A DNA stretch of 64,000 nucleotides from Geodermatophilus poikilotrophus (GTDB taxonomy: Bacteria > Actinomycetota > Actinomycetes > Mycobacteriales > Geodermatophilaceae), in assembly GCF_900111455.1 (NCBI RefSeq), contig NZ_FOIE01000004.1:372001-436000 (forward strand), written 5' to 3'. Under the pieces are notes generated by a model. That model made no database searches. It was not told the origin of the DNA and was given only the letters and a program-made list of their open reading frames with translations. This document shows positions 1 through 64,000 of this stretch, piece by piece. Made by a program: the position numbers and the translations under genes. Numbering within the stretch: the first letter of the stretch is position 1; every line of letters starts with the position of its first letter.

Positions 1-827
1 TGGCGGCGGTCGGCTACCTGCCCGACGCCCGGATCTCCACCACGGTGTTCCTCGCCGACCGGCTGGGCAAGCCGCTGCTGGTCGAGGGACCGGCGGGCAC
101 GGGCAAGACCGAGCTGGCCAAGGCGCTGGCGGCGGCCACCGGCTCGGAGCTGATCCGGCTGCAGTGCTACGAGGGCCTCGACGAGGCGCGGGCGCTGTAC
201 GAGTGGAACTACAAGAAGCAGCTGCTGCGCATCCAGGCGGCGCAGGGCACCGACGGCGCCGACTGGGGCATCGTCCACGACGACATCTTCGGCGAGGAGT
301 TCCTGCTCTCCCGGCCGCTGCTGACCGCGATCCGGCGCAGCGAGCCGACCGTGCTGCTGATCGACGAGACGGACAAGGCCGACGTCGAGGTCGAGGGTCT
401 ACTGCTGGAGGTCCTGTCCGACTTCCAGGTGACGATCCCCGAGCTGGGCACGGTCACCGCGGTGCGCCGGCCGATGGTGGTGCTGACCTCCAACGCCACC
501 CGCGAGCTGTCCGAGGCGCTGAAGCGGCGCTGCCTGTACCTGGCGCTGGACTACCCGTCGGCCGAGCGGGAGCGCGAGATCGTGCTCTCCCGCGTGCCCG
601 ACCTCGCGCCCGGCCTGGCCGAGCAGCTGGTGCGCACCGTGCGGGCGCTGCGCGCGCTGGAGCTGAAGAAGTCGCCGTCGATCTCCGAGACCCTCGACTG
701 GGCGCAGACGCTGCTCGAGCTGGGCCTGGACACCCTCGACGAGGACGCCGTGCGCTCGACCCTGGGAGTGGTGCTCAAGCACGCCAGCGACCAGGACCGG
801 GCCGCGGCCGAGCTGCGGCTGAACTGA
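1..827 (+). CDS. MoxR-family AAA+ ATPase (5' end cut by window edge)
   Basis: MoxR-type AAA+ ATPase, thought to act as a chaperone that remodels or activates client complexes together with a VWA-domain partner. The reading frame is open to base 3, so the gene starts outside the window; the GTG at 45 is internal. Walker A is GPAGTGKT, Walker B is LLIDETDKAD, and sensor-1 lies in VVLTSNATREL. The stop TGA (825-827) overlaps the ATG of the next gene by one base, so the two are translationally coupled. The MoxR/VWA pairing is typical of the family; the client is unknown. Confidence 0.9.
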   Translation, partial: AAVGYLPDARISTTVFLADRLGKPLLVEGPAGTGKTELAKALAAATGSELIRLQCYEGLDEARALYEWNYKKQLLRIQAAQGTDGADWGIVHDDIFGEEFLLSRPLLTAIRRSEPTVLLIDETDKADVEVEGLLLEVLSDFQVTIPELGTVTAVRRPMVVLTSNATRELSEALKRRCLYLALDYPSAEREREIVLSRVPDLAPGLAEQLVRTVRALRALELKKSPSISETLDWAQTLLELGLDTLDEDAVRSTLGVVLKHASDQDRAAAELRLN

Positions 828-2251
828 TGGCGGCTCCGGCTGCCAGGTCCGGCGGGCTCGCCGAGCACCTCGACGGCTTCGTCCGCGCGGTGCGGGACGC
901 CGGCATCCCGGTCGGCATCAGCCAGGCCGTCGACGCCGCCGAGATCCTCACCGTGGTCGACCTGCTCGACCGCGAGCAGCTGCGGCACGGGCTGGCGGCG
1001 GTGCTGCTCCAGCGGGCGGCGCAGCGGCCGGCCTACGACGTGCTGTTCGACCTGTGGTGGCCGCTGTCCGACCGGCCGGCGCTCGCCTCGGCCGGTGACC
1101 CGGACGACGGCGAGCCGGGGGAGCCCGGCGAGCCGACCCTCGACCTGCCGGACGGCACCGACCTGGCGCAGCTCATGCGCGAGGAGCTGCGCCGGCTGCT
1201 GCTCGACGGCGACGAGGAGGCGCTGCGCCGCTTCGCGCGCGAGGCGGTCGACCTGCTGGGCCGGACGGCGCCGTCGCCGTCGGGCCAGTCCTTCTTCAGC
1301 TACCGGGTGATGCGGGCGCTCTCGCCGGACACCCTGGTCGCCCAGCTGCTGGCCGGCCTGCTCGGGGATGCCGGGCGCGGCGGGCTGGCCGAGCAGGTGG
1401 CCCGGCAGACGGTGCGCGAGCGGCTGGCCGCCTTCCGGGCCGCGGTGGAGGCCGAGGTCCGGCGGCGGACGGCGGCCGAGCGCGGCCGGGACAGGGTCGC
1501 GAAGAACGCCGTCCGCCCGCTGGCCGACCAGGTCGACTTCCTGCGCGCCCAGGCCGCCGACCTCGCCGAACTGCGCCGGACCGTGGCCCCGCTGGCCCGG
1601 CGGCTGGCCGTCCGGCTCTCGGCGCGGCGGAGGCTGGGCCGGGAGGGCCGGCTGGACTTCCGCAGGACCGTCCGGGCGTCGCTGGGCACCGGCGGCGTGC
1701 CGGTGGTGACCCACCACCGGCCGCGCAAGGTGCACAAGCCGGAGCTGGTGGTGCTCTGCGACGTCAGCGGCTCGGTGGCCGGGTTCAGCCACTTCACGCT
1801 GATGCTGACCCAGGCGCTGCGCGAGCACTTCTCCGGCGTGCGGGCCTTCGCCTTCGTGGACTCCACCGACGAGGTGACCCGCTTCTTCCGTCCCGGCGCC
1901 GACGTCGCCGACGCGGTCGCCCGGATCGGCCGGGAAGCCGACGTCGTCGGGTTCGACGGGCACAGCGACTACGGGACGGCGTTCGAGGTCTTCGCCGACC
2001 GCTGGGCCTCGGCGGTGGGGCCGAAGACGTCGCTGCTCGTGCTCGGCGACGGGCGCACCAACTACCGCCCGCCGGGGCTGCCGGTGCTGGCCGACCTCGT
2101 CCGCCGCTCCCGCACGGCGCACTGGCTCAACCCCGAGCCCCGCCGGCTGTGGGGCAGCGGGGACTCCGCCGCCGACCGCTACGGCGAGGTCGTCGACATG
2201 GTGGAGTGCCGCAACGCCGCCCAGCTCGCGGACTTCATCACCACGCTCTGA
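827..2251 (+). CDS. VWA domain-containing CoxE-like protein
   Basis: 474-residue protein with an N-terminal helical region rich in Arg/Ala/Leu and a C-terminal von Willebrand A domain. The metal-binding MIDAS motif is DVSGS (about residue 310), and a second Asp-rich stretch, GFDGHSDYGTA, follows. CoxE/VWA proteins work with MoxR ATPases in assembling or activating metalloenzymes such as CO dehydrogenase, but no such enzyme is encoded here. The start ATG overlaps the MoxR stop as TGATG. An acidic low-complexity linker rich in Gly, Glu and Pro lies near residues 88-102. Function beyond the MoxR partnership is inferred. Confidence 0.88.
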   Translation: MAAPAARSGGLAEHLDGFVRAVRDAGIPVGISQAVDAAEILTVVDLLDREQLRHGLAAVLLQRAAQRPAYDVLFDLWWPLSDRPALASAGDPDDGEPGEPGEPTLDLPDGTDLAQLMREELRRLLLDGDEEALRRFAREAVDLLGRTAPSPSGQSFFSYRVMRALSPDTLVAQLLAGLLGDAGRGGLAEQVARQTVRERLAAFRAAVEAEVRRRTAAERGRDRVAKNAVRPLADQVDFLRAQAADLAELRRTVAPLARRLAVRLSARRRLGREGRLDFRRTVRASLGTGGVPVVTHHRPRKVHKPELVVLCDVSGSVAGFSHFTLMLTQALREHFSGVRAFAFVDSTDEVTRFFRPGADVADAVARIGREADVVGFDGHSDYGTAFEVFADRWASAVGPKTSLLVLGDGRTNYRPPGLPVLADLVRRSRTAHWLNPEPRRLWGSGDSAADRYGEVVDMVECRNAAQLADFITTL

Positions 2252-2312
2252 AGGAGGACCCTCCTGCTCCCCACCACTCGCAGGCTCGCGGCGGGCTCCT
2301 GCAGGAGGGCCA
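2251..2312. repeat. Dispersed intergenic hairpin repeat, copy A (likely terminator)
   Basis: Starts at the stop of the VWA gene. Outer stem CCCTCCTGC (2259-2267) pairs perfectly with GCAGGAGGG (2301-2309). The interior carries the shared core CACTCGCAGGCTCGCGG. Related copies lie near 32170, 41337, 46609, 55276, 58238 and 62045, always between genes and usually right after a stop codon, which suggests a repeat family doubling as terminators. Confidence 0.75.
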
Positions 2313-2333
2313 CGGGGCTCGGCGAGCTCCGGA

Positions 2334-2339
2334 TAGTCT
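2334..2339 (+). promoter_or_regulatory. -10 box of nadD (leaderless promoter)
   Basis: TAGTCT ends 6 bases before the GTG start of nadD and there is no Shine-Dalgarno site, so transcription probably begins at the start codon itself. No clear -35 box is visible. Confidence 0.5.
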
Positions 2340-2345
2340 CGTTCG

Positions 2346-3086
2346 GTGGCAGGTCGGCGGGTCGGGGTGATGGGCGGGACGTTCGACCCCGTCCACCACG
2401 GGCACCTCGTGGCCGCGAGCGAGGTGGCGGTCCTGTTCGGCCTGGACGAGGTGGTCTTCGTGCCCACCGGCCAGCCGTGGCAGAAGAGCGACCGCGAGGT
2501 GGCACCGGCGGAGGACCGCTACCTCATGACCGTCATCGCCACCGCCTCCAACCCGCGGTTCTCCGTGAGCCGAGTGGACGTCGACCGTGGCGGCCCCACG
2601 TACACGATCGACACGCTCAGCGACCTGCAGCGGCAGCGGCCCGACGACCAGCTGTTCTTCATCACCGGCGCGGACGCGCTCTCGCAGATCCTCAGCTGGA
2701 GGGACAGCGACGCCTGCTTCGCCCTGGCGCACTTCATCGGCGTCACCCGCCCCGGCTTCGACCTGGGGGCCTCCCACCTGCCGGAGGGGACGGTGAGCCT
2801 GGTCGAGGTGCCGGCGCTGGCGATCAGCTCCAGCGACTGCCGCGCCCGCGTGGGCCGGGGGATGCCGGTCTGGTACCTCGTGCCCGACGGCGTCGTGCAG
2901 TACATCGAGAAGCGCGGGCTGTACCGCACGCCCGACGCGGCCCGCAGCCCCGCCCGCGAGGGTGGAACCGGTGCCGGGCCCTCCGGGGACCGCCCGACCT
3001 GCGACCGCCCGCCGGCGACGACTCCCCGGACCGAGGGCCCGCCTCCCGAACCACCGACCACCGAGCTCCAGGAGGTACCCCGATGA
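2346..3086 (+). CDS. nadD: nicotinate-nucleotide adenylyltransferase NadD
   Basis: Transfers AMP from ATP to nicotinate mononucleotide to give deamido-NAD in NAD synthesis. The nucleotidyltransferase signature [11 protein letters not shown] is at residues 9-19 and the C-terminal ISSSDCR (ISSTxxR type) near residue 159. The GTG start follows a -10 box at leaderless spacing. The catalytic fold ends near residue 195; the last ~50 residues are a Pro/Thr/Gly-rich tail with no recognisable domain, longer than in most NadD. The stop overlaps the rsfS start as ATGA. The nadD-rsfS order is widely conserved. Confidence 0.95.
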
Positions 3087-3658
3087 CCGCCTCGACCGAG
3101 GCGCGGGAGACCGCACTGCTGGCCGCCCAGGCCGCCGCGGACAAGCTGGCGACCAACGTCGCGATCGTCGACGTCAGCGAGCGGCTGGCCATCACCGACG
3201 CCTTCGTGCTCGCCTCGGCGCCCAACGAGCGCCAGGTGCAGGCCATCGTCGACGAGGTCGAAGAGCGCCTCCGCCGGCACGGCGTCAAGCCGGTGCGCCG
3301 GGAGGGCGTGGCCGAGGCGCGCTGGGTGCTGCTCGACTTCGTCGACGTCGTCGTCCACGTGCAGCACGCCGAGGAGCGCGCGTACTACGCGCTGGAGCGG
3401 CTGTGGAAGGACTGCCCGACGATCCCCTTCGTCGACAGCGCGGCACCGTCCGACGGCACGCAGCCCGAGGGGGGCCGGTCCGACGGGACGGCTCCCGCGA
3501 GCACCGCGACGCTGTCGGCCGACGACGTCGACCCGGCCAGCGCCGACCCGACGCCCCTGCGGCCCGAGCCCGCGGACGACGCCCCGGTGGGCGAGACCTC
3601 GGCGGACGGCGGACCGCCGGAGGAGGACCCGGCCGCCCCGGAGGCGACGGGCAGGTGA
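3083..3658 (+). CDS. rsfS: ribosome silencing factor RsfS
   Basis: RsfS binds ribosomal protein L14 and blocks joining of 30S and 50S subunits when nutrients fall. The conserved core (residues 1-120) includes [17 protein letters not shown] and the [13 protein letters not shown] strand. ATG at 3083 has a strong AGGAGGT site 6-7 bases upstream and overlaps the nadD stop. At 191 residues it is about 70 longer than usual; the extra C-terminal part is acidic, rich in Asp/Ala/Pro/Ser and looks disordered. Its stop overlaps the following phosphatase start. Confidence 0.95.
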
Positions 3659-4386
3659 GCGACGTCCCGGCACTGCCGATCCCGCGGCTGGTCCTCTGGC
3701 GGCACGGGCGCACCGAGTGGAACGCCGCGGGGCGCTTCCAGGGCCAGCTGGACCCGCCGCTGGACGAAGTGGGCCGCCGCCAGGCGCGGCGGGCCGCCCC
3801 GCACCTGGCCGCGCCGCTGCCCGAGGGCACCCTCGTCGTCTCCAGCGACCTCGGGCGGGCCGCCGAGACCGCCGTCGCGCTCACCGACGTGCTCGCTGTG
3901 CCGCTGCGGCTGGACCCCCGCCTGCGCGAGGTCCACATGGGCTCGTGGGAGGGGCTCACCCGGCAGGAGGTCGCCGAGCGCCATCCCGAGCAGTACGCCG
4001 ACTGGCTGGCCGGCCGGCCCATCACCGGGCGCGGTGGGGAGGACTCCGCCGACGTGCCCGCGCGCGCGCTGGCCGCGCTGCGCGACCTCCCCGAGGCGCC
4101 GGCGGCCGTGGTCGTGACCCACGGCGGGACCTCCGCACGCCTGATCGAGGCCCTGCTCGGACTGGGCCCCGAGCACCGCCGCGTCTTCGGCCCGCTGGCG
4201 AACTGCGCGTGGAGCGAGCTGGTCGAGCAGAGCGGCCGGTGGCGGCTGCTGCGGCACAACACCTCCGCACCCGAGCTGCCCGACGGCCCGGTCCCCCCGC
4301 CACAGCCGGGCACGGGTCGCCCGGACGCCGGCGCCAGCCCCGAGGAGGGCGCACCGGGCCCCACGCAGGACGCCGACGCACTGTGA
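3655..4386 (+). CDS. histidine phosphatase family protein (phosphoglycerate mutase-like)
   Basis: Member of the histidine phosphatase superfamily, which forms a phosphohistidine on the RHG motif. RHGRTEWN carries the catalytic His near residue 16, REVHMGSWEG the acidic residue, and VVTHGGT the second His. The GTG start overlaps the rsfS stop by four bases. The same three-gene order in mycobacteria suggests a glucosyl-3-phosphoglycerate phosphatase-like role, but substrate cannot be read from sequence. The last ~35 residues are a Pro/Gly/Glu-rich tail, like those of its two upstream neighbours. Confidence 0.85.
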   Translation: MSDVPALPIPRLVLWRHGRTEWNAAGRFQGQLDPPLDEVGRRQARRAAPHLAAPLPEGTLVVSSDLGRAAETAVALTDVLAVPLRLDPRLREVHMGSWEGLTRQEVAERHPEQYADWLAGRPITGRGGEDSADVPARALAALRDLPEAPAAVVVTHGGTSARLIEALLGLGPEHRRVFGPLANCAWSELVEQSGRWRLLRHNTSAPELPDGPVPPPQPGTGRPDAGASPEEGAPGPTQDADAL

Positions 4387-4424
4387 TCCCCGCCGTGGCC
4401 GCTCGGCCACGGGAGGGCGCGGGT

Positions 4425-4430
4425 TAGCCT
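4425..4430 (+). promoter_or_regulatory. -10 box of degV gene (leaderless)
   Basis: TAGCCT lies 6 bases before the ATG at 4437 and no ribosome binding site is present, matching a leaderless transcript. Confidence 0.5.
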
Positions 4431-4436
4431 CGCCGG

Positions 4437-5327
4437 ATGCCCGTCGCCGTGGTCACCGACTCCTCGGCGTACCTGCCCGCCCGCCTGCTGGAGCAGTACG
4501 GGGTCGAGGTCGTCCCGCTCTACGTTGTCCTGGCCGGGCACTCCGGCCGCGAGGGAGACGACATCGGACCGGCGGACGTCGCCCGGGCGCTCGGCACCCG
4601 CGGGCAGCGGGTCTCGACCTCCCGGCCGACCCCCGGCGACTTCGTCGCCGCCTACCGCCGGCGGCTGGACGCCGGGGCCGACCGCATCGTCTCGGTGCAC
4701 CTGTCCGCGGAGCTGTCCGGCACGGTGGACGCCGCCCGCCTGGCCGCCGCCCAGGTCGGCGAGCACATCGTGACGGTCGTCGACTCGCGCTCCGCGGCGA
4801 TGGGCAACGGGTTCGCCGTGCTCGCCGCGGCGCGGGCGGCAGCGCGCGGGGAGAGCACGACGACCGTGGCCGCGGCCGCCCGGGACACCGCTGCCGCCAC
4901 CCGGACGCTGTTCGTCGTGGACACCCTCGAGCACCTGCGCCGGGGCGGCCGCATCGGGCACGCCGCCTCGATGATCGGCACCGCACTGTCGGTCAAGCCG
5001 GTCCTGCACGTCGCCGACGGCCGGGTGGTGCCGCTGGAGAAGGTGCGCACGACGGCCCGGGCCCTCGTCCGCCTGGTCCAGCGCGGGGTGGAGGCCGCGG
5101 CCGGGCAGCCGGTCATGGTGGCCGTGCACCACCTGGCCGCACCGGAGCGGGCCGAACGGCTGGCCGCCGACCTCCAGGAGCGGGTGCCGGGTCTGCGGGA
5201 GCTCTACGTCAGCGAGCTCGGTGCGGCGATCGGCGCCCACGTCGGCCCGGGCGCCGTGGGTCTCGTCGTGGCCCCCGCCGCGACGGCGCCTGCGCAGGAC
5301 CGCCCGCAGCAGGCGGAGGACCGGTAG
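4437..5327 (+). CDS. DegV family fatty acid-binding protein
   Basis: 296 residues, the usual DegV length. Starts with VAVVTDSSAYLP, the conserved N-terminal strand and Ser cluster, followed by STSRPTPGDF and VDTLEHLRRGGRIG, the family motifs around the lipid pocket. DegV/FakB proteins bind a fatty acid and, with FakA, present it for phosphorylation; no fakA is in this window, so the role here is inferred only from family. Transcribed alone. It ends with TAG, one of only six genes here that do so. Confidence 0.9.
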   Translation: MPVAVVTDSSAYLPARLLEQYGVEVVPLYVVLAGHSGREGDDIGPADVARALGTRGQRVSTSRPTPGDFVAAYRRRLDAGADRIVSVHLSAELSGTVDAARLAAAQVGEHIVTVVDSRSAAMGNGFAVLAAARAAARGESTTTVAAAARDTAAATRTLFVVDTLEHLRRGGRIGHAASMIGTALSVKPVLHVADGRVVPLEKVRTTARALVRLVQRGVEAAAGQPVMVAVHHLAAPERAERLAADLQERVPGLRELYVSELGAAIGAHVGPGAVGLVVAPAATAPAQDRPQQAEDR

Positions 5328-5395
5328 CGCCTCTCGGTCCAGCCCCCGGCAGCCATGGGCGGTGAGGGACTGCGTCCGGTGGAGGAGATGCCTCA

Positions 5396-5433
5396 CCGTC
5401 CGCCGTCGGTCCGCAGCCCCCGACGGCGGACGG
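5396..5433 (+). terminator. Hairpin downstream of degV gene
   Basis: A 14-bp perfect stem (5396-5409 with 5420-5433) closes a 10-base loop about 70 bases after the degV stop. No T-run follows, as is common for actinobacterial terminators. Confidence 0.5.
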
Positions 5434-5511
5434 TCGGTCGTGGCCGGAGGCCACCCGGCGTCGGCTGCCCGTGTGTTGCACGCAGCTCCCGGCCCGGGGA
5501 GCCTCTCCGGC

Positions 5512-5712
5512 GTGGCTGTCCGATGGTTCACCGACGCCGACCGGCAGGACATGCGCAACGCGGCCGAGGAGCGCCGGGTCCTCGATGAGCTGGTGCGCAC
5601 GTACGCGCCGCTACGGGTCATGACGGCCGAGGAGCGGGCCGAGGCGATCGCGCAGAGCACGCTGTGGGAGCGCCTCAGCGGCCTGCGGATCGACCCGAAC
5701 CGGCGCAGCTAG
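5512..5712 (+). CDS. Small hypothetical protein
   Basis: A 66-residue charged, helical protein (VAVRWFTDADRQDMRNAAEE at its start, counting GTG as Val), rich in Arg, Glu and Ala with no membrane segment. The GTG at 5512 is the best start because the frame upstream reads Arg-rich non-protein-like sequence. A GGGGAG stretch 9-14 bases before it could bind the ribosome. No family recognised. It sits alone between the degV terminator and an oppositely oriented gene and ends in TAG. Confidence 0.5.
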   Translation: MAVRWFTDADRQDMRNAAEERRVLDELVRTYAPLRVMTAEERAEAIAQSTLWERLSGLRIDPNRRS

Positions 5713-5833
5713 TACCGCCGACCGGCAACACCTGCGCCCCGAAGGCGACGCATGCAGGCTCCAAGCGGCCCCTGAGTGGGTTCGCCGGGACGGGCTCAGC
5801 AGCTCGGTCAGCTGGGGTCAGCCATCGCCATAA

Positions 5834-6643
5834 CTAGGCGAAGAAGAAATAGCATTCAGACGTCGGGTACTTGATGAAGCGATGGACGTTGGGCTGCTCC
5901 GGGTCCGCAAACTCGTCCACCGCCTCCTGCGAGATGTCGATGCAGAAGTCTCGAACCATGTCAGGCTTGTTCTGCCATTCCACCAGGAGGGTCACCTGCA
6001 ACTTCCCCACCGTCAGTGCCGGAATGGGTTCGGTCGGGAGGAACCAGGCCATCGGTGTGACCGGCTCGGACCCGAACACCAGGATCGGCACAGGGTCCGA
6101 GACTCGCGTGATGAAGGCCGTCGAGAACTCGGCCTCGGGTTGGGTCAGGTCGACGACCTCGTGCCACGGGAGATGTGGCATGTCCTCGCCGCCTTCCTGG
6201 GGTTCGACCAGTACGGTCATGTCCAGGAGGACGGCGGGGCGTTCCGTTCGCTTCGTCGCGGTGAATGTTGGTTGTAGATACACATCCTGGACGCCGTCGC
6301 CGCCGGGAGCCGATATCCGCAGCACCTTCGGCATGGTCAGGTGCACATCGGCTTCGCTGTTCAACTGTGCGTAGTTCGCCACCGACAGGACGAGGGCCGC
6401 CACCGCCGTCGACGCCGAGATCCAGTTCGTGGCGACTTCCCACCTCCTGCGCCGACCGGTCGAAGCGCCTGTGGGCCGGTCCGTCGCACCCTCGTCTGGT
6501 TCCGTGCGACTTGCTCCGTCGACGTAGAGCCTCCACCCCTCAGGCGCTGGTCCCCAGCTCGGGTCCGGGATCCAGCCATGTGGCGGCAGCCAACCCTCGG
6601 GCGGTGTCGGCCAGTTCGGGGGCGGGTTGAAGACCCTGCTCAT
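5834..6643 (-). CDS. Hypothetical membrane-anchored protein with Trp/Pro-rich N-terminus
   Basis: 269 residues. The N-terminus (FNPPPNWPTPPEGW and then PDPSWGPAPEGW) is the Pro-Trp-rich motif found at the start of many actinobacterial membrane-anchored hypotheticals. One transmembrane helix (about residues 75-95) follows an Arg cluster; the rest is a likely extracytoplasmic beta-rich domain of unknown function. ATG at 6643 is chosen because GGAGG lies 5 bases upstream and the motif begins there. Composition is visibly less GC-rich than its neighbours and it ends in TAG, hinting at recent acquisition. Function unknown. Confidence 0.75.
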   Translation of the reverse strand: MSRVFNPPPNWPTPPEGWLPPHGWIPDPSWGPAPEGWRLYVDGASRTEPDEGATDRPTGASTGRRRRWEVATNWISASTAVAALVLSVANYAQLNSEADVHLTMPKVLRISAPGGDGVQDVYLQPTFTATKRTERPAVLLDMTVLVEPQEGGEDMPHLPWHEVVDLTQPEAEFSTAFITRVSDPVPILVFGSEPVTPMAWFLPTEPIPALTVGKLQVTLLVEWQNKPDMVRDFCIDISQEAVDEFADPEQPNVHRFIKYPTSECYFFFA

Positions 6644-6792
6644 CCGGCCCTCCGCTGTGACGAACTGTCCGGGCGCGATCTCTCTGTCAACGGCTCTCGT
6701 GGTCCGATCCCGGAGCCACAGGGCTCCGATCGCCACGGAGGACGTGTCTTGAGGAGGCACGCTGCCGCACCGCTGATACACCGCGGGCCACC

Positions 6793-6868
6793 TGCCCCGG
6801 CCACCGTGCTGGGCCTGCTGGCCGGGCTGGCGATGCCGGGCGTACCACCGCTGGGCGACGTCTTCGCG
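6793..6868 (+). pseudogene. comEC-like gene fragment
   Basis: Read in frame the sequence gives PATVLGLLAGLAMPGVPP, matching PATVLGLLAALAHPVVPP inside the intact comEC at about 9083-9140. A 20-base block at its start (CCCCGGCCACCGTGCTGGG plus flank) is identical in both places. The frame reaches TAG at 6869. This is too short to function and looks like a remnant of a second, diverged comEC copy left when the neighbouring hypothetical gene arrived. Confidence 0.6.
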
Positions 6869-6983
6869 TAGTCGGCTGCTGTGGAACCCACCGCCGCTCG
6901 GCCGCTCGATGTCCTCGGTGTCCACAGCGGCGGGGGCTGTCCACAGTCCTGCGGCGGCCCGCCCGGCGGGGGTCGCGGCTCCC

Positions 6984-6989
6984 TAGCGT
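6984..6989 (+). promoter_or_regulatory. -10 box of comEA
   Basis: TAGCGT lies 7 bases before the GTG start of comEA, with no ribosome binding site: a likely leaderless promoter for comEA-comEC. Confidence 0.5.
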
Positions 6990-6996
6990 CGCGCCG

Positions 6997-7838
6997 GTGC
7001 GCCTCTCCTCCCGTCGCAGCGACGACGCCGACCTGATCCGGCAACGGCTGCGGGTCCTGCTGGACGAGCGCCGTCCACCGGGCTGGGTCCCCGACTACGA
7101 GGCGTTCGACGCCGACGACGAGGCGCCCGACGCCGGAGCGGAGGAGGTCGCCGCCGCGGCGGCCGACGACGGGCTGCCCGCCGGCATCGGGCGGCACCGT
7201 GTTGCCGGCAGTGCCGTCCGGGTGGCCCCCGGGCGCCGCGCCGCGTGGTCGCTGTGGGTCGTCGGGCTGCTCGCGGCGCTCCTGGTGGTCGCGAGCACGT
7301 GGTCCGGCCGCCCGCAGGTGGAGCCCGCGCCGGTCGAACCGGCCCCCGCCGCGTTCCCGGCCGCGGAGAGCACCGCCGCGACGCCGCCGGCGGGGGTCAC
7401 GGCGGACCCCGCGGCCACGGTCGTCGTCTCGGTCGTGGGGTCGGTGGCCCGGCCCGGGCTGGTCACGCTGCCCGAGGGGGCCCGGGTCGCCGACGCGGTG
7501 ACGGCCGCCGGCGGGCTGCTGCCCGACGCCGACTCCGCCTCGGTCAACCTCGCCGCCGTCGTCTCCGACGGCCAGCAGGTGGCGGTCGGGGTGCCCGGCG
7601 CGGCGGCGGCCGGCGGAACCGTCGGCGGAACGGACGCTCCGTCGGGTGCTGGCCGGGTGGACCTCAACGCGGCCACGGCTGCCGACCTCGACGCGCTGCC
7701 GGGGATCGGGCCGGTCCTCGCCCAGCGGATCGTGGAGCACCGCGAGCGCAGCGGGCCCTTCCGCAGCGTGGAGCAGCTCGACGACGTCCCCGGGATCGGC
7801 CCGACCACCTACGCCGAGCTCGCCGAGCTGGTGACCGT

Positions 7839-7842
<4 letters not shown>
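6997..7842 (+). CDS. comEA: ComEA-type DNA-binding competence protein
   Basis: Membrane-anchored receptor for incoming double-stranded DNA. Layout of 281 residues: acidic cytoplasmic N-terminus, one transmembrane helix (about 86-105), Pro/Ala-rich linker, SLBB domain (about 145-205, VVSVVGSVARPGLV), and a C-terminal helix-hairpin-helix pair (VDLNAATAADLDALPGIG and VPGIGPTTYAEL) that binds DNA. The stop overlaps the comEC start as GTGA, so both are made together. Whether the organism is naturally competent is not shown. Confidence 0.93.
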
Positions 7843-10293
<2,451 letters not shown>

Positions 10294-10305
10294 CACCATG
10301 CCGAG

Positions 10306-11298
10306 GTGTCCGCAGCACCCCCCGCACCGACCTCCCGCCTGCGCGCCGTGGTCGGCGAGGAGGAGCTGCTGCGCTCCCGCGCCGTGTCCGCCGTACGCGC
10401 CGCCGTGCTCGAGCGCCACCCCGACGCCGAGCTGCACGAGCTGCCGGCGCAGGGGCTGCCCGTCGGCCAGCTCGCCGACGTCCTCGCCCCCTCGCTGTTC
10501 GGCACACACCGGCTGGTCGTCGTCACCGGGGTGCACGAGGCCGCCGGCGCGCTCGCCGACGCGCTCGCCGGCTACGCCAAGGACCCAGACCCCGACCTGA
10601 CCCTCGTGGTCGTCCACTCCGGCGGAAAGCGCAACGAGGCGCTGGTCAAGGCCTTCACCGCCGCCGGGGCGGCCGTCGACGACTGCCCGAAGGTCAGCTC
10701 GGTGGGCGACCGGATCGCCTTCGTGCGCAACGAGGTCCGCTCGGCGGGTGGCCGGATCACCCCCGACGCGGCGTCGGCCCTGGTCGAGGCGATCGGGGCG
10801 GACCTGCGGCAGCTGTCCTCGGCGGCCACGCAGCTGGTCTCGGACTTCGGCGGCGCCGTCGACGCCGATGCCGTCGCCCGGTTCCACCGCGGGCAGGCCG
10901 AGGTCACCGGCTTCACCGTCGCCGAGCGGGTGCTCGTCGGCGACCGGCAGGGCTCGTTGGAGATGCTGCGCTGGGCGTTGCAGCGCGGCGTCGCGCACGT
11001 GCTCATCGCCGACGCGATCGCCGACGGGGTGCGGACCGCGGCCCGCATCTCCTCGGTCCGCAGCTCCAACCCCGGCGACCTGGCCCGCACGCTGAAGATG
11101 CCGCCGTGGAAGGTCAAGCGGGCGCAGTCGCAGGCGCGGGGCTGGAGCATCGAGGGGCTGCAGCAGGCCATCGGCGTGGCCGCCGAGCTCAACGCCGACG
11201 TCAAGGGCGCCGCGGCCAGCGCCGACTACGCACTCGAGAGCGCCATCCGCCGGATCGTCGCCATCCGGCGGGAGACCGGACGCGGCGTGCGCAGCTGA
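10306..11298 (+). CDS. holA: DNA polymerase III subunit delta HolA
   Basis: Delta subunit of the clamp loader, which opens the beta sliding clamp. 330 residues with the AAA-like fold but no functional Walker A, as expected for delta: EEELLRSRAVSAVR, LPAQGLPVGQLADVL, then the ISSVRSSNPGDLARTLKMPPWKVKRA region and helical collar domain. GTG at 10306 lies just after the corrected comEC end. The comEC-holA-rpsT neighbourhood is conserved in actinobacteria, supporting the call. Confidence 0.95.
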   Translation: MSAAPPAPTSRLRAVVGEEELLRSRAVSAVRAAVLERHPDAELHELPAQGLPVGQLADVLAPSLFGTHRLVVVTGVHEAAGALADALAGYAKDPDPDLTLVVVHSGGKRNEALVKAFTAAGAAVDDCPKVSSVGDRIAFVRNEVRSAGGRITPDAASALVEAIGADLRQLSSAATQLVSDFGGAVDADAVARFHRGQAEVTGFTVAERVLVGDRQGSLEMLRWALQRGVAHVLIADAIADGVRTAARISSVRSSNPGDLARTLKMPPWKVKRAQSQARGWSIEGLQQAIGVAAELNADVKGAAASADYALESAIRRIVAIRRETGRGVRS

Positions 11299-11328
11299 CC
11301 GCGGCGGACGCGGGCGACCCCCGGAACG

Positions 11329-11365
11329 CGACGAGCCCCCGTCCCGCGGGGGGAGGGGCTCGTCG
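11329..11365. terminator. Bidirectional hairpin terminator between holA and rpsT
   Basis: CGACGAGCCCC (11329-11339) pairs perfectly over 11 bp with GGGGCTCGTCG (11355-11365). It sits between the converging holA and rpsT genes and can serve both. Confidence 0.8.
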
Positions 11366-11391
11366 AACGGCCGCGGGAACGCGGCCGGGGG

Positions 11392-11658
11392 TCAGCTGGA
11401 GAGGTCGGCCAGCCGCTTGGCCATGCCCGACTTGCGGTTCGCGGCCTGGTTCTTGTGGATGACGCCCTTGCTGGCGGCCTTGTCCAGCGCCTTGCTGGCG
11501 GTCTGCAGCGCGGTCGTCGCGGCGGCGGCGTCCCCGGAGTCGGCAGCGGTGCGGAAGCGGCGGACGGCCGTCTTCAGGGCGGACTTGACGGCAACGTTGC
11601 GCTGACGCGCCTTCTCGTTGGTCTTGATCCGCTTGAGCTGGGACTTGATGTTCGCCAC
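11392..11658 (-). CDS. rpsT: 30S ribosomal protein S20
   Basis: 88-residue basic helical protein that binds 16S rRNA early in 30S assembly. [20 protein letters not shown] and the C-terminal [16 protein letters not shown] are diagnostic. Length is normal. GAGAGACACCCGAGG upstream holds a weak ribosome binding site. Monocistronic, transcribed toward holA and separated from it by a strong hairpin. Confidence 0.98.
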
Positions 11659-11794
11659 GCGTGAGCCTCGGGTGTCTCTCGGGAGGGAGTACTTCTGGAC
11701 AGTGCGTCCGGACGGCGTGCGTCAGCGGACCGGTCTGCCAAGATACCAGCGTCGACAGCGCGGCTCCAACCCGCGGTCGGTCCGGCCGCGCAGG

Positions 11795-12565
11795 TCACAG
11801 CGGCCGGGCGAGGCCGCCGTCCACCCGCCGCCGCGCCCAGGCCAGCGCGGCATCGTGGAACCGGCGCTGGAGGTCCCGCACGGTCGGCAGCCCGGGCGGC
11901 GGTGGCAGCCGCACCGCCTGCGCCTCCGTCCCGGTCAGCGCGAGCAGCAGGTCGGTCACGTCCGCGGGATCGGCTCCTGACACGACCGGGGAGTCCGCCA
12001 CCAGCAGCTCCGGGTCGACGCCTCCGTGCACGGCGGGGTCGACGGCGAACAGCACGGTGTCCACCCAGGCCGCGCCGCGGGCCGCCCCGGGCCAGTCGAT
12101 GACGGACACGGCGCCGTCCGCGGTGACCAGCAGGTCGTCGGCGCGCACGTCCACGTGCACCAGCGTCTCCCCGGACAGCCCGCCCGAGCCGTCAACCGGT
12201 CGGGCACGTCGGCCAGCCGGTCCAGGTGCCGGCGCTCCCAGGGGTCGAGGTCCGCCGGCGGCTGGTCGGCCAGCGCCCGCCACGCGGCCGGCCCGTCGGC
12301 GAGCCGATCGGGGAGGGTCGGCCGGCCCGGGACCGGGCACGGGGTGCCGACCCGGGTAGGTCGGTGAGGACCGGCACGACCCGCGCCGCAGACGTCGGCC
12401 CGCGTCCCGTCGGCGCAGGTCAGCACGGCCGCCGTCCCGGGGGAGAAGCCCCCGGTGCAGCCGGTCACGGTGGCGACGGGCGAGCCGAGCGCCGCCTCGA
12501 CGTCCGTGCGCAGCGGTGCGGGCAGTTCCGGGTACGGCAGGCGGGGGGCTGCCCGCAGGGGTCAT
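11795..12565 (-). pseudogene. Decayed aminoglycoside phosphotransferase-family gene
   Basis: The C-terminal part (LSGETLVHVDVRADDLLVT then VSVIDWPGA) is an APH-fold kinase lobe, but only in the frame ending at 11795. The middle (WRALADQPPADLDPWERRH) and the N-terminal part ([17 protein letters not shown]) are in another frame, so a frameshift lies near 12180-12190. The segment that should hold the ATP-binding Lys is missing (deletion near 12360-12400), and a second frame change near the G6 run at 12542-12547 separates the ATG at 12565. The usual catalytic-loop Asn is Asp. Several independent lesions argue for a true pseudogene rather than one sequencing error. Confidence 0.75.
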
Positions 12566-12641
12566 GGCAGCACTGTCGGCGAGCACCGCTTCCCAGGCAA
12601 TCGCCTCACCGGCCCGGGTGCCGTGGGACGATGGGAGCACT

Positions 12642-14471
12642 GTGACGACTCCCGCCTCCACCGACCCGGCCCGCATCCGGAACTTCTGCATCATCGCCCA
12701 CATCGACCACGGCAAGTCGACGCTGGCCGACCGGATGCTCGAGGTCACCGGGATCATCGAGGCGCGGCAGATGCGTGCCCAGTACCTCGACCGCATGGAC
12801 ATCGAGCGCGAGCGCGGCATCACCATCAAGGCGCAGAACGTGCGCCTGCCGTGGAAGGTCGGGGACACCGAGTACGTCCTCGACATGATCGACACCCCGG
12901 GGCACGTCGACTTCACCTACGAGGTGTCCCGGTCGCTGGCCGCCTGCGAGGGCGCGGTGCTGCTCGTCGACGCCGCCCAGGGGATCGAGGCCCAGACGCT
13001 GGCCAACCTCTACCTGGCGCTGGAGAACGACCTCACGATCATCCCGGTCCTCAACAAGATCGACCTGCCGGCCGCGCAGCCGGAGAAGTACGCCGCCGAG
13101 ATCGCGCACATCATCGGTTGCGACCCCTCCGACGTCCTGCGGGTCAGCGGCAAGACCGGGGAGGGCGTGCCGGAGCTGCTCGACCAGATCGTCGCGCAGA
13201 TCCCGGCGCCGGTCGGCGACGCCGAGGCCCCGGCCCGGGCGATGATCTTCGACAGCGTCTACGACATCTACCGCGGCGTCATCACCTACGTGCGGGTCGT
13301 CGACGGTCGCATCTCCAGCCGCGAGCGCATCAAGATGATGTCGACCGGCGCCGTCCACGAGCTGCTCGAGATCGGCGTCATCTCACCCGAGCCCAAGCCG
13401 GTCGACGGCCTCGGCGTCGGCGAGGTCGGCTACTTCATCACCGGCGTGAAGGACGTCCGCCAGTCCCGCGTCGGCGACACCGTCACGCTGCAGCACAAGC
13501 CGGCCGCCGAGCCGATCGGCGGCTACAGCGACCCCAAGCCGATGGTCTACTCCGGCCTGTACCCGATCGACGGCAGCGAGTACCCGCTGCTGCGCGAGGC
13601 GCTGGACAAGCTGCTGCTCAACGACGCCGCGCTGACCTACGAGCCGGAGACCTCGGCCGCGCTGGGCTTCGGGTTCCGCGTCGGCTTCCTCGGCCTGCTG
13701 CACCTGGAGATCGTCCGCGAGCGGCTGGAGCGCGAGGCCGGCATCAGCCTCATCTCCACCGCGCCGAACGTCGTCTACCGGGTGGTCATGGAGGACGGCA
13801 GCGAGATCACCGTGACCAACCCCAGCGACTGGCCCGAAGGCAAGATCGACAAGGTCTTCGAGCCGGTCGTCAACGCCACCGTCATCGCACCCAGCGACTA
13901 CACCGGCGCGATAATGGAGCTCTGCCAGGGCCGGCGGGGGCAGCTCGGCGGGATGGACTACCTGAGCGAGTCCCGGGTCGAGCTGCGCTACACGCTGCCC
14001 CTCGGTGAGATCATCTTCGACTTCTTCGACGCGCTGAAGTCGCGGACCCGCGGCTACGCCTCCCTCGACTACTCGGAGGCCGGCGAGCAGGAGTCGTCGC
14101 TGGTGAAGGTGGACATCCTGCTGCAGGGCGAGGCCGTCGACGCGTTCAGCGCGATCGTGCACAAGGACAAGGCCTACAGCTACGGCGTGATGATGGCCGG
14201 CAAGCTGCGCGAGCTCATCCCGCGGCAGCAGTTCGAGGTGCCGATCCAGGCCGCCGTCGGCTCCCGGGTCATCGCCCGGGAGACGGTCCGCGCCATCCGC
14301 AAGGACGTCCTCGCCAAGTGCTACGGCGGTGACATCACCCGCAAGCGGAAGCTGCTGGAGAAGCAGAAGGAGGGCAAGAAGCGGATGAAGATGGTCGGCC
14401 GCGTCGAGGTCCCCCAGGAGGCCTTCGTGGCCGCGCTGTCCACCAACGAGTCCACCGCCTCCAAGAAGTGA
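12642..14471 (+). CDS. lepA: elongation factor 4 (LepA)
   Basis: Ribosome-bound translational GTPase that back-translocates or helps initiation under stress. 609 residues: G1 AHIDHGKS near residue 19, G2 RGITIKAQ, G3 DTPGH, G4 NKID, then domains II-III, V and the LepA-specific C-terminal domain ending in [22 protein letters not shown] at 12642 gives the usual short N-terminus. The stop overlaps the start of the MOSC gene as GTGA. Confidence 0.97.
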
Positions 14472-15124
14472 TCCGCGGCCGCCTCGACGCGGTGTGCGTC
14501 TCCGGCTCCGACCTGCTCCCGCTGCCCGGCCGTCGTCCGAACCGCAGCGGCATCGACAAGCGGCCGGTCGCCGGGCGCGTCGCCGTCTCCGAGCTCGGCC
14601 TGGACGGCGACGTCCAGGTCAACCGGAAGTACCACGGCGGCGAGGGCCAGGCGGTCTACGCCTACGCCCAGGAGGACGCCGACTGGTGGGCCGCCGAGCT
14701 GGGCCGGGAGCTGCCACCCGGCCGGTTCGGCGAGAACCTGCGGACGACGGGCCTGGACCTCACCGGCGCGGTGCTGGGCGAGCGCTGGCGGATCGGGACG
14801 ACGCTGTTCGAGGTGACCGCCTGCCGGATCCCGTGCGCCAACTTCGAGCGCTTCTGGGACGTGCCGCAGCTGGTCAAGCGGTTCACCGCCCGCGGTGCCA
14901 GCGGCGCCTACCTGCGGGTGCTCGAGACCGGGGACGTCGGCGCGGGTGACGCCGTCGAGGTGGTCTCCCGACCCGGCCACGGGGTCACCGTGGGTCTGCT
15001 GTTCCGCGCGACGACGACCCAGCGGCGCCGGCTGCCGGAGATTACCCCCGCCCTCCAGCACCTCCCGCTCAAGGACCGGTCGAAGGTCGCGGCCCGGATC
15101 GAGCGGCTCGCCGCTCCGGCCTGA
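14468..15124 (+). CDS. MOSC domain-containing protein (YiiM-like)
   Basis: 218 residues. MOSC domains are sulfur-carrier modules of molybdenum cofactor sulfurases. [15 protein letters not shown] and [14 protein letters not shown] are typical of the YiiM branch, and the conserved Cys is in [12 protein letters not shown] 3-alpha tail domain ends the protein. Translationally coupled to lepA by GTGA, an unusual pairing with no known functional tie. Substrate is unknown. Confidence 0.88.
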
Positions 15125-15143
15125 CCGGCCCGGCGGCCCGGAC

Positions 15144-15554
15144 TCAGTGGAGCCAGGGGGCGTAGGACAAGCCGACGACCAGACCCTCCACCGTCTGCAG
15201 CCGGGCCACCGTCTGGCCCCACGGCTCGGTCCGCGCCCCGTGCAGGAGCCGGTGGCCGGCCGCCTCCAGTTCCGCCGCGCCGTCAGCGACCGCAGCAGCG
15301 TCGGCGAGCTCGAACTCGATGCTGACCTGCGGCACCGGACGGTCGGCCGGCCAGTCGGGCGCACCGAAGCAGGCCTCCGCGGCCTCGGCGAGCGGCCAGA
15401 CCCCGAAGTGCCTGCTGCCGTCGATCCGCTCGCTGGCGAAGTACTCACCGGCGAGGCGCTCGAGCGGCAACCCGAGGACGTCCACGTACAGCCGTCGGCT
15501 CCGCTCCGGGTCGCGTGCGATGACGCTGACGCTGGCGACGAACAGGATCTCCAT
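15144..15554 (-). CDS. VOC family protein (glyoxalase/bleomycin resistance-like)
   Basis: 136 residues with the two beta-alpha-beta-beta-beta modules of the vicinal oxygen chelate fold: FVASVSVIARDPERSRRLY begins module one, and VSIEFELAD with WGQTVARLQTVEGLVVGL forms module two. Such proteins bind a metal in dioxygenases or isomerases, or sequester drugs; the Glu ligand position has Val-Glu-Gly. ATG at 15554 has AGGA upstream. Divergent from the monooxygenase gene at 15747. Confidence 0.85.
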   Translation of the reverse strand: MEILFVASVSVIARDPERSRRLYVDVLGLPLERLAGEYFASERIDGSRHFGVWPLAEAAEACFGAPDWPADRPVPQVSIEFELADAAAVADGAAELEAAGHRLLHGARTEPWGQTVARLQTVEGLVVGLSYAPWLH

Positions 15555-15746
15555 GGGCCGCAACCGTGCCACCGGGAGGCGCGGGAGCGGGCCGCGGCGC
15601 CTCCCGCGACCGGTCCACCGCGTGCGCCGTCCGGGTGTCCGGTACCGGCACGGATCGGCGCGGGAAGCGGTCCGGCGGTCCTTCCCGATGCCGCGTGCTC
15701 CGTTCCACCATCGGGGGCAGCGGACGGCTGACTCCCGGAGGTACCG

Positions 15747-17549
15747 ATGACACGAGCAGGGTCCCCGCACGGCGTCCCGGTGCAGCGGCGCGGGTCCCCG
15801 GACGTCGACGTCCTCGTCGTGGGCGCCGGCCCGACCGGTCTCACCCTCGCCTGCGACCTGCGCCGCCGCGGCCTGACCGTCCGGGTGGTCGAGCGGCTGC
15901 CGCAGCCGGAGCTCAAGTCGCGCGGCAAGGGCGTGCAGCCCCGCACCCTCGAGGTCCTCGACGACCTGGGCGTCGTCGACCGGGTGCTCGAGGCCGGCTG
16001 GTCCCGCGACCTGCGGGTGCGCTGGTACGTCCAGCGGGAGCTGCTCCTCGACCTGCGCCTGCCCGGGCGCGACCCGCTGCCCGACACCCCGCACCCGAAC
16101 CTCGTGCTCATCCCGCAGTGGCGCACCGAGCAGGTGCTGCGCGAGCGGCTGGTGGAACTGGGCGGGGCGGTCGAGTGGGGCCGCGAGCTGGTGGGGCTGG
16201 AGCAGGACGGGGACGGCGTCCTCGCCTCCGTCGCGACGTCCCCGGACGGCGCCGTGGCGACGATCCGCGCCGGCTGGGTGGTGGGCTGCGACGGCGGCCA
16301 CAGCCGGGTGCGGGACCTGCTGGGGCTGGCGCTGCAGGGGGAGTCGCGCGAGGAGCGCTTCCTGTTCGGCGACGTGGAGGTCGACGGGCTGGAGCCGGCC
16401 GACAGCGGGTACGTGTGGTTCGACGGAGGTGAGTACCTCGCGGCCAGCCCGTTCCGCGGTCTGCGCGCGTGGCAGGTGCAGGCCAGCCTGCCCGCCGGGA
16501 CCCAGGAGCCCGGGTCGCTGGAGCTGCTGCAGCGGCTGTTCACCGAGCGCAGCGGACTGCCCGACGTCCGCCTGTCCGCCCCGACCTGGCTGTCCACCTG
16601 GCACAGCAACGTGCGGCTGGTCGACCGCTACCGGGTGGGCCGGGTGTTCGTGGCCGGCGACGCCGCGCACCTGCACAGCCCGGTCGGCGGCCAGGGGATG
16701 AACACCGGCATCCAGGACGCGTACAACCTCGGCTGGAAGCTGGCGCTGGTGGTCCGCGGCCGCGCACCGGACCGCCTCCTCGACACCTACGAGGAGGAGC
16801 GCCGGCCGATCGCGGCGGCCGTCCTCAGCGGCAGCGACCTCGGGTACCGCGCGGTCTTCGGCGCCGACCCGGTGACCACCTTCCTGCGCGAGCACGTCCT
16901 GACCCCCGCGCTGCGGCTCCCGGCCGTGCAGCGGGCCATCCTCGGGGGCGTCAGCGAGCTGGACCTGCACTACCGGGAGAGCTCACTGGTGGAGGAGCAC
17001 GGCACTCCGCTGACCGCCACCCGGTGGAGCCCCGGCCACGACGACGAGCGCGCCGACGCGGTGGACCGTCTCCGCTTCGCCCGGGGTGTCCGGGCGGGTG
17101 ACCGGGCTCCCGACGGCGTCCTCGAGGACGCGGCCACCGGGCGGTCCACGCGGTTGTCCGACGCCTTCCGCGGTCCGCACGCCACCCTCCTGCTCTTCGA
17201 CGGCGAGGCCCGTACCGACGACGGCTACGCCTCGCTCGCCACGATCGCCGACGGCGTCGAGCGGCTGTCCGGCGCCGACGTCCGCCCGTGGGTGGTGGTG
17301 TGGGGACGTCGGCTGCCTGCGGAGCTGGTCGGGCGGCGGGTGCTGCTCGACCCGGAGGGCGGGACGCACCGGCGCTACGGCGCGACCGCCGAGGCGCTGT
17401 ACCTGGTCCGCCCGGACGGCTACGTCGGCCTGCGCGCCCAGCCGGCCTCGGAGGAGGTCCTCCTCCGGTACCTGAGGCGGGTCCTCGCCGGCGTGGGTGC
17501 CGACGTCCCGCATCCGGGGTCCGCCTCGCCGACGGGGCGCTCGCGGTGA
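15747..17549 (+). CDS. FAD-dependent aromatic monooxygenase
   Basis: 600-residue class A flavoprotein hydroxylase. Rossmann motif VVGAGPTGLTLA (about residues 24-35), DG motif WVVGCDGGHSRVRDLLG, and the flavin motif GDAAHLHSPVGGQGMN (about 308-323). The C-terminal ~170 residues form the thioredoxin-like domain seen in phenol hydroxylases and polyketide hydroxylases. It would insert oxygen into an aromatic ring using NAD(P)H. GGAGG lies 6 bases before the ATG. No degradation cluster surrounds it, so the substrate is unknown. The stop overlaps the next start. Confidence 0.88.
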   Translation: MTRAGSPHGVPVQRRGSPDVDVLVVGAGPTGLTLACDLRRRGLTVRVVERLPQPELKSRGKGVQPRTLEVLDDLGVVDRVLEAGWSRDLRVRWYVQRELLLDLRLPGRDPLPDTPHPNLVLIPQWRTEQVLRERLVELGGAVEWGRELVGLEQDGDGVLASVATSPDGAVATIRAGWVVGCDGGHSRVRDLLGLALQGESREERFLFGDVEVDGLEPADSGYVWFDGGEYLAASPFRGLRAWQVQASLPAGTQEPGSLELLQRLFTERSGLPDVRLSAPTWLSTWHSNVRLVDRYRVGRVFVAGDAAHLHSPVGGQGMNTGIQDAYNLGWKLALVVRGRAPDRLLDTYEEERRPIAAAVLSGSDLGYRAVFGADPVTTFLREHVLTPALRLPAVQRAILGGVSELDLHYRESSLVEEHGTPLTATRWSPGHDDERADAVDRLRFARGVRAGDRAPDGVLEDAATGRSTRLSDAFRGPHATLLLFDGEARTDDGYASLATIADGVERLSGADVRPWVVVWGRRLPAELVGRRVLLDPEGGTHRRYGATAEALYLVRPDGYVGLRAQPASEEVLLRYLRRVLAGVGADVPHPGSASPTGRSR

Positions 17550-18067
17550 GCGCGGCGATCCGGCTGCAGGCGCTGGCCGCCTGGGCCTGGGCCCGGCACC
17601 ACAACGTCCTGAGCTGGTACGTGCGCCCGCTGTTCCCCCTGCCGCTGGCGTGGTCGGCCCACGAGCGCAGTCCCGCGGGCATCGCGGTCACCCTGGTCGG
17701 CCTGGCGACGAGCATGGCCTGGTTCCCGGCCCCCGCCCGCGTGGACCCCCGCGTGGCCAAGTTCCTCCGGTTCGAGCAGGAGTGGCTGACCGGGGAGTGG
17801 ACCGGCCGCAAGGTGCTGCTGACGGTCCTCTCGCCGCTGAGCCTGGCCGCGTTCTGCCTCGCCTTCTGGCGCCGGTCCCCGGGGTGGGGGCTGGTCGTGC
17901 TGAACGCGATGGCCGCCGGCAAGGTGCTGTGGGGCGTGGTCTCGGGCAGGGGGACCGGCTGGGCGATGCTCGCGCCCGCCGGCGCGGGGCTCGCGGTCGG
18001 CGACGTGGTCCTCGTCGTCGCCGTCCGGTCTCTGCGCCGGGGGTACCCGGCCCCGTCGGCCGGCTGA
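17546..18067 (+). CDS. Hypothetical integral membrane protein
   Basis: 173 residues with about four hydrophobic helices (near 25-60, 85-110, 115-130 and 135-160). The segment FPAPARVDPRVAKFLRFEQEWLTG is a conserved-looking loop between the second and third. GTG at 17546 overlaps the monooxygenase stop as GTGA, so the two are probably co-expressed. No family assigned with certainty. Confidence 0.72.
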   Translation: MSAAIRLQALAAWAWARHHNVLSWYVRPLFPLPLAWSAHERSPAGIAVTLVGLATSMAWFPAPARVDPRVAKFLRFEQEWLTGEWTGRKVLLTVLSPLSLAAFCLAFWRRSPGWGLVVLNAMAAGKVLWGVVSGRGTGWAMLAPAGAGLAVGDVVLVVAVRSLRRGYPAPSAG

Positions 18068-18091
18068 CCGCGGAGCCGGGCGGCCGCGCAC

Positions 18092-18634
18092 TCAGGAGTC
18101 CAGCAGGAGCTCGAGGTCCTGGCGCAGAGCGGTTAGGTCGACCCCGCGGTCGTGCAGCACCTTGGCCGCCAGTCCCTGCCCCTCGCGGAGCAGGCCGAGC
18201 ACGATGTGCCCGTCGGCGATGGTCCTCGCGCGCATGGCCAGCGCCTCGCGCAGCGACAGCTCGAGCACCTTCTTCGCGCGGGAGCTGAAGGGGAGGTGCG
18301 CGGGGCTCCTCGGCTGCCGGCCGCGGCGCGGGGCGTCGAGCGCGCCCGGTCCGAAGGTGGCCTCGGCGACGTCCCGGACGGCGTCCAGGTCGATCCCCAG
18401 GGTCCGCAGCGCCTCGGCGTCCAGGTCCGCACCCCCGAGGTGGGCGGCGACCGCCTCGGCCACCTCGTCGTGGTCCAGTCCGTGCCGGCGCAGGACGGCC
18501 GTCGTCGGGGTGTCCAGCCGCAGCTGCGCGAGCAGCAGGTGCTCGGTGCCGATGTGGCCGTGCCGGAGGGCGCGGGCCTCCTCCTGCGCCAGGACGACGA
18601 CATCGCGAGCACCGGTCGTGAAGCGTTCGAACAC
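18092..18634 (-). CDS. Clp amino-terminal domain protein
   Basis: 180 residues made of two Clp-N repeats: FTTGARDVVVLAQEEARAL with IGTEHLLLAQL, and AKKVLELSLREALAM with IADGHIVLGLL. There is no AAA+ domain, so it resembles stand-alone ClpC N-domain proteins such as mycobacterial ClpC2, which can decoy or deliver ligands of the ClpC1 N-domain. GTG at 18634 is chosen from the conserved start VFERFTTGAR and lies 2 bases after the stop of the upstream regulator, so both form one operon. Confidence 0.85.
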   Translation of the reverse strand: MFERFTTGARDVVVLAQEEARALRHGHIGTEHLLLAQLRLDTPTTAVLRRHGLDHDEVAEAVAAHLGGADLDAEALRTLGIDLDAVRDVAEATFGPGALDAPRRGRQPRSPAHLPFSSRAKKVLELSLREALAMRARTIADGHIVLGLLREGQGLAAKVLHDRGVDLTALRQDLELLLDS

Positions 18635-18636
18635 GG

Positions 18637-18870
18637 TCAGTCCCTCCGCCGGAGCGGCCCGCGGCCGCCTGCGTGCTTCTTGTGCACCGCCTGCCGGGTG
18701 ACGCCCAGCAGGTGGGCGATCTGCTCCCAGGTCCAACCCTGGTCCCGGGCGTTCTCCACCTGCAGGGCCTCCAGCCGCTCGACCAGGGTCCGCAGTGCGC
18801 GGACCGCCCTCAGCCCGACCGCAGGGTCGCGGCTGCTGGCGGCGGAGGCCACCTGTGCTGTGTCGGCCAT
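18637..18870 (-). CDS. Helix-turn-helix regulator of the Clp-N gene
   Basis: 77 residues. The C-terminal half carries a helix-turn-helix, WTWEQIAHLLGVTRQAVHKK, that would bind DNA; the N-terminal half is helical. ATG at 18870 is preferred over an upstream TTG because it fits a leaderless promoter (TTGACA, 17 bases, CACAGT, 7 bases, ATG) and because two palindromes cover that promoter. Likely an autorepressor controlling itself and the Clp-N gene. The signal it senses is unknown. Confidence 0.8.
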   Translation of the reverse strand: MADTAQVASAASSRDPAVGLRAVRALRTLVERLEALQVENARDQGWTWEQIAHLLGVTRQAVHKKHAGGRGPLRRRD

Positions 18871-18873
18871 GAC

Positions 18874-18889
18874 GTCAACTGTGGTTGAC
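18874..18889. promoter_or_regulatory. Palindromic operator 1 (proximal)
   Basis: GTCAACTGTGGTTGAC: arms GTCAAC/GTTGAC with a 4-base centre. It covers the predicted -10 region, 4-19 bases before the regulator's ATG. Confidence 0.75.
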
Positions 18890-18901
18890 GCAGCCCGTGG
18901 T

Positions 18902-18917
18902 GTCAACCGTCGTTGAC
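18902..18917. promoter_or_regulatory. Palindromic operator 2 (distal)
   Basis: GTCAACCGTCGTTGAC: same arms and spacing as operator 1, 28 bases centre to centre. It overlaps the predicted -35 box TTGACA (18901-18906 on the minus strand). Confidence 0.75.
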
Positions 18918-19039
18918 GTGAGCGCCGGGTGGGCAGCAGCAGTCGCCGACACGTGCCGACGCGCCGTCATGGGCGACCGCAACTGCCCACTCGACCGGCC
19001 GCCACCTGTCAGGCGTCCGCCGCCGGCCGACCCGTCACG

Positions 19040-19339
19040 TCAGTGCACGAGGTGGTGAGTGACCGTGCGCTCGCGGTCGACCAGCCAGCGGTCGTCCTCG
19101 GGGTAGAAGACGGCCGTCGAGACGTCGTCCCCGGCGAAGGCGCGGACGGCGTCGAGCGAGGTCCAGAAGCTGAGCGTGACGACCTCGGTGCGGCCGTCGT
19201 CGAGGTCCCGGGTGAGCAGGTGGGCCTCGAGGTTGCCGGGGGTGGCGCGGTACTGCGCGATGCCGGTGTCGCGGACGTAGCCAACGTAGGCGTCGCGGTC
19301 CTCGGTGCGGACCCAGCCGCGCCAGGTGCGGGCGATCAT
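19040..19339 (-). CDS. Antibiotic biosynthesis monooxygenase (ABM)-like protein
   Basis: 99-residue ferredoxin-like alpha/beta-barrel protein: MIARTWRGWVRTEDRDAY opens strand one and VVTLSFWTSLDAVRAFAG is the typical central motif. Family members dimerise and act as cofactor-less oxygenases or heme-degrading enzymes, though many have no known activity. ATG at 19339 follows GGAGG on the minus strand. The gene is last in a run of leftward genes. Confidence 0.78.
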   Translation of the reverse strand: MIARTWRGWVRTEDRDAYVGYVRDTGIAQYRATPGNLEAHLLTRDLDDGRTEVVTLSFWTSLDAVRAFAGDDVSTAVFYPEDDRWLVDRERTVTHHLVH

Positions 19340-19360
19340 CGTCCACCCCTCCTCGGGGGT

Positions 19361-19822
19361 TCAGGCCACGGCCGCCTCGTCGCCGCCGGTCAGCCGCAGC
19401 AGGTCGGCGTAGGTGAGCGCGACCATCGTGTGGTGGTCGCCGCCGCCCGCCCAGAGGAGCGGGTGCCGGGCGAGGTCGACGTCGACCAGCGCGCGCAGCG
19501 GAGCGGGGTGGCCGGTGGGCGCCACCCCGCCCACCTCCTGGCCGGTCGCGGCGAGGACGAGGTCCGGCGTGGCCCGTCGCACCCGCTGCGCGCCGACCAG
19601 CGCCGCCACCTTGCGCGTGTCCACCCGGTGGGCGCCACTGGCCAGCACCAGCAGCGGTGCGCCGTCGGCGTCGAAGACCAGGCTGTTGGCGATCGCGCCC
19701 ACCGCGCAGCCGAGCGCCTCCGCGGCGGCCGCCGCCGTCGGCACCGGCTGGTCGAAGCGGCGCACCTCGGCGTCCACCCCGGCCTCGCGGAGCGCGGCGA
19801 CCACCCGGTCGACCGGGCTCAC
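19361..19822 (-). CDS. YbaK/EbsC family aminoacyl-tRNA deacylase-like protein
   Basis: 153 residues with the YbaK fold. These proteins hydrolyse mischarged tRNA, for instance Cys-tRNA-Pro. Conserved features are the Lys/Asn strand IANSLVFDADGAPLLVL and the Gly-rich VGGVAPTGHP loop. GTG at 19822 overlaps the stop of the upstream oxidoreductase by four bases, so the pair is co-transcribed. Substrate tRNA not determinable. Confidence 0.88.
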   Translation of the reverse strand: MSPVDRVVAALREAGVDAEVRRFDQPVPTAAAAAEALGCAVGAIANSLVFDADGAPLLVLASGAHRVDTRKVAALVGAQRVRRATPDLVLAATGQEVGGVAPTGHPAPLRALVDVDLARHPLLWAGGGDHHTMVALTYADLLRLTGGDEAAVA

Positions 19823-20787
19823 GGCAGCGTGAAGACGATCTTCCCCGCCGTCCGGCCCTCGAGCATGCGCTCGAAGCCCTCCCGCGCCTGCTGCAGCGGC
19901 AGCTCGACGTCGATGACCGGGCGGACGCCGGTGGCGGTGCACATCCGCATGAGCGCCTCGAGCTCCTCGCGGGTGCCCATCGTCGAGCCGATGACCGACA
20001 GCTGGGTGAAGAAGACCCGGTTCAGCTCGGCGCCGGGGTTGGGGCCGGTGGTCGCGCCGGAGATGACGATGACGCCGCCGGGCTTGAGCGACTTGACGCT
20101 GTGGCTCCAGGTCGCCTCGCCCACGGTCTCCATCACGCCGTCCACCCGCTCGGGCAGCCGGGCACCGGTCTCGAACGCCTGGTCCGCACCGAGGTCCAGG
20201 GCGGCCTGCCGCTTCTCCTCGCTGCGGCCGGTCACCCACACGCGGAAGCCGGCGGCCTTGCCGAGCGCGATCACCGCGGTGGCGACGCCGCCGCTGGCGC
20301 CCTGCACGAGCACCGTCTGGCCCGGCCGCAGCCCGGACTTCACGAAGAGCATCCGGTAGGCGGTCAGCCAGGCGGTGGGCAGGCACGCGGCCTCGGCGAA
20401 GGAGAGCTCGGCCGGCTTGGGCAGCACGTTGCGCCGGGGGACGGCGACCCGCTCGGCCATCGTGCCCTGGTGGAGCTCCGAGAACAGCGTGCGCTTGGGG
20501 TCGAGCGTCTCGTCCCCGACCCAGTCGGGGGTCGCGACGACGCCGTGGACGACGACCTCGTTGCCGTCCTCGTCGAGCCCGGCGGCGTCGGTGCCCAGGA
20601 TCATCGGCATCCGCTCCTGCGGCAGCCCGACCCCGCGCAGGCTGAACAGGTCGTGGTGGTTCAGCGAGACGGCCTTGACCTGCACCGTCGTCCAGCCGTC
20701 GGGCGCCTCCGGCTCCGGGCGCTCACCGACCTCCAGGACGGAGAGCGGGTCCTTCGGGGCGGGCGTCGAGACGAAGGCAGCGAGCAT
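19819..20787 (-). CDS. Zinc-free quinone oxidoreductase / medium-chain dehydrogenase
   Basis: 322-residue MDR-superfamily NAD(P)H reductase. N-terminal GroES-like domain with LNHHDLFSLRGVGLP, and a Rossmann domain with VLVQGASGGVATAVIALGKA (about 170-189). The catalytic-zinc Cys found in true alcohol dehydrogenases is absent, pointing to a quinone or enone reductase. ATG at 20787. Operon with the YbaK gene. Confidence 0.85.
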   Translation of the reverse strand: MLAAFVSTPAPKDPLSVLEVGERPEPEAPDGWTTVQVKAVSLNHHDLFSLRGVGLPQERMPMILGTDAAGLDEDGNEVVVHGVVATPDWVGDETLDPKRTLFSELHQGTMAERVAVPRRNVLPKPAELSFAEAACLPTAWLTAYRMLFVKSGLRPGQTVLVQGASGGVATAVIALGKAAGFRVWVTGRSEEKRQAALDLGADQAFETGARLPERVDGVMETVGEATWSHSVKSLKPGGVIVISGATTGPNPGAELNRVFFTQLSVIGSTMGTREELEALMRMCTATGVRPVIDVELPLQQAREGFERMLEGRTAGKIVFTLP

Positions 20788-20906
20788 GGTCGGACGCTAA
20801 CGGAGGACCCCATGAGGGGCGACGTCAGCCCGCGTCCGCAGGGGTGGGCAGACCCGTCGCCGTCCGGGACCATCCGAGGTCCAGGCCCCGCCGACGGGAG
20901 ACGGCG

Positions 20907-21779
20907 ATGACCGTGCCGATGCCACCGCAGCCCCCGCTCGTCGACGCCCGCAACGCCGAGATGGCCGGCGCCTGGAACGGCGCGGAGGGGGAGGACTGGG
21001 CGGCGCGGGCCGACCGCTTCGACGCGGCCTCGGCGGCGTTCGACCCGGCGCTGCTGGGGGCCGCTGGGATCGGCGCGGCCGACCGGGTGCTCGACGTCGG
21101 CTGCGGCGCGGGCGTCTCGACCCGCGCGGCCGCGCGCGCGGCACCCGACGGGCACGTGACCGGGATCGACGTGTCGGGACCGCTGCTGGCCGAGGCCCGC
21201 CGGCGCAGCGCGGCCGCCGGGCTGGCCAACACGACGTTCGTCCAGGGTGACGCCCAGGTGCACCCCTTCGAGCCGGCGGCGTTCGACGTCGCCGTCAGCC
21301 GGTTCGGGGCCATGTTCTTCGGCGACCCGGTGGTGGCCTTCGGCAACGTGGCGCGGGCCCTGCGTCCCGGCGGGCGGCTGGCGGTGCTGTCGTGGCAGCC
21401 GCTGGCCCGCAACGAGTGGCTGCTCGTGCTCCGCCGGACCCTCGCGGCCGGCCGCCCGCTGCCCGACCCGCCGGACGACGCCCCCGGGCCGTTCGGCCTG
21501 GCCGACCCCGACCACGTCCGCCGGGTCCTGGCCGCCGCGGGGTTCGGGTCGGTCTCCGTCGCCGACGTGCCGGGGGTGGTCCGGCTGGGAGCCGACGCCG
21601 AGGACGCGTTCGACTTCGTCTCCGGGCTGGGCATGACCCGGGGGCTCCTCGGCGGGCTCGACGACGACGTCCGGCGGGCCGCGCTCGACGAGCTGCGGGC
21701 CGCCCTGACCGAGCACGCGACACCGGACGGCGTACTGCTGGGCGCCGCCGCCTGGCTGACCACTGCCCACCGGGAGTGA
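20907..21779 (+). CDS. Class I SAM-dependent methyltransferase
   Basis: 290 residues with motif I VLDVGCGAGVSTRAAA (about residue 54), the acidic ribose-binding GIDVSG, and a UbiE/COQ5-type middle FDVAVSRFGAMFFGDP. Start ATG 20907 has GGGAG seven bases upstream; an upstream in-frame start would add an Arg-rich stretch. Divergent from the quinone oxidoreductase gene. Methyl acceptor unknown. Confidence 0.85.
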   Translation: MTVPMPPQPPLVDARNAEMAGAWNGAEGEDWAARADRFDAASAAFDPALLGAAGIGAADRVLDVGCGAGVSTRAAARAAPDGHVTGIDVSGPLLAEARRRSAAAGLANTTFVQGDAQVHPFEPAAFDVAVSRFGAMFFGDPVVAFGNVARALRPGGRLAVLSWQPLARNEWLLVLRRTLAAGRPLPDPPDDAPGPFGLADPDHVRRVLAAAGFGSVSVADVPGVVRLGADAEDAFDFVSGLGMTRGLLGGLDDDVRRAALDELRAALTEHATPDGVLLGAAAWLTTAHRE

Positions 21780-21819
21780 GCGGTCGGCTCGGAGGGCTGC
21801 GTCGGCCGGGTGGGCGGTC

Positions 21820-21857
21820 GCGGTGCTCCCGAGGCTGTCAGCGGACGACGGCACGTG
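21820..21857 (+). repeat. Partial direct repeat of the selD 3' end (outer copy)
   Basis: About 38 bases that match 21903-21941, which covers the selD stop codon and last codons, with few mismatches (GCGGTGC.CCCGAGGC.GTCAGCGGACGACG). The two copies are 83 bases apart. Between them is a CTCGCTCGCTGGCGCTCGCT stretch with internal repeats. Confidence 0.6.
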
Positions 21858-21920
21858 TCCGCCTCCGCGCCTCGATCCGCTCCTCGCTCGCTGGCGCTCG
21901 CTGCGGTGCGCCCGAGGCCG

Positions 21921-22940
<1,020 letters not shown>

Positions 22941-22963
22941 CAGGTCACCGTAGGCTCCCCGGC

Positions 22964-23058
22964 GGAGGCGTCAGGGTGTCTGGTGGCCCCCGCGGCCTCT
23001 AAAGCCGACGTGGCCGAGCATCTCGGTCAGGCGGGTTCGATTCCCGTCCGCCTCCGCC
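22964..23058 (+). tRNA. selC: tRNA-Sec with anticodon CUA (reads UAG)
   Basis: Acceptor GGAGGCG (22964-22970) pairs with CGCCTCC (23049-23055); an eighth pair would be T-C, a mismatch. Discriminator is G (23056) as in all tRNA-Sec. The anticodon loop CTCTAAA (22997-23003) is closed by CGGC/GCCG and has CTA at 22999-23001, where E. coli SelC has TCA. A long variable arm GGCCGAG/CTCGGTC with loop CAT (23012-23028) and T-loop TTCGATT (23036-23042) confirm the type. CCA is not encoded. It would insert selenocysteine at UAG codons followed by a SECIS element. Confidence 0.92.
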
Positions 23059-23085
23059 GACCCCACCCGTCCGCGGGTCGGCGCT

Positions 23086-23091
23086 TACGCT
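23086..23091 (+). promoter_or_regulatory. -10 box of selA
   Basis: TACGCT lies 9 bases before the selA ATG and 28 bases after the tRNA-Sec body. It suggests that selA-selB have their own promoter, possibly leaderless. Confidence 0.4.
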
Positions 23092-23100
23092 GCGACAGCG

Positions 23101-24411
23101 ATGAGCGACGACCCGCGGCGGCAGGTGCCGCGCACCGACACGCTGCTGGCCGACCCGCAGCTGGCCGCCGCCGCCGACCGGCTGGGCCGCGACCTGGTCA
23201 AGGCCGCGGTCCAGGACGTCCAACAGCGGGTCCGCACCGGTGCGCTCGCCCCCGCCGACGCCGTGCCCGCCGTCCTGACCGCGCTGCCGACCACGGCGGG
23301 CAGCCTGCGCCCGGTGCTCAACGCGACCGGGGTCCTCGTGCACACCAACCTGGGCCGCGCGCCGCTGTCGCCGGCCGCGGTGGAGGCGGTCGTCGCCGCC
23401 AGCGGCACCACCGACGTCGAGCTCGACCTGACCACCGGCCGGCGCGGTCCGCGGGGGGAGGCGGCGCTGGCCGCGCTGGTCGACGCGGTCCCGGCCGCGG
23501 AGGCCGCGCTCGTGGTCAACAACTGCGCGGCGGCGCTGGCGCTGGTGGCCACCGCACTCGGCGGGGAGCTGGTCATCGCGCGCGGCGAACTGGTCGAGAT
23601 CGGCGACGGCTTCCGCATCCCCGAGCTGCTGGAGGCCACCGGCGCGCGACTGCGCGAGGTGGGGACGACCAACCGCGTCGCGCTCGAGGACTACCGGCGG
23701 GTGCTGGGTCCCGGCACGGGCGCGGTGCTCAAGGTGCACCCGTCGAACTTCGTCGTCCGCGGATTCACCCGGGCGGTGCCGGTGGCCGAGCTCGCCGCGG
23801 GGCTGGCCGGCAGCGGCGTCCCGCTGGTGGCCGACGTCGGCTCCGGGCTGCTGCGCCCGCACCCGGTGCTGCCCGACGAGCCGGACCTGCAGACCACCCT
23901 CGCCGACGGCGCGGACCTGGTGCTGGCCAGCGGCGACAAGCTGCTGGGCGGACCGCAGGCCGGGCTGGTGCTCGGCCGCGCCGACCTGGTGCAGCGGCTG
24001 CGGCGGCACCCGCTGTACCGCGCGTTCCGCGTGGACAAGACGACGCTCGCCGCTCTCGAGGCCACGCTGCGCGGTCCGCAGCCGCCGGTGCAGCGGATGC
24101 TCGCCGCCGACCTCGACGGCCTGCGCCGCCGCGCCGCCGCGCTGGCCGCCCGGCTCGCCGCCTCCGGGCTCGATGCGGTCGCGGTCGACTCGCAGGCCCG
24201 CGTCGGCGGGGGAGGGGCGCCGGAGCAGCCGCTGCCCAGCGCCGCCGTCTCGCTGCCCGCGGGGTTCGCGGTGCCGCTGCGCGCCGGCTCGCCACCCGTC
24301 GTGGGGTACCTGGCCGGCGACCGGACCCTGCTCGACCTGCGCAGCCTGCCGCCGGCGGACGACGAGGCGCTGGCCGCCGCGGTGCTGGAGGTGGCCCGCC
24401 GGTGGACGTGA
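23101..24411 (+). CDS. selA: L-seryl-tRNA(Sec) selenium transferase SelA
   Basis: PLP enzyme that converts Ser-tRNA-Sec to Sec-tRNA-Sec with selenophosphate. 436 residues, within family range. N-terminal tRNA-binding region, NATGVLVHTNLGRAPLS (about 78-94), and the PLP Schiff-base Lys in ASGDKLLGGPQAG (Lys about 280). The stop overlaps upstream in-frame GTG codons of selB, so the two are co-translated. Lies 43 bases downstream of the tRNA-Sec gene on the same strand. Confidence 0.97.
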   Translation: MSDDPRRQVPRTDTLLADPQLAAAADRLGRDLVKAAVQDVQQRVRTGALAPADAVPAVLTALPTTAGSLRPVLNATGVLVHTNLGRAPLSPAAVEAVVAASGTTDVELDLTTGRRGPRGEAALAALVDAVPAAEAALVVNNCAAALALVATALGGELVIARGELVEIGDGFRIPELLEATGARLREVGTTNRVALEDYRRVLGPGTGAVLKVHPSNFVVRGFTRAVPVAELAAGLAGSGVPLVADVGSGLLRPHPVLPDEPDLQTTLADGADLVLASGDKLLGGPQAGLVLGRADLVQRLRRHPLYRAFRVDKTTLAALEATLRGPQPPVQRMLAADLDGLRRRAAALAARLAASGLDAVAVDSQARVGGGGAPEQPLPSAAVSLPAGFAVPLRAGSPPVVGYLAGDRTLLDLRSLPPADDEALAAAVLEVARRWT

Positions 24412-24422
24412 CCGCTCCCGGC

Positions 24423-26168
24423 ATGGACGTCATCGCGACGGCCGGCCACGTCGACCACGGCAAGTCCACGCTGGTCCGCGCGCTCACCGGCATGGAGCCC
24501 GACCGGTGGGAGGAGGAGCGCCGCCGCGGCCTGACCATCGACCTCGGCTTCGCCTGGACGACGCTGCCCTCCGGGCGCCGGCTCGCGGTCGTCGACGTGC
24601 CCGGCCACGAGCGCTTCGTCGGCAACATGCTCGCCGGCGTCGGCTCGGTGCCCGCCGCGCTGGTCGTGGTCGCGGCGGACGACGGCTGGTCGGCGCAGAC
24701 CGCCGAGCACGTCGCCGTCCTCGACGCGCTCGGGGTGCGGCACGCGCTGCTCGCCGTCTCCAAGGCCGACCTCGCCGACCCCGGCCCGGTGCTCGCCGAC
24801 GTGCGCGAGCGGCTGGCCGCGACGTCGATGGGCGAGGTGCCCGGGGTGGCGGTCAGCGCCGCCACCGGCGCGGGCGTGCCGGACGTCGTCGCCGCGCTGG
24901 AGTCGCTGCTCGCCGGGCTGCCGGCACCGGATCGCGAGGCGCCGGTGCGGCTGTGGATCGACCGCGCCTTCCCGGTCAAGGGCGCCGGCACGGTGGTCAC
25001 CGGCACCCTCGCCGCCGGCCGCGTCGCCACCGGGGACCGGCTGCAGCTCGGCGACCGCGAGGTCGGCGTCCGCGGCGTGCACTCCCTGGGGCGGCCGGTC
25101 GAGCGGGCCGAGGCCACCGCGCGGGTGGCGCTGAACCTGCGCGGCACCTCCGTCGAGGAGCTGTCCCGCGGCGACGCGCTGCTCACGCCGGGGGCGTTCC
25201 GCTCGACCACCGAGCTCGACGCCACCCTGGTCCGCGCGCCGGAGGACCGGCTGCCCGCCGAGGTGGTCGTGCACGTCGGCTCGGCCGCGGTCGGCGCGCG
25301 GCTGCGCCCGCTGGAGGGGGCGGCGGTGCGGCTGCGGCTGACCACGCCGCTGCCGCTGCGGGTCGGCGACCGGCTGCTGCTGCGCGACCCCGGCGCCCGC
25401 CGGGTGCTGGGCGCCGATGTGCGGGACGTCGACCCGCCGGAGCTGCGCCGCCGCGGTGCGGCCCGCCGTCGCGCCGAGGAGCTGGCCGCCCAGCCCGCCG
25501 GCCCGGCCGGGGCCGCCGCCGAGCTGGCCCGTCGCCGGTTCGTCCGGGCCGCGGACTTCGCCGCGATGGGCTGGCCGGTGCCCGAGCACGCGACGGCCGT
25601 CGGGCCCTGGCTGCTGGCGCCGGGCCTGGTCGAGGAGCTGGCCGCGGCCCTGCCGGGGATCGTCGCCCGCTACCGGACGCTGCGCCCGCTGGAGGCCGGC
25701 CCGCCGGTGGCCGTCGCCCGGCGGGCCCTGGAGCTGCCCGACGACGAGCTGGTGCCGGCCGTCGTCCGCCCGCCGCTGGCCCTGCGGGACGGGCGCGTGG
25801 TCGTCGCGACGGCGGGCCTGCCCGCGCAGGTGCAGCAGGCCGTCGACGGCATCCGTGCCCGGCTGGCCGCCGACCCGTTCGCCGCGCCGGACGCCGAGGA
25901 GCTGCGCGCGGCCGGGCTGGGGCCGCGGGAGCTGGCCGCCGCCGCCCGCGACGGGCAGCTGGTGAAGATCGCCGACGGCGTCTACCTCGCGCCCGGGGTG
26001 GCCGAGCAGGCGCGGGCCCGGCTGACCGGCGTCCCCACGCCGTTCACGCTGAGCCAGGCCCGCGCGGCGTGGGGGACCAGCCGGCGGGTCGCCGTTCCGC
26101 TGATGGAGTGGCTGGACGCCCGCGGTGTCACCGAGCGGCTGCCCGACAACACCCGCCGGCTGCGCTGA
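24423..26168 (+). CDS. selB: selenocysteine-specific elongation factor SelB
   Basis: GTPase that carries Sec-tRNA-Sec to the ribosome and binds the SECIS hairpin. 581 residues from ATG 24423: GHVDHGKST (G1), RGLTIDLGFAW (G2), VDVPGHERF (G3), SKADL (G4), then EF-Tu-like domains II-III and C-terminal winged helices ending WGTSRRVAVPLMEWLDARG that bind SECIS. GTG codons at 24402 or 24408 are alternative starts overlapping selA. As the tRNA here has anticodon CUA, this SelB should act at UAG codons. Confidence 0.96.
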   Translation: MDVIATAGHVDHGKSTLVRALTGMEPDRWEEERRRGLTIDLGFAWTTLPSGRRLAVVDVPGHERFVGNMLAGVGSVPAALVVVAADDGWSAQTAEHVAVLDALGVRHALLAVSKADLADPGPVLADVRERLAATSMGEVPGVAVSAATGAGVPDVVAALESLLAGLPAPDREAPVRLWIDRAFPVKGAGTVVTGTLAAGRVATGDRLQLGDREVGVRGVHSLGRPVERAEATARVALNLRGTSVEELSRGDALLTPGAFRSTTELDATLVRAPEDRLPAEVVVHVGSAAVGARLRPLEGAAVRLRLTTPLPLRVGDRLLLRDPGARRVLGADVRDVDPPELRRRGAARRRAEELAAQPAGPAGAAAELARRRFVRAADFAAMGWPVPEHATAVGPWLLAPGLVEELAAALPGIVARYRTLRPLEAGPPVAVARRALELPDDELVPAVVRPPLALRDGRVVVATAGLPAQVQQAVDGIRARLAADPFAAPDAEELRAAGLGPRELAAAARDGQLVKIADGVYLAPGVAEQARARLTGVPTPFTLSQARAAWGTSRRVAVPLMEWLDARGVTERLPDNTRRLR

Positions 26169-26237
26169 ACCCGCCTCCTGCGGGGGCCCTCGGACTCTGC
26201 ACCGAACCAGCCCGTCGCCGCCGTCACCCCGGGCACG

Positions 26238-26612
26238 ATGACGGGCATGGCCGAACCTCCTGAGCACCGTCACCACGCCATCGACCACGTCGAGCTCACC
26301 GTCACCGACCTCGCGGAGGCGAAGCGGTTCTACGCCGACGCCTTCGGCTGGGAGTTCAACGACTACGGGGCGCAGTACGCCGGGATCCGCGACGGGTCCG
26401 GACCGGAGGTCGGGGGCCTCGCGCTCGGCACGGAGGTGCGCCCGGGCGGACCCCTGGTCCTGCTCTACTCCGCCGATCTCGACCAGACCCTCGCCTCGGT
26501 GACGTCCGCCGGTGGCAGGCTGGTCAACGGTCCCTACGACTTCCCCGGTGGACGGCGGTTCCACTTCCGGGACACGAGCGGCAACGAACTCGGCGTCTGG
26601 TCTGAGGTCTAG
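26238..26612 (+). CDS. VOC family protein
   Basis: 124-residue glyoxalase-like protein. IDHVELTVTDLAEAKRFYAD begins module one, and FHFRDTSGNELGVWSE ends module two with the usual metal-ligand Glu. Close in layout to small VOC proteins found in many actinobacteria with no known reaction. ATG at 26238 or 26247 could be used; neither has a clear ribosome binding site. It ends in TAG; reading through gives Arg-rich sequence with no homology, so TAG is a real stop here. Confidence 0.82.
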   Translation: MTGMAEPPEHRHHAIDHVELTVTDLAEAKRFYADAFGWEFNDYGAQYAGIRDGSGPEVGGLALGTEVRPGGPLVLLYSADLDQTLASVTSAGGRLVNGPYDFPGGRRFHFRDTSGNELGVWSEV

Positions 26613-26619
26613 AGCCGCG

Positions 26620-26769
26620 TCAGCCGCCGGCCTGGCGCAGGAGCACCTCGCGCTCGTCGCTGGCGTCCGCAGCGGGGACAGGGGAGGTGTCGACGCCCTC
26701 GACCGTGTCCTCGAGCCGCACGGGCTCGGGGAGGTGGCGGAACCGCTCGCGCTCGTCGGGCTCGGTCAT
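26620..26769 (-). CDS. Small acidic hypothetical protein (49 aa)
   Basis: MTEPDERERFRHLPEPVRL opens a 49-residue acidic protein that ends VLLRQAGG. It reads like a real, conserved-looking protein rather than a shadow: no Arg/Ala runs, clear start and stop, and it exactly fills the gap between the VOC gene and the PH-domain gene. No domain recognised; function unknown. Confidence 0.6.
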   Translation of the reverse strand: MTEPDERERFRHLPEPVRLEDTVEGVDTSPVPAADASDEREVLLRQAGG

Positions 26770-26845
26770 GCCCGGAGGGTCCTCCTGCCGGTGGGCCGGG
26801 GCAAGGACACACCCGGCGAACGCCGAGAGTGTTCGCTCGGCGACC

Positions 26846-26851
26846 TACGGT
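26846..26851 (+). promoter_or_regulatory. -10 box of PH-domain gene (leaderless)
   Basis: TACGGT ends 6 bases before the GTG at 26858 and no ribosome binding site is present. Confidence 0.45.
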
Positions 26852-26857
26852 GATGCG

Positions 26858-27232
26858 GTGATCGACTTCAGCAACGGTTCCGTCTTCAAGCTCAACCCCG
26901 CCTCCCCGCAGGAGCTCGGCCCCGAGGTCGCGCCGCTGCTCGTCCCGGGCGAGCAGGTCGTCGCCTGCTTCAAGGCGGTGCGCGACTTCGTCGTCTTCAC
27001 CGACAAGCGGCTGATCGCCGTCAACGTCCAGGGCATGACCGGGCGGAAGAAGGACTTCACCTCGCTGCCCTACAGCAAGGTGCAGGCCTTCTCGATCGAG
27101 ACCGCCGGCACGTTCGACGTCGACGCCGAGCTCGACCTGTGGTTCAGCGGGCTGGGCAAGGTGCGGCTGGAGTTCAGGGGCAACGCCGACATCCGCGGTC
27201 TCGGGCAGATGATCGCGGGCTACGTGCTCTGA
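26858..27232 (+). CDS. Bacterial PH domain-containing protein
   Basis: 124 residues forming one bacterial pleckstrin-homology-like domain (bPH, formerly DUF1696 type): LLVPGEQVVACFKAVRDFV, FTDKRLIAVNVQGMTGRKK and LPYSKVQAFSIETAG are the typical strands. Such proteins form ring-shaped oligomers and occur near stress or envelope genes; the ligand is unknown. GTG at 26858 begins right after a leaderless promoter. Monocistronic, followed by a strong hairpin. Confidence 0.85.
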   Translation: MIDFSNGSVFKLNPASPQELGPEVAPLLVPGEQVVACFKAVRDFVVFTDKRLIAVNVQGMTGRKKDFTSLPYSKVQAFSIETAGTFDVDAELDLWFSGLGKVRLEFRGNADIRGLGQMIAGYVL

Positions 27233-27242
27233 GGTCCGGGGT

Positions 27243-27280
27243 GCTCGTGCTCTGCCCACCACGGTGGGCAGAGCACGAGC
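27243..27280. terminator. Long perfect hairpin after PH-domain gene
   Basis: 18 bases (27243-27260) are the exact inverse complement of 27263-27280, leaving only AC between. It begins 10 bases after the stop codon and has no T-run. Probably an intrinsic terminator, though its symmetry would also suit a protein-binding site. Confidence 0.7.
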
Positions 27281-27497
27281 GTCCGGGGACGCCGATCCGC
27301 CGCGAGGACCTGGTGGGTCCGGTGTGTCTCCGGGCCGCAGTCCCCTCCCGGCCCTCCTCGCCGGCGAGGAGGGCCGGGAGCTCCAGCAGTTCACCGGCCG
27401 CGCCGCGGGAGGTCGCCACCCTCGGGACGCCGAGAGCTGCAGCACGGTGTCGTCGCTCACGCCCGGCGATCTGCCGAGAGCGGCACACTGGGATCAG

Positions 27498-28718
27498 ATG
27501 AACACCGTCCTGCCGCTGCTCGAGGCCCCGCCACGGACCCTGCAGCTCTCCGACAGCGCCCGCGAGGGACTGGCCCGCACGCCCTTCGGGCTCTACGTGC
27601 ACGTGCCCTTCTGCGCGACCCGCTGCGGCTACTGCGACTTCAACACCTACACCGCCGACGAGCTGGGGCCCGGCGCCAGCCGCGCCGAGTACGCCGGCAC
27701 CGCGATCGCCGAGCTCCGGCAGGCCGCCCAGACCCTGGGCTCGGACCTGCCGACGGTCTCCACCGTCTTCGTGGGTGGCGGCACGCCCACGCTGCTGGCG
27801 GCCGACGACCTGGCCGCCGTCCTCGCGGAGGTGCGCCGGCTGTTCCCCGTCGCCTCCGACGTCGAGGTCACCACCGAGGCCAACCCCGAGACGGTGACGC
27901 CGGAGAGCCTCGCCCGGCTGCGCGCCGCCGGCTTCACCCGGATCAGCCTGGGCATGCAGTCCGCCGCCGAGCACGTGCTCGCCGTCCTCGACCGGCGGCA
28001 CACCCCCGGCCGCGCCGTCGAGGCGGCGCACGAGGCCCGCGCGGCCGGCTTCGAGCACGTCAACCTCGACCTGATCTACGGGACGCCGGGGGAGACCGAC
28101 GCCGACTGGGCCGCCTCGCTCGACGCCGTCCTCGCCGCTCCGGTCGACCACGTCAGCGCCTACGCCCTCATCGTCGAGGAGGGCACCCGGCTGGCCCGCC
28201 GCATCGACCGCGGCGAGCTGCCCGTGCCCGATGACGACGTCCTCGCCGACCGCTACGAGCAGGCCGACGCCACCCTGCGCGCCGCCGGCTTCGACTGGTA
28301 CGAGGTCTCCAACTGGGCCCGCGGAGAGGCGGCCCGCTGCCGGCACAACGAGCTGTACTGGGCCAACGCCAACTGGTGGGGCGTCGGGCCGGGCGCGCAC
28401 AGCCACGTCGGCGGGCTGCGCTGGTGGAACGTCAAGCACCCCGCCGCGTACGCCGGCCGGCTGCTGCGGGGGGAGAGCCCGGTGCAGGACACCGAGCTGC
28501 TGGACGACGACGACCGGGCGCTGGAGACCGTGATGCTCGGCCTGCGGCTGCGCGAGGGGCTGCCGCTGACCGCGCTGTCCGAGGCCGGCCGCACCCGCGC
28601 CGCCGACGCCGTCGGCCGGGGGCTGCTCGAGCCGGGGGCGCACGCCGCCGGCCGCGCCGTCCTCACCGACCGCGGGCGGCTGCTCGCCGACGCACTGGTC
28701 CGGGACCTGACCGATTGA
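27498..28718 (+). CDS. hemW: radical SAM heme chaperone HemW
   Basis: Heme-trafficking chaperone once called oxygen-independent coproporphyrinogen oxidase. The [4Fe-4S] site is CATRCGYC (about 37-44), i.e. CxxxCxxC with the HemW spacing, followed by VFVGGGTPTLL and SLGMQSAAEHVL. The C-terminal HemN_C region is complete (YWGN-like WANANWWGVGPGAHS). 406 residues is normal. ATG at 27498 has GATCAG before it and a CACACT box 8 bases up, so translation is probably leaderless. Often next to hrcA/dnaJ in actinobacteria, as loosely here. Confidence 0.95.
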   Translation: MNTVLPLLEAPPRTLQLSDSAREGLARTPFGLYVHVPFCATRCGYCDFNTYTADELGPGASRAEYAGTAIAELRQAAQTLGSDLPTVSTVFVGGGTPTLLAADDLAAVLAEVRRLFPVASDVEVTTEANPETVTPESLARLRAAGFTRISLGMQSAAEHVLAVLDRRHTPGRAVEAAHEARAAGFEHVNLDLIYGTPGETDADWAASLDAVLAAPVDHVSAYALIVEEGTRLARRIDRGELPVPDDDVLADRYEQADATLRAAGFDWYEVSNWARGEAARCRHNELYWANANWWGVGPGAHSHVGGLRWWNVKHPAAYAGRLLRGESPVQDTELLDDDDRALETVMLGLRLREGLPLTALSEAGRTRAADAVGRGLLEPGAHAAGRAVLTDRGRLLADALVRDLTD

Positions 28719-28746
28719 CGGAGGACCCCGTCCGCGACGATGACGG

Positions 28747-29697
28747 ATGTCAGACGGAGATCGCGACGTCCCGCACTACTGCGGACACCGCGTCGGGCAG
28801 CAGGCTCGTGGCGTGCCCCTCGACGCCCTCGACACCACCGGCCTGACCGTCCGGCACGGCGACGTGCTCGCCGTCGACGACCTCGACCTGCGCATCGGCA
28901 GGGGTGAGACCGTCGCGCTGCTCGGCCCCAACGGAGCGGGCAAGTCCACCACCGTCAGCGCGGTCCTCGGCCTGCTCCGCCCGGCGGCCGGCAGCGTCCG
29001 CGTGCTGGGCCGGGCCCCGGCCGACGCCGTCCGCGCCGGTTGCGTCGGCGCGATGCTGCAGCACGGCGGCCTGCCCGGTGAGGCACGCGTCGGCGAGGTG
29101 CTGCACCTGGTCCGGCGCAGCTACGCCGACCCCTGGCCGCTGGGCGACCTGGTCGCCACCGCCGGCATCGGCGGGCTGCTCGGCCGTGACGTCGACGCCC
29201 TGTCGGGCGGGCAGCGGCAGCGGGTCCTGCTGGCCCTGGCGCTGGCCGGTCAGCCGCCGTTGCTGCTGCTCGACGAGCCGACCTCGGCCATGGACGTCGA
29301 GGGCCGCCGCGCCTTCTGGACCACGATGCGCGACCTGGCCGCCCGCGGCACCACCGTCGTCTTCGCCACCCACCACCTCGAGGAGGCCGACGCCGTCGCC
29401 GACCGGGTCGTGGTGATGGCCGGCGGCCGGGTCGTCGCCGACGGGCCGTCCGCAGGGCTCCGGTCGGCCGTCGCGGGGCGCACCGTCCGCTTCTCCGCCC
29501 CCGACGGGGTGACCTTCGACCGCGTGCCCGGCGTCACCGGCGCCAGCCGGCTGGGCGGCACGGTCGCGCTCGCCACCGCCGACGTCGAGGCCACCCTGCG
29601 CGGCCTGCTCGCCGACGGCGTCCCACTCGACGACCTCGAGGTCCGCGGCGCCAGCCTCGAGGACGCCGTCCTGGCACTGGTCGGAGGCGGGCGGTGA
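28747..29697 (+). CDS. ABC transporter ATP-binding protein (drug/lipid exporter type)
   Basis: Walker A LLGPNGAGKST, signature LSGGQRQR, Walker B LLLLDEPTSAMD and the H-loop FATHHLEEAD are all present, in the CcmA/DrrA style. The last ~80 residues form the C-terminal extension typical of these ATPases. ATG 28747 is used; GTG 28813, just before the conserved LDTTGLTVRHG, is a likely alternative. The permease, histidine kinase and response regulator follow directly, an ABC-2 export system under two-component control like DesKR or LiaRS-linked sets. Confidence 0.9.
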   Translation: MSDGDRDVPHYCGHRVGQQARGVPLDALDTTGLTVRHGDVLAVDDLDLRIGRGETVALLGPNGAGKSTTVSAVLGLLRPAAGSVRVLGRAPADAVRAGCVGAMLQHGGLPGEARVGEVLHLVRRSYADPWPLGDLVATAGIGGLLGRDVDALSGGQRQRVLLALALAGQPPLLLLDEPTSAMDVEGRRAFWTTMRDLAARGTTVVFATHHLEEADAVADRVVVMAGGRVVADGPSAGLRSAVAGRTVRFSAPDGVTFDRVPGVTGASRLGGTVALATADVEATLRGLLADGVPLDDLEVRGASLEDAVLALVGGGR

Positions 29698-30434
29698 GCC
29701 CGCTGTTCGTCTTCCAGCTGCGCCGGGTGGCCCGCAACCGGCAGTTCCTGTTCTTCACCGTGCTGCTGCCGGCGCTGTTCACCGTCTTCTTCACCCGGGT
29801 CTTCGCCGGGACGGCGGGCGGTGCCGGCCCCGAGCGGGCCGCGGCCACGATGGTCTCGATGATGGCCTACGGCGCGGTCGGGGCGGCCCTCGGCGCGACC
29901 GTCCGGCTCTCCTTCGACCGGGCGTCGGGCTGGCTGCGCCAGCTGCGGGTCACCCCGGTCCCGCAGACGTCGGTGGTGGCCGTCGACGTCGCCGTCGGGA
30001 TGCTGCTGACCCTGCCGCCGCTGGTGGTCGTCGCGCTCACCGGCCGGTTCCTCAACGGCGTGCACCTCGCGCCCGGCCAGTGGGCCGGCCTGATCGGCGT
30101 CCTGTGGCTCGGGTCGGCGGTGTTCGTCGCGCTCGGCCTGCTGCTCGGCTGGGCGCTGGAGGAGAAGGCCGCCGGCGGCGCGATCGGCATCGTCGGGACC
30201 GTCCTGGCCGCGCTCGGCGGACTGTGGGTGCCGGTCGAACTCTTCCCCGGCGGTCTGCGCGCGATGGCGCACGGCCTGCCGTCGTACTGGTACGCCGAGA
30301 CCGGGCGCGCCGCTGCCGCCGGGGAGCTGCCGCCGGTGCTCGCCGTCGGGGCGCTGGTCGGGTTCACCGCGGTGTTCGCCGCACTGGCGGTCCTCGTGGC
30401 GCGGCGTCGTCCGTTGACCGCCGTCGCGGGTTGA
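29694..30434 (+). CDS. ABC-2 type transporter permease
   Basis: 246-residue membrane protein with six predicted helices and the ABC-2 fold: FLFFTVLLPALFTVFF, then MVSMMAYGAVGAALGATV and WVPVELFPGGLRAMAHGLPSY, a motif typical of DrrB-like exporters. GTG start overlaps the ATPase stop. Substrate unknown; antimicrobial or lipid export is usual for this class. Confidence 0.9.
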   Translation: MSPLFVFQLRRVARNRQFLFFTVLLPALFTVFFTRVFAGTAGGAGPERAAATMVSMMAYGAVGAALGATVRLSFDRASGWLRQLRVTPVPQTSVVAVDVAVGMLLTLPPLVVVALTGRFLNGVHLAPGQWAGLIGVLWLGSAVFVALGLLLGWALEEKAAGGAIGIVGTVLAALGGLWVPVELFPGGLRAMAHGLPSYWYAETGRAAAAGELPPVLAVGALVGFTAVFAALAVLVARRRPLTAVAG

Positions 30435-30440
30435 GCGGGC

Positions 30441-30446
30441 TACGGT
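30441..30446 (+). promoter_or_regulatory. -10 box before histidine kinase
   Basis: TACGGT lies 8 bases before the GTG at 30455, suggesting that the kinase and regulator can also be transcribed independently of the exporter. Confidence 0.4.
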
Positions 30447-30454
30447 CGGGCGCC

Positions 30455-31567
30455 GTGGACCCCCGCCCCCGCTGGTACCGCGTCGGCTGGGCGCTGCCCT
30501 GGCTGCTGTTCCAGTTCTTCCCGGTGGCCGACCTGGTCAGCACCGACCGGCCGGTCGCGGTCCGGCTGGTCGCCGGCGCCGGCCTGCTGGTCTTCACCGT
30601 CGTCTACCTCGACGTCTTCCGGCGGGCCTTCGGCGGCAGCTGCCGGACCGGGTCCCTGCTGGGCCGGCTGGCCGTCGTGGCCGCGCTCGGCGTGGCGCTG
30701 GCCGTCTGGCTGGGGCCGTCGTGGGCCGGGCTGCTGATCTACGTGTCGGCCGCGTTGGCGGCGGCGCTGCCGACCCGGTGGGTGTGGCCGGCCGTCGTCG
30801 CGGCGGCGGCCGTGTGCGCGGCGGTGCTCGTCCTCGACGGCGAACGCAGCCTGCTGATCCTGCCGGTGCTGTGCCTGCTCACCGCGTTCGCGCTGCGCGG
30901 CACCCGGCACCTGGTCTCGGTCAACGCGGAGCTCGCCGAGGCCCGCGAGGAGCTCGCCCGCAACGCCGTCGCCGAGGAGCGGCTGCGGTTCGCCCGCGAC
31001 CTGCACGACCTGCTCGGGCACAGCCTGTCGCTCATCGCGCTGAAGAGCGAGCTGGCCGGCCGGCTGGCCGAGGCCGACCCGGCGCGGGCGCGGGCCGAGA
31101 TGGCCGACGTCGAGGCCGCCGCCCGTCGCGCGCTGGCCGAGGTCCGCGACGCGGTCAGCGGCTACCGCCAGGTCAGCTGCGCCCAGGCGCTGGCCGAGGC
31201 ACGCTCGGCGCTGTCCGGCGCCGGGATCGCCGTCCGGCTGCCCACCCGGGTCCCGGCGCTGCCCGGCCCGGTCGACGCGGCGCTGGGCTGGGTGGTCCGC
31301 GAGGCGACGACGAACGTGCTGCGGCACAGCGGCGCGCGCTCGGTGACCGTCACGCTCACCGAGGACGGCACCGAGGCGGTGCTCACCGTCGCCGACGACG
31401 GTCGCGGCCCGGCCGACGACACCGAGCCCGGCTCCGGCCTGACCGGTCTGGCCGAGCGGGTGGGGGCGCTGGGCGGGGCGCTCACCGGCGGCGCCGGCCG
31501 GGACGGCGGCTACGAGCTGCGCGCCGTCCTGCCCCTGGCGCCGGTGCCCGCCGGGGCGGCCCGGTGA
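30455..31567 (+). CDS. NarL-type sensor histidine kinase
   Basis: 370 residues. Five or six N-terminal helices form a membrane sensor (to about residue 150), a short coiled coil ELAEAREELARNAVAEE follows, then the HisKA_3 box RFARDLHDLLGHSLSL with the phospho-accepting His, and a HATPase_c domain with VVREATTNVLRHS and GSGLTGLAERV. Little extracellular loop, so it probably senses the membrane or the adjacent ABC exporter. The stop overlaps the response regulator start as GTGA. Confidence 0.92.
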   Translation: MDPRPRWYRVGWALPWLLFQFFPVADLVSTDRPVAVRLVAGAGLLVFTVVYLDVFRRAFGGSCRTGSLLGRLAVVAALGVALAVWLGPSWAGLLIYVSAALAAALPTRWVWPAVVAAAAVCAAVLVLDGERSLLILPVLCLLTAFALRGTRHLVSVNAELAEAREELARNAVAEERLRFARDLHDLLGHSLSLIALKSELAGRLAEADPARARAEMADVEAAARRALAEVRDAVSGYRQVSCAQALAEARSALSGAGIAVRLPTRVPALPGPVDAALGWVVREATTNVLRHSGARSVTVTLTEDGTEAVLTVADDGRGPADDTEPGSGLTGLAERVGALGGALTGGAGRDGGYELRAVLPLAPVPAGAAR

Positions 31568-32169
31568 TCCGCGTGCTCGTCGCCGAGGACCAGTCGATGG
31601 TGCGCGGCGCGCTGCGGGCGCTGCTGGAGCTGGAGGCGGACATCACCGTCGTCGCCGAGGTCGGCCGCGGGGACGAGGTGCTCGCCGCCGCCCGGGAGCA
31701 CACGCCCGACGTCGCGCTGCTCGACATCGAGATGCCCGGTCAGGACGGCATCGACGCGGCGCGGGAGCTGGCCGCCGAGCTGCCGGGCGTGCGCGCCGTC
31801 GTCCTGACCACGTTCGGCCGGCCGGGCTTCCTGCGCCGCGCCATGGAGGTCGGCGCGGCGGGGTTCCTGGTGAAGGACGCCCCCGTCGCCGAGCTCGCGA
31901 AGGCCATCCGCGCCGTCGTCGCCGGCGAGCGGGTCATCGACCGGGACCTCGCGGCCGCGGCGCTGGCCATCGGCGCCACACCGCTGTCGACCCGCGAGGC
32001 CGACGTGCTGCGGGAGGCCGCCGACGGGGCGACCGTCGCCGACATCGCCCGCCGGCTGTTCCTCTCCGAGGGGACGGTGCGCAACTACCTGTCCTCGGCG
32101 ATCGGCAAGACCGGCGCGCGCACCCGCGTCGAGGCCGCCCGGGTGGCGGCCGACAAGGGCTGGCTGTAG
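31564..32169 (+). CDS. NarL/LuxR-family response regulator
   Basis: 201 residues: receiver domain with acidic pair ED (9-10), phospho-acceptor Asp in LLDIEMPGQDG (about 53), conserved Thr in VVLTTFGRPGF and Lys in FLVKDAP; C-terminal LuxR helix-turn-helix LSTREADVLREAADGATVADI and VRNYLSSAIGKT. Paired with the preceding kinase; probable target is the upstream exporter operon. Ends in TAG. Confidence 0.93.
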   Translation: MIRVLVAEDQSMVRGALRALLELEADITVVAEVGRGDEVLAAAREHTPDVALLDIEMPGQDGIDAARELAAELPGVRAVVLTTFGRPGFLRRAMEVGAAGFLVKDAPVAELAKAIRAVVAGERVIDRDLAAAALAIGATPLSTREADVLREAADGATVADIARRLFLSEGTVRNYLSSAIGKTGARTRVEAARVAADKGWL

Positions 32170-32247
32170 CAGGAGGACCCCCGTTCTCGACGGCCCCGTC
32201 CAGAGGCTCGCCGCGAGCCTGCGAGCGGTGAGGAGGACGGGGTCCTT
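32170..32247. repeat. Dispersed intergenic hairpin repeat, copy B
   Basis: Starts AGGAGGACCCCC and ends GAGGAGGACGGGGTCCTT, an imperfect long stem, with a core of GGCTCGCCGCGAGCCTGCGAGC (written in parts: GGCTCGCCGCGAGCC is itself a hairpin). It fills the gap between two converging genes that both end in TAG, so it can terminate in both directions. Confidence 0.65.
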
Positions 32248-32655
32248 CTACTGCTGCGGGTGTGGTACCGGTCGCTGCACGGCGATCGCCGCGGTCGTGG
32301 GGCCCGCCTGTTCGGCGGGGATCAGCGCGTCGAGGTCGAGCACCCGCACGTGGATCACGGTGCGCTGCTGCAGCGCGGCCCGCAGCGCGCGGTGCAGGCC
32401 GTCCTCGAGGTAGAGCTCGCCCTTCCACTGGACGGCGTGCGGGAACAGGTCGCCGTAGAAGGTGGAGTCGTCGGCGAGCAGGGTGTCCAGGGCCAGTTCG
32501 CGCTTGGTGGTGGTGAGGGTGTCCAGCCGGATCTGGCGCGGCGGGATCATCGCCCAGTCCCGCGTCGCCAGCCCGTGGTCGGGATAGGGCCGGCCGTTCC
32601 GGACCGCCTTGAAGATCAGGGGACCGACCTCCGCTCTGCGCCGCCCGGTGGGCAC
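32248..32655 (-). CDS. Conserved actinobacterial ParB-like protein
   Basis: 135 residues. [19 protein letters not shown] and the strand-turn [15 protein letters not shown] resemble the core of ParB/sulfiredoxin-fold proteins. Its position upstream of and divergent from hrcA matches a conserved mycobacterial gene of similar size. Some databases place relatives with VapB-type antitoxins, but no toxin gene adjoins. GTG at 32655 gives a short basic lead before the conserved VGPLIFKA. Ends in TAG. Function unknown. Confidence 0.75.
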
Positions 32656-32741
32656 TGGACCGCCGTCCAGCCTATCGGCCGCCCCCTCCGGACGATGCCG
32701 TACGCCCCCGTGAGAGCCGCGACGGCACCGCCGGACCGACG

Positions 32742-32747
32742 TATGCT
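32742..32747 (+). promoter_or_regulatory. -10 box of hrcA-dnaJ operon
   Basis: TATGCT, 3 bases before the CIRCE element, would place the transcript start within the operator, ideal for repression. No strong -35 box is seen. Confidence 0.5.
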
Positions 32748-32750
32748 GCA

Positions 32751-32777
32751 CTGGCACTCTGTCCGCGCGAGTGCCAG
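32751..32777 (+). promoter_or_regulatory. CIRCE operator (HrcA binding site)
   Basis: CTGGCACTC, 9 bases, GAGTGCCAG: a perfect inverted repeat with CIRCE spacing (consensus TTAGCACTC-N9-GAGTGCTAA). It lies 83 bases before hrcA, so HrcA represses its own operon. Confidence 0.92.
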
Positions 32778-32859
32778 CGTCCGCGACCTCGCCGTCCGGG
32801 CGCCGGGGCTCCGGGAGGGGTGCCGCCCGACGCGTCGACCGGTACGGGGAGGTGTCACC

Positions 32860-33882
32860 GTGGCGCACGACGAGCGCCGCCTGCAGGTCCTGCGGGCCAT
32901 CGTCCAGGACTACGTCTCGACCAACGACCCGGTGGGCAGCAAGGCCCTCGCCGAGCGGCACGACCTCGGCGTCTCGCCGGCCACCATCCGCAACGACATG
33001 GCCGTGCTCGAGGAGCAGGGCTACATCACCCAGCCGCACACCAGCGCCGGCCGGGTGCCCACCGACAAGGGCTACCGGCTCTTCGTCGACCGGCTCTCGG
33101 CGGTCAAGCCGCTGTCGGTGGCGGAGAAGCGGGCGATCGAGCGGTTCCTCGACGGTGCGCTCGACCTGCACGACATCCTCAGCCGGACCGTGCGGCTGCT
33201 GGCCCAGCTGACCCACCAGGTCGCCGTCGTCCAGTACCCGACCCTCTCGCGCAGCGCCGTCCGCCACCTCGAGCTGGTGCAGGTGGCCACCGCCCGGCTG
33301 CTGCTGGTGCTCATCACCGACACCGGGCGGGTCGAGCAGCGGCTGGTGGACTGCCCGGTCGACGTCGACCACGACGACGTCGCCGACCTGCGCGCGCTGC
33401 TCAACCAGACCTTCGCCGGTGCCAAGCTCGCCGACGCCGCGGGCCTGGTGCCCGACCTCCTAGAGACCGCGCCGCCGCACCTGCGCCGGCTGGTCGCCGC
33501 CGTGAGCGCCGCCCTCGTGGAGACGCTGGTGGAGCCGGGCGAGGACCGCCTGGTCATCGGGGGGACGGCGAACCTCGCGCGGGTCGCCGTCGACTTCCCC
33601 GGCAGCCTGCGCCCGCTGCTGGAGGCGCTGGAAGAACAGGTCGTCGTCCTGCGGTTGATCAGCGAGGTGGACACCGGGGGCACCGTCCTCGTGCGGATCG
33701 GCGAGGAGAACGCCCACGAGGCGCTCTCCGGTGCGTCGGTCGTCTCCGTGGGGTACGGCTCGGGGGACCACGCCCTCGGTGGGCTGGGCATCGTCGGCCC
33801 GACCCGCATGGACTACCCGACCAACATGGCCGCGGTGCGTGCCGTGGCCCGCTACGTCGGCCAGATCCTGGCCGAGAGCTGA
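32860..33882 (+). CDS. hrcA: heat-inducible transcriptional repressor HrcA
   Basis: 340 residues. N-terminal winged helix with [18 protein letters not shown] and [14 protein letters not shown] (about 40-72), then a GAF-like dimer domain. HrcA binds CIRCE and is released when unfolded protein occupies GroEL. GTG at 32860 has GGGAGG eight bases upstream. Ends 16 bases before dnaJ; the CIRCE site upstream makes the operon autoregulated and heat-responsive. Confidence 0.97.
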
Positions 33883-33898
33883 GGTAAGAGACTTCTCG

Positions 33899-35026
33899 AT
33901 GGCAACCGACTACTACGGCGTGCTGGGCCTGGCCCGCGGAGCCTCCGACAACGAGATCAAGAAGGCCTACCGCCGGCTGGCCCGGGACCTGCACCCGGAC
34001 GTCAACCCCGACCCCGGGGCCAAGGAGCGCTTCCAGGAGGTCAGCCGCGCGTACCAGGCGCTGACCGACCCGGAGAAGCGGCGCATCGTCGACCTCGGCG
34101 GCGACCCGTTCGACAGCGGCTCGGCCGCCGGCGCCGGCGGGTTCGGCGGCGGGGCCGGCTTCGGCGGGCTCGGCGACATCATGGACGCCTTCTTCGGCGG
34201 TGGCGCCACCACGCGCGGCCCGCGCAGCCGGGTCCGCGCCGGCGGTGACGCCCTCATCCGGCTCGACCTCGACCTCGACGAGACGGTGTTCGGCACGACC
34301 AAGGACATCACCGTCGACACCGCCGTGCTGTGCGACGCGTGCACCGGTGCGGGCACCGCGCCCGGCACCCACCCGACCACCTGCGTCACCTGCTCGGGCC
34401 GCGGTGAGGTGCAGAGCGTGCAGCGCTCCTTCCTCGGTCAGGTCGTGGCCACCCGCCCCTGCCCGACCTGCGCCGGCACCGGCCAGGTCATCCCCGAGCC
34501 GTGCCCGAAGTGCGGCGGCGACGGGCGGGTGCGGGCCCGGCGCACCATCCCGGTCAAGGTGCCGGCCGGCGTCGAGGACGGCATGCGGATCCGGCTGACC
34601 GGTCACGGCGAGGTCGGTCCCGGCGGCGGGCCCGCCGGCGACCTGTACGTGGAGATCGCCGAGCGGCCGCACGACGTCTTCACCCGGGACGGCGAGGACC
34701 TGCACTGCCGGGTCACCCTGCCGATGACCGCCGCCGCGCTGGGCACCACCCTGACCCTCGACACCCTCGACGGGCAGGAGGAGGTCGACATCCGGCCGGG
34801 CACCCAGTCCGGCAGCGTGCTCACCCTGCGCGCCAAGGGCGCCCCGCGGCTGCGCGCCACCGGCCGCGGCAACCTCATGGTGCACGTCGAGGTCGAGACG
34901 CCGACCCGCCTGGACGCCGAGCAGGAGAAGCTGCTGCGCGAGCTGGCCGCGCTGCGCGGCGAGGACCGTCCGGCCGCCGCCGGTGCCGACGGTCACGGCG
35001 GGCTCTTCTCCCGGCTGTTCAAGTGA
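33899..35026 (+). CDS. dnaJ: molecular chaperone DnaJ (DnaJ2 type)
   Basis: 375-residue Hsp40. J-domain with the HPD motif in DLHPDVNPD (residues 37-39 region), a Gly/Phe-rich linker, a zinc-finger domain with all four CxxCxGxG repeats ([32 protein letters not shown]), and C-terminal substrate-binding domains. Second gene of the hrcA operon, which marks it as the DnaJ2 paralogue rather than the one beside dnaK/grpE. ATG at 33899. Confidence 0.97.
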
Positions 35027-35078
35027 GCTCACCGACGCGCGGGGCAGCACGGCCGACCAGCGCCGGCGAGGAGGGCGC

Positions 35079-35846
35079 ATGAGCGCCGTCCCCACCGACG
35101 ACCGGCTGCCCGAGCTCGACGGCGCACCGCTGTTCCTGCTCGACGAGCTGCCCGACACCGCCGACCTGCTGGTCGACGGTGCCGAGGGCCGGCACGCCGT
35201 CGACGTGCTCCGGCTGACCCCCGGCGAGCGGGTGCGCGTCGGCGACGGCCGCGGCACCGTCGCCGAGGGCGAGGTCACCGCCGCCGGGCCGCAGGGTCTG
35301 CGGGTGCAGGTCTCCGCCCGGCACGAGGTGCCGCCGCCGGCGCTGGAGCTGGTGCTGGTGCAGGCGCTGCCCAAGGGCGAGCGCGGTCCGCTGGCGGTGG
35401 AGCTCGCCACGGAGCTCGGCGTCGACCGGATCGTGCCGTGGGCGGCCTCGCGCTGCGTGACCCGCTGGCGGGAGGACCGTGCGGCCAAGGGCGTCGCGAA
35501 GTGGCGCGCCGCGGCCCGGGCGGCCAGCAAGCAGTCCCGCCGTCCCCGCGTGCCCGAGGTCACCGACGTGCTGACCACCCGCCAGGTGTGCGGCGCACTC
35601 GCCGACGTCGACGTGGCCCTGGTCCTGCACGAGCAGGCCCGGCACCCGCTGACCCGCGTCGAGCTGCCGACGTCCGGCTCGGTCGCGGTGGTCGTGGGCC
35701 CGGAGGGCGGGCTCAGCGACGGCGAGGTGGTCGCGCTGAACGCCGCCGGCGCCCGCCCGGTGCGGCTCGGCCCGGAGGTGCTGCGCACCTCGACCGCCGG
35801 CGCCGCCGCCCTCGCCGCGCTCTCGGTCCGCACCCGCTGGGCGTGA
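35079..35846 (+). CDS. rsmE: 16S rRNA (uracil-1498-N3)-methyltransferase RsmE
   Basis: 255 residues. Methylates U1498 of 16S rRNA at N3. N-terminal PUA-like domain (HAVDVLRLTPGERVRVGDG) and C-terminal SPOUT knot: QALPKGERGPLAVELATELGV, AARAASKQSRRPRVPEV and VVVGPEGGLSDGEV. ATG 35079 has GAGGAGGG seven bases upstream. Third gene of the conserved hrcA-dnaJ-rsmE set. Confidence 0.96.
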   Translation: MSAVPTDDRLPELDGAPLFLLDELPDTADLLVDGAEGRHAVDVLRLTPGERVRVGDGRGTVAEGEVTAAGPQGLRVQVSARHEVPPPALELVLVQALPKGERGPLAVELATELGVDRIVPWAASRCVTRWREDRAAKGVAKWRAAARAASKQSRRPRVPEVTDVLTTRQVCGALADVDVALVLHEQARHPLTRVELPTSGSVAVVVGPEGGLSDGEVVALNAAGARPVRLGPEVLRTSTAGAAALAALSVRTRWA

Positions 35847-36026
35847 CACCGCTCCGGCGGTGACCAGCTGAACTGATCACCGGGGGCCTGGCCCACCCCT
35901 GGTGCTGAGCCAGGACCCGCGACGGTGAGCCAGGACGCCGCCGACCTCACCCTGCGGGACGACGCCGTCCTCACCCCGCGCTCGCCGTCCCGCGGTGCGG
36001 ACGGCGGCCGCGGGTGGGGACGGCGA

Positions 36027-37211
36027 TCAGCGGTCGCGCGTCAGCGCCCGGTACGAGGCGTGCCAGAGCCACTCCACCGGACCGCGGCTGGAACGGCGCA
36101 GCCACAGGTGCGCGGAGACCACGACCACCGCGGCGACCAGCGCGTACAGCGCGACGGTCGCCGGCACCCGGACGGCCGGGTCCAGCCGCGCGGCCAGGCC
36201 GAGACCCCAGCCGTAGCAGAGTGCCGACGCCACGACGTTCTGCAGCACGTAGCTGCTCAGCGCCGTCCGCCCCACCTCGGCCAGTCGCCGTCCTCCCGCG
36301 CCGAGCCGCTCGCGGCGGCCGACCACCTCGACCACGAGGGCCAGCAGGCCGAGGGCGACCAGCGGGGCGGTGCCGTACCGGGCGAGGACGAGCCCGGCCG
36401 TGCCGCCGAACACGCCGAGCGCGAGGTCCACCGGCAGCGCCAGGGCACCGACGACGAGCAGCCGGCGGCGCAGCCCGACCCCGTCCGGACCGAGCACGCC
36501 GGCCCGCAGCAGCCAGGCGCCCAGGAGGAACAGGGCCACCGACGAGGCCTGGATGAACACCGGCTCGAAGCGGAACAGCAGGGCGTCGTCCACCCGCAGC
36601 AGCACGAGGTCCCACCACGACCCGTCGGCGTAGGGGTTCGGCTCGACCACCCCGGGAGCCGGCTGCGCCGGGACGGCGGTCAGCGCGGCCGTGACCAGGC
36701 CGAGCAGCAGCACGTGCACGGCCGCGGCCGCGACCATCCAGGTGCGCTGGGCGCGCTCGCTCGTGGCGAGGACGTAGGCCACCACCGCTCCGGTGACGGC
36801 GTACCCCATGAGGACGTCGAACTCCACGACCAGCAGGTAGTGCACGACGCCGTCGAGGAACAGCAGGGCCGCCCGGACCGGGTACCGCCCGGGCCACCGC
36901 CGTCCCGCCCGCAGGGCCGACCGCCGCTGGATCTCCAGCCCGATGCCGAACACCAGCGAGAGCAGCCCCAGGAACTTGCCCTGGGACAGCTGCTGCAGCA
37001 CCGCCTCCACCCCGGCCCACCCGGCCGGGGTGGTCGACGCGGTGTCCTCGGCGAGGTACCCGAGGAACCCACCCGGGTCGGTGAAGATCCAGATGTTGGT
37101 GGCGAGCGTGCCGAGGATGGCCACACCGCGCAGCACGTCGAGCGACGCGATGCGCTCGGACGGCGCCGCAGCGGGCTGGGGGGTCGTGCGCCGTGCCGCA
37201 CTCAGGGACAT
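36027..37211 (-). CDS. DUF418 domain-containing membrane protein
   Basis: 394 residues with about ten helices. SERIASLDVLRGVAILGTLATN opens the DUF418/heparan-acetyltransferase-like N-terminus, and the conserved DUF418 C-terminal motif region (RLAEVGRTALSSYVLQNV) is present. Family members are thought to be membrane acyltransferase relatives of unknown role. ATG at 37211 faces a TetR-type gene across a short intergenic region holding a palindrome, so it is probably the regulator's target. Confidence 0.87.
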   Translation of the reverse strand: MSLSAARRTTPQPAAAPSERIASLDVLRGVAILGTLATNIWIFTDPGGFLGYLAEDTASTTPAGWAGVEAVLQQLSQGKFLGLLSLVFGIGLEIQRRSALRAGRRWPGRYPVRAALLFLDGVVHYLLVVEFDVLMGYAVTGAVVAYVLATSERAQRTWMVAAAAVHVLLLGLVTAALTAVPAQPAPGVVEPNPYADGSWWDLVLLRVDDALLFRFEPVFIQASSVALFLLGAWLLRAGVLGPDGVGLRRRLLVVGALALPVDLALGVFGGTAGLVLARYGTAPLVALGLLALVVEVVGRRERLGAGGRRLAEVGRTALSSYVLQNVVASALCYGWGLGLAARLDPAVRVPATVALYALVAAVVVVSAHLWLRRSSRGPVEWLWHASYRALTRDR

Positions 37212-37226
37212 GGTGGAGGAGGGTAG

Positions 37227-37242
37227 CCATACGACCGTATGG
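37227..37242. promoter_or_regulatory. Palindromic TetR-type operator
   Basis: CCATACGACCGTATGG: perfect arms CCATACG/CGTATGG around AC. It lies midway between the divergent DUF418 and TetR genes, typical of an autoregulated TetR pair. Confidence 0.75.
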
Positions 37243-37259
37243 TCGTCCAGGATGCGAGC

Positions 37260-37853
37260 ATGCCGGGCGTGACCGGGCCCTCCGACCGCCTCCTCGACTG
37301 CGTGCTCGACCTGCTGGTGGCCGAGGGGTACGAGGGCATCAGCATCCGGCGGGTCGCCACGGCGGCCGGCGTGTCGATCGGGGCGGTGCAGCACCACTTC
37401 GCGACCAAGGACGCCCTGCTGACCGCGGCGATGGACCGGGTCTCCCAGCAGTTCCAGCAGCGACTGGAGCGGCGCATCGCGCCCGGAGCCGGGCCCGCCG
37501 AGTGGCTGCGCGCGGTCGCCGACGAGCTGGTGAGCACCGGGGAGGAGCGCCGGCCGGCGAGCGTCATCTGGCTGGTGCGCATGGCGCGCGCCGCCGTCCA
37601 CGAGCCGACCGCCGAGGTGCACCGGCGGGAGTGGCAGCAGGTCGAGGACCTGCTCGCGCAGCTGGTCGCCGCCGCGCGTCCCGACCTGGCGGAGCAGTCG
37701 GTCCGGGACGAGGCGACGGTGCTGCTGGCACTGCTCGACGGGCTGGCCGGCGCGGCCGCCGTCGAGCCCGGCCGGGTGCCGCCGGAACGGGCGGAGGCGC
37801 TGGTCGCCCGGCACCTGGACGCACTCCTGGACCCCGTCCGGCCCCCGGCGTGA
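37260..37853 (+). CDS. TetR/AcrR family transcriptional regulator
   Basis: 197 residues. HTH in ISIRRVATAAGVSIGAVQHHF (about 33-53), then a helical ligand/dimer domain. ATG 37260 with AGGA upstream is chosen because the ATG at 37239 lies inside the palindromic operator. Likely represses itself and the divergent DUF418 gene; inducer unknown. Confidence 0.87.
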   Translation: MPGVTGPSDRLLDCVLDLLVAEGYEGISIRRVATAAGVSIGAVQHHFATKDALLTAAMDRVSQQFQQRLERRIAPGAGPAEWLRAVADELVSTGEERRPASVIWLVRMARAAVHEPTAEVHRREWQQVEDLLAQLVAAARPDLAEQSVRDEATVLLALLDGLAGAAAVEPGRVPPERAEALVARHLDALLDPVRPPA

Positions 37854-37859
37854 CGGTGC

Positions 37860-39467
37860 TCAGCGCAGGGCGGCGCGGGCGCGGTCGCTGACCAGGTCGA
37901 CCAGCCAGGTCAGGACGACGACCGCTGCGAGCACCGTCGTCGCCGCGGCCCAGTCGAAGGTCGCCAGCTCCGAGGCCAGCAGCGCACCGAGACCGCCGGC
38001 GCCCAGCAGCCCGACCAGCACGGTGTCGCGGATCGCGACCTCCCACCGGTACAGCGCGTAGGCCAGCACCGGCCCGGCCGCCAACGGCAGCACCCCGTAC
38101 AGCCATGCGCCCACCGGCCGGGCGCCCAGCGCGGTGAGCGCCGCCCGCGGCCGCGGGTCGAGCTCCTCGGTGGCCTCCGCGGCCAGCCGGCCCAGCACCC
38201 CCAGCGTGTAGACGCCCAGCGCCAGCGCGCCCGGCAGCACCCCGGGCATCAGCACGAAGAGCAGCACCAGGGCCCACACCGGGGGCGGTACGGCGCGCAG
38301 CAGGAGCAGCCCGCCGCGCACCAGCGCCCCCACGACCCGCCGTCCGGAGGACGACCGCCCGGCCGGCCGTGCCGCCGGACCGGCCAGCAGCACCGCGCCC
38401 AGCAGCGCGACGGCGATCGCGACCACCGACATCTGCACCGTGTCCACGGCCAGCACGCCGATCGTGCGCAGCAGGTCGCCGTCGGTCGCCGGCGGCCAGG
38501 CCGCACCCCACACGTGCGCCAGCTGCGCGGCGGTGCGCTCCGAGACCAGCGACGCCGGCGACAGCGCGAGGTACCAGCACGACCACCCGACCAGGACGAC
38601 GGTGCCGGCAACGGTCGCGGTCAGCACCGGGTCGCGGCGGGAGGACGGCGGAGGCGCGGCCAGTCGCCGGCGCACCGCCCGCCCCGCCACGTCGGCGACC
38701 AGGCAGAGCAGCGACAGGGCGTAGACCGCGCTCCACACCTGCTCCCAGCGCAGCGACGCGAACGACAGCGCCAGCTGGTAGCCCAGCCCGCCGGCGCCGA
38801 CCATCCCGAGGACGACGGCCGAGCGGACCGCGCACTCCAGCCGGTAGAGCGCGTAGGACAGCAGCCCGCCCGCGGCCGGGGGCAGCAGCCCGTAGAGCGC
38901 CGCGGCCGGGCGCCCGGCTCCCGCCGCCCGCAGTGCCCGGTACGCCCCGCGGGGCACCTCGTCGACCAGGTCGGCGAAGACCTTGGCGGTCACGGCACCG
39001 TAGGGCAGTCCGATGGCCAGCACGCCCACCCACGGGTCCAGGCCGAGCACGTTGACCAGCAGCAGCCCCCACACCGCCTCGTGCAGCCCCCGCGGGACGG
39101 CGAGCACACCCCGGGCGGCCAGCCAGCCGGCCCGGCGTCGTCCCCAGGTGGTGCGCGAGACGAGCGCGGCGCCGGCGGCGCCGAGCAGGAGCGCCAGCGC
39201 GGTGCCGGCCGCGGCGTAGGCGACGGTGACCAGCGCCGACCGCGCCAGGACGCCGAGGAACTGCGCGTCCAGCGCCGGTGAGAGGGCGGCGGAGGCGAAG
39301 CGGCCGAACTGCGCCGTCCCGCCCGGGTTCACCACGTCACCGCTGAACAGACCCGCGCCGGCCAGCGACCAGAGCAGCACCGCCGCCGCGCCCACGCCCC
39401 AGGCCCAGCGGCGCCGGTCCCGCCGCAGCACCGGCGGGGCCGCCGCGCGGTCGAGCACCGCCGTCAC
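37860..39467 (-). CDS. PhnE-type ABC permease, two permease domains fused
   Basis: 535 residues with two complete binding-protein-dependent permease domains joined by a linker: the first has the EAA-like loop GAYRALRAAGAGRPAAALYG, the second RAALTALGARPVGAWLYG. Each has about six helices. Such fused PhnE proteins work as a single-chain membrane unit with PhnC- and PhnD-like partners, both encoded just upstream. Substrate: phosphonate by family name, but see the binding protein, which points to selenium oxyanions. Confidence 0.88.
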   Translation of the reverse strand: MTAVLDRAAAPPVLRRDRRRWAWGVGAAAVLLWSLAGAGLFSGDVVNPGGTAQFGRFASAALSPALDAQFLGVLARSALVTVAYAAAGTALALLLGAAGAALVSRTTWGRRRAGWLAARGVLAVPRGLHEAVWGLLLVNVLGLDPWVGVLAIGLPYGAVTAKVFADLVDEVPRGAYRALRAAGAGRPAAALYGLLPPAAGGLLSYALYRLECAVRSAVVLGMVGAGGLGYQLALSFASLRWEQVWSAVYALSLLCLVADVAGRAVRRRLAAPPPSSRRDPVLTATVAGTVVLVGWSCWYLALSPASLVSERTAAQLAHVWGAAWPPATDGDLLRTIGVLAVDTVQMSVVAIAVALLGAVLLAGPAARPAGRSSSGRRVVGALVRGGLLLLRAVPPPVWALVLLFVLMPGVLPGALALGVYTLGVLGRLAAEATEELDPRPRAALTALGARPVGAWLYGVLPLAAGPVLAYALYRWEVAIRDTVLVGLLGAGGLGALLASELATFDWAAATTVLAAVVVLTWLVDLVSDRARAALR

Positions 39468-39540
39468 GACGCCGCCTCGCCGGCGCTCGCCAGCGCCGTG
39501 CCGCCCGGTGCCCTGCCATCGCGTGACCTCGCGGCCTCGG

Positions 39541-40287
39541 TCACATCGCCGCTCCGTAGAACTCCGCCAGGTCGGACGCCGACAGCGCGGCCACGGGGCG
39601 GTCGAGCACGACCCGGCCCTCGGCCAGCCCCACCACCCGGCCGCAGTGCCGCCGCACCAGCCCGGGGTCGTGCAGCGCCGTCACCAGCGCGCCGCCGCGG
39701 GCCAGGGCCGGCTCGCCGAGCAGCGCCAGCACCCGGTCGGCGAGCACCGGGTCCAGCGCGGACGCCGGCTCGTCGGCCAGCACGAGGTCCGGCTCCTGCA
39801 CCAGCAGGCGGGCGATCGCCACCCGCTGCCGCTGACCGCCCGAGAGCCGCTCGGTGCGCTCGAACGCGCGGTCGGCCAGGCCCACCCGCTCCAGCGCCGC
39901 GAGCACCTCGGGCAGGCCCTGCGGGCGCACCAGCGACCAGGCCGCCCGGGCCGCCGACCACTGCGCCAGCCGCCCGGCGTTGACGTCGTGCACCACGCGC
40001 AGCCGGCCGACCAGCTCCAGCGCCTGGTGCACGGTGCCGACCCGCGCCCGCAGCCGGCGGCGCTCCCGCCCGGACAGCGCGGCCGGGTCGGCGCCGAGCA
40101 CCCGCACCGTCCCGGCGGTGGGCGGCACCGATCCGTTCGCCACTGCGAGCAGCGTGGACTTGCCGGCTCCGGAGGCGCCGACGAGGGCGACCCGCTCGCC
40201 GGGGCCGACCGCCAGGTCGACCCCGGCCAGCGCCGTCGTCCCGCCGTACCGGACCGTGACGCCGTCCAGCCGCAGGACGGCGGTCAG
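39541..40287 (-). CDS. PhnC-like ABC transporter ATP-binding protein (CTG start)
   Basis: 248 residues with Walker A LVGASGAGKST, signature LSGGQRQR, Walker B LVLADEPASALD and H-loop ALHDP. The reading frame has no ATG, GTG or TTG near its beginning. The only plausible start is the CTG at 40287, overlapping the PhnD stop as CTGA, the same geometry as the ATGA/GTGA couplings elsewhere. Energises the PhnE-like permease for the PhnD-like binding protein. Confidence 0.88.
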   Translation of the reverse strand: MTAVLRLDGVTVRYGGTTALAGVDLAVGPGERVALVGASGAGKSTLLAVANGSVPPTAGTVRVLGADPAALSGRERRRLRARVGTVHQALELVGRLRVVHDVNAGRLAQWSAARAAWSLVRPQGLPEVLAALERVGLADRAFERTERLSGGQRQRVAIARLLVQEPDLVLADEPASALDPVLADRVLALLGEPALARGGALVTALHDPGLVRRHCGRVVGLAEGRVVLDRPVAALSASDLAEFYGAAM

Positions 40288-41225
40288 CTGACCAGCCCCA
40301 GGTCGCGGCCGATCTCCTCGATCCGGTCGTGGTCGGAGGCCTGCACGGGGACGAAGGCCCCCGCACCGAAGAGCTCCAGCACCGGGGACCCGGCGGGCAG
40401 GCCGGAGAAGAAGTCCAGCAGCCGGTCGCGGAGGTCGGGGACGCCGGTCCGCTCGGCGGCCCGCGGGCCGAGCAGCCAGTGGTAGTCGGAGTACGGCGGG
40501 GTCTCGGCGTAGCGCACGACCGCCGGGTCGACCGCGCCCCCCTCGGTGCGCGACCGCCAGACCTGGGCGTTGAGCACCCCGGCCTGGTAGCTGCCGGAGG
40601 CGACCAGCGCCAGCGTGGCGTCGTGCGAGCCGGAGAAGCCGGGCCCGCCGGGGAAGCCCTGCGGGTCGACGCCGGCCTCGCGCAGGAACCACGCGGGCAT
40701 CAGCCGGCCCGACGTCGAGGTCTCGCTGCCGTAGGTGAAGCGCAGTAGGGCGAGCGCGGTCAGGTCGTCGGACGGCGCGAGCCCGGTGGCCGCGTTGACC
40801 ACGAACACCGAGGTGAACGCCTGGTCGATGTCGCGCTGGGCGACCGGCTCGGCGCCCGGGGTCTGCAGCCGGGCCTGGACGCCGGTGAGCCCGCCGAACC
40901 AGACGAGGTCGAGGTCGCCGGTGCGGAAGAGGGAGACGGCCGCGGCGTAGTCGGTGACCGGCGTGTACTCGACCTCGACGTCGAGCGCTCCGGAGAGGGC
41001 GTCGGCGACGGCCCCGTAGAGGCGCTGCAGGACCTCGGGGTCCTGGTCGGGGATGGCGCCGACGCGCAGCGGGCCGGGGGAGGTCGGGGCGGCGGGGCCG
41101 CCGCAGCCGGTCACCGCGGCCGCGAGGGCGACACCGGCACCGGCCAGCAGGGCGCGGCGGGAGAGCGGGGGGAGCAGGGACTGGGCTTCGGGGCCACCCG
41201 ACCGGGCGACGCGGCGGGCGCCCAC
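40284..41225 (-). CDS. PhnD-like binding lipoprotein, putative selenate/selenite transporter
   Basis: 313 residues. Signal with twin Arg (SRRALLAGAGVALAAAVTGC) and lipobox VTGC, so exported and lipid-anchored. Mature part begins LRVGAIPDQDPEVLQR; VTDYAAAVSLFRTGDLDLVWFGG, TSTSGRLMPAWFL and TPPYSDYHW match my memory of the clade annotated as putative selenate ABC transporter binding protein (TIGR04553 type), within the phosphonate/phosphite family. The sel genes 15 kb upstream fit. Phosphonate uptake remains possible, but no C-P lyase gene is present. Confidence 0.8.
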   Translation of the reverse strand: MGARRVARSGGPEAQSLLPPLSRRALLAGAGVALAAAVTGCGGPAAPTSPGPLRVGAIPDQDPEVLQRLYGAVADALSGALDVEVEYTPVTDYAAAVSLFRTGDLDLVWFGGLTGVQARLQTPGAEPVAQRDIDQAFTSVFVVNAATGLAPSDDLTALALLRFTYGSETSTSGRLMPAWFLREAGVDPQGFPGGPGFSGSHDATLALVASGSYQAGVLNAQVWRSRTEGGAVDPAVVRYAETPPYSDYHWLLGPRAAERTGVPDLRDRLLDFFSGLPAGSPVLELFGAGAFVPVQASDHDRIEEIGRDLGLVS

Positions 41226-41336
41226 TACGTCCGGGCGCGGGGGGAGGGGACGGTCACGGGAGACCTCCGGGAGGTGAGCGACGGGTGCCCGCCATCCTGA
41301 CCCACTCCGACGACATGCGTTCCGCCGGAGTGCCGT

Positions 41337-41402
41337 CGGCCCCCTGGCAGGGGCCCGTGGCGAGCGTGCGAGCCGTGGGGGGCGAGGAGGCCCTTATAGG
41401 GT
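41337..41402. repeat. Dispersed intergenic hairpin repeat, copy C
   Basis: GGCCCC/GGGGCC hairpin (41338-41355), then GAGCGTGCGAGCCGTGG core and GGGGCGAGGAGGCCCTT, the latter echoed in copy F near 58300. Its right end merges with the HIT gene promoter. Confidence 0.5.
41397..41402 (+). promoter_or_regulatory. -10 box of HIT gene (leaderless)
   Basis: TAGGGT ends 6 bases before the GTG at 41409; no ribosome binding site. Confidence 0.45.
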
Positions 41403-41408
41403 CGTTCC

Positions 41409-41768
41409 GTGACGGACTGCCTGTTCTGCCGCATGGTCGCGGGCGAGATCCCGGCCGACGTCGTGCACGAGACCGACCGGACGCTGGCGTTCCGGGACAT
41501 CAACCCGCAGGCCCCCACCCACGTCCTGGTCGTGCCCAAGGAGCACCACCCGACGGTGGTCGCGCTGGCGCAGGCCGACCCCGGGCTGCTGGGCGCGGTC
41601 GTCCGAGCGGCCGGTGAGGTGGCCGTCCAGGAGGGTCTGGCCACCGAGGACGGCGTCGAGCCGGGCTACCGCGTCGTCACCAACACCGGACCCGCGGCCG
41701 GGCAGACCGTGCACCACCTGCACCTGCACGTCCTCGGCGGGCGCGACCTGCGCTGGCCGCCCGGCTGA
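41409..41768 (+). CDS. HIT family nucleotide-binding protein
   Basis: 119 residues. Histidine triad VHHLHLHVLGG near the C-terminus and CLFCRMVAGEIPADVV at the N-terminus mark the Hint branch, which hydrolyses AMP-lysine-type phosphoramidates. In many actinobacteria it directly follows rsmE and precedes phoH; here about 5.5 kb of accessory genes separate it from rsmE. GTG start with a leaderless-type promoter. Confidence 0.94.
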   Translation: MTDCLFCRMVAGEIPADVVHETDRTLAFRDINPQAPTHVLVVPKEHHPTVVALAQADPGLLGAVVRAAGEVAVQEGLATEDGVEPGYRVVTNTGPAAGQTVHHLHLHVLGGRDLRWPPG

Positions 41769-41780
41769 CCGACCGCACGG

Positions 41781-42251
41781 TCAGCGCGGGTTGCGGCGGG
41801 CGATCGCCGCGGTCAGGGAGGCCGCGAACGCCGTCCACGCCAGGTAGGGCACCAGCGCGGCCCCGGCCCGGCGGTCCAGCACCCAGGACCGGCGCGCGAG
41901 GTCGGCGGTCGACGCCGCCAGCAGCACCGCCTCGGCAGTCGCGAGCGCCGGCCGCCGGGCGCGGAAGAACAGCCAGGTCCAGCCGGCGTTGAGCGTCAGG
42001 TTGGCGAGGTAGGCCCGCAGGTAACGGCGCCGCGCCCCCTCGCCGCCGGCGGTGAGCGCCCGGCCGCCCGCGACGGCGAGCAGGACGTAGAGCACCGTCC
42101 ACGCCGGGCCGAACGCCCACCCCGGCGGCTGCCACGGCGGCTTGTCCAGCTCGCGGTACCAGCGGGTGCCGGCAGCCGTGCCGATGCCGCCGACGACCGC
42201 GGTCGTGGTCACGGCGGCCGACGTGAGGGTGTAGGGGGAGCGGTCGGTCAT
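41781..42251 (-). CDS. TspO/MBR family protein
   Basis: 156 residues with five helices, the TspO tryptophan-rich sensory protein/translocator fold. WYRELDKPPWQPPGWAFGPAW is the signature loop. TspO proteins bind porphyrins and help respond to oxygen, light or stress. Convergent with the HIT gene with a 12-base gap, and divergent from the enoyl-CoA hydratase gene. Confidence 0.9.
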   Translation of the reverse strand: MTDRSPYTLTSAAVTTTAVVGGIGTAAGTRWYRELDKPPWQPPGWAFGPAWTVLYVLLAVAGGRALTAGGEGARRRYLRAYLANLTLNAGWTWLFFRARRPALATAEAVLLAASTADLARRSWVLDRRAGAALVPYLAWTAFAASLTAAIARRNPR

Positions 42252-42295
42252 GCGGCTCCGCGTACCCGCACCCGTCGTCTGCCAGGCTGCCGGGC

Positions 42296-43129
42296 ATGAC
42301 CGACACCCCGACCGGCGATCCGGCGCCCGTGCGCATCGAACGGGACGACGACGTCGCCGTCGTCGTCCTGGACTCCCCGCCGCTGAACCTCTTCGACGTC
42401 CCGGTGTTCGACGCGGTCGAGGCGGTCGCCGACGAGCTCGTCCGGCTCACCGACCCGGCCGACCCCGAGCGGGCGCGGGCGGTGCTGGTCGAGGCGCGGG
42501 GCCGGGTCGTCTCCGGCGGCGTCGACGTCACGGTGTTCCGCGACGTCGCCGAGGGTCCCGAGCCCGCCGAGCGGGGCGCCGAGCTGTGGCGGCGGCTGCT
42601 GCGGGTGGCGCAGACGTTCGAGGACCTCCCGGTGCCCACCGTCTTCGCCGCCCACGGGCTGACCCTCACGGCGGCGTTCGAGCTGGCGCTGGCCTGCGAC
42701 GTCCTGCTGGCAGCCGAGAAGGCGTCGTTCGGGCTGGTCGAGATCGTCGTCGGGCTGACCCCCTCGATGGGCGGGCCGCAGCGGCTGGCCGAGCGGGCCG
42801 GTCCCGCGCGGGCCAAGGAGCTCGTCTTCACCGGCGAGCGCTACCCGGCCGCCGTGCTGGAGCGGTGGAACGTGGTCAACCGGGTCCTCCCCGACGACGG
42901 CTTCGCCGAGGCCGCCCGCGCCTACGCCCACCGGGTCGCGGCCGGCCCGACAGTGGCGCACGCGGCCACCAAGCAGCTGGTCACCACCGCCGTCCGGCAG
43001 GGCGCGCGGGCCGCCGACGACCTGGTGCCCGACGTCTCCGGCCCGCTGTTCGCCACCGCGGACCTGCGCGGCGCGGTGGCGTCCTTCCTCGCCGACGGAC
43101 CCGGCAAGGCCTCCTACTCGGGTCGGTGA
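42296..43129 (+). CDS. enoyl-CoA hydratase/isomerase family protein
   Basis: 277 residues of the crotonase fold. VVSGGVDVTVFRDVAEG and FAAHGLTLTAAFELALACDVLLA form the oxyanion hole region; EKASFGLVEIVVGLTPSMGG supplies the position of the catalytic Glu, which here reads Thr-Pro rather than the usual Glu pair of true hydratases. It therefore may act as an isomerase or other crotonase. ATG 42296 has CAGGCT 7 bases upstream. Not usually part of the phoH block. Confidence 0.85.
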   Translation: MTDTPTGDPAPVRIERDDDVAVVVLDSPPLNLFDVPVFDAVEAVADELVRLTDPADPERARAVLVEARGRVVSGGVDVTVFRDVAEGPEPAERGAELWRRLLRVAQTFEDLPVPTVFAAHGLTLTAAFELALACDVLLAAEKASFGLVEIVVGLTPSMGGPQRLAERAGPARAKELVFTGERYPAAVLERWNVVNRVLPDDGFAEAARAYAHRVAAGPTVAHAATKQLVTTAVRQGARAADDLVPDVSGPLFATADLRGAVASFLADGPGKASYSGR

Positions 43130-43169
43130 GCGACGGTCGCGGCGGCGGTTCCGCGTCCCCGGGCGCGGG

Positions 43170-43175
43170 TAGACT
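43170..43175 (+). promoter_or_regulatory. -10 box of phoH operon
   Basis: TAGACT, about 46 bases before the phoH start, leaves a short leader with a ribosome binding site GAGGG. Confidence 0.45.
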
Positions 43176-43221
43176 CGACGGGTCCGCACCTCCTCTCGCA
43201 GGAAGGCAGGGTCGAGGGTTC

Positions 43222-44379
43222 TTGCCCGACTCCTCCTCGAACGTCCCCGTGCCCGGAGCGCCCACCTCGCGTGAGGCCTCGGCACAGGCTGCAGCGGCGG
43301 ACGGCCACCTCGGCACGCCCGCCCAGTCCGGGACCGGTCTGGGGGACTCCGCCCCCACCGCCGTCCGGACCACGATCACCGTCCCCGACTCCGTGTCGAT
43401 GGTCGCCCTGCTCGGCTCCGGCGACGAGCTGTTGCGCCTCGTGGAGAACGAGGTCGACACCGACGTCCACGTGCGCGGCAACGAGATCGCGGTGACCGGC
43501 CAGCCGGCCGACAACGCCTTCGCCGTCGCGGTGTTCGACGAGCTGATCGCACTGCTGGGCACCGGCCAGGCGCTGCGCCCGGACTCGGTGCGCCGCGTCA
43601 TCGGGATGCTGCGCGCCGGCGGCTCGGAGCGGCCGGCCGACGTCCTGAGCCTGGACATCATCAGTCGCCGCGGGCGCACGATCCGGCCCAAGACGCTGAA
43701 CCAGAAGCGCTACGTCGACGCCATCGACACGCACACCATCGTCTTCGGCATCGGCCCGGCCGGCACCGGCAAGACCTACCTGGCGATGGCCAAGGCCGTG
43801 CAGGCGCTGCAGACCAAGCAGGTCAACCGGATCATCCTCACCCGCCCGGCCGTCGAGGCCGGCGAGCGGCTCGGCTACCTGCCCGGCACGCTGAGCGAGA
43901 AGATCGACCCGTACCTGCGCCCGCTGTACGACGCGCTGCACGACATGGTCGACCCGGAGTCCATCCCCCGACTGATGCAGTCGGGGACCATCGAGGTGGC
44001 GCCGCTGGCCTACATGCGCGGGCGCACGCTCAACGACGCGTTCGTCATCCTCGACGAGGCGCAGAACACCACCGCCGAGCAGATGAAGATGTTCCTGACC
44101 CGGCTCGGCTTCGGCTCCAAGATCGTGGTCACCGGCGACGTCACCCAGGTCGACCTGCCCGGTGGCGCGCAGAGCGGGCTGCGGATCGTGCGGGAGATCC
44201 TCGACGGCATCGAGGACGTGCACTTCTCCAACCTGACCAGCGCCGACGTCGTCCGCCACCGGCTGGTCGGGGACATCGTCGACGCCTACGAGCGCTGGGA
44301 CTCCGCGCACAACCAGGGCCGGCCGGCGGCCGCCCCGCCGCCGGCCCGGCCCTCCCGGCCGCGCCGCCAGGGGAGCTGA
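43222..44379 (+). CDS. phoH: PhoH family ATPase
   Basis: 385 residues. P-loop [15 protein letters not shown] (about 176-190) and DExx motif [11 protein letters not shown]. Cytosolic NTPase, thought to act in RNA metabolism with YbeY. TTG at 43222 is the likely start because GAGGG lies four bases upstream; GTG 43249 is an alternative. The N-terminal ~45 residues are low-complexity. First gene of phoH-ybeY-corC-cdd-like, with a 5-base gap to ybeY. Confidence 0.92.
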
Positions 44380-44384
44380 GCGCC

Positions 44385-44888
44385 GTGCCCGTCGAGGTCG
44401 CCAACGAGTCCGAGATCGCCGTCGACGAGTCCTCCCTCGCCGCCATCTGCACGTACGTGCTGGCCGAGATGGGCGTCAACCCGATGGCCGAGCTGTCGGT
44501 GCTCTGCGTCGACGCGGACTACATGAGCACGCTGCACGAGCGCTGGATGGGCGAGAAGGGGCCGACCGACGTCCTCGCCTTCCCGATGGACGAGCTGGAC
44601 ACCGGCCGTCCCGACGAGCCCGACCCGGGCCCGGCCCTGCTCGGGGACGTCGTCCTGTGCCCCTCGGTCGCCATCCGCCAGGCCCGCGCGGCCGGGCACA
44701 CGATGGACGACGAGCTGATCCTGCTGGCCACGCACGGCGTGCTGCACCTCCTGGGCTACGACCACATGGAGCCCGACGAGGAGAAGGAGATGTTCGGCCT
44801 GCAGTCCAAGCTGCTCGACGGCTGGCGCGCCGCCCCGCGGGCGCCGATGACCGGTGAGGCCGTCGACCGGGGGCCGGTCCCCCGATGA
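44385..44888 (+). CDS. ybeY: rRNA maturation endoribonuclease YbeY
   Basis: 167 residues. Single-strand endoribonuclease for 16S rRNA 3' end and ribosome quality control. The zinc motif [11 protein letters not shown] (HxxxHxxxxxH) is at about 116-126. GTG start 5 bases after phoH. The stop overlaps the ATG of the CBS-domain protein by four bases. Confidence 0.95.
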
Positions 44889-46270
44889 CCTCCGGCGAGA
44901 TCACCCTGCTGGTGATCGCCGTCTGCCTGATCCCGCTCGCCGGCCTGTTCGGCGCGATGGACGCCGCGCTGCAGCGGGTGTCCAAGGCGCGCGTCGACGA
45001 GATGCGGCGGGACGGCGTCAAGCGGGCCGGCGTGCTCTCCGACGTCGTCGCCGAGCGGGCCCGGCACGTGGCGCTGCTGCTCCTGCTGCGGATCGCCTGC
45101 GAGATGGTCGCCGCCACCCTGGTCGCGGTCATCCTCTACCGGATCTGGGGCGGGGGCTGGCAGGCGGTGCTGGTCGCGGCCGGGGTGATGACCGTCGTCA
45201 GCTACGTGCTGGTCGGCGTCGGGCCGCGCACGCTGGGCCGCCAGCACGCCTACGGCACCGCGCTGGCCGGCGCCGGCGTCGTCCGCCTGCTGGGTCGGGT
45301 GCTGGGGCCGATCGCGACGCTGCTGATCCTGGTCGGCAACGCGATCACCCCCGGGCGCGGCTTCCGCGACGGGCCGTTCTCCTCCGAGGTCGAGCTGCGC
45401 GAGCTGGTGGACATGGCCGAGGAGCGCGGCGTCGTCGAGTCCGGTGAGCGCAACATGATCCACTCGGTGTTCGAGCTGGGCGACACCATCGCCCGCGAGG
45501 TCATGGTGCCGCGCACCGACGTGGTCTGGATCGAGCGGAACAAGTCCCTCCGGCAGGCGCTGGCGCTCGCGCTGCGCAGCGGCTTCAGCCGCATCCCCGT
45601 CATCGGCGAGAACGTCGACGACGTCGTCGGGGTCATCTACCTCAAGGACCTCATCCGCCGGACCCAGGGCGGCCAGGACGTCCGCAACGACGTGCGGGTC
45701 GAGGAGCTGATGCGCCCGCCGACGTTCGTGCCGGAGTCCAAGCCGGTCGACGAGCTGCTGCGGGACATGCAGGCCCAGCGCATCCACATCGCGATCGTCG
45801 TCGACGAGTACGGCGGCTTCGCGGGGCTGGTGACGATCGAGGACATCCTCGAGGAGATCGTCGGCGAGATCGCCGACGAGCACGACCGCTTCCAGCGGCC
45901 GCCGGTCGAGGAGCTGTCCGACGGCTCGGTGCGGATCACCGCCCGGCTGCCGGTCGAGGACCTCGCCGAGCTCTTCGACGTGGAGCTGCCGGAGGACGAC
46001 GACGTCGAGACCGTCGGCGGCCTGCTGGCCCGCGAGCTCGGCGTGGTGCCGATCGAGGGCTCGCAGGCCGAGGTCGCCGGGCTGCGGCTGGTCGCCGAGA
46101 GCACCGGCGGACGGCGGAACCGGATCGACACCCTCCTGGTCTGCCGGGTGCCCGAGGAGCCCGAGCCCGCCGACGGTGAGGAGCCGCAGGCGCAGGGCGC
46201 GACCGCCTCGGGGGCCACGGCCTCCGGCGCCACCCGTGTCGAGGAGCCCGCCGGCGCCGTGGAAGGGTGA
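44885..46270 (+). CDS. CNNM/CorC-type hemolysin family protein
   Basis: 461 residues: CNNM transmembrane domain (about 1-180, four hydrophobic helices), two CBS domains ([17 protein letters not shown] and [33 protein letters not shown]), then a CorC_HlyC domain. The Ala/Glu/Pro-rich C-terminal tail, with a repeated TASGA motif, is unusual. Likely a magnesium/cobalt efflux or homeostasis protein rather than a toxin. Part of the phoH operon. Confidence 0.93.
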
Positions 46271-46276
46271 CCGCCC

Positions 46277-46609
46277 GTGAGTGACCTGCAGCCCGAGGAC
46301 GCCAAGCTCGTCACCCTGGCCCGCTCCGCGCGTGGCCGCACCGGCGCTCCGGAGGGTGCGGCGGTCCGCGACACCGACGGCCGCACCTACCTCGCCGCCA
46401 CGGTGACCCTGCCCTCGCTGCAGCTCTCCGCGCTGCAGGCGGCCGTCGCCGCCGCCGTCTCCAGTGGGGTCGAGGGCCTGGAGGCCGCGGCCGTCGTCTC
46501 GGCCGCCGATGCCGTCGAGGAGGCCGGGCTGGCCGCCGTCCACGACCTGACGCCGTCCGCGCCGGTGGTCCTCGCCGGCCCGGACGGGGCCGTCCGCACC
46601 ACCGTCTGA
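46277..46609 (+). CDS. Cytidine deaminase-like protein lacking the zinc motifs
   Basis: 110 residues. [26 protein letters not shown] and [20 protein letters not shown] align with the cytidine deaminase fold, but the zinc-binding HAE and PCxxC motifs are missing. This degenerate relative regularly sits between the CorC gene and era in actinobacteria. It may have a structural or nucleotide-binding role; no catalytic activity is expected. GTG start, 6 bases after the CorC gene. Confidence 0.8.
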
Positions 46610-46690
46610 AGAAGGACCCCCTGCCCCCGCCACTGGCCGGCTCGCGGCGGGATCCTGCAGCGGCCGGCGGCGGGATCGGCGATCCCGCCG
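46609..46690. repeat. Dispersed intergenic repeat, copy D, with terminator hairpin
   Basis: Begins at the stop codon with AAGAAGGACCCCCTGCCCCC and the CTCGCGGCGGGATCCTGCAG core. At the right end CGGCGGGATC (46668-46677) pairs with GATCCCGCCG (46681-46690). Lies between converging genes. Confidence 0.7.
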
Positions 46691-46700
46691 GGGAGCGGGC

Positions 46701-47165
46701 TCAGTCCAGCGGCCGCCCGAGGGCCGCGGCGAACGCCTCCGGGTTCCGGACGCGCGTGGTGAACGCCCGCTCCGTCGCGCCGTCGTCCGACAGGTGCCGG
46801 ACGGCGACCGGCGCCCGCCCCGGCCACCAGCCCCCGTGCCGAGCAACCTCCGGCCAGTCCGCCGGCGGGGTGCCGCGGCGCACCGCCAGCACCTGGCTGG
46901 TGCCGAGCACGTGCCGGGACGACGCCCCGAGCAGGCCGGCCGCGTCGGAGGAGACCCCGGCGTCCGAGACGGTCAGCCGGGTCGTCGACAGGGCGAGGAC
47001 CGCCAGCCCGGCGAGGACGGCGACCGGGGCCTCCCCGGCGACGGTCGACGGTCCACCGATCCAGGCGGCGGTGCCGAGCCAGGCCGCGACGACCGCCAGC
47101 ACCGTGACCACCAGCCACGGCCGCGCCGGGTCGTACTGCCAGTAGCGCAGCGGCGCGGGTGTCAC
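46701..47165 (-). CDS. Two-helix membrane protein, DUF3093-like
   Basis: 154 residues: two hydrophobic helices near the N-terminus ([20 protein letters not shown] and [15 protein letters not shown]), then a beta-rich cytoplasmic domain ([23 protein letters not shown]). The arrangement resembles actinobacterial DUF3093/PH-like membrane proteins. GTG 47165 gives the clean start [12 protein letters not shown]; upstream in-frame sequence is Arg-rich and may be extra. Faces era. Function unknown. Confidence 0.65.
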
Positions 47166-47373
47166 CGTGGCCGAGCGCCGTGCCCCACGGGCCGGGGAGA
47201 AGCGGTACGCCCCGACCTGCACCAGGTGCCGCCGGCGTTCGTGCTCCGCCCGCACGGCCGTCGACCGGTCCGCCTCACGCCGTCTCCGTCCCGCCACGGG
47301 ACCGATCCTCGCAGCCGTCCCACACGGCACGGGCGGCGCGGAGGTGTCGTCCCCGGGTGGGAGGATGGGCGGC

Positions 47374-48291
47374 GTGACCCCACCGGACCAGCCGCCGTAC
47401 CGCAGCGGTTTCGCCTGTCTGGTGGGCCGCCCCAACGCCGGCAAGACCACGCTGACCAACGCGCTGGTCGGCGAGAAGGTCGGCATCGTCAGCAACCGCC
47501 CGCAGACCACGCGGCACGCCATCCGGGGCGTCGTCCACCGGCCGGGCGGTCAGCTCGTGCTCGTCGACACCCCCGGTCTGCACAAGCCCCGGAGCCTGCT
47601 CGGCCGCCGGCTCAACGACGTCGTCCGCGACACCCTGTCCGAGGTCGACGTCGTCGTCCTCTGCGTGCCGGCCGACCAGCCCGTCGGCACCGGGGACCGG
47701 TTCATCGCCCGCCAGCTGCGCGAGGTGAAGGCGCCCGTCGTCGTCGTGGTGACCAAGACCGACGCCGCGTCGAAGAAGCAGGTCGCCGAGCAGCTGCTGG
47801 CCGCCAGCCAGCTGGTCGAGGCCGCCGAGGTCGTGCCGGTCAGCGCGGTCCGGGGCGACCAGGTCGAGCTGCTGGAGGACCTGCTGGTCGGCCTGCTGCC
47901 GGAGGGCCCGCCGCTCTACCCCGAGGAGCAGACCACCGACGAGGACGTCGAGCGGCAGATCGCCGAGCTGGTCCGCGAGGCCGCCCTGGAGAAGGTGTTC
48001 CAGGAGGTGCCCCACTCCCTGGCCGTCACGATCGAGGAGATGACCCGGCGTCCCGACCCCAAGCGGGACGGCGGCGAGCTGGTCGAGGTCCACGCCCTGC
48101 TGCACTGCGAGCGCCCCAGCCAGAAGCCGATGCTGCTGGGCAAGGGCGGGCAGGTCATCAAGGCGATCGGCAGCGAGGCCCGGCCGGGCATCGAGGCGCT
48201 GCTCGGCGCCCGGGTGCACCTGGACCTGCACGTCACGGTCCTCGGCGAGTGGCAGGACGACCCGAAGAAGCTGAACAGGCTCGGCTACTGA
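47374..48291 (+). CDS. era: GTPase Era
   Basis: 305 residues. Era binds the 3' end of 16S rRNA and controls 30S maturation. [10 protein letters not shown] (G1), VDTPGL (G3), TKTD (G4) and a C-terminal KH domain with [19 protein letters not shown] 47374 is preferred over ATG 47365 because GGAGG (47359-47363) is at the right distance from it. The stop overlaps the recO ATG (TGATG). Confidence 0.96.
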
Positions 48292-49082
48292 TGAGCACCA
48301 CACCGAAGTCCCTCTACCGGGACGAGGGCATCGTCCTGCGCACCCAGAAGCTGGGCGAGGCCGACCGCATCGTCACGGTGCTCACCCGCCGGCACGGCAA
48401 GGTGCGCGCGGTGGCCAAGGGCGTCCGCCGCACCAAGAGCAAGTTCGGCGCCCGGCTGGAGCCCTTCAGCCACGTCGACCTGCAGTTCTACACCGGCCGC
48501 AACCTCGACATCGTGAGCCAGGCGGAGTCGATCCGCGCCTACGGCCAGTCGATCGTGGCCGACTACCCGGCCTACACCGCCGGCACCGCGGTGCTGGAGA
48601 CCGCCGACCGGCTCACCGCCGAGGAGAAGGAGCCCTCGCTGCGGCTGTTCCTCCTCGTCGTCGGGGCGCTGCGGGCGCTGTCCGAGCGCACCCACCCGGC
48701 CGGCCTGGTGCTCGACGCCTTCCTGCTGCGCGCGATGTCGGTCGCCGGGTGGGAGCCGGCGCTCGGCGGCTGCGCCCGATGCGGCGAGGAGGGGCCGCAC
48801 CGGCACTTCTCGGTGCCCGCCGGCGGCATGGTCTGCCCGCCCTGCCGCCCGACCGGCTCGGCGATGCCGAACCCGGCCACCATCGAGCTGCTCGACGCGC
48901 TGCTCACCGGTGACTGGGCCGCAGCCGAGGCCAGCCAGGGCACCAACCGCCGCGAGGGCAGCGGGCTGGTCGCCGCGCTGCTGCAGTGGCACCTGGAGCG
49001 CGGGCTGCGCTCGCTGCCGCTGGTCGACCGGTCCGAACCGACGGCGCCACGCCGGCAGGCAGGTCTGCTGAGTGAGGCGTGA
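48291..49082 (+). CDS. recO: DNA repair protein RecO
   Basis: 263 residues. With RecF/RecR it loads RecA onto gapped DNA. N-terminal OB fold ([20 protein letters not shown]), helical middle, and a zinc site formed by CARCGEEG and VCPPCRP. era-recO-uppS is a conserved order. The ends of recO and uppS overlap by 11 bases. Confidence 0.96.
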
Positions 49083-49836
49083 GGTGAAGGCCCCGAACCC
49101 GCACCCGTCGGGGGCCCGCCCACCGCAGCTGCCGCCGGACAAGGTGCCCGGCCACGTCGCGATCGTGATGGACGGCAACGGCCGCTGGGCCGAGCAGCGC
49201 GGACTGCCGCGCACCGCCGGGCACGAAGCGGGGGAGTCCTCGCTGTTCGACTGCGTCGAGGGCGCGATCGAGCTGGGGGTCACGGCGATCAGCGCCTACG
49301 CGTTCTCCACCGAGAACTGGCGGCGCAGCCCCGACGAGGTCCGCTTCCTCATGGGGTTCAACCGCGACGTCATCCGCCGCCGCCGTGACGAGATGCACGA
49401 CCTGGGGGTGCGGGTGCGCTGGGCCGGCCGTCGTCCGCGGCTGTGGCGCAGCGTCATCAAGGAGCTCGAGGTCGCCGAGGAGCTCACGAAGGACAACGAC
49501 GTCCTGACGCTGACCATGTGCGTCAACTACGGCGGCCGGGCCGAGATCGCCGACGCCGCCGCGGCCATCGCCCGCGAGGTCGCGGCGGGCCGGCTCGACC
49601 CGGCCAAGGTCGACGAGGGCACCGTCGCCCGCTTCCTCGACGAGCCCGACATGCCCGACGTCGACCTGTTCGTGCGCAGTTCCGGGGAGAACCGCACCAG
49701 CAACTTCCTGCTGTGGCAGTCGGCGTACGCCGAGCTCGTCTTCCTCGACACGCTCTGGCCGGACTTCGACCGCCGGCACCTGTGGGCCGCGTGCGAGGAG
49801 TACGCCTCGCGGCAGCGCCGCTTCGGCAGCGCCTGA
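49072..49836 (+). CDS. uppS: isoprenyl transferase (undecaprenyl/decaprenyl diphosphate synthase)
   Basis: 254 residues, cis-prenyltransferase making the lipid carrier of cell-wall synthesis. [20 protein letters not shown] carries the catalytic Asp, [12 protein letters not shown] the substrate loop, and the C-terminal [18 protein letters not shown] motif the pyrophosphate-binding residues. GTG start within recO; GGTGAAGG-like context means coupling to recO. Chain length not determinable. Confidence 0.95.
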
Positions 49837-49897
49837 GGAGATCCGTCGCAGGCTCGGGGTACGACCCGGGAAGGCCCGCACCGAGAGGAGGACGATC

Positions 49898-50191
49898 GTG
49901 TTCGTGGTGACCCGGCTGCGGGTGCCCGAGACCGACGCGGCCGGCTTCGCCGCCGCCGCCGACGTCCTGCTCGGCGCGCTCGCCGCCCGCCCCGGCTACC
50001 GGGACGGCGAGCTCGGCCGCTGCACCGACGACGCAGGCCTGTGGGCGCTGGTCACCCGGTGGGACGGCGTCGGCGCCTACCGCCGGGCGCTGTCGGCCGC
50101 GGAGGTGAAGCTCGCCGGCGCGCCGGTGTGGCTGTACGCCCTCGACGAGCCGGGCGCCTACGTGCCGGGGGAGCAGGCCCTCCAGGGGTGA
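49898..50191 (+). CDS. ABM-like ferredoxin-fold protein
   Basis: 97 residues: [20 protein letters not shown] opens strand one, and [20 protein letters not shown] is the central strand-helix of antibiotic biosynthesis monooxygenase-type proteins. GTG 49898 has GAGAGGAGG about 7 bases upstream. Conserved hypothetical in this group; no reaction can be assigned. Confidence 0.8.
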
Positions 50192-50253
50192 TCACGCCCC
50201 CTGTGGGCATCCCCTGGGCTGGGACAGCAGGTGTCGAGCACGGAGGACGCGCG

Positions 50254-50682
50254 ATGAGCGAGCCCAGGCGGGACGATGCGACACCCCCGATGTCGGCCGA
50301 CCCCACCGTGCAGGTCGGCCCCCCTCCGGTGCCCGGTCGGGCCGTGCGGGACCAGCTGGCGCGGGGCGAGCTGACGACGCCCCCGGTCCGCCAGGACGAC
50401 CCCACCGTGCACCTCGACCGCCCGTCGCGGGGAGATCCGGACCGCACGCTGGAACTCGGCGGTCCGCCGCCGGCCGGGACCACCGTCGGGCCGAGACCCC
50501 GACGGCGCTGGCGCACCTGGCCGTGGATCCTCGCCGTCGTGCTCGCGCTCGTCGTGCTCGGCGCGGTCCTGCTGGTCATGCTCTGGCGCGGCGCGACGAT
50601 CGAGGGCGTCCGCTTCCTCGACGCGCAGCTGCGGGTGGACGGCGACCTCGTCGGGTGGGTCGGCGGCACGGTCCCCCGCTGA
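50254..50682 (+). CDS. Hypothetical single-pass membrane protein
   Basis: 142 residues: a disordered Pro/Asp/Arg-rich cytoplasmic N-terminus (about 1-85) with the repeated motif [18 protein letters not shown], one transmembrane helix ([19 protein letters not shown]), and a short outside tail. ATG 50254 with CGGAGGA seven bases upstream. The spaced D-x-T motifs resemble phosphothreonine/FHA target repeats, which is speculative. Function unknown. Confidence 0.72.
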
Positions 50683-50843
50683 CCTCCCCCGCCGCCCCGC
50701 ACCGTGGCAGAGGTGCCCACCGCAGGACGGCGCGGGCAGCTCGCGCCGGGACCTCCGGCCGGGCGGCGGGGGAACGGACCGGCAGCGGCAACTACCGTGG
50801 ACGGGTCAACCCACCGACCGCCAGCCGGATGGAGCCCCTCGCC

Positions 50844-52243
<1,400 letters not shown>

Positions 52244-52247
<4 letters not shown>

Positions 52248-52468
52248 ACCCGAACATCGACATCGACGACCTCATCGCCGGTGTCATGCGCCGCTACGGG
52301 TCGGCGACGAAGAAGGACGCCGTCGACTCCGCTCTCCACCAGGTGTCCGTCGTACCGATGACGCCGCGCGAGATGCACTCCATGCGGGGCAGTGGCTGGG
52401 GCGCGGACCTGGAGGGCATCCGGAGCCGTGAGGGCGCTGAGGTCGCCGCTCGGTGGGGCGAGGGGTGA
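52244..52468 (+). CDS. vapB: VapB-type antitoxin (CTG start)
   Basis: 74 residues. [24 protein letters not shown] is the ribbon-helix-helix of VapB antitoxins, followed by a toxin-binding tail ([17 protein letters not shown]). No ATG, GTG or TTG precedes the ribbon strand; CTG at 52244, overlapping the glyS TGA as CTGA, gives exactly the family's N-terminus (M-N-P-N-I). The ribbon lacks one acidic residue usual between DD and LI. GTGA overlap couples it to vapC. Confidence 0.8.
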
Positions 52469-52869
52469 CCGTCCTCATCGACTCCTGCGTGTGGACCGCC
52501 TTCCTCCGGGACACCGGTGGCCCCGAGGTCGACCTGCTGGAACAGCTCATCGACGAACGGCGAGCGGCAACCACGGACGTCGTGCTGCTCGAGGTGCTCG
52601 CCGGTACCACCGACGAGGAGCGCGCAGCACGCCTGCGTCGCTTCCTCGCAGGCGCGGAACTGCTCCACCAGGAGTCGCCCGTGGACGCCGAGCAGGCGGC
52701 CGCCCTCCACCGGGCGTGCCGGCGAGCAGGTGAGACACCCCGGTCGCTCAACGACTGCCTCATCGCCGCGGTCGCACTGCGGCACGACGTGCCCGTGCTC
52801 CACCGGGACCGGGACTTCACGGTGCTGGCACAGCACACGGACCTGCGGCTGGTGGAGCCGGCGGCCTGA
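52465..52869 (+). CDS. vapC: VapC-type PIN domain toxin
   Basis: 134 residues. PIN ribonuclease with acidic residues in LIDSCVWTAFL (Asp4-5), LLEVLAG, SLNDCLIAA and HRDRDF, arranged as in the active VapC toxins that cleave tRNA or rRNA. GTG 52465 overlaps vapB by four bases, so toxin translation depends on antitoxin translation. Intact and apparently functional. Confidence 0.92.
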   Translation: MTVLIDSCVWTAFLRDTGGPEVDLLEQLIDERRAATTDVVLLEVLAGTTDEERAARLRRFLAGAELLHQESPVDAEQAAALHRACRRAGETPRSLNDCLIAAVALRHDVPVLHRDRDFTVLAQHTDLRLVEPAA

Positions 52870-52959
52870 CGTCGCCACGGCCGCCGTGGGCTCGGCGTCG
52901 ACCGGGCGGTCGCGGTCGTCGACACGGCCGGACACGCCGACCGGGACGGCGGCAACCGC

Positions 52960-53598
52960 TCACCCGGCGGCGGGTCGGCGCCAGACGAGCAGGTACCGCC
53001 AGAACAGCAGCCGCCGCACGTGGGCGCCGGGTAGCAGGCGGCCGGCCTCGGCGCAGACCTCCCGGACGGTGCGGTCGGGCTCGGCCACCGGCATCGCGGC
53101 GTGCGTGGCCTCCGGCCGGAACAGCTCCGCCCCGGTGGGCGGCCGCAGTGCCGCGAGGGCCACGCCCAGCGTCGAGTGCGCCGCCGCGGCCGCCAGCTCC
53201 ACCCCCAGCTCGCGCGGCAGGTCGACGCGGGGGAGGGCGACCGCGGCCAGGACACCTCCCGGCCGCACCCAGCGGGCCATCCGGGGCAGGACGTCGGACA
53301 GCGGCAGGTGGTGGAGCACCGCGGAGCTCACCACCGCGTCGTACTGCCCGGCGGGCAGGTCCACGGTCCGCAGGTCGGCGCGGCGCAGCACCACGTTCGG
53401 CGGAGCCGCCTCCCCGGCCGCGGCGATCATCGCGGGGGAGCGGTCGACCGCGTCGACCGAGCCGGCCCGGGAGGCGAGCCGGCGGGCCAGCGCCCCGGCG
53501 CCACAACCGACGTCCAGCACCCGGGTGGCGTCCCGCGGGACCTGGGCGAGGAGCAGCCGGTGGTACCAGGCGTTGTGGTCCCAGTCGGTCCACCGCAC
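52960..53598 (-). CDS. Class I SAM-dependent methyltransferase
   Basis: 212 residues. Motif I VLDVGCGAGALARRLA (about 27-42), SVDAVDRSP, then YDAVVSSAVLHHLPL and VRPGGVLAAVAL. UbiE-like small-molecule methyltransferase. GTG 53598. Convergent with vapC and divergent from dus. Substrate unknown. Confidence 0.85.
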   Translation of the reverse strand: MRWTDWDHNAWYHRLLLAQVPRDATRVLDVGCGAGALARRLASRAGSVDAVDRSPAMIAAAGEAAPPNVVLRRADLRTVDLPAGQYDAVVSSAVLHHLPLSDVLPRMARWVRPGGVLAAVALPRVDLPRELGVELAAAAAHSTLGVALAALRPPTGAELFRPEATHAAMPVAEPDRTVREVCAEAGRLLPGAHVRRLLFWRYLLVWRRPAAG

Positions 53599-53641
53599 CG
53601 GGCGCCTCCCCTCTCACGGCCGGGTGACCCACCTCGCCACC

Positions 53642-53647
53642 TACCCT
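53642..53647 (+). promoter_or_regulatory. -10 box of dus gene (leaderless)
   Basis: TACCCT ends 6 bases before the GTG at 53654; no ribosome binding site. Confidence 0.45.
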
Positions 53648-53653
53648 GGGACC

Positions 53654-54826
53654 GTGAGCAGCAGCGTCCTCGAGCGGCCGTCGTCCCCCGTGACCGGCCC
53701 CGCTCCGCTGCGCCTGGGCGCGCTGACCGTCGAGCCCGCCGTGGTGCTCGCGCCGATGGCCGGCATCACCAACCCGGCCTTCCGCACGCTGTGCCGCGAG
53801 TTCGGGGCCGGCCTCTACGTCTGCGAGATGATCACCACGCGGGCGCTGGTCGAGCGCAACGAGAAGACGCTGCAGATGGTCCGCGCGACGCCCGACGAGG
53901 AGGACGCCTTCTCGGTCCAGCTCTACGGCGTCGACCCGGCCACGGTCGGCCGGGCGGTGGAGATGCTCGTCGACGAGGGCGTCGCCGGCACCCGCCCCGC
54001 GCACGTCGACCTGAACTTCGGCTGCCCGGTGCCCAAGGTGACCCGCAAGGGCGGCGGCTCGGCGCTGCCGTGGCGGCGGGTGCTGTTCCGCGACATCGTG
54101 CGGGCCGCGGTGCGCGCGGCCAGGGACGTCCCGGTCACCGTGAAGACCCGCATCGGCATCGACGCCGACCACGTCACGTACCTCGACGCCGGCCGGATCG
54201 CGCAGGACGAGGGCGCCGCGGCGATCACCCTGCACGGGCGCACCGCCGACCAGCTCTACAGCGGCACCGCCGACTGGGCGCCCATCGCCCGGCTGGTCGA
54301 GGCCGTCGACATCCCGGTGCTGGGCAACGGCGACGTCTGGGAGGCCGACGACGCGCTGCGGATGGTCGCCGAGACCGGTTGCGCCGGTGTCGTGATCGGG
54401 CGGGGCTGCCTGGGCCGGCCGTGGCTGTTCGGCGACCTCGCCGCCGCCTTCGCCGGCGAGACCCGCCGCGCCCTGCCGACGCTGCGGGAGGTGGCCGCGG
54501 TCATGCACCGGCACGCCGCGCTGCTGAGCGAGGGGCAGGGCGAGCGGCACGGCTGCACCGACTTCCGCAAGCACGTCGCCTGGTACCTCAAGGGGTTCTC
54601 CGTGGGCTCCGACGTCCGCCGCGCGCTGGCGATGGTGAGCGCCCTCGACGAGCTGGCCGAGCTGCTGGCCGGCATCCCCGACCAGCCCTACCCGGAAGCG
54701 GTGCTCGGCGGGCCGCGCGGGCGGACCAGCCCGCCGCGGCCCGTGGCGCTGCCCGAGGGCTGGCTGGCCGACCGCGACGACCCCCGGCCGCCGGCCGGGG
54801 CCGAACTGCTCGTGAGCGGCGGGTGA
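53654..54826 (+). CDS. dusB: tRNA-dihydrouridine synthase (DusB family)
   Basis: 390 residues. FMN enzyme reducing uridines in tRNA D-loops. APMAGITNPAFRTLCREFGAG (start of TIM barrel), DLNFGCPVPKVTRKGGGSAL with the catalytic Cys, and VTVKTRIGI, ITLHGRTADQLYSG. C-terminal helical domain complete. GTG 53654 is preceded by a leaderless promoter. Followed closely by a small lipoprotein-like hypothetical. Confidence 0.94.
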   Translation: MSSSVLERPSSPVTGPAPLRLGALTVEPAVVLAPMAGITNPAFRTLCREFGAGLYVCEMITTRALVERNEKTLQMVRATPDEEDAFSVQLYGVDPATVGRAVEMLVDEGVAGTRPAHVDLNFGCPVPKVTRKGGGSALPWRRVLFRDIVRAAVRAARDVPVTVKTRIGIDADHVTYLDAGRIAQDEGAAAITLHGRTADQLYSGTADWAPIARLVEAVDIPVLGNGDVWEADDALRMVAETGCAGVVIGRGCLGRPWLFGDLAAAFAGETRRALPTLREVAAVMHRHAALLSEGQGERHGCTDFRKHVAWYLKGFSVGSDVRRALAMVSALDELAELLAGIPDQPYPEAVLGGPRGRTSPPRPVALPEGWLADRDDPRPPAGAELLVSGG

Positions 54827-54831
54827 GCGCC

Positions 54832-55278
54832 ATGACGGACGGCCCCTACCTCTACGACGACGACCCGGCTCCGCTGCACACCGGCACCCCGCGCCCGGCG
54901 CGCGCCCTGATCCTCGCGGTCATCGGCGGGACCGTCGCCGTCGCCATCGGCATGGCCGTCGGCCTGCCGCTGGTGAAGGGCAGCCCGGAGGAGCAGGCCC
55001 GCGAGGTCACCGGCGTCTTCCTCGCCGCGCTGGCCCAGGACGACGTCGAGACCGCCCACGGCCTGCTCTGCGCCGAGGAGCGGGCCCGGGTGGTGCCCGG
55101 GGCGCTGTCCACCGAGTACACCCCCGGCGGCACCGGGGAGATCAGGAGCACCATCGCCGACGAGGCGGACGGCGCACCGGTGCAGCGCGTCGAGGTGGCC
55201 TGGAGCGACGGCAGCACCTCCACCCTCACCGTCGTCAGCGAGCAGGGCGCCCGCGTCTGCGGCACGTCGGCCGGCTGA
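54832..55278 (+). CDS. Hypothetical single-pass membrane protein with extracytoplasmic domain
   Basis: 148 residues: cytoplasmic Tyr/Asp-rich start (YLYDDDPAP), one helix (ALILAVIGGTVAVAIGMAVG), then an outside domain resembling the NTF2-like/lumazine-type DUF4878 fold (EEQAREVTGVFLAALAQDDVETAHGLLC). Two Cys could form a disulfide. ATG 54832; GTG 54823 with GTGA overlap to dus is an alternative. Function unknown. Confidence 0.75.
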   Translation: MTDGPYLYDDDPAPLHTGTPRPARALILAVIGGTVAVAIGMAVGLPLVKGSPEEQAREVTGVFLAALAQDDVETAHGLLCAEERARVVPGALSTEYTPGGTGEIRSTIADEADGAPVQRVEVAWSDGSTSTLTVVSEQGARVCGTSAG

Positions 55279-55345
55279 GACAGGACCCCGTCCTCCTCCC
55301 TCCTGCGAGCTCGGGGTGGCACCCGGGCCGTTGCGGAGGTCGCCG
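55276..55345. repeat. Dispersed intergenic hairpin repeat, copy G (diverged)
   Basis: GACAGGACCCCGTCCTCCTCCC followed by CTGCGAGCTCGGGG (written in short parts) shares the GGACCCC head and GCGAGCTCG core of the family. Directly follows the stop of the membrane protein gene. Confidence 0.4.
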
Positions 55346-55527
55346 TCCGGAGGCTGGCGCGTCCTCGCCCCGTGGGCCACGATCACTGTCTGGCCCCGGG
55401 CGGACGTATGAGACGTCTACCTGCGACCGCACTCCGGGGCCGTGCTCGCCGGGGCGGCGGACGGGGGACCCCGGGGCGCCGTCCCCGGCAGGTGAGGGCA
55501 GCCGGCGGACGAGCGCGGAGGTGCACG

Positions 55528-58239
55528 GTGGGCAGTGGTACCGGGACGGCCACCTGGGTCTACGACTTCAGCGAGGGCAACAAGGACCAGAAGGACCTGC
55601 TGGGCGGCAAGGGCGCCAACCTGGCCGAGATGACCAACCTGGGGCTGCCGGTGCCGCCGGGGTTCACCATCACCACCGACGCGTGCCGGTACTACCTCGA
55701 GCACGGCAGCACCCCGCCGGACCTCGGCGACCAGGTGACCGAGCACCTGACGGCGCTGGAGAAGGCGATGGGCAAGACGCTCGGCGACCCCTCGGACCCG
55801 CTGCTGGTGTCCGTGCGCTCCGGCGCCGCCGCGTCGATGCCCGGGATGATGGAGACGGTCCTCAACGTGGGCCTCAACGACGAGTCGGTCCGCGGGCTGG
55901 CCACCCAGTCCGGCAGCGAGCGCTTCGCGTGGGACTCCTACCGCCGGTTGATCCAGATGTTCGGCAAGACCGTCCTCGACCTCGACGGCGAGCTGTTCGA
56001 GCACGCCCTCGACGAGGCCAAGCAGGAGCAGGGCACCGAGTCCGACCTGGACCTCGACGCCGGGCACCTCGAGGACGTCGTCGGCCGGTTCAAGGCGATC
56101 GTCCGCGAGCAGTGCGGCCGCGACTTCCCGCAGGACCCGCGCGAGCAGCTGGACCTGGCCATCAACGCCGTCTTCGACTCGTGGAACTCCGGTCGGGCGA
56201 TCCTCTACCGCCGCCGCGAGCGCATCCCCTGTGACGCCGGCACCGCGGTCAACGTCGTCGCCATGGTCTTCGGCAACCTCGGCATGGACTCCGGCACCGG
56301 CGTCGCCTTCACCCGCGACCCGGGCAGCGGCGAGCAGGGCGTGTACGGCGACTACCTGCAGAACGCCCAGGGCGAGGACGTCGTCGCCGGCATCCGCAAC
56401 ACCGTGCCGCTGCCCGAGCTGGAGCGGATCGACGAGGGCGCCTACCGCGAGCTGCTGTCGATCATGAGCACCCTCGAGTCGCACTACCGCGACCTGTGCG
56501 ACATCGAGTTCACCGTCGAGCGCAACAAGCTCTGGATGCTGCAGACCCGGGTCGGCAAGCGGACGGCGGGCGCGGCCTTCCGGATCGCCACCCAGCTGGT
56601 CGACGAGGGCCTCATCGACATGGACGAGGCCGTCCGGCGGGTCACCGGCGACCAGCTGGCCCAGCTGATGTTCCCGCGGTTCGTCTCCGGCGGGGACGCC
56701 ACCCAGCTGACCCAGGGGATGAACGCCTCGCCCGGCGCCGCCGTCGGCAAGGCGGTGTTCTCCTCGGAGACCGCCGTCCAATGGGCCGACCGGGGCGAGG
56801 AGGTGGTCCTGGTGCGGCGGGAGACCAACCCCGACGACCTCTCCGGGATGATCGCCGCCGAGGGCGTCCTGACCAGCCGCGGCGGCAAGACCTCGCACGC
56901 GGCCGTCGTCGCCCGGGGGATGGGCAAGACCTGCGTCTGCGGCGCCGAGGAGCTGCAGGTGGACACGAAGAACCGCCGCTTCACCGCCCCCGGCGGGACG
57001 GTCGTCGAGGAGGGCGACGTCATCTCCATCGACGGCTCCACCGGCGCGGTGTGGCTGGGCGAGGTGCCGGTCGAGGCGCCGGCCGTCGTCCGCTACTTCG
57101 AGGGCGAGATCGACCCGGACTCCGCGGAGGCCGACGACCTGGTGCGCAGCGTGCACCGCATCCTCACCCACGCCGACGAGGTGCGGCGGCTGGACGTGCG
57201 CACCAACGCCGACACCCCCGAGGACACCGCCCGCGCCCGGCGCTTCGGCGCCCGGGGGATCGGGCTGTGCCGCACCGAGCACATGTTCCTCGGCGACCGG
57301 CGGCAGCTGGTCGAGAAGCTGATCCTGGCCGAGGACGACGAGGGCAAGCAGGCCGCCCTCGACGCCCTCGCCCCGCTGCAGAGGCAGGACTTCCTGGAGA
57401 TCTTCGAGGCGATGGACGGGCTGCCGGTCACCGTGCGGCTGCTCGACCCGCCGCTGCACGAGTTCCTGCCCGACCTCACCGACCTCTCGGTGCGGGTGGC
57501 CGTGGCCGAGGCGCAGGGGCACCCGGACGAGGCCAACCTGCGGCTGCTGGCGGCCGTCCGCCGGCTGCACGAGCAGAACCCGATGCTCGGGCTGCGCGGT
57601 GTGCGGCTCGGGCTGGTGGTCCAGGGCCTGTTCGCGATGCAGGTACGGGCCATCGCCGAGGCAGCCTGCGAGCGCAAGCGGGCCGGCGGCGACCCGCGGC
57701 CGGAGATCATGATCCCGCTGGTCGGGGCGGTGCAGGAGCTGGAGGCCATCCGCGAGGAGTCCGAGCAGGTGCTCGCGGCGGTGTTCCAGGAGTGCGGCGT
57801 CGAGCTCGACGTGCTCATCGGCACGATGATCGAGGTGCCCCGCGCCGCGCTCACCGCCGCCGAGATCGCCTCGTCGGCCGAGTTCTTCTCCTTCGGCACC
57901 AACGACCTCACCCAGATGACCTGGGGCTTCTCCCGGGACGACGTCGAGGCCGCGTTCTTCCACGCCTACCTGGACAAGGGCATCTTCGGCGTCTCGCCGT
58001 TCGAGTCGCTGGACCGGCCCGGCGTCGGGCGGCTGGTGGAGGTCGCGGTCCAGGAGGGCCGCTCGGCGCGGCCGGAGCTCAAGCTCGGCGTCTGCGGCGA
58101 GCACGGCGGCGACCCGGACTCGGTGCACTTCTTCCACGAGGTGGGGCTGGACTACGTGTCCTGCTCGCCGTTCCGCGTGCCGGTGGCCCGGCTCGAGGCC
58201 GGCCGTGCCGCGCTGGGAGCGGACCGCTCGGCCTCCTGA
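55528..58239 (+). CDS. ppdK: pyruvate, phosphate dikinase
   Basis: 903 residues. Converts pyruvate, ATP and phosphate to PEP, AMP and PPi (reversible). N-terminal ATP-grasp domain (GGKGANLAEMTNLGLPVP; RSGAAASMPGMMETVLN), central phosphohistidine domain TSRGGKTSHAAVVARGMGK with the catalytic His, and C-terminal TIM barrel ending YVSCSPFRVPVARL with the Cys acid. GTG 55528 follows GGAGG. A GACGT-N5-ACGTC inverted repeat at 55403-55417 could be an operator. Monocistronic, ended by repeat copy F. Confidence 0.97.
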   Translation: MGSGTGTATWVYDFSEGNKDQKDLLGGKGANLAEMTNLGLPVPPGFTITTDACRYYLEHGSTPPDLGDQVTEHLTALEKAMGKTLGDPSDPLLVSVRSGAAASMPGMMETVLNVGLNDESVRGLATQSGSERFAWDSYRRLIQMFGKTVLDLDGELFEHALDEAKQEQGTESDLDLDAGHLEDVVGRFKAIVREQCGRDFPQDPREQLDLAINAVFDSWNSGRAILYRRRERIPCDAGTAVNVVAMVFGNLGMDSGTGVAFTRDPGSGEQGVYGDYLQNAQGEDVVAGIRNTVPLPELERIDEGAYRELLSIMSTLESHYRDLCDIEFTVERNKLWMLQTRVGKRTAGAAFRIATQLVDEGLIDMDEAVRRVTGDQLAQLMFPRFVSGGDATQLTQGMNASPGAAVGKAVFSSETAVQWADRGEEVVLVRRETNPDDLSGMIAAEGVLTSRGGKTSHAAVVARGMGKTCVCGAEELQVDTKNRRFTAPGGTVVEEGDVISIDGSTGAVWLGEVPVEAPAVVRYFEGEIDPDSAEADDLVRSVHRILTHADEVRRLDVRTNADTPEDTARARRFGARGIGLCRTEHMFLGDRRQLVEKLILAEDDEGKQAALDALAPLQRQDFLEIFEAMDGLPVTVRLLDPPLHEFLPDLTDLSVRVAVAEAQGHPDEANLRLLAAVRRLHEQNPMLGLRGVRLGLVVQGLFAMQVRAIAEAACERKRAGGDPRPEIMIPLVGAVQELEAIREESEQVLAAVFQECGVELDVLIGTMIEVPRAALTAAEIASSAEFFSFGTNDLTQMTWGFSRDDVEAAFFHAYLDKGIFGVSPFESLDRPGVGRLVEVAVQEGRSARPELKLGVCGEHGGDPDSVHFFHEVGLDYVSCSPFRVPVARLEAGRAALGADRSAS

Positions 58240-58318
58240 GAGAGGGCCCCAGCTCCGGCCTCCCCGCAGGGGCCCGCCGCGAGCCCGCGAGCGGTGGGGG
58301 GCGGGGAGGCCCTTTCTC
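58238..58318. terminator. Dispersed repeat copy F forming a strong terminator
   Basis: GGCCTCCCCGC (58257-58267) pairs perfectly with GCGGGGAGGCC (58301-58311), followed by CTTTCTCCC, the closest thing to a T-run in the window. The interior GGCCCGCCGCGAGCCCGCGAGC (in parts) matches the family core. Directly after ppdK. Confidence 0.75.
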
Positions 58319-58427
58319 CCGCAGGCTCAGGCGGAGGGCCCCTGCACCGGGGCCGGCTCGCGGGGGTGGCCCGGCACACCCGTCGCACCGGCTCGGAACC
58401 GAGGGCCCCGCGTGGTACCCATGACGC

Positions 58428-59057
58428 GTGGGCGTGCGCGCGGGGAGCCTGGTGGGCCGGGTGGTCGGCGCCCTGGTGCTCGCCGTCGTCCTGCTCGTCG
58501 TCTCCACCGCGACGGCGATCTGGTGGACGGCGCGGCAGGACGCGCAGCCGGCCTCCGACGCGATCGTGGTGCTCGGGTCGGCGCAGTACAACGGCGTCCC
58601 GTCGTCGATCTTCGAGGCGCGCCTGGAGCACGCCCTCGCGCTGTACGAGCAGGGCGTCGCGCCGGTGGTCGTGACCGTCGGCGGCAAGGCCGACGGCGAC
58701 CAGTTCACCGAGGCGGAGTCCGGCCGTGCCTACCTGGCCGAGGCCGGGATGTCCGAGGACGCGCTGCTGGCGGTCGAGGAGGGCGTGGACACGCTGGAGA
58801 GCATGCGGGCCGTGGGGGCCGCGTTCGACGAGCGTGGCTGGTCCTCGGCCGTGCTGGTCACCGACCCGTGGCACGCGATGCGCGCCGAGCGGATGGCCGA
58901 GGACGCCGGCATCACCGCCGACAGCTCGCCGACCCGGCAGGGCCCGGCGGTGCAGACGCGCGCCACGCAGTTCCGCTACATCCTCCGCGAGACGGCCGCC
59001 TACCTGCTCTACCGGGCGACCGGCGAGAGCGTGGCCGGCGCGCCCGGGATCGGCTGA
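58428..59057 (+). CDS. YdcF/ElyC family protein (DUF218)
   Basis: 209 residues: one N-terminal helix (GRVVGALVLAVVLLVVSTATAIWW) anchoring an outside DUF218 domain with DAIVVLGSAQYNG, EARLEHALALYEQG, VTVGGKADGD and VLVTDPWHAMRA. E. coli relatives ElyC and SanA help envelope integrity and polyprenol-carrier use. GTG 58428 after a TACCC box. Fits a cell-envelope role; not proven. Confidence 0.86.
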   Translation: MGVRAGSLVGRVVGALVLAVVLLVVSTATAIWWTARQDAQPASDAIVVLGSAQYNGVPSSIFEARLEHALALYEQGVAPVVVTVGGKADGDQFTEAESGRAYLAEAGMSEDALLAVEEGVDTLESMRAVGAAFDERGWSSAVLVTDPWHAMRAERMAEDAGITADSSPTRQGPAVQTRATQFRYILRETAAYLLYRATGESVAGAPGIG

Positions 59058-59069
59058 ACGGAGGAGCCC

Positions 59070-59582
59070 GTGCTCGTACTGGGCAAGGCCGGCACGGCCG
59101 GCACCGAGAAGCGCGTCCTGCCCGTGCTGCGCGACGACGTCGTCGTCGCCACGCTGCAGGCGTCGAGCTGGAAGGAGGCGGCCACGGCCGTCGTCGGGAA
59201 CCGCGAGTGGGTACTCGCCAAGGCCAAGCGCGAGCTCACCGGCCGGTGGGCGGCCGACCCCGAGGGGACGGCGCGGCTGCGCGCCCGCCAGACCTCCTTC
59301 TGGAGGGGTACCTGGGAGGCCGACCTGGAGGGGACGCCCGTGCAGGCCGAGGTGGTCTCGCGGTGGAAGGGCGGCCACCGCTACCGGTCCGGCGAGCGGG
59401 TGGTCGCCGAGACCGGGACGACCGGCGGCTGGTCGCCCCGGCCCACCCTGACCGCGGACGAGTCGCTGCCGTTGGACCACCAGGTCTACCTGCTCTGGCT
59501 GGCGCTGGTCATGAGCCGCCGCGACGAGGCGGCGACGATGGCCGCGGTCGCCGGCGGCGCAGCCGCGGCGGGAGGCAGCTGA
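59070..59582 (+). CDS. Hypothetical protein upstream of dnaG
   Basis: 170 residues, soluble. Beta-rich core: VVVATLQASSWKEAATAVVG, WVLAKAKRELTGRW and FWRGTWEADLEGTPVQAEVV; resembles LURP-one/tubby-like or scramblase-type barrels in pattern but no family is certain. Ends with an Ala/Gly tail. GTG 59070 has GGAGG 7 bases upstream and the stop overlaps the dnaG ATG (TGATG), so the two are coupled. Confidence 0.72.
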   Translation: MLVLGKAGTAGTEKRVLPVLRDDVVVATLQASSWKEAATAVVGNREWVLAKAKRELTGRWAADPEGTARLRARQTSFWRGTWEADLEGTPVQAEVVSRWKGGHRYRSGERVVAETGTTGGWSPRPTLTADESLPLDHQVYLLWLALVMSRRDEAATMAAVAGGAAAAGGS

Positions 59583-61468
59583 TGGCCGGGAAGGGACGCA
59601 TCCGCGCCGCCGACATCGCACTGGTCCGCGAGCGGTCGAAGATCGACGAGATCGTCGGGGACCACCTGCAGCTGAAGCGGGCGGGTGGCGGCAGCCTCAA
59701 GGGGCTGTGCCCCTTCCACGACGAGAAGTCGCCGTCCTTCCACGTCACCCCGTCGAGGAACCTCTTCCACTGTTTCGGCTGCGGGGTCGGCGGAGACGTC
59801 ATCTCCTTCATCCAGCAGATCGACCACCTGTCGTTCACCGAGGCGGTCGAGCTGCTGGCCGGGCGCGCCAACGTCGAGCTGCACTACGAGGACGACGGCG
59901 GCCGCCCCACCGGCGCCCCGGACCGCTCGCAGGCCGGGCAGCGGGCCCGGCTGGTCGCGGCCAACACCGCGGCGGCGGCCTTCTACGCCGAGCAGCTGGG
60001 CAGCCCGGAGGCCGCACCGGCCCGGCAGTTCCTGGCCGACCGCGGCTTCGACCGGCAGGTGGCGCTGGACTTCGGCTGCGGCTTCGCCCCCGGCGGCTGG
60101 GACGGGCTGACCCGCCACCTGCGCGGCAACGGCTTCACCCAGCAGGAGCTGGTGACCGCGGGCCTGGCCAAGGAGTCCAGCCGCGGCACGCTCATCGACC
60201 GCTTCCACCGCCGGCTGGTCTGGCCGATCCGCGACATCACCGGGGACGTCATCGGCTTCGGCGCGCGCAAGCTGATGGACGACGACCCCGGCCCGAAGTA
60301 CCTCAACACCCCGGAGACGCCGCTCTACAAGAAGAGCAGCGTGCTCTACGGCATCGACCGGGCCAAGCGGGACATCGCCCGCCGTCACCAGGCCGTCGTC
60401 GTCGAGGGCTACACCGACGTCATGGCCTGCCACCTGGCGGGGGTCACCACCGCCGTGGCCTCCTGCGGCACCGCGTTCGGCCCGGAGCACATCGGCGTGC
60501 TGCGCCGGCTGCTCATGGACCAGGACGAGTTCCGCGGCGAGGTCATCTACACCTTCGACGGCGACGCCGCGGGGCAGGCCGCGGCGATGAAGACCTTCGC
60601 CGAGGACCAGCGCTTCGTCGGGCAGACCTTCGTCGCCGTCGAGCCCGACGGACGCGACCCCTGCGAGCTGCGGCAGGCGCACGGCGACGCCGCCGTCCGC
60701 GACCTGGTGGGCCGCCGGACGCCGCTGATCGCGTTCGTCCTCAAGACCACGCTGGCCGGCTACGACCTGGACACCGTCGAGGGCCGGGTGGCCGCGCTTG
60801 AGAAGACCGCGCCGCTGGTTGCGCAGATCAAGGATCACGCGCTCCGCCCCGCCTACGCCCGCCAGCTGGCCGGGATGATCGGCAACACCGACGAGTCCGA
60901 GGTGCTCGAGCGGGTCCGCCGCACCACCGGGGACACCGGTGGGCCGCCGCAGCGCGGCCGGCCGCGGACGCCGCAGAAGAGCCCGGACGACGTCGCCGTC
61001 GAGGTCGAGCGGGAGGCGCTCAAGGCGGCGCTGCAGAGCCCGGAGCTCGCCGGGCCGTCGTTCGACGCGATCCCGGTCGAGGCCTACACCGACCCCGACT
61101 ACGCGGCCGTGGCCGCCGCCGTCGCCGCGGCCGGGGGGGCGGCCGCCACCCGGGTCACCGGCCCGGCCTGGCTCGACGAGGTGGCCGCGCACTGCACCCG
61201 GGCGAGCGCGACGGCGCTGCTGACCGCGCTGGCCGTCGAGCCGGTGCGCTCGGTCGGCGAGGCCGACGCCGGGTACGTCAACGCGGTGCTGGCCCGGCTG
61301 GAGGAAATGCACACCGTCCGCCAGGTGGCCGCGCTCAAGGGGCGGCTGCAGCGGATGAACCCCGTCGAGGCCGGCGACGAGTACATGAAGGCGTTCGGCC
61401 ACCTGATGGCGCTCGAGCAGCAGGCGATCTCGCTGCGCAAGCGGGCGATGGGCGGGCTGGGCGAGTGA
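59582..61468 (+). CDS. dnaG: DNA primase DnaG
   Basis: 628 residues. Makes RNA primers at the fork. Zinc-binding domain CPFHDEKSPSF with HCFGC (about 43-67), catalytic core with RNAP-basic motif (GRIIGFGAR-like DVIGFGARKL), TOPRIM VVVEGYTDVMA (about 272) and FDGDAAGQ, and a C-terminal DnaB-binding domain. ATG 59582 overlaps the preceding stop. The stop overlaps the next start as GTGA. Confidence 0.97.
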   Translation: MAGKGRIRAADIALVRERSKIDEIVGDHLQLKRAGGGSLKGLCPFHDEKSPSFHVTPSRNLFHCFGCGVGGDVISFIQQIDHLSFTEAVELLAGRANVELHYEDDGGRPTGAPDRSQAGQRARLVAANTAAAAFYAEQLGSPEAAPARQFLADRGFDRQVALDFGCGFAPGGWDGLTRHLRGNGFTQQELVTAGLAKESSRGTLIDRFHRRLVWPIRDITGDVIGFGARKLMDDDPGPKYLNTPETPLYKKSSVLYGIDRAKRDIARRHQAVVVEGYTDVMACHLAGVTTAVASCGTAFGPEHIGVLRRLLMDQDEFRGEVIYTFDGDAAGQAAAMKTFAEDQRFVGQTFVAVEPDGRDPCELRQAHGDAAVRDLVGRRTPLIAFVLKTTLAGYDLDTVEGRVAALEKTAPLVAQIKDHALRPAYARQLAGMIGNTDESEVLERVRRTTGDTGGPPQRGRPRTPQKSPDDVAVEVEREALKAALQSPELAGPSFDAIPVEAYTDPDYAAVAAAVAAAGGAAATRVTGPAWLDEVAAHCTRASATALLTALAVEPVRSVGEADAGYVNAVLARLEEMHTVRQVAALKGRLQRMNPVEAGDEYMKAFGHLMALEQQAISLRKRAMGGLGE

Positions 61469-62046
61469 CCCTGGTCGACCGGGTGCGGCGGCGGTTCACC
61501 CGGCCGCCGGAGCTCGTGCGCGCCGTGGTGCTCGCCTCGGCCGACCCCGACGAGCGGGTGCTGGCCTGGGGCACCCTCGTGCGCGACGAGGGCTGGCTGG
61601 TCGCGACCTCCCGCGGACTGCGCCGGGTGCCTGCGGACCTGCCGCTGCCGCAGGCGGGTGAGGTCGGCGTGCTGTCCTGGCACGAGGTCGGCACCGCGCG
61701 GTGGACGGCGACCGGGGACGGTGGGGGCCGGTTCGAGGTGACCCCGCTGACCGAGGTGGAACCCGGGGTGCAGGCGCGGTTGCCGGTGGAGCGGCACGCG
61801 CTGGCCGACGCGGGAGGCCTGCCGCCCGTCGTCCGCCGGCGGGTGGACCAGACCGTCGTCGCCAGCCGGCGCGCGCCGCTGCCCGGTGGGGGAGGAGCGC
61901 TCCTGGTCGCCCGGCGGCTGCCCGGTCAGTCCGGACGCGAGTGGACCGTCGTCTTCGACGACGATGCCGACCGCGCCGACCCCGCCGCACGGGAGGCCGC
62001 GCGGCAGAAGCTGGCCGAGGCGGTCGCGGCCGACCAGCCGAGCTGA
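61465..62046 (+). CDS. Conserved actinobacterial hypothetical protein downstream of dnaG
   Basis: 193 residues, soluble, no membrane segment. VLAWGTLVRDEGWLVATSRGL and VLSWHEVGTARWTATGD look like a small PH-like beta domain; the C-terminus is helical and acidic. GTG 61465 overlaps the dnaG stop. The gene after dnaG in related actinobacteria looks similar; function unknown. Confidence 0.75.
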   Translation: MTLVDRVRRRFTRPPELVRAVVLASADPDERVLAWGTLVRDEGWLVATSRGLRRVPADLPLPQAGEVGVLSWHEVGTARWTATGDGGGRFEVTPLTEVEPGVQARLPVERHALADAGGLPPVVRRRVDQTVVASRRAPLPGGGGALLVARRLPGQSGREWTVVFDDDADRADPAAREAARQKLAEAVAADQPS

Positions 62047-62106
62047 AGAAGGACCCCCTGCCCCCCACCACTCGCAGGCTCGCGGTGGGGCCCTGCAGGG
62101 GGCCTG
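62045..62106. repeat. Dispersed intergenic hairpin repeat, copy E (likely terminator)
   Basis: CCCCCTGC (62054-62061) pairs with GCAGGGGG (62095-62102) around the core CACTCGCAGGCTCGCGG. This core is identical to copy A, 60 kb away. Between converging genes. Confidence 0.75.
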
Positions 62107-62124
62107 CTGCGACCGCCGCGGGGT

Positions 62125-62448
62125 TCAGACCCCGCCGGAGGTGTCCGGCGGCGGCAGCGGGGTGTTCGACGCCGGGGTGGTGGTGCCGGAGGCGGATCGG
62201 GCACGAGGGACGGAGCCCGCACCGGACGTCGTCGAGCGGTCCCCGGAGCTGCCGAGACCGACCCGGGCCTTGGCCGAGTTGAGCACGCCGTCGGCGCGGG
62301 CCTGCGCCATGCCGGCCAGGCCCTGCAGCTGCGGGTTGTCCTTGGCCTGCTCCCAGGCGCGGCGGATCTGCTCGTAACGCTCCGTACCCGCCTTCGCGCC
62401 GAGGACGTAGCCGGCACCGAAGCCGACGAGGAAGGACAGCTTCGCCAT
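62125..62448 (-). CDS. YtxH-like small membrane-associated protein
   Basis: 107 residues. One N-terminal glycine-rich helix (SFLVGFGAGYVLGAKAG), a charged amphipathic helix ERYEQIRRAWEQAKDNPQLQ, then a disordered Ser/Thr/Pro tail. Pattern of YtxH/DUF883-type stress proteins. ATG 62448 has GGAGG upstream on the minus strand. Function unknown. Confidence 0.8.
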   Translation of the reverse strand: MAKLSFLVGFGAGYVLGAKAGTERYEQIRRAWEQAKDNPQLQGLAGMAQARADGVLNSAKARVGLGSSGDRSTTSGAGSVPRARSASGTTTPASNTPLPPPDTSGGV

Positions 62449-62554
62449 GGCGAACCTCCAGGTGAGACGCAGGAGCAGGAGTGAGCACGGTAACCGTGGG
62501 AGCGTGTGCCGCGCGACGCGGCGAGCCGCCTGCAGCGCCCTCGACGGCGTGGGG

Positions 62555-62560
62555 TAGCCT
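62555..62560 (+). promoter_or_regulatory. -10 box of tRNA-Asn
   Basis: TAGCCT lies 28 bases before the mature tRNA 5' end. Confidence 0.4.
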
Positions 62561-62588
62561 CGTCCCTGCGCGCGGGCACGCCCGCCGA

Positions 62589-62661
62589 TCCCCCGTAGCT
62601 CAATTGGCAGAGCATGCGACTGTTAATCGCAGGGTTATTGGTTCGAGTCCAATCGGGGGAG
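62589..62661 (+). tRNA. tRNA-Asn (anticodon GUU)
   Basis: Acceptor TCCCCCG pairs with CGGGGGA; D-arm GCTC/GAGC; anticodon stem TGCGA/TCGCA with loop CTGTTAA and anticodon GTT at 62622-62624; T-arm ATTGG/CCAAT with TTCGAGT. Discriminator G; CCA not encoded. Its 3' half is partly repeated at 63052-63074. Confidence 0.97.
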
Positions 62662-63241
62662 CAAAGCTCCAGCTCAGCGGCTCGTGGACGCTTCCAGGCC
62701 GGAACCAATATTCGCCCGAGTCGCAAGGAACCCGTGATCTCGGGTGCGCGGCGGCGCTGGGTGAGACCTCGGATGGGCTGTGGACACGGGCCTGGTTAGC
62801 CTCACGAGCGCTGCCGGGACGCCGGTCAGTGAGTGACTTCCGTCGCGTAGATGCCCGGCAGTGAGGAGTCACAGGGAAGGGCTCGGGCGTACGGCACTGC
62901 GGAGCTCGGCGGATGACCGCGGGGGTTGGGGCTGGCGGTGCCGCGGCCTCTCGAGGACGGCCCGCTTTAGTCATGATGGCAATGTCGCGCTGGCTGCTTG
63001 GCCTGCACGTGCAACGCGGATCAACAACGACCAACCACGCCAAGATCAAACCGCAGGTCTATTGGTTCGAGTCCCGGAACGAGCCCGTCTGGCCGGGGCG
63101 TCCATCGTCAACCGCCCTGCGAGCCGGGCCAACGAGCCTCGACGTGGCTGCCACCGCCGCTGCCAGGCCTCCGGTCGTCGTCCGGAAGCACGTGCGCGGC
63201 GGCGGTCCGGTTCCACCGGCGTGGGCCGGATGCGGGCGGTG
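62662..63241. other. 580-base gene-free interval downstream of tRNA-Asn
   Basis: No convincing protein gene on either strand. Composition drops in GC around 63010-63060 compared with neighbours, and a partial tRNA-Asn copy sits inside. It looks like a scar of an integrated element. Confidence 0.55.
63052..63074 (+). repeat. Partial copy of the tRNA-Asn 3' half (att-like)
   Basis: CGCAGG, two different bases, then TATTGGTTCGAGTCC, matching 62628-62650 of the tRNA gene. The match stops before the acceptor stem. Such copies arise where an element integrated at a tRNA gene. Confidence 0.65.
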
Positions 63242-64000
63242 TCACGTCCCTGGCTCAGACGGCTGCGGGTCACGGCGGGGTTCGCGCCGCGCCGGATCGC
63301 GGGCCAGCACGGCGCGGCGCGCGCGGTCGGCCGGGATGGCCACCAGCCGCTCCAGCGGTCCCTGACCCATCCACCGGTTCCACAGGACGGCGAAGAGCAG
63401 TGCGCCGATCACGAGCCCCAGCCAGAGCGCGAGGAGGTCGTCGGTCGAGACGAAGGCCAGGACGACCGCGTGGGTGGCGTAGACGGTGAGGGTCATGGAG
63501 CCGGCCAGGGCCACCGGCCGCAGCAGGCGCTGAGCAATCCGCAGCCTGCACAGCAGGAGCACGGCGCCGAGCACGGCGACCGCCGAGCCGAGGGTGCCGA
63601 GCATGTCCAGCGGCGTGCCGGAGTGGTGTACCCGCTGCGCCAGCCACCACCACGAGTGCACCAGGTCCCCGTCCCAGACGACCTCGGTCGCAGTCGTCCC
63701 CGGCTCCGAGGCGGCCAGCAGGGCCGGCAGGCCCCCGAGGCGGAAGACGAGTAGCCAGGAGAGGAACCACGCGGCGACCGCCAACGCGAGTCCGCCGACG
63801 AGCAGCCGGACGGCGATCCTGGTCGAGGAGAGGTCCAGCCGCCCGATGGCCAGCCCCACGCAGATGTAGGCCATGTAGGTGACCGCCGGGAAGACGCCGG
63901 TGACGAGCACCAGGAGAAGCAGGTCGACCGGGTCGGTGAACGGCGAGGTCAGCGTCGGCAGCGGGTCGAACTCGTCCTCCAGGCCCAGGTTGTGGGCTGC
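63242..64000 (-). CDS. Multi-helix membrane protein, DUF418/heparan-acetyltransferase-like (cut by window edge)
   Basis: The frame is open to base 64000, so the gene's start lies outside. Visible part has about six helices, with MAYICVGLAIGRLDLS (a Gly-Arg-Leu-Asp motif typical of the C-terminal half of such acyltransferase relatives), VHHSGTPLDMLGTLGSAVAV and LAGSMTLTVYATHAVVL. The C-terminus ends in an Arg/Pro-rich tail. Relatives: membrane acyltransferases of the DUF1624/DUF418 group; the exact family needs the missing part. Confidence 0.75.
   Translation of the reverse strand, partial: AAHNLGLEDEFDPLPTLTSPFTDPVDLLLLVLVTGVFPAVTYMAYICVGLAIGRLDLSSTRIAVRLLVGGLALAVAAWFLSWLLVFRLGGLPALLAASEPGTTATEVVWDGDLVHSWWWLAQRVHHSGTPLDMLGTLGSAVAVLGAVLLLCRLRIAQRLLRPVALAGSMTLTVYATHAVVLAFVSTDDLLALWLGLVIGALLFAVLWNRWMGQGPLERLVAIPADRARRAVLARDPARREPRRDPQPSEPGT

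Follow-up and report, generated by a model that had tools for sequence, protein, structure and literature searches.

Which codon specifies selenocysteine (Sec) in Geodermatophilus poikilotrophus is a question raised by one tRNA gene. The gene lies between selD and selA in the 64,000-nucleotide stretch of DNA analyzed here (the window), and its anticodon is CUA. The answer developed below is that this bacterium very likely spells Sec as UAG in place of the usual UGA. From comparative sequence evidence, the cassette in the window is predicted, with high confidence, to insert Sec at UAG codons followed by a SECIS hairpin, after a single switch within the family.

All parts of a bacterial selenocysteine cassette are present in the window, in the order selD (−), tRNA-Sec(CUA), selA (+), selB (+). 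selD, encoding selenide water dikinase (selenophosphate synthase), occupies 21921..22940 on the minus strand (NCBIfam TIGR00476, 382.6 bits, cut-off 125). On the plus strand, selA at 23101..24411 encodes seryl-tRNA(Sec) selenium transferase (TIGR00474, 412.1 bits, cut-off 267.9), while selB at 24408..26168 encodes the Sec-specific elongation factor (TIGR00475, 278.1 bits, cut-off 242.25), its start overlapping the end of selA by 4 bases. The calls were made at NCBIfam equivalog cut-offs, and with all three full-length genes above them, the preliminary description of selD, selA and selB as intact holds.

The tRNA gene itself (selC) is located at 22964..23058 on the plus strand, and the coordinates and CUA anticodon first given for it were exact. 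ARAGORN reports a tRNA at 22964–23058 (+) with anticodon cta, and the Rfam tRNA-Sec covariance model (RF01852) matches 22964–23055 over its full length (1–91 of 91), scoring 65.1 bits (gathering score 47; E = 5.5e-11). The structural features initially noted are likewise present: the long variable arm is retained in the Rfam alignment, the anticodon loop (CTCTAAA in the DNA) appears there as CUCUAAA opposite the model’s CUUCAAA, and both G73 and the T-loop can be recognized in the sequence. Besides tRNA-Sec, no Rfam family reaches its own gathering score at 22964–23058. Since the CUA tRNA pattern recurs in 76 further genomes of the family, the anticodon is no sequencing error. The name printed by ARAGORN is tRNA-Pyl, a label that the program also gives to the CUA tRNAs of relatives (L140, L152–L156), and this mislabel of CUA tRNA-Sec may sit in automatic annotation.

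A second tRNA-Sec with UCA, raised in the preliminary description as contrary evidence, was looked for and not found in the assembly. The assembly comprises 4,828,156 bases in 18 contigs and is 99.87% complete, and an Rfam search of all 18 contigs finds no other tRNA-Sec, leaving a small chance that one is hidden in a gap between contigs. Next in rank is a tRNA-Ser (anticodon TGA; 48.2 bits), followed by tRNAs for Ser, Tyr, Leu, Ser, Thr and Met. One SelB exceeds its cut-off in the genome (269.1 bits). A second, below-cut-off match to the SelB model (205.1 bits) is probably EF-Tu.

If UAG encodes Sec, genes with in-frame TAG at Sec positions should be found. Three such genes, each with one TAG at its Sec site, lie elsewhere in the genome, contrary to the possibility, also raised at the outset, that no gene would have an internal TAG there. 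They are formate dehydrogenase alpha (FdhA) on contig 10 (TAG at base 163,495; NQARI-U-HSATV), a 175-residue UGSC protein on contig 7 (ALAD-U-GSCTSC) and a UGSC fusion on contig 9 (locus L139, 3705–5117; VGD-U-GSCSSW). In both UGSC genes, the TAG is the U position of the UGSC motif. The contig 9 frame joins a pyridine-nucleotide-disulphide reductase domain (Pyr_redox_2, 71.6 bits) to the UGSC domain (121 bits). The reductase domain is thioredoxin-reductase-like, and its fusion to a UGSC domain hints at the source of electrons for UGSC proteins. In the same genome, no in-frame stop interrupts the four AhpC/TSA matches or the single AhpD-like match. Internal stops were searched for in these four families (FdhA, UGSC, AhpC/TSA and AhpD-like), so the selenoproteome could include further members.

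Each of the three TAGs is followed by a hairpin with a 7-bp stem and an RGUNU loop starting 18 nt downstream (loops GGTCT, AGTGT and AGTCT), bearing out the early expectation of formate dehydrogenase or other selenoprotein genes with an in-frame TAG and a hairpin just beyond it. By the same test, such hairpins are found at 14 of the 63,940 positions examined per strand in the window, and none follows any of its 235 TAG triplets. For FdhA, the hairpin was compared among relatives in a set of 35 TAG and 10 TGA rows, from which 3 TGC rows and 1 misaligned row (G060) had been dropped. Its seven pairs are standard in 243/245 cells of the TAG rows and 64/70 of the TGA rows, as against 70–155/245 and 25–49/70 in a control with one side shifted by 1–3 bases. 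Bases 14 and 26 lie at two silent codon positions and occur as G-U, G-C, C-G and U-A, paired in all 24 distinct sequences; none of 10,000 shuffles matched this pairing, with the shuffling disregarding relatedness. The FdhA hairpin thus appears to covary at silent positions in relatives. As it is common to TAG and TGA genes, the codon changed while the SECIS stayed.

From the known bacterial pathway, SerRS would load serine onto tRNA-Sec, and SelA would then make Sec-tRNA using selenophosphate from SelD. SelB would bind both Sec-tRNA and the hairpin and bring Sec to UAG, competing there with RF1 (where the codon is UGA, the competitor is RF2). Mukai and colleagues reportedly carried out 75Se and mass-spectrometry work on UAG-Sec in 2016. 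Elsewhere in the genome, UAG is very likely still an ordinary stop. Rough ORF calling, covering 68% of the window’s bases, gives 42 ORFs, with 37 ending in TGA, 5 in TAG and none in TAA. Because five ORFs end in TAG, some of which look doubtful, and no TAG in the window has a hairpin, UAG appears still to stop ordinary genes. Speculatively, the rarity of UAG as a stop in a GC-rich genome could have eased the change.

How widely the trait is shared was surveyed in 146 genomes, 86 from the family of the window’s bacterium and 60 from other families of the order. The CUA pattern occurs in 77 of the 86 and in 0 of the 60, so the switch is common to most of the family. Three genera (g5, g8 and g10) account for the nine family genomes that lack it. 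Seven of the nine carry a UCA tRNA-Sec; for G046 (82% complete) and G054 (74% complete), none is established among the Rfam matches listed, which extend down to E = 8.2e-9. Second Rfam matches of ~50 bits, seen in many genomes including G054, are taken as tRNA-Ser by analogy with the window’s genome. The CUA tRNAs also share a second mark. All 78 CUA matches from the 77 genomes have G at base 39, and in the extracted loci, where some genomes are counted repeatedly, the 31–39 pair is C-G in 43/43 CUA tRNA-Sec and U-A in 40/40 UCA tRNA-Sec; the two exceptions to the rule are non-Sec tRNAs (L217 and L220). G081 carries an additional CUA tRNA, probably a contaminant, with a variable arm resembling that of genus g4.

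Sec codons follow the anticodon. Among the 77 CUA genomes, 75 have FdhA with one TAG in an otherwise open frame (85 readable copies). No FdhA match was obtained in G084 (CUA, 81% complete). In G060 (CUA), the FdhA frame on contig 12 is broken at ~6500–7400 of locus L141, with the Sec codon and hairpin stretch missing, and a second copy on contig 4 is split in the same region. Outside the family, 38 of 41 FdhA copies have one TGA (36 genomes) and three have no stop. For UGSC proteins, 49 genomes yield 82 copies. A single TAG is found in 56, every one from a CUA genome, and a single TGA in 6, none of them from the family; the remaining 20 have no stop (14 in CUA genomes, 3 in UCA genera and 3 outside the family). 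In these stop counts, the position of the stop was verified residue by residue for the FdhA Sec-site rows and the genes of the window’s own genome. Since 20 of 82 UGSC copies and three non-family FdhA copies have no stop, Sec is not required in these families.

The UCA genera g5, g8 and g10 have no FdhA match in any of their nine genomes at E = 1e-50. Their three UGSC copies are without a stop, as are the AhpC/TSA matches of the four genomes searched, and in G034, the inspected stretches beside the sel genes hold no clear selenoprotein. Seven UCA-genus genomes (G034, G041, G048, G052, G032, G039 and G029) therefore have a tRNA-Sec but no selenoprotein in the families searched.

Two other meanings of the CUA tRNA and its in-frame TAGs were weighed against Sec insertion. 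One is that the tRNA in the window is in fact tRNA-Pyl or an ordinary amber suppressor, with UAG read as pyrrolysine or some other amino acid. The name assigned by ARAGORN speaks for this, in line with the cta anticodon, but the short variable arm and structure of tRNA-Pyl are not those of the window tRNA, which has a long arm and matches the tRNA-Sec model end to end. Its position between selD and selA, and the in-frame TAGs at Sec positions with SECIS-like hairpins, point the same way, and we regard this reading as extremely improbable. Slightly less remote, yet still very improbable, is that the system is decaying, with TAGs that arose as nonsense mutations and a tRNA that survives as a relic. 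The FdhA copy of G060, broken at its Sec site, and the several UGSC copies without a Sec codon would fit such decay. A relic system is hard to reconcile, however, with 85 FdhA copies from 75 CUA genomes that are open save for one TAG, with hairpin covariation at silent positions, or with full-length selA, selB and selD in the window. Sec insertion at UAG remains the preferred reading.

The origin of the CUA system was approached with a maximum-likelihood SelA tree of 40 chosen proteins, representing 20 of the 77 CUA genomes, seven of the nine other family genomes and 13 from outside the family. The CUA rows form one clade (100/100, and present in 100% of 200 bootstrap trees), and genus g5, a UCA genus of the same family, is its neighbor (95/94). 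The most plausible history is one event within the family, in which the anticodon changed from UCA to CUA and the 31–39 pair from U-A to C-G, while the Sec codons of the FdhA and UGSC genes went from TGA to TAG with the SECIS unchanged. Alternatively, the CUA system could have arisen more than once or moved between genera by transfer. The Sec trait can travel, since complete sel plus formate dehydrogenase clusters of usual annotation are located on plasmids, one typed as conjugative in Arthrobacter sp. YA7-1 and one typed as non-mobilizable in Tsukamurella tyrosinosolvens (L280 and L281), and the tree is of a single gene with 20 of 77 CUA genomes sampled. Against this stand the fully supported CUA clade with its adjacent UCA genus, G39 in 78 of 78 CUA matches and the C-G pair in 43 of 43, which make multiple origins or transfer unlikely in comparison with one inherited switch.

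A phylum sample of 396 genomes contains the CUA pattern within a tRNA solely in the window’s own genome; a second pattern match was rejected, as neither ARAGORN nor Rfam sees a tRNA there. Genome contigs were scanned with an exact pattern in which base 39 is not G, a choice that excludes the family’s own tRNAs and puts G39 or other arm spacings outside its reach. Its one match, a tRNA of an Erysipelotrichaceae MAG, was set aside as a general tRNA rather than tRNA-Sec by Rfam. A scan of viral contigs gave three matches (GC 0.36–0.47), of which two are general tRNAs and one yielded no tRNA. The long-armed CUA tRNAs on two viral contigs and in the MAG (L217, L219 and L220), all general tRNAs by Rfam, are possibly amber suppressors.

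The use of UAG for Sec in the Geodermatophilaceae is already in print. According to the accessible text of PMC5330540, which cites Mukai et al. 2016 (Angew Chem; also cited in the corresponding text of PMC10778597), Geodermatophilus and Blastococcus have a tRNA-Sec with CUA and use UAG in formate dehydrogenase and UGSC-motif selenoproteins. The preliminary description pointed to a 2016 demonstration in these two genera, and because PMC5330540 reports UAG-Sec in both, its placing of this locus as a further case, not the first, is right. As far as that text goes, the CUA tRNA-Sec, the UAG-containing gene families and the taxonomic family are alike and nothing basic is different; added here are the sel cluster and three UAG genes of a further genome, together with a survey of 146 relatives. 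The same text describes a UAG-coded AhpC selenoprotein in Blastococcus saxobsidens DD2, which has the codon and tRNA type of the window but no counterpart among the four AhpC/TSA matches of the window’s genome, all without an in-frame stop. In Aeromonas salmonicida, the available portions of PMC10778597 and PMC5756416 describe a tRNA-Sec with a cysteine-codon anticodon. There, too, the tRNA-Sec anticodon changed along with the Sec codon, although the codon is the cysteine codon UGU rather than a stop codon. The UGA-Sec systems in other families of the order share the genes and FdhA SECIS hairpin of the window but differ in their UCA anticodon and TGA codon.

The window itself is thus of a known kind, and the newer element lies outside it, in a member of the same genus (G005; 100% complete, 1% contamination). 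This genome has a CUA tRNA beside selA, selB and selD, and UAG in FdhA and UGSC. Its contig 17 (69,133 bases) also encodes a tRNA-Sec with UCA (81.8 bits), a pairing seen in one genome of the 77. The opposite strand carries, some 300 bases from the UCA tRNA, an AhpD-like gene (28.2 bits to Pfam CMD, cut-off 23) with an in-frame TGA, the two together spanning 1169–2154 of locus L137. The TGA occurs in RCFY-U-MESH, in a column that is Cys in 29/29 aligned homologs. Downstream of it, at 16 nt, is a hairpin of 6 bp whose loop reads AGTTT. The nearest relatives of the gene, found in 6 of the 396 phylum-sample genomes, all have TGA in that column; two of the six pass the hairpin test and one has a tRNA-Sec(UCA) within 1.5 kb. 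Either the test is strict or the SECIS of those relatives differ.

It is possible, and not far short of an even call, that the G005 cell uses two Sec codons, the CUA/UAG system of the family plus an imported UCA/UGA AhpD-like module. The first 6 kb of contig 17 have a GC content of 0.64, versus 0.72–0.77 for the rest, and differ in tetramers as well; a transposase-associated domain adjoins the module. The rest of the contig resembles the other loci of G005 and the window’s genome (r 0.89–0.95), though at 6–20 kb the fit to other genera is almost as good. The module thus looks imported into the chromosome. The contig may nevertheless be chimeric, because the module is at a contig end and linked through a stretch rich in transposase-like ORFs. 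A plasmid search with the module returned five records, each covering ≤9% of the query, at the tRNA; the two inspected are ordinary sel-fdh clusters. AhpD homologs on plasmids (68 records) are all <60% identical to that of G005.

Were two codons in use, the module’s UGA, at the catalytic CxxU position and with its own hairpin, would be served by SelA and SelB of the host, whose genome has one SelB above cut-off. The tRNA alone would set codon choice, with SelB reading the hairpin only, and a lineage that had given up UGA-Sec could take it in again from outside, piece by piece. A 2026 review (PMC13188914) lists AhpD-like, CMD-like (CxxU) and UGSC selenoproteins; its accessible text has no match to “Geodermatophil”, and the mentions of UAG seen there do not concern natural UAG-Sec. 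No report of UAG and UGA both serving for Sec in one bacterium was found in the literature at abstract level, with few subscription papers included.

It is rare to find a codon reassignment whose old and new states both survive in a single family. Across UCA and CUA genomes, one can align the tRNA and the codons of two selenoprotein families, along with a SECIS that has not changed, and the family is thereby a natural test of whether SelB and the SECIS are indifferent to the recoded codon. If G005 does use both UAG and UGA, it would show how a cell could move between two codes without a gap, and would offer a host for two-codon selenocysteine engineering.
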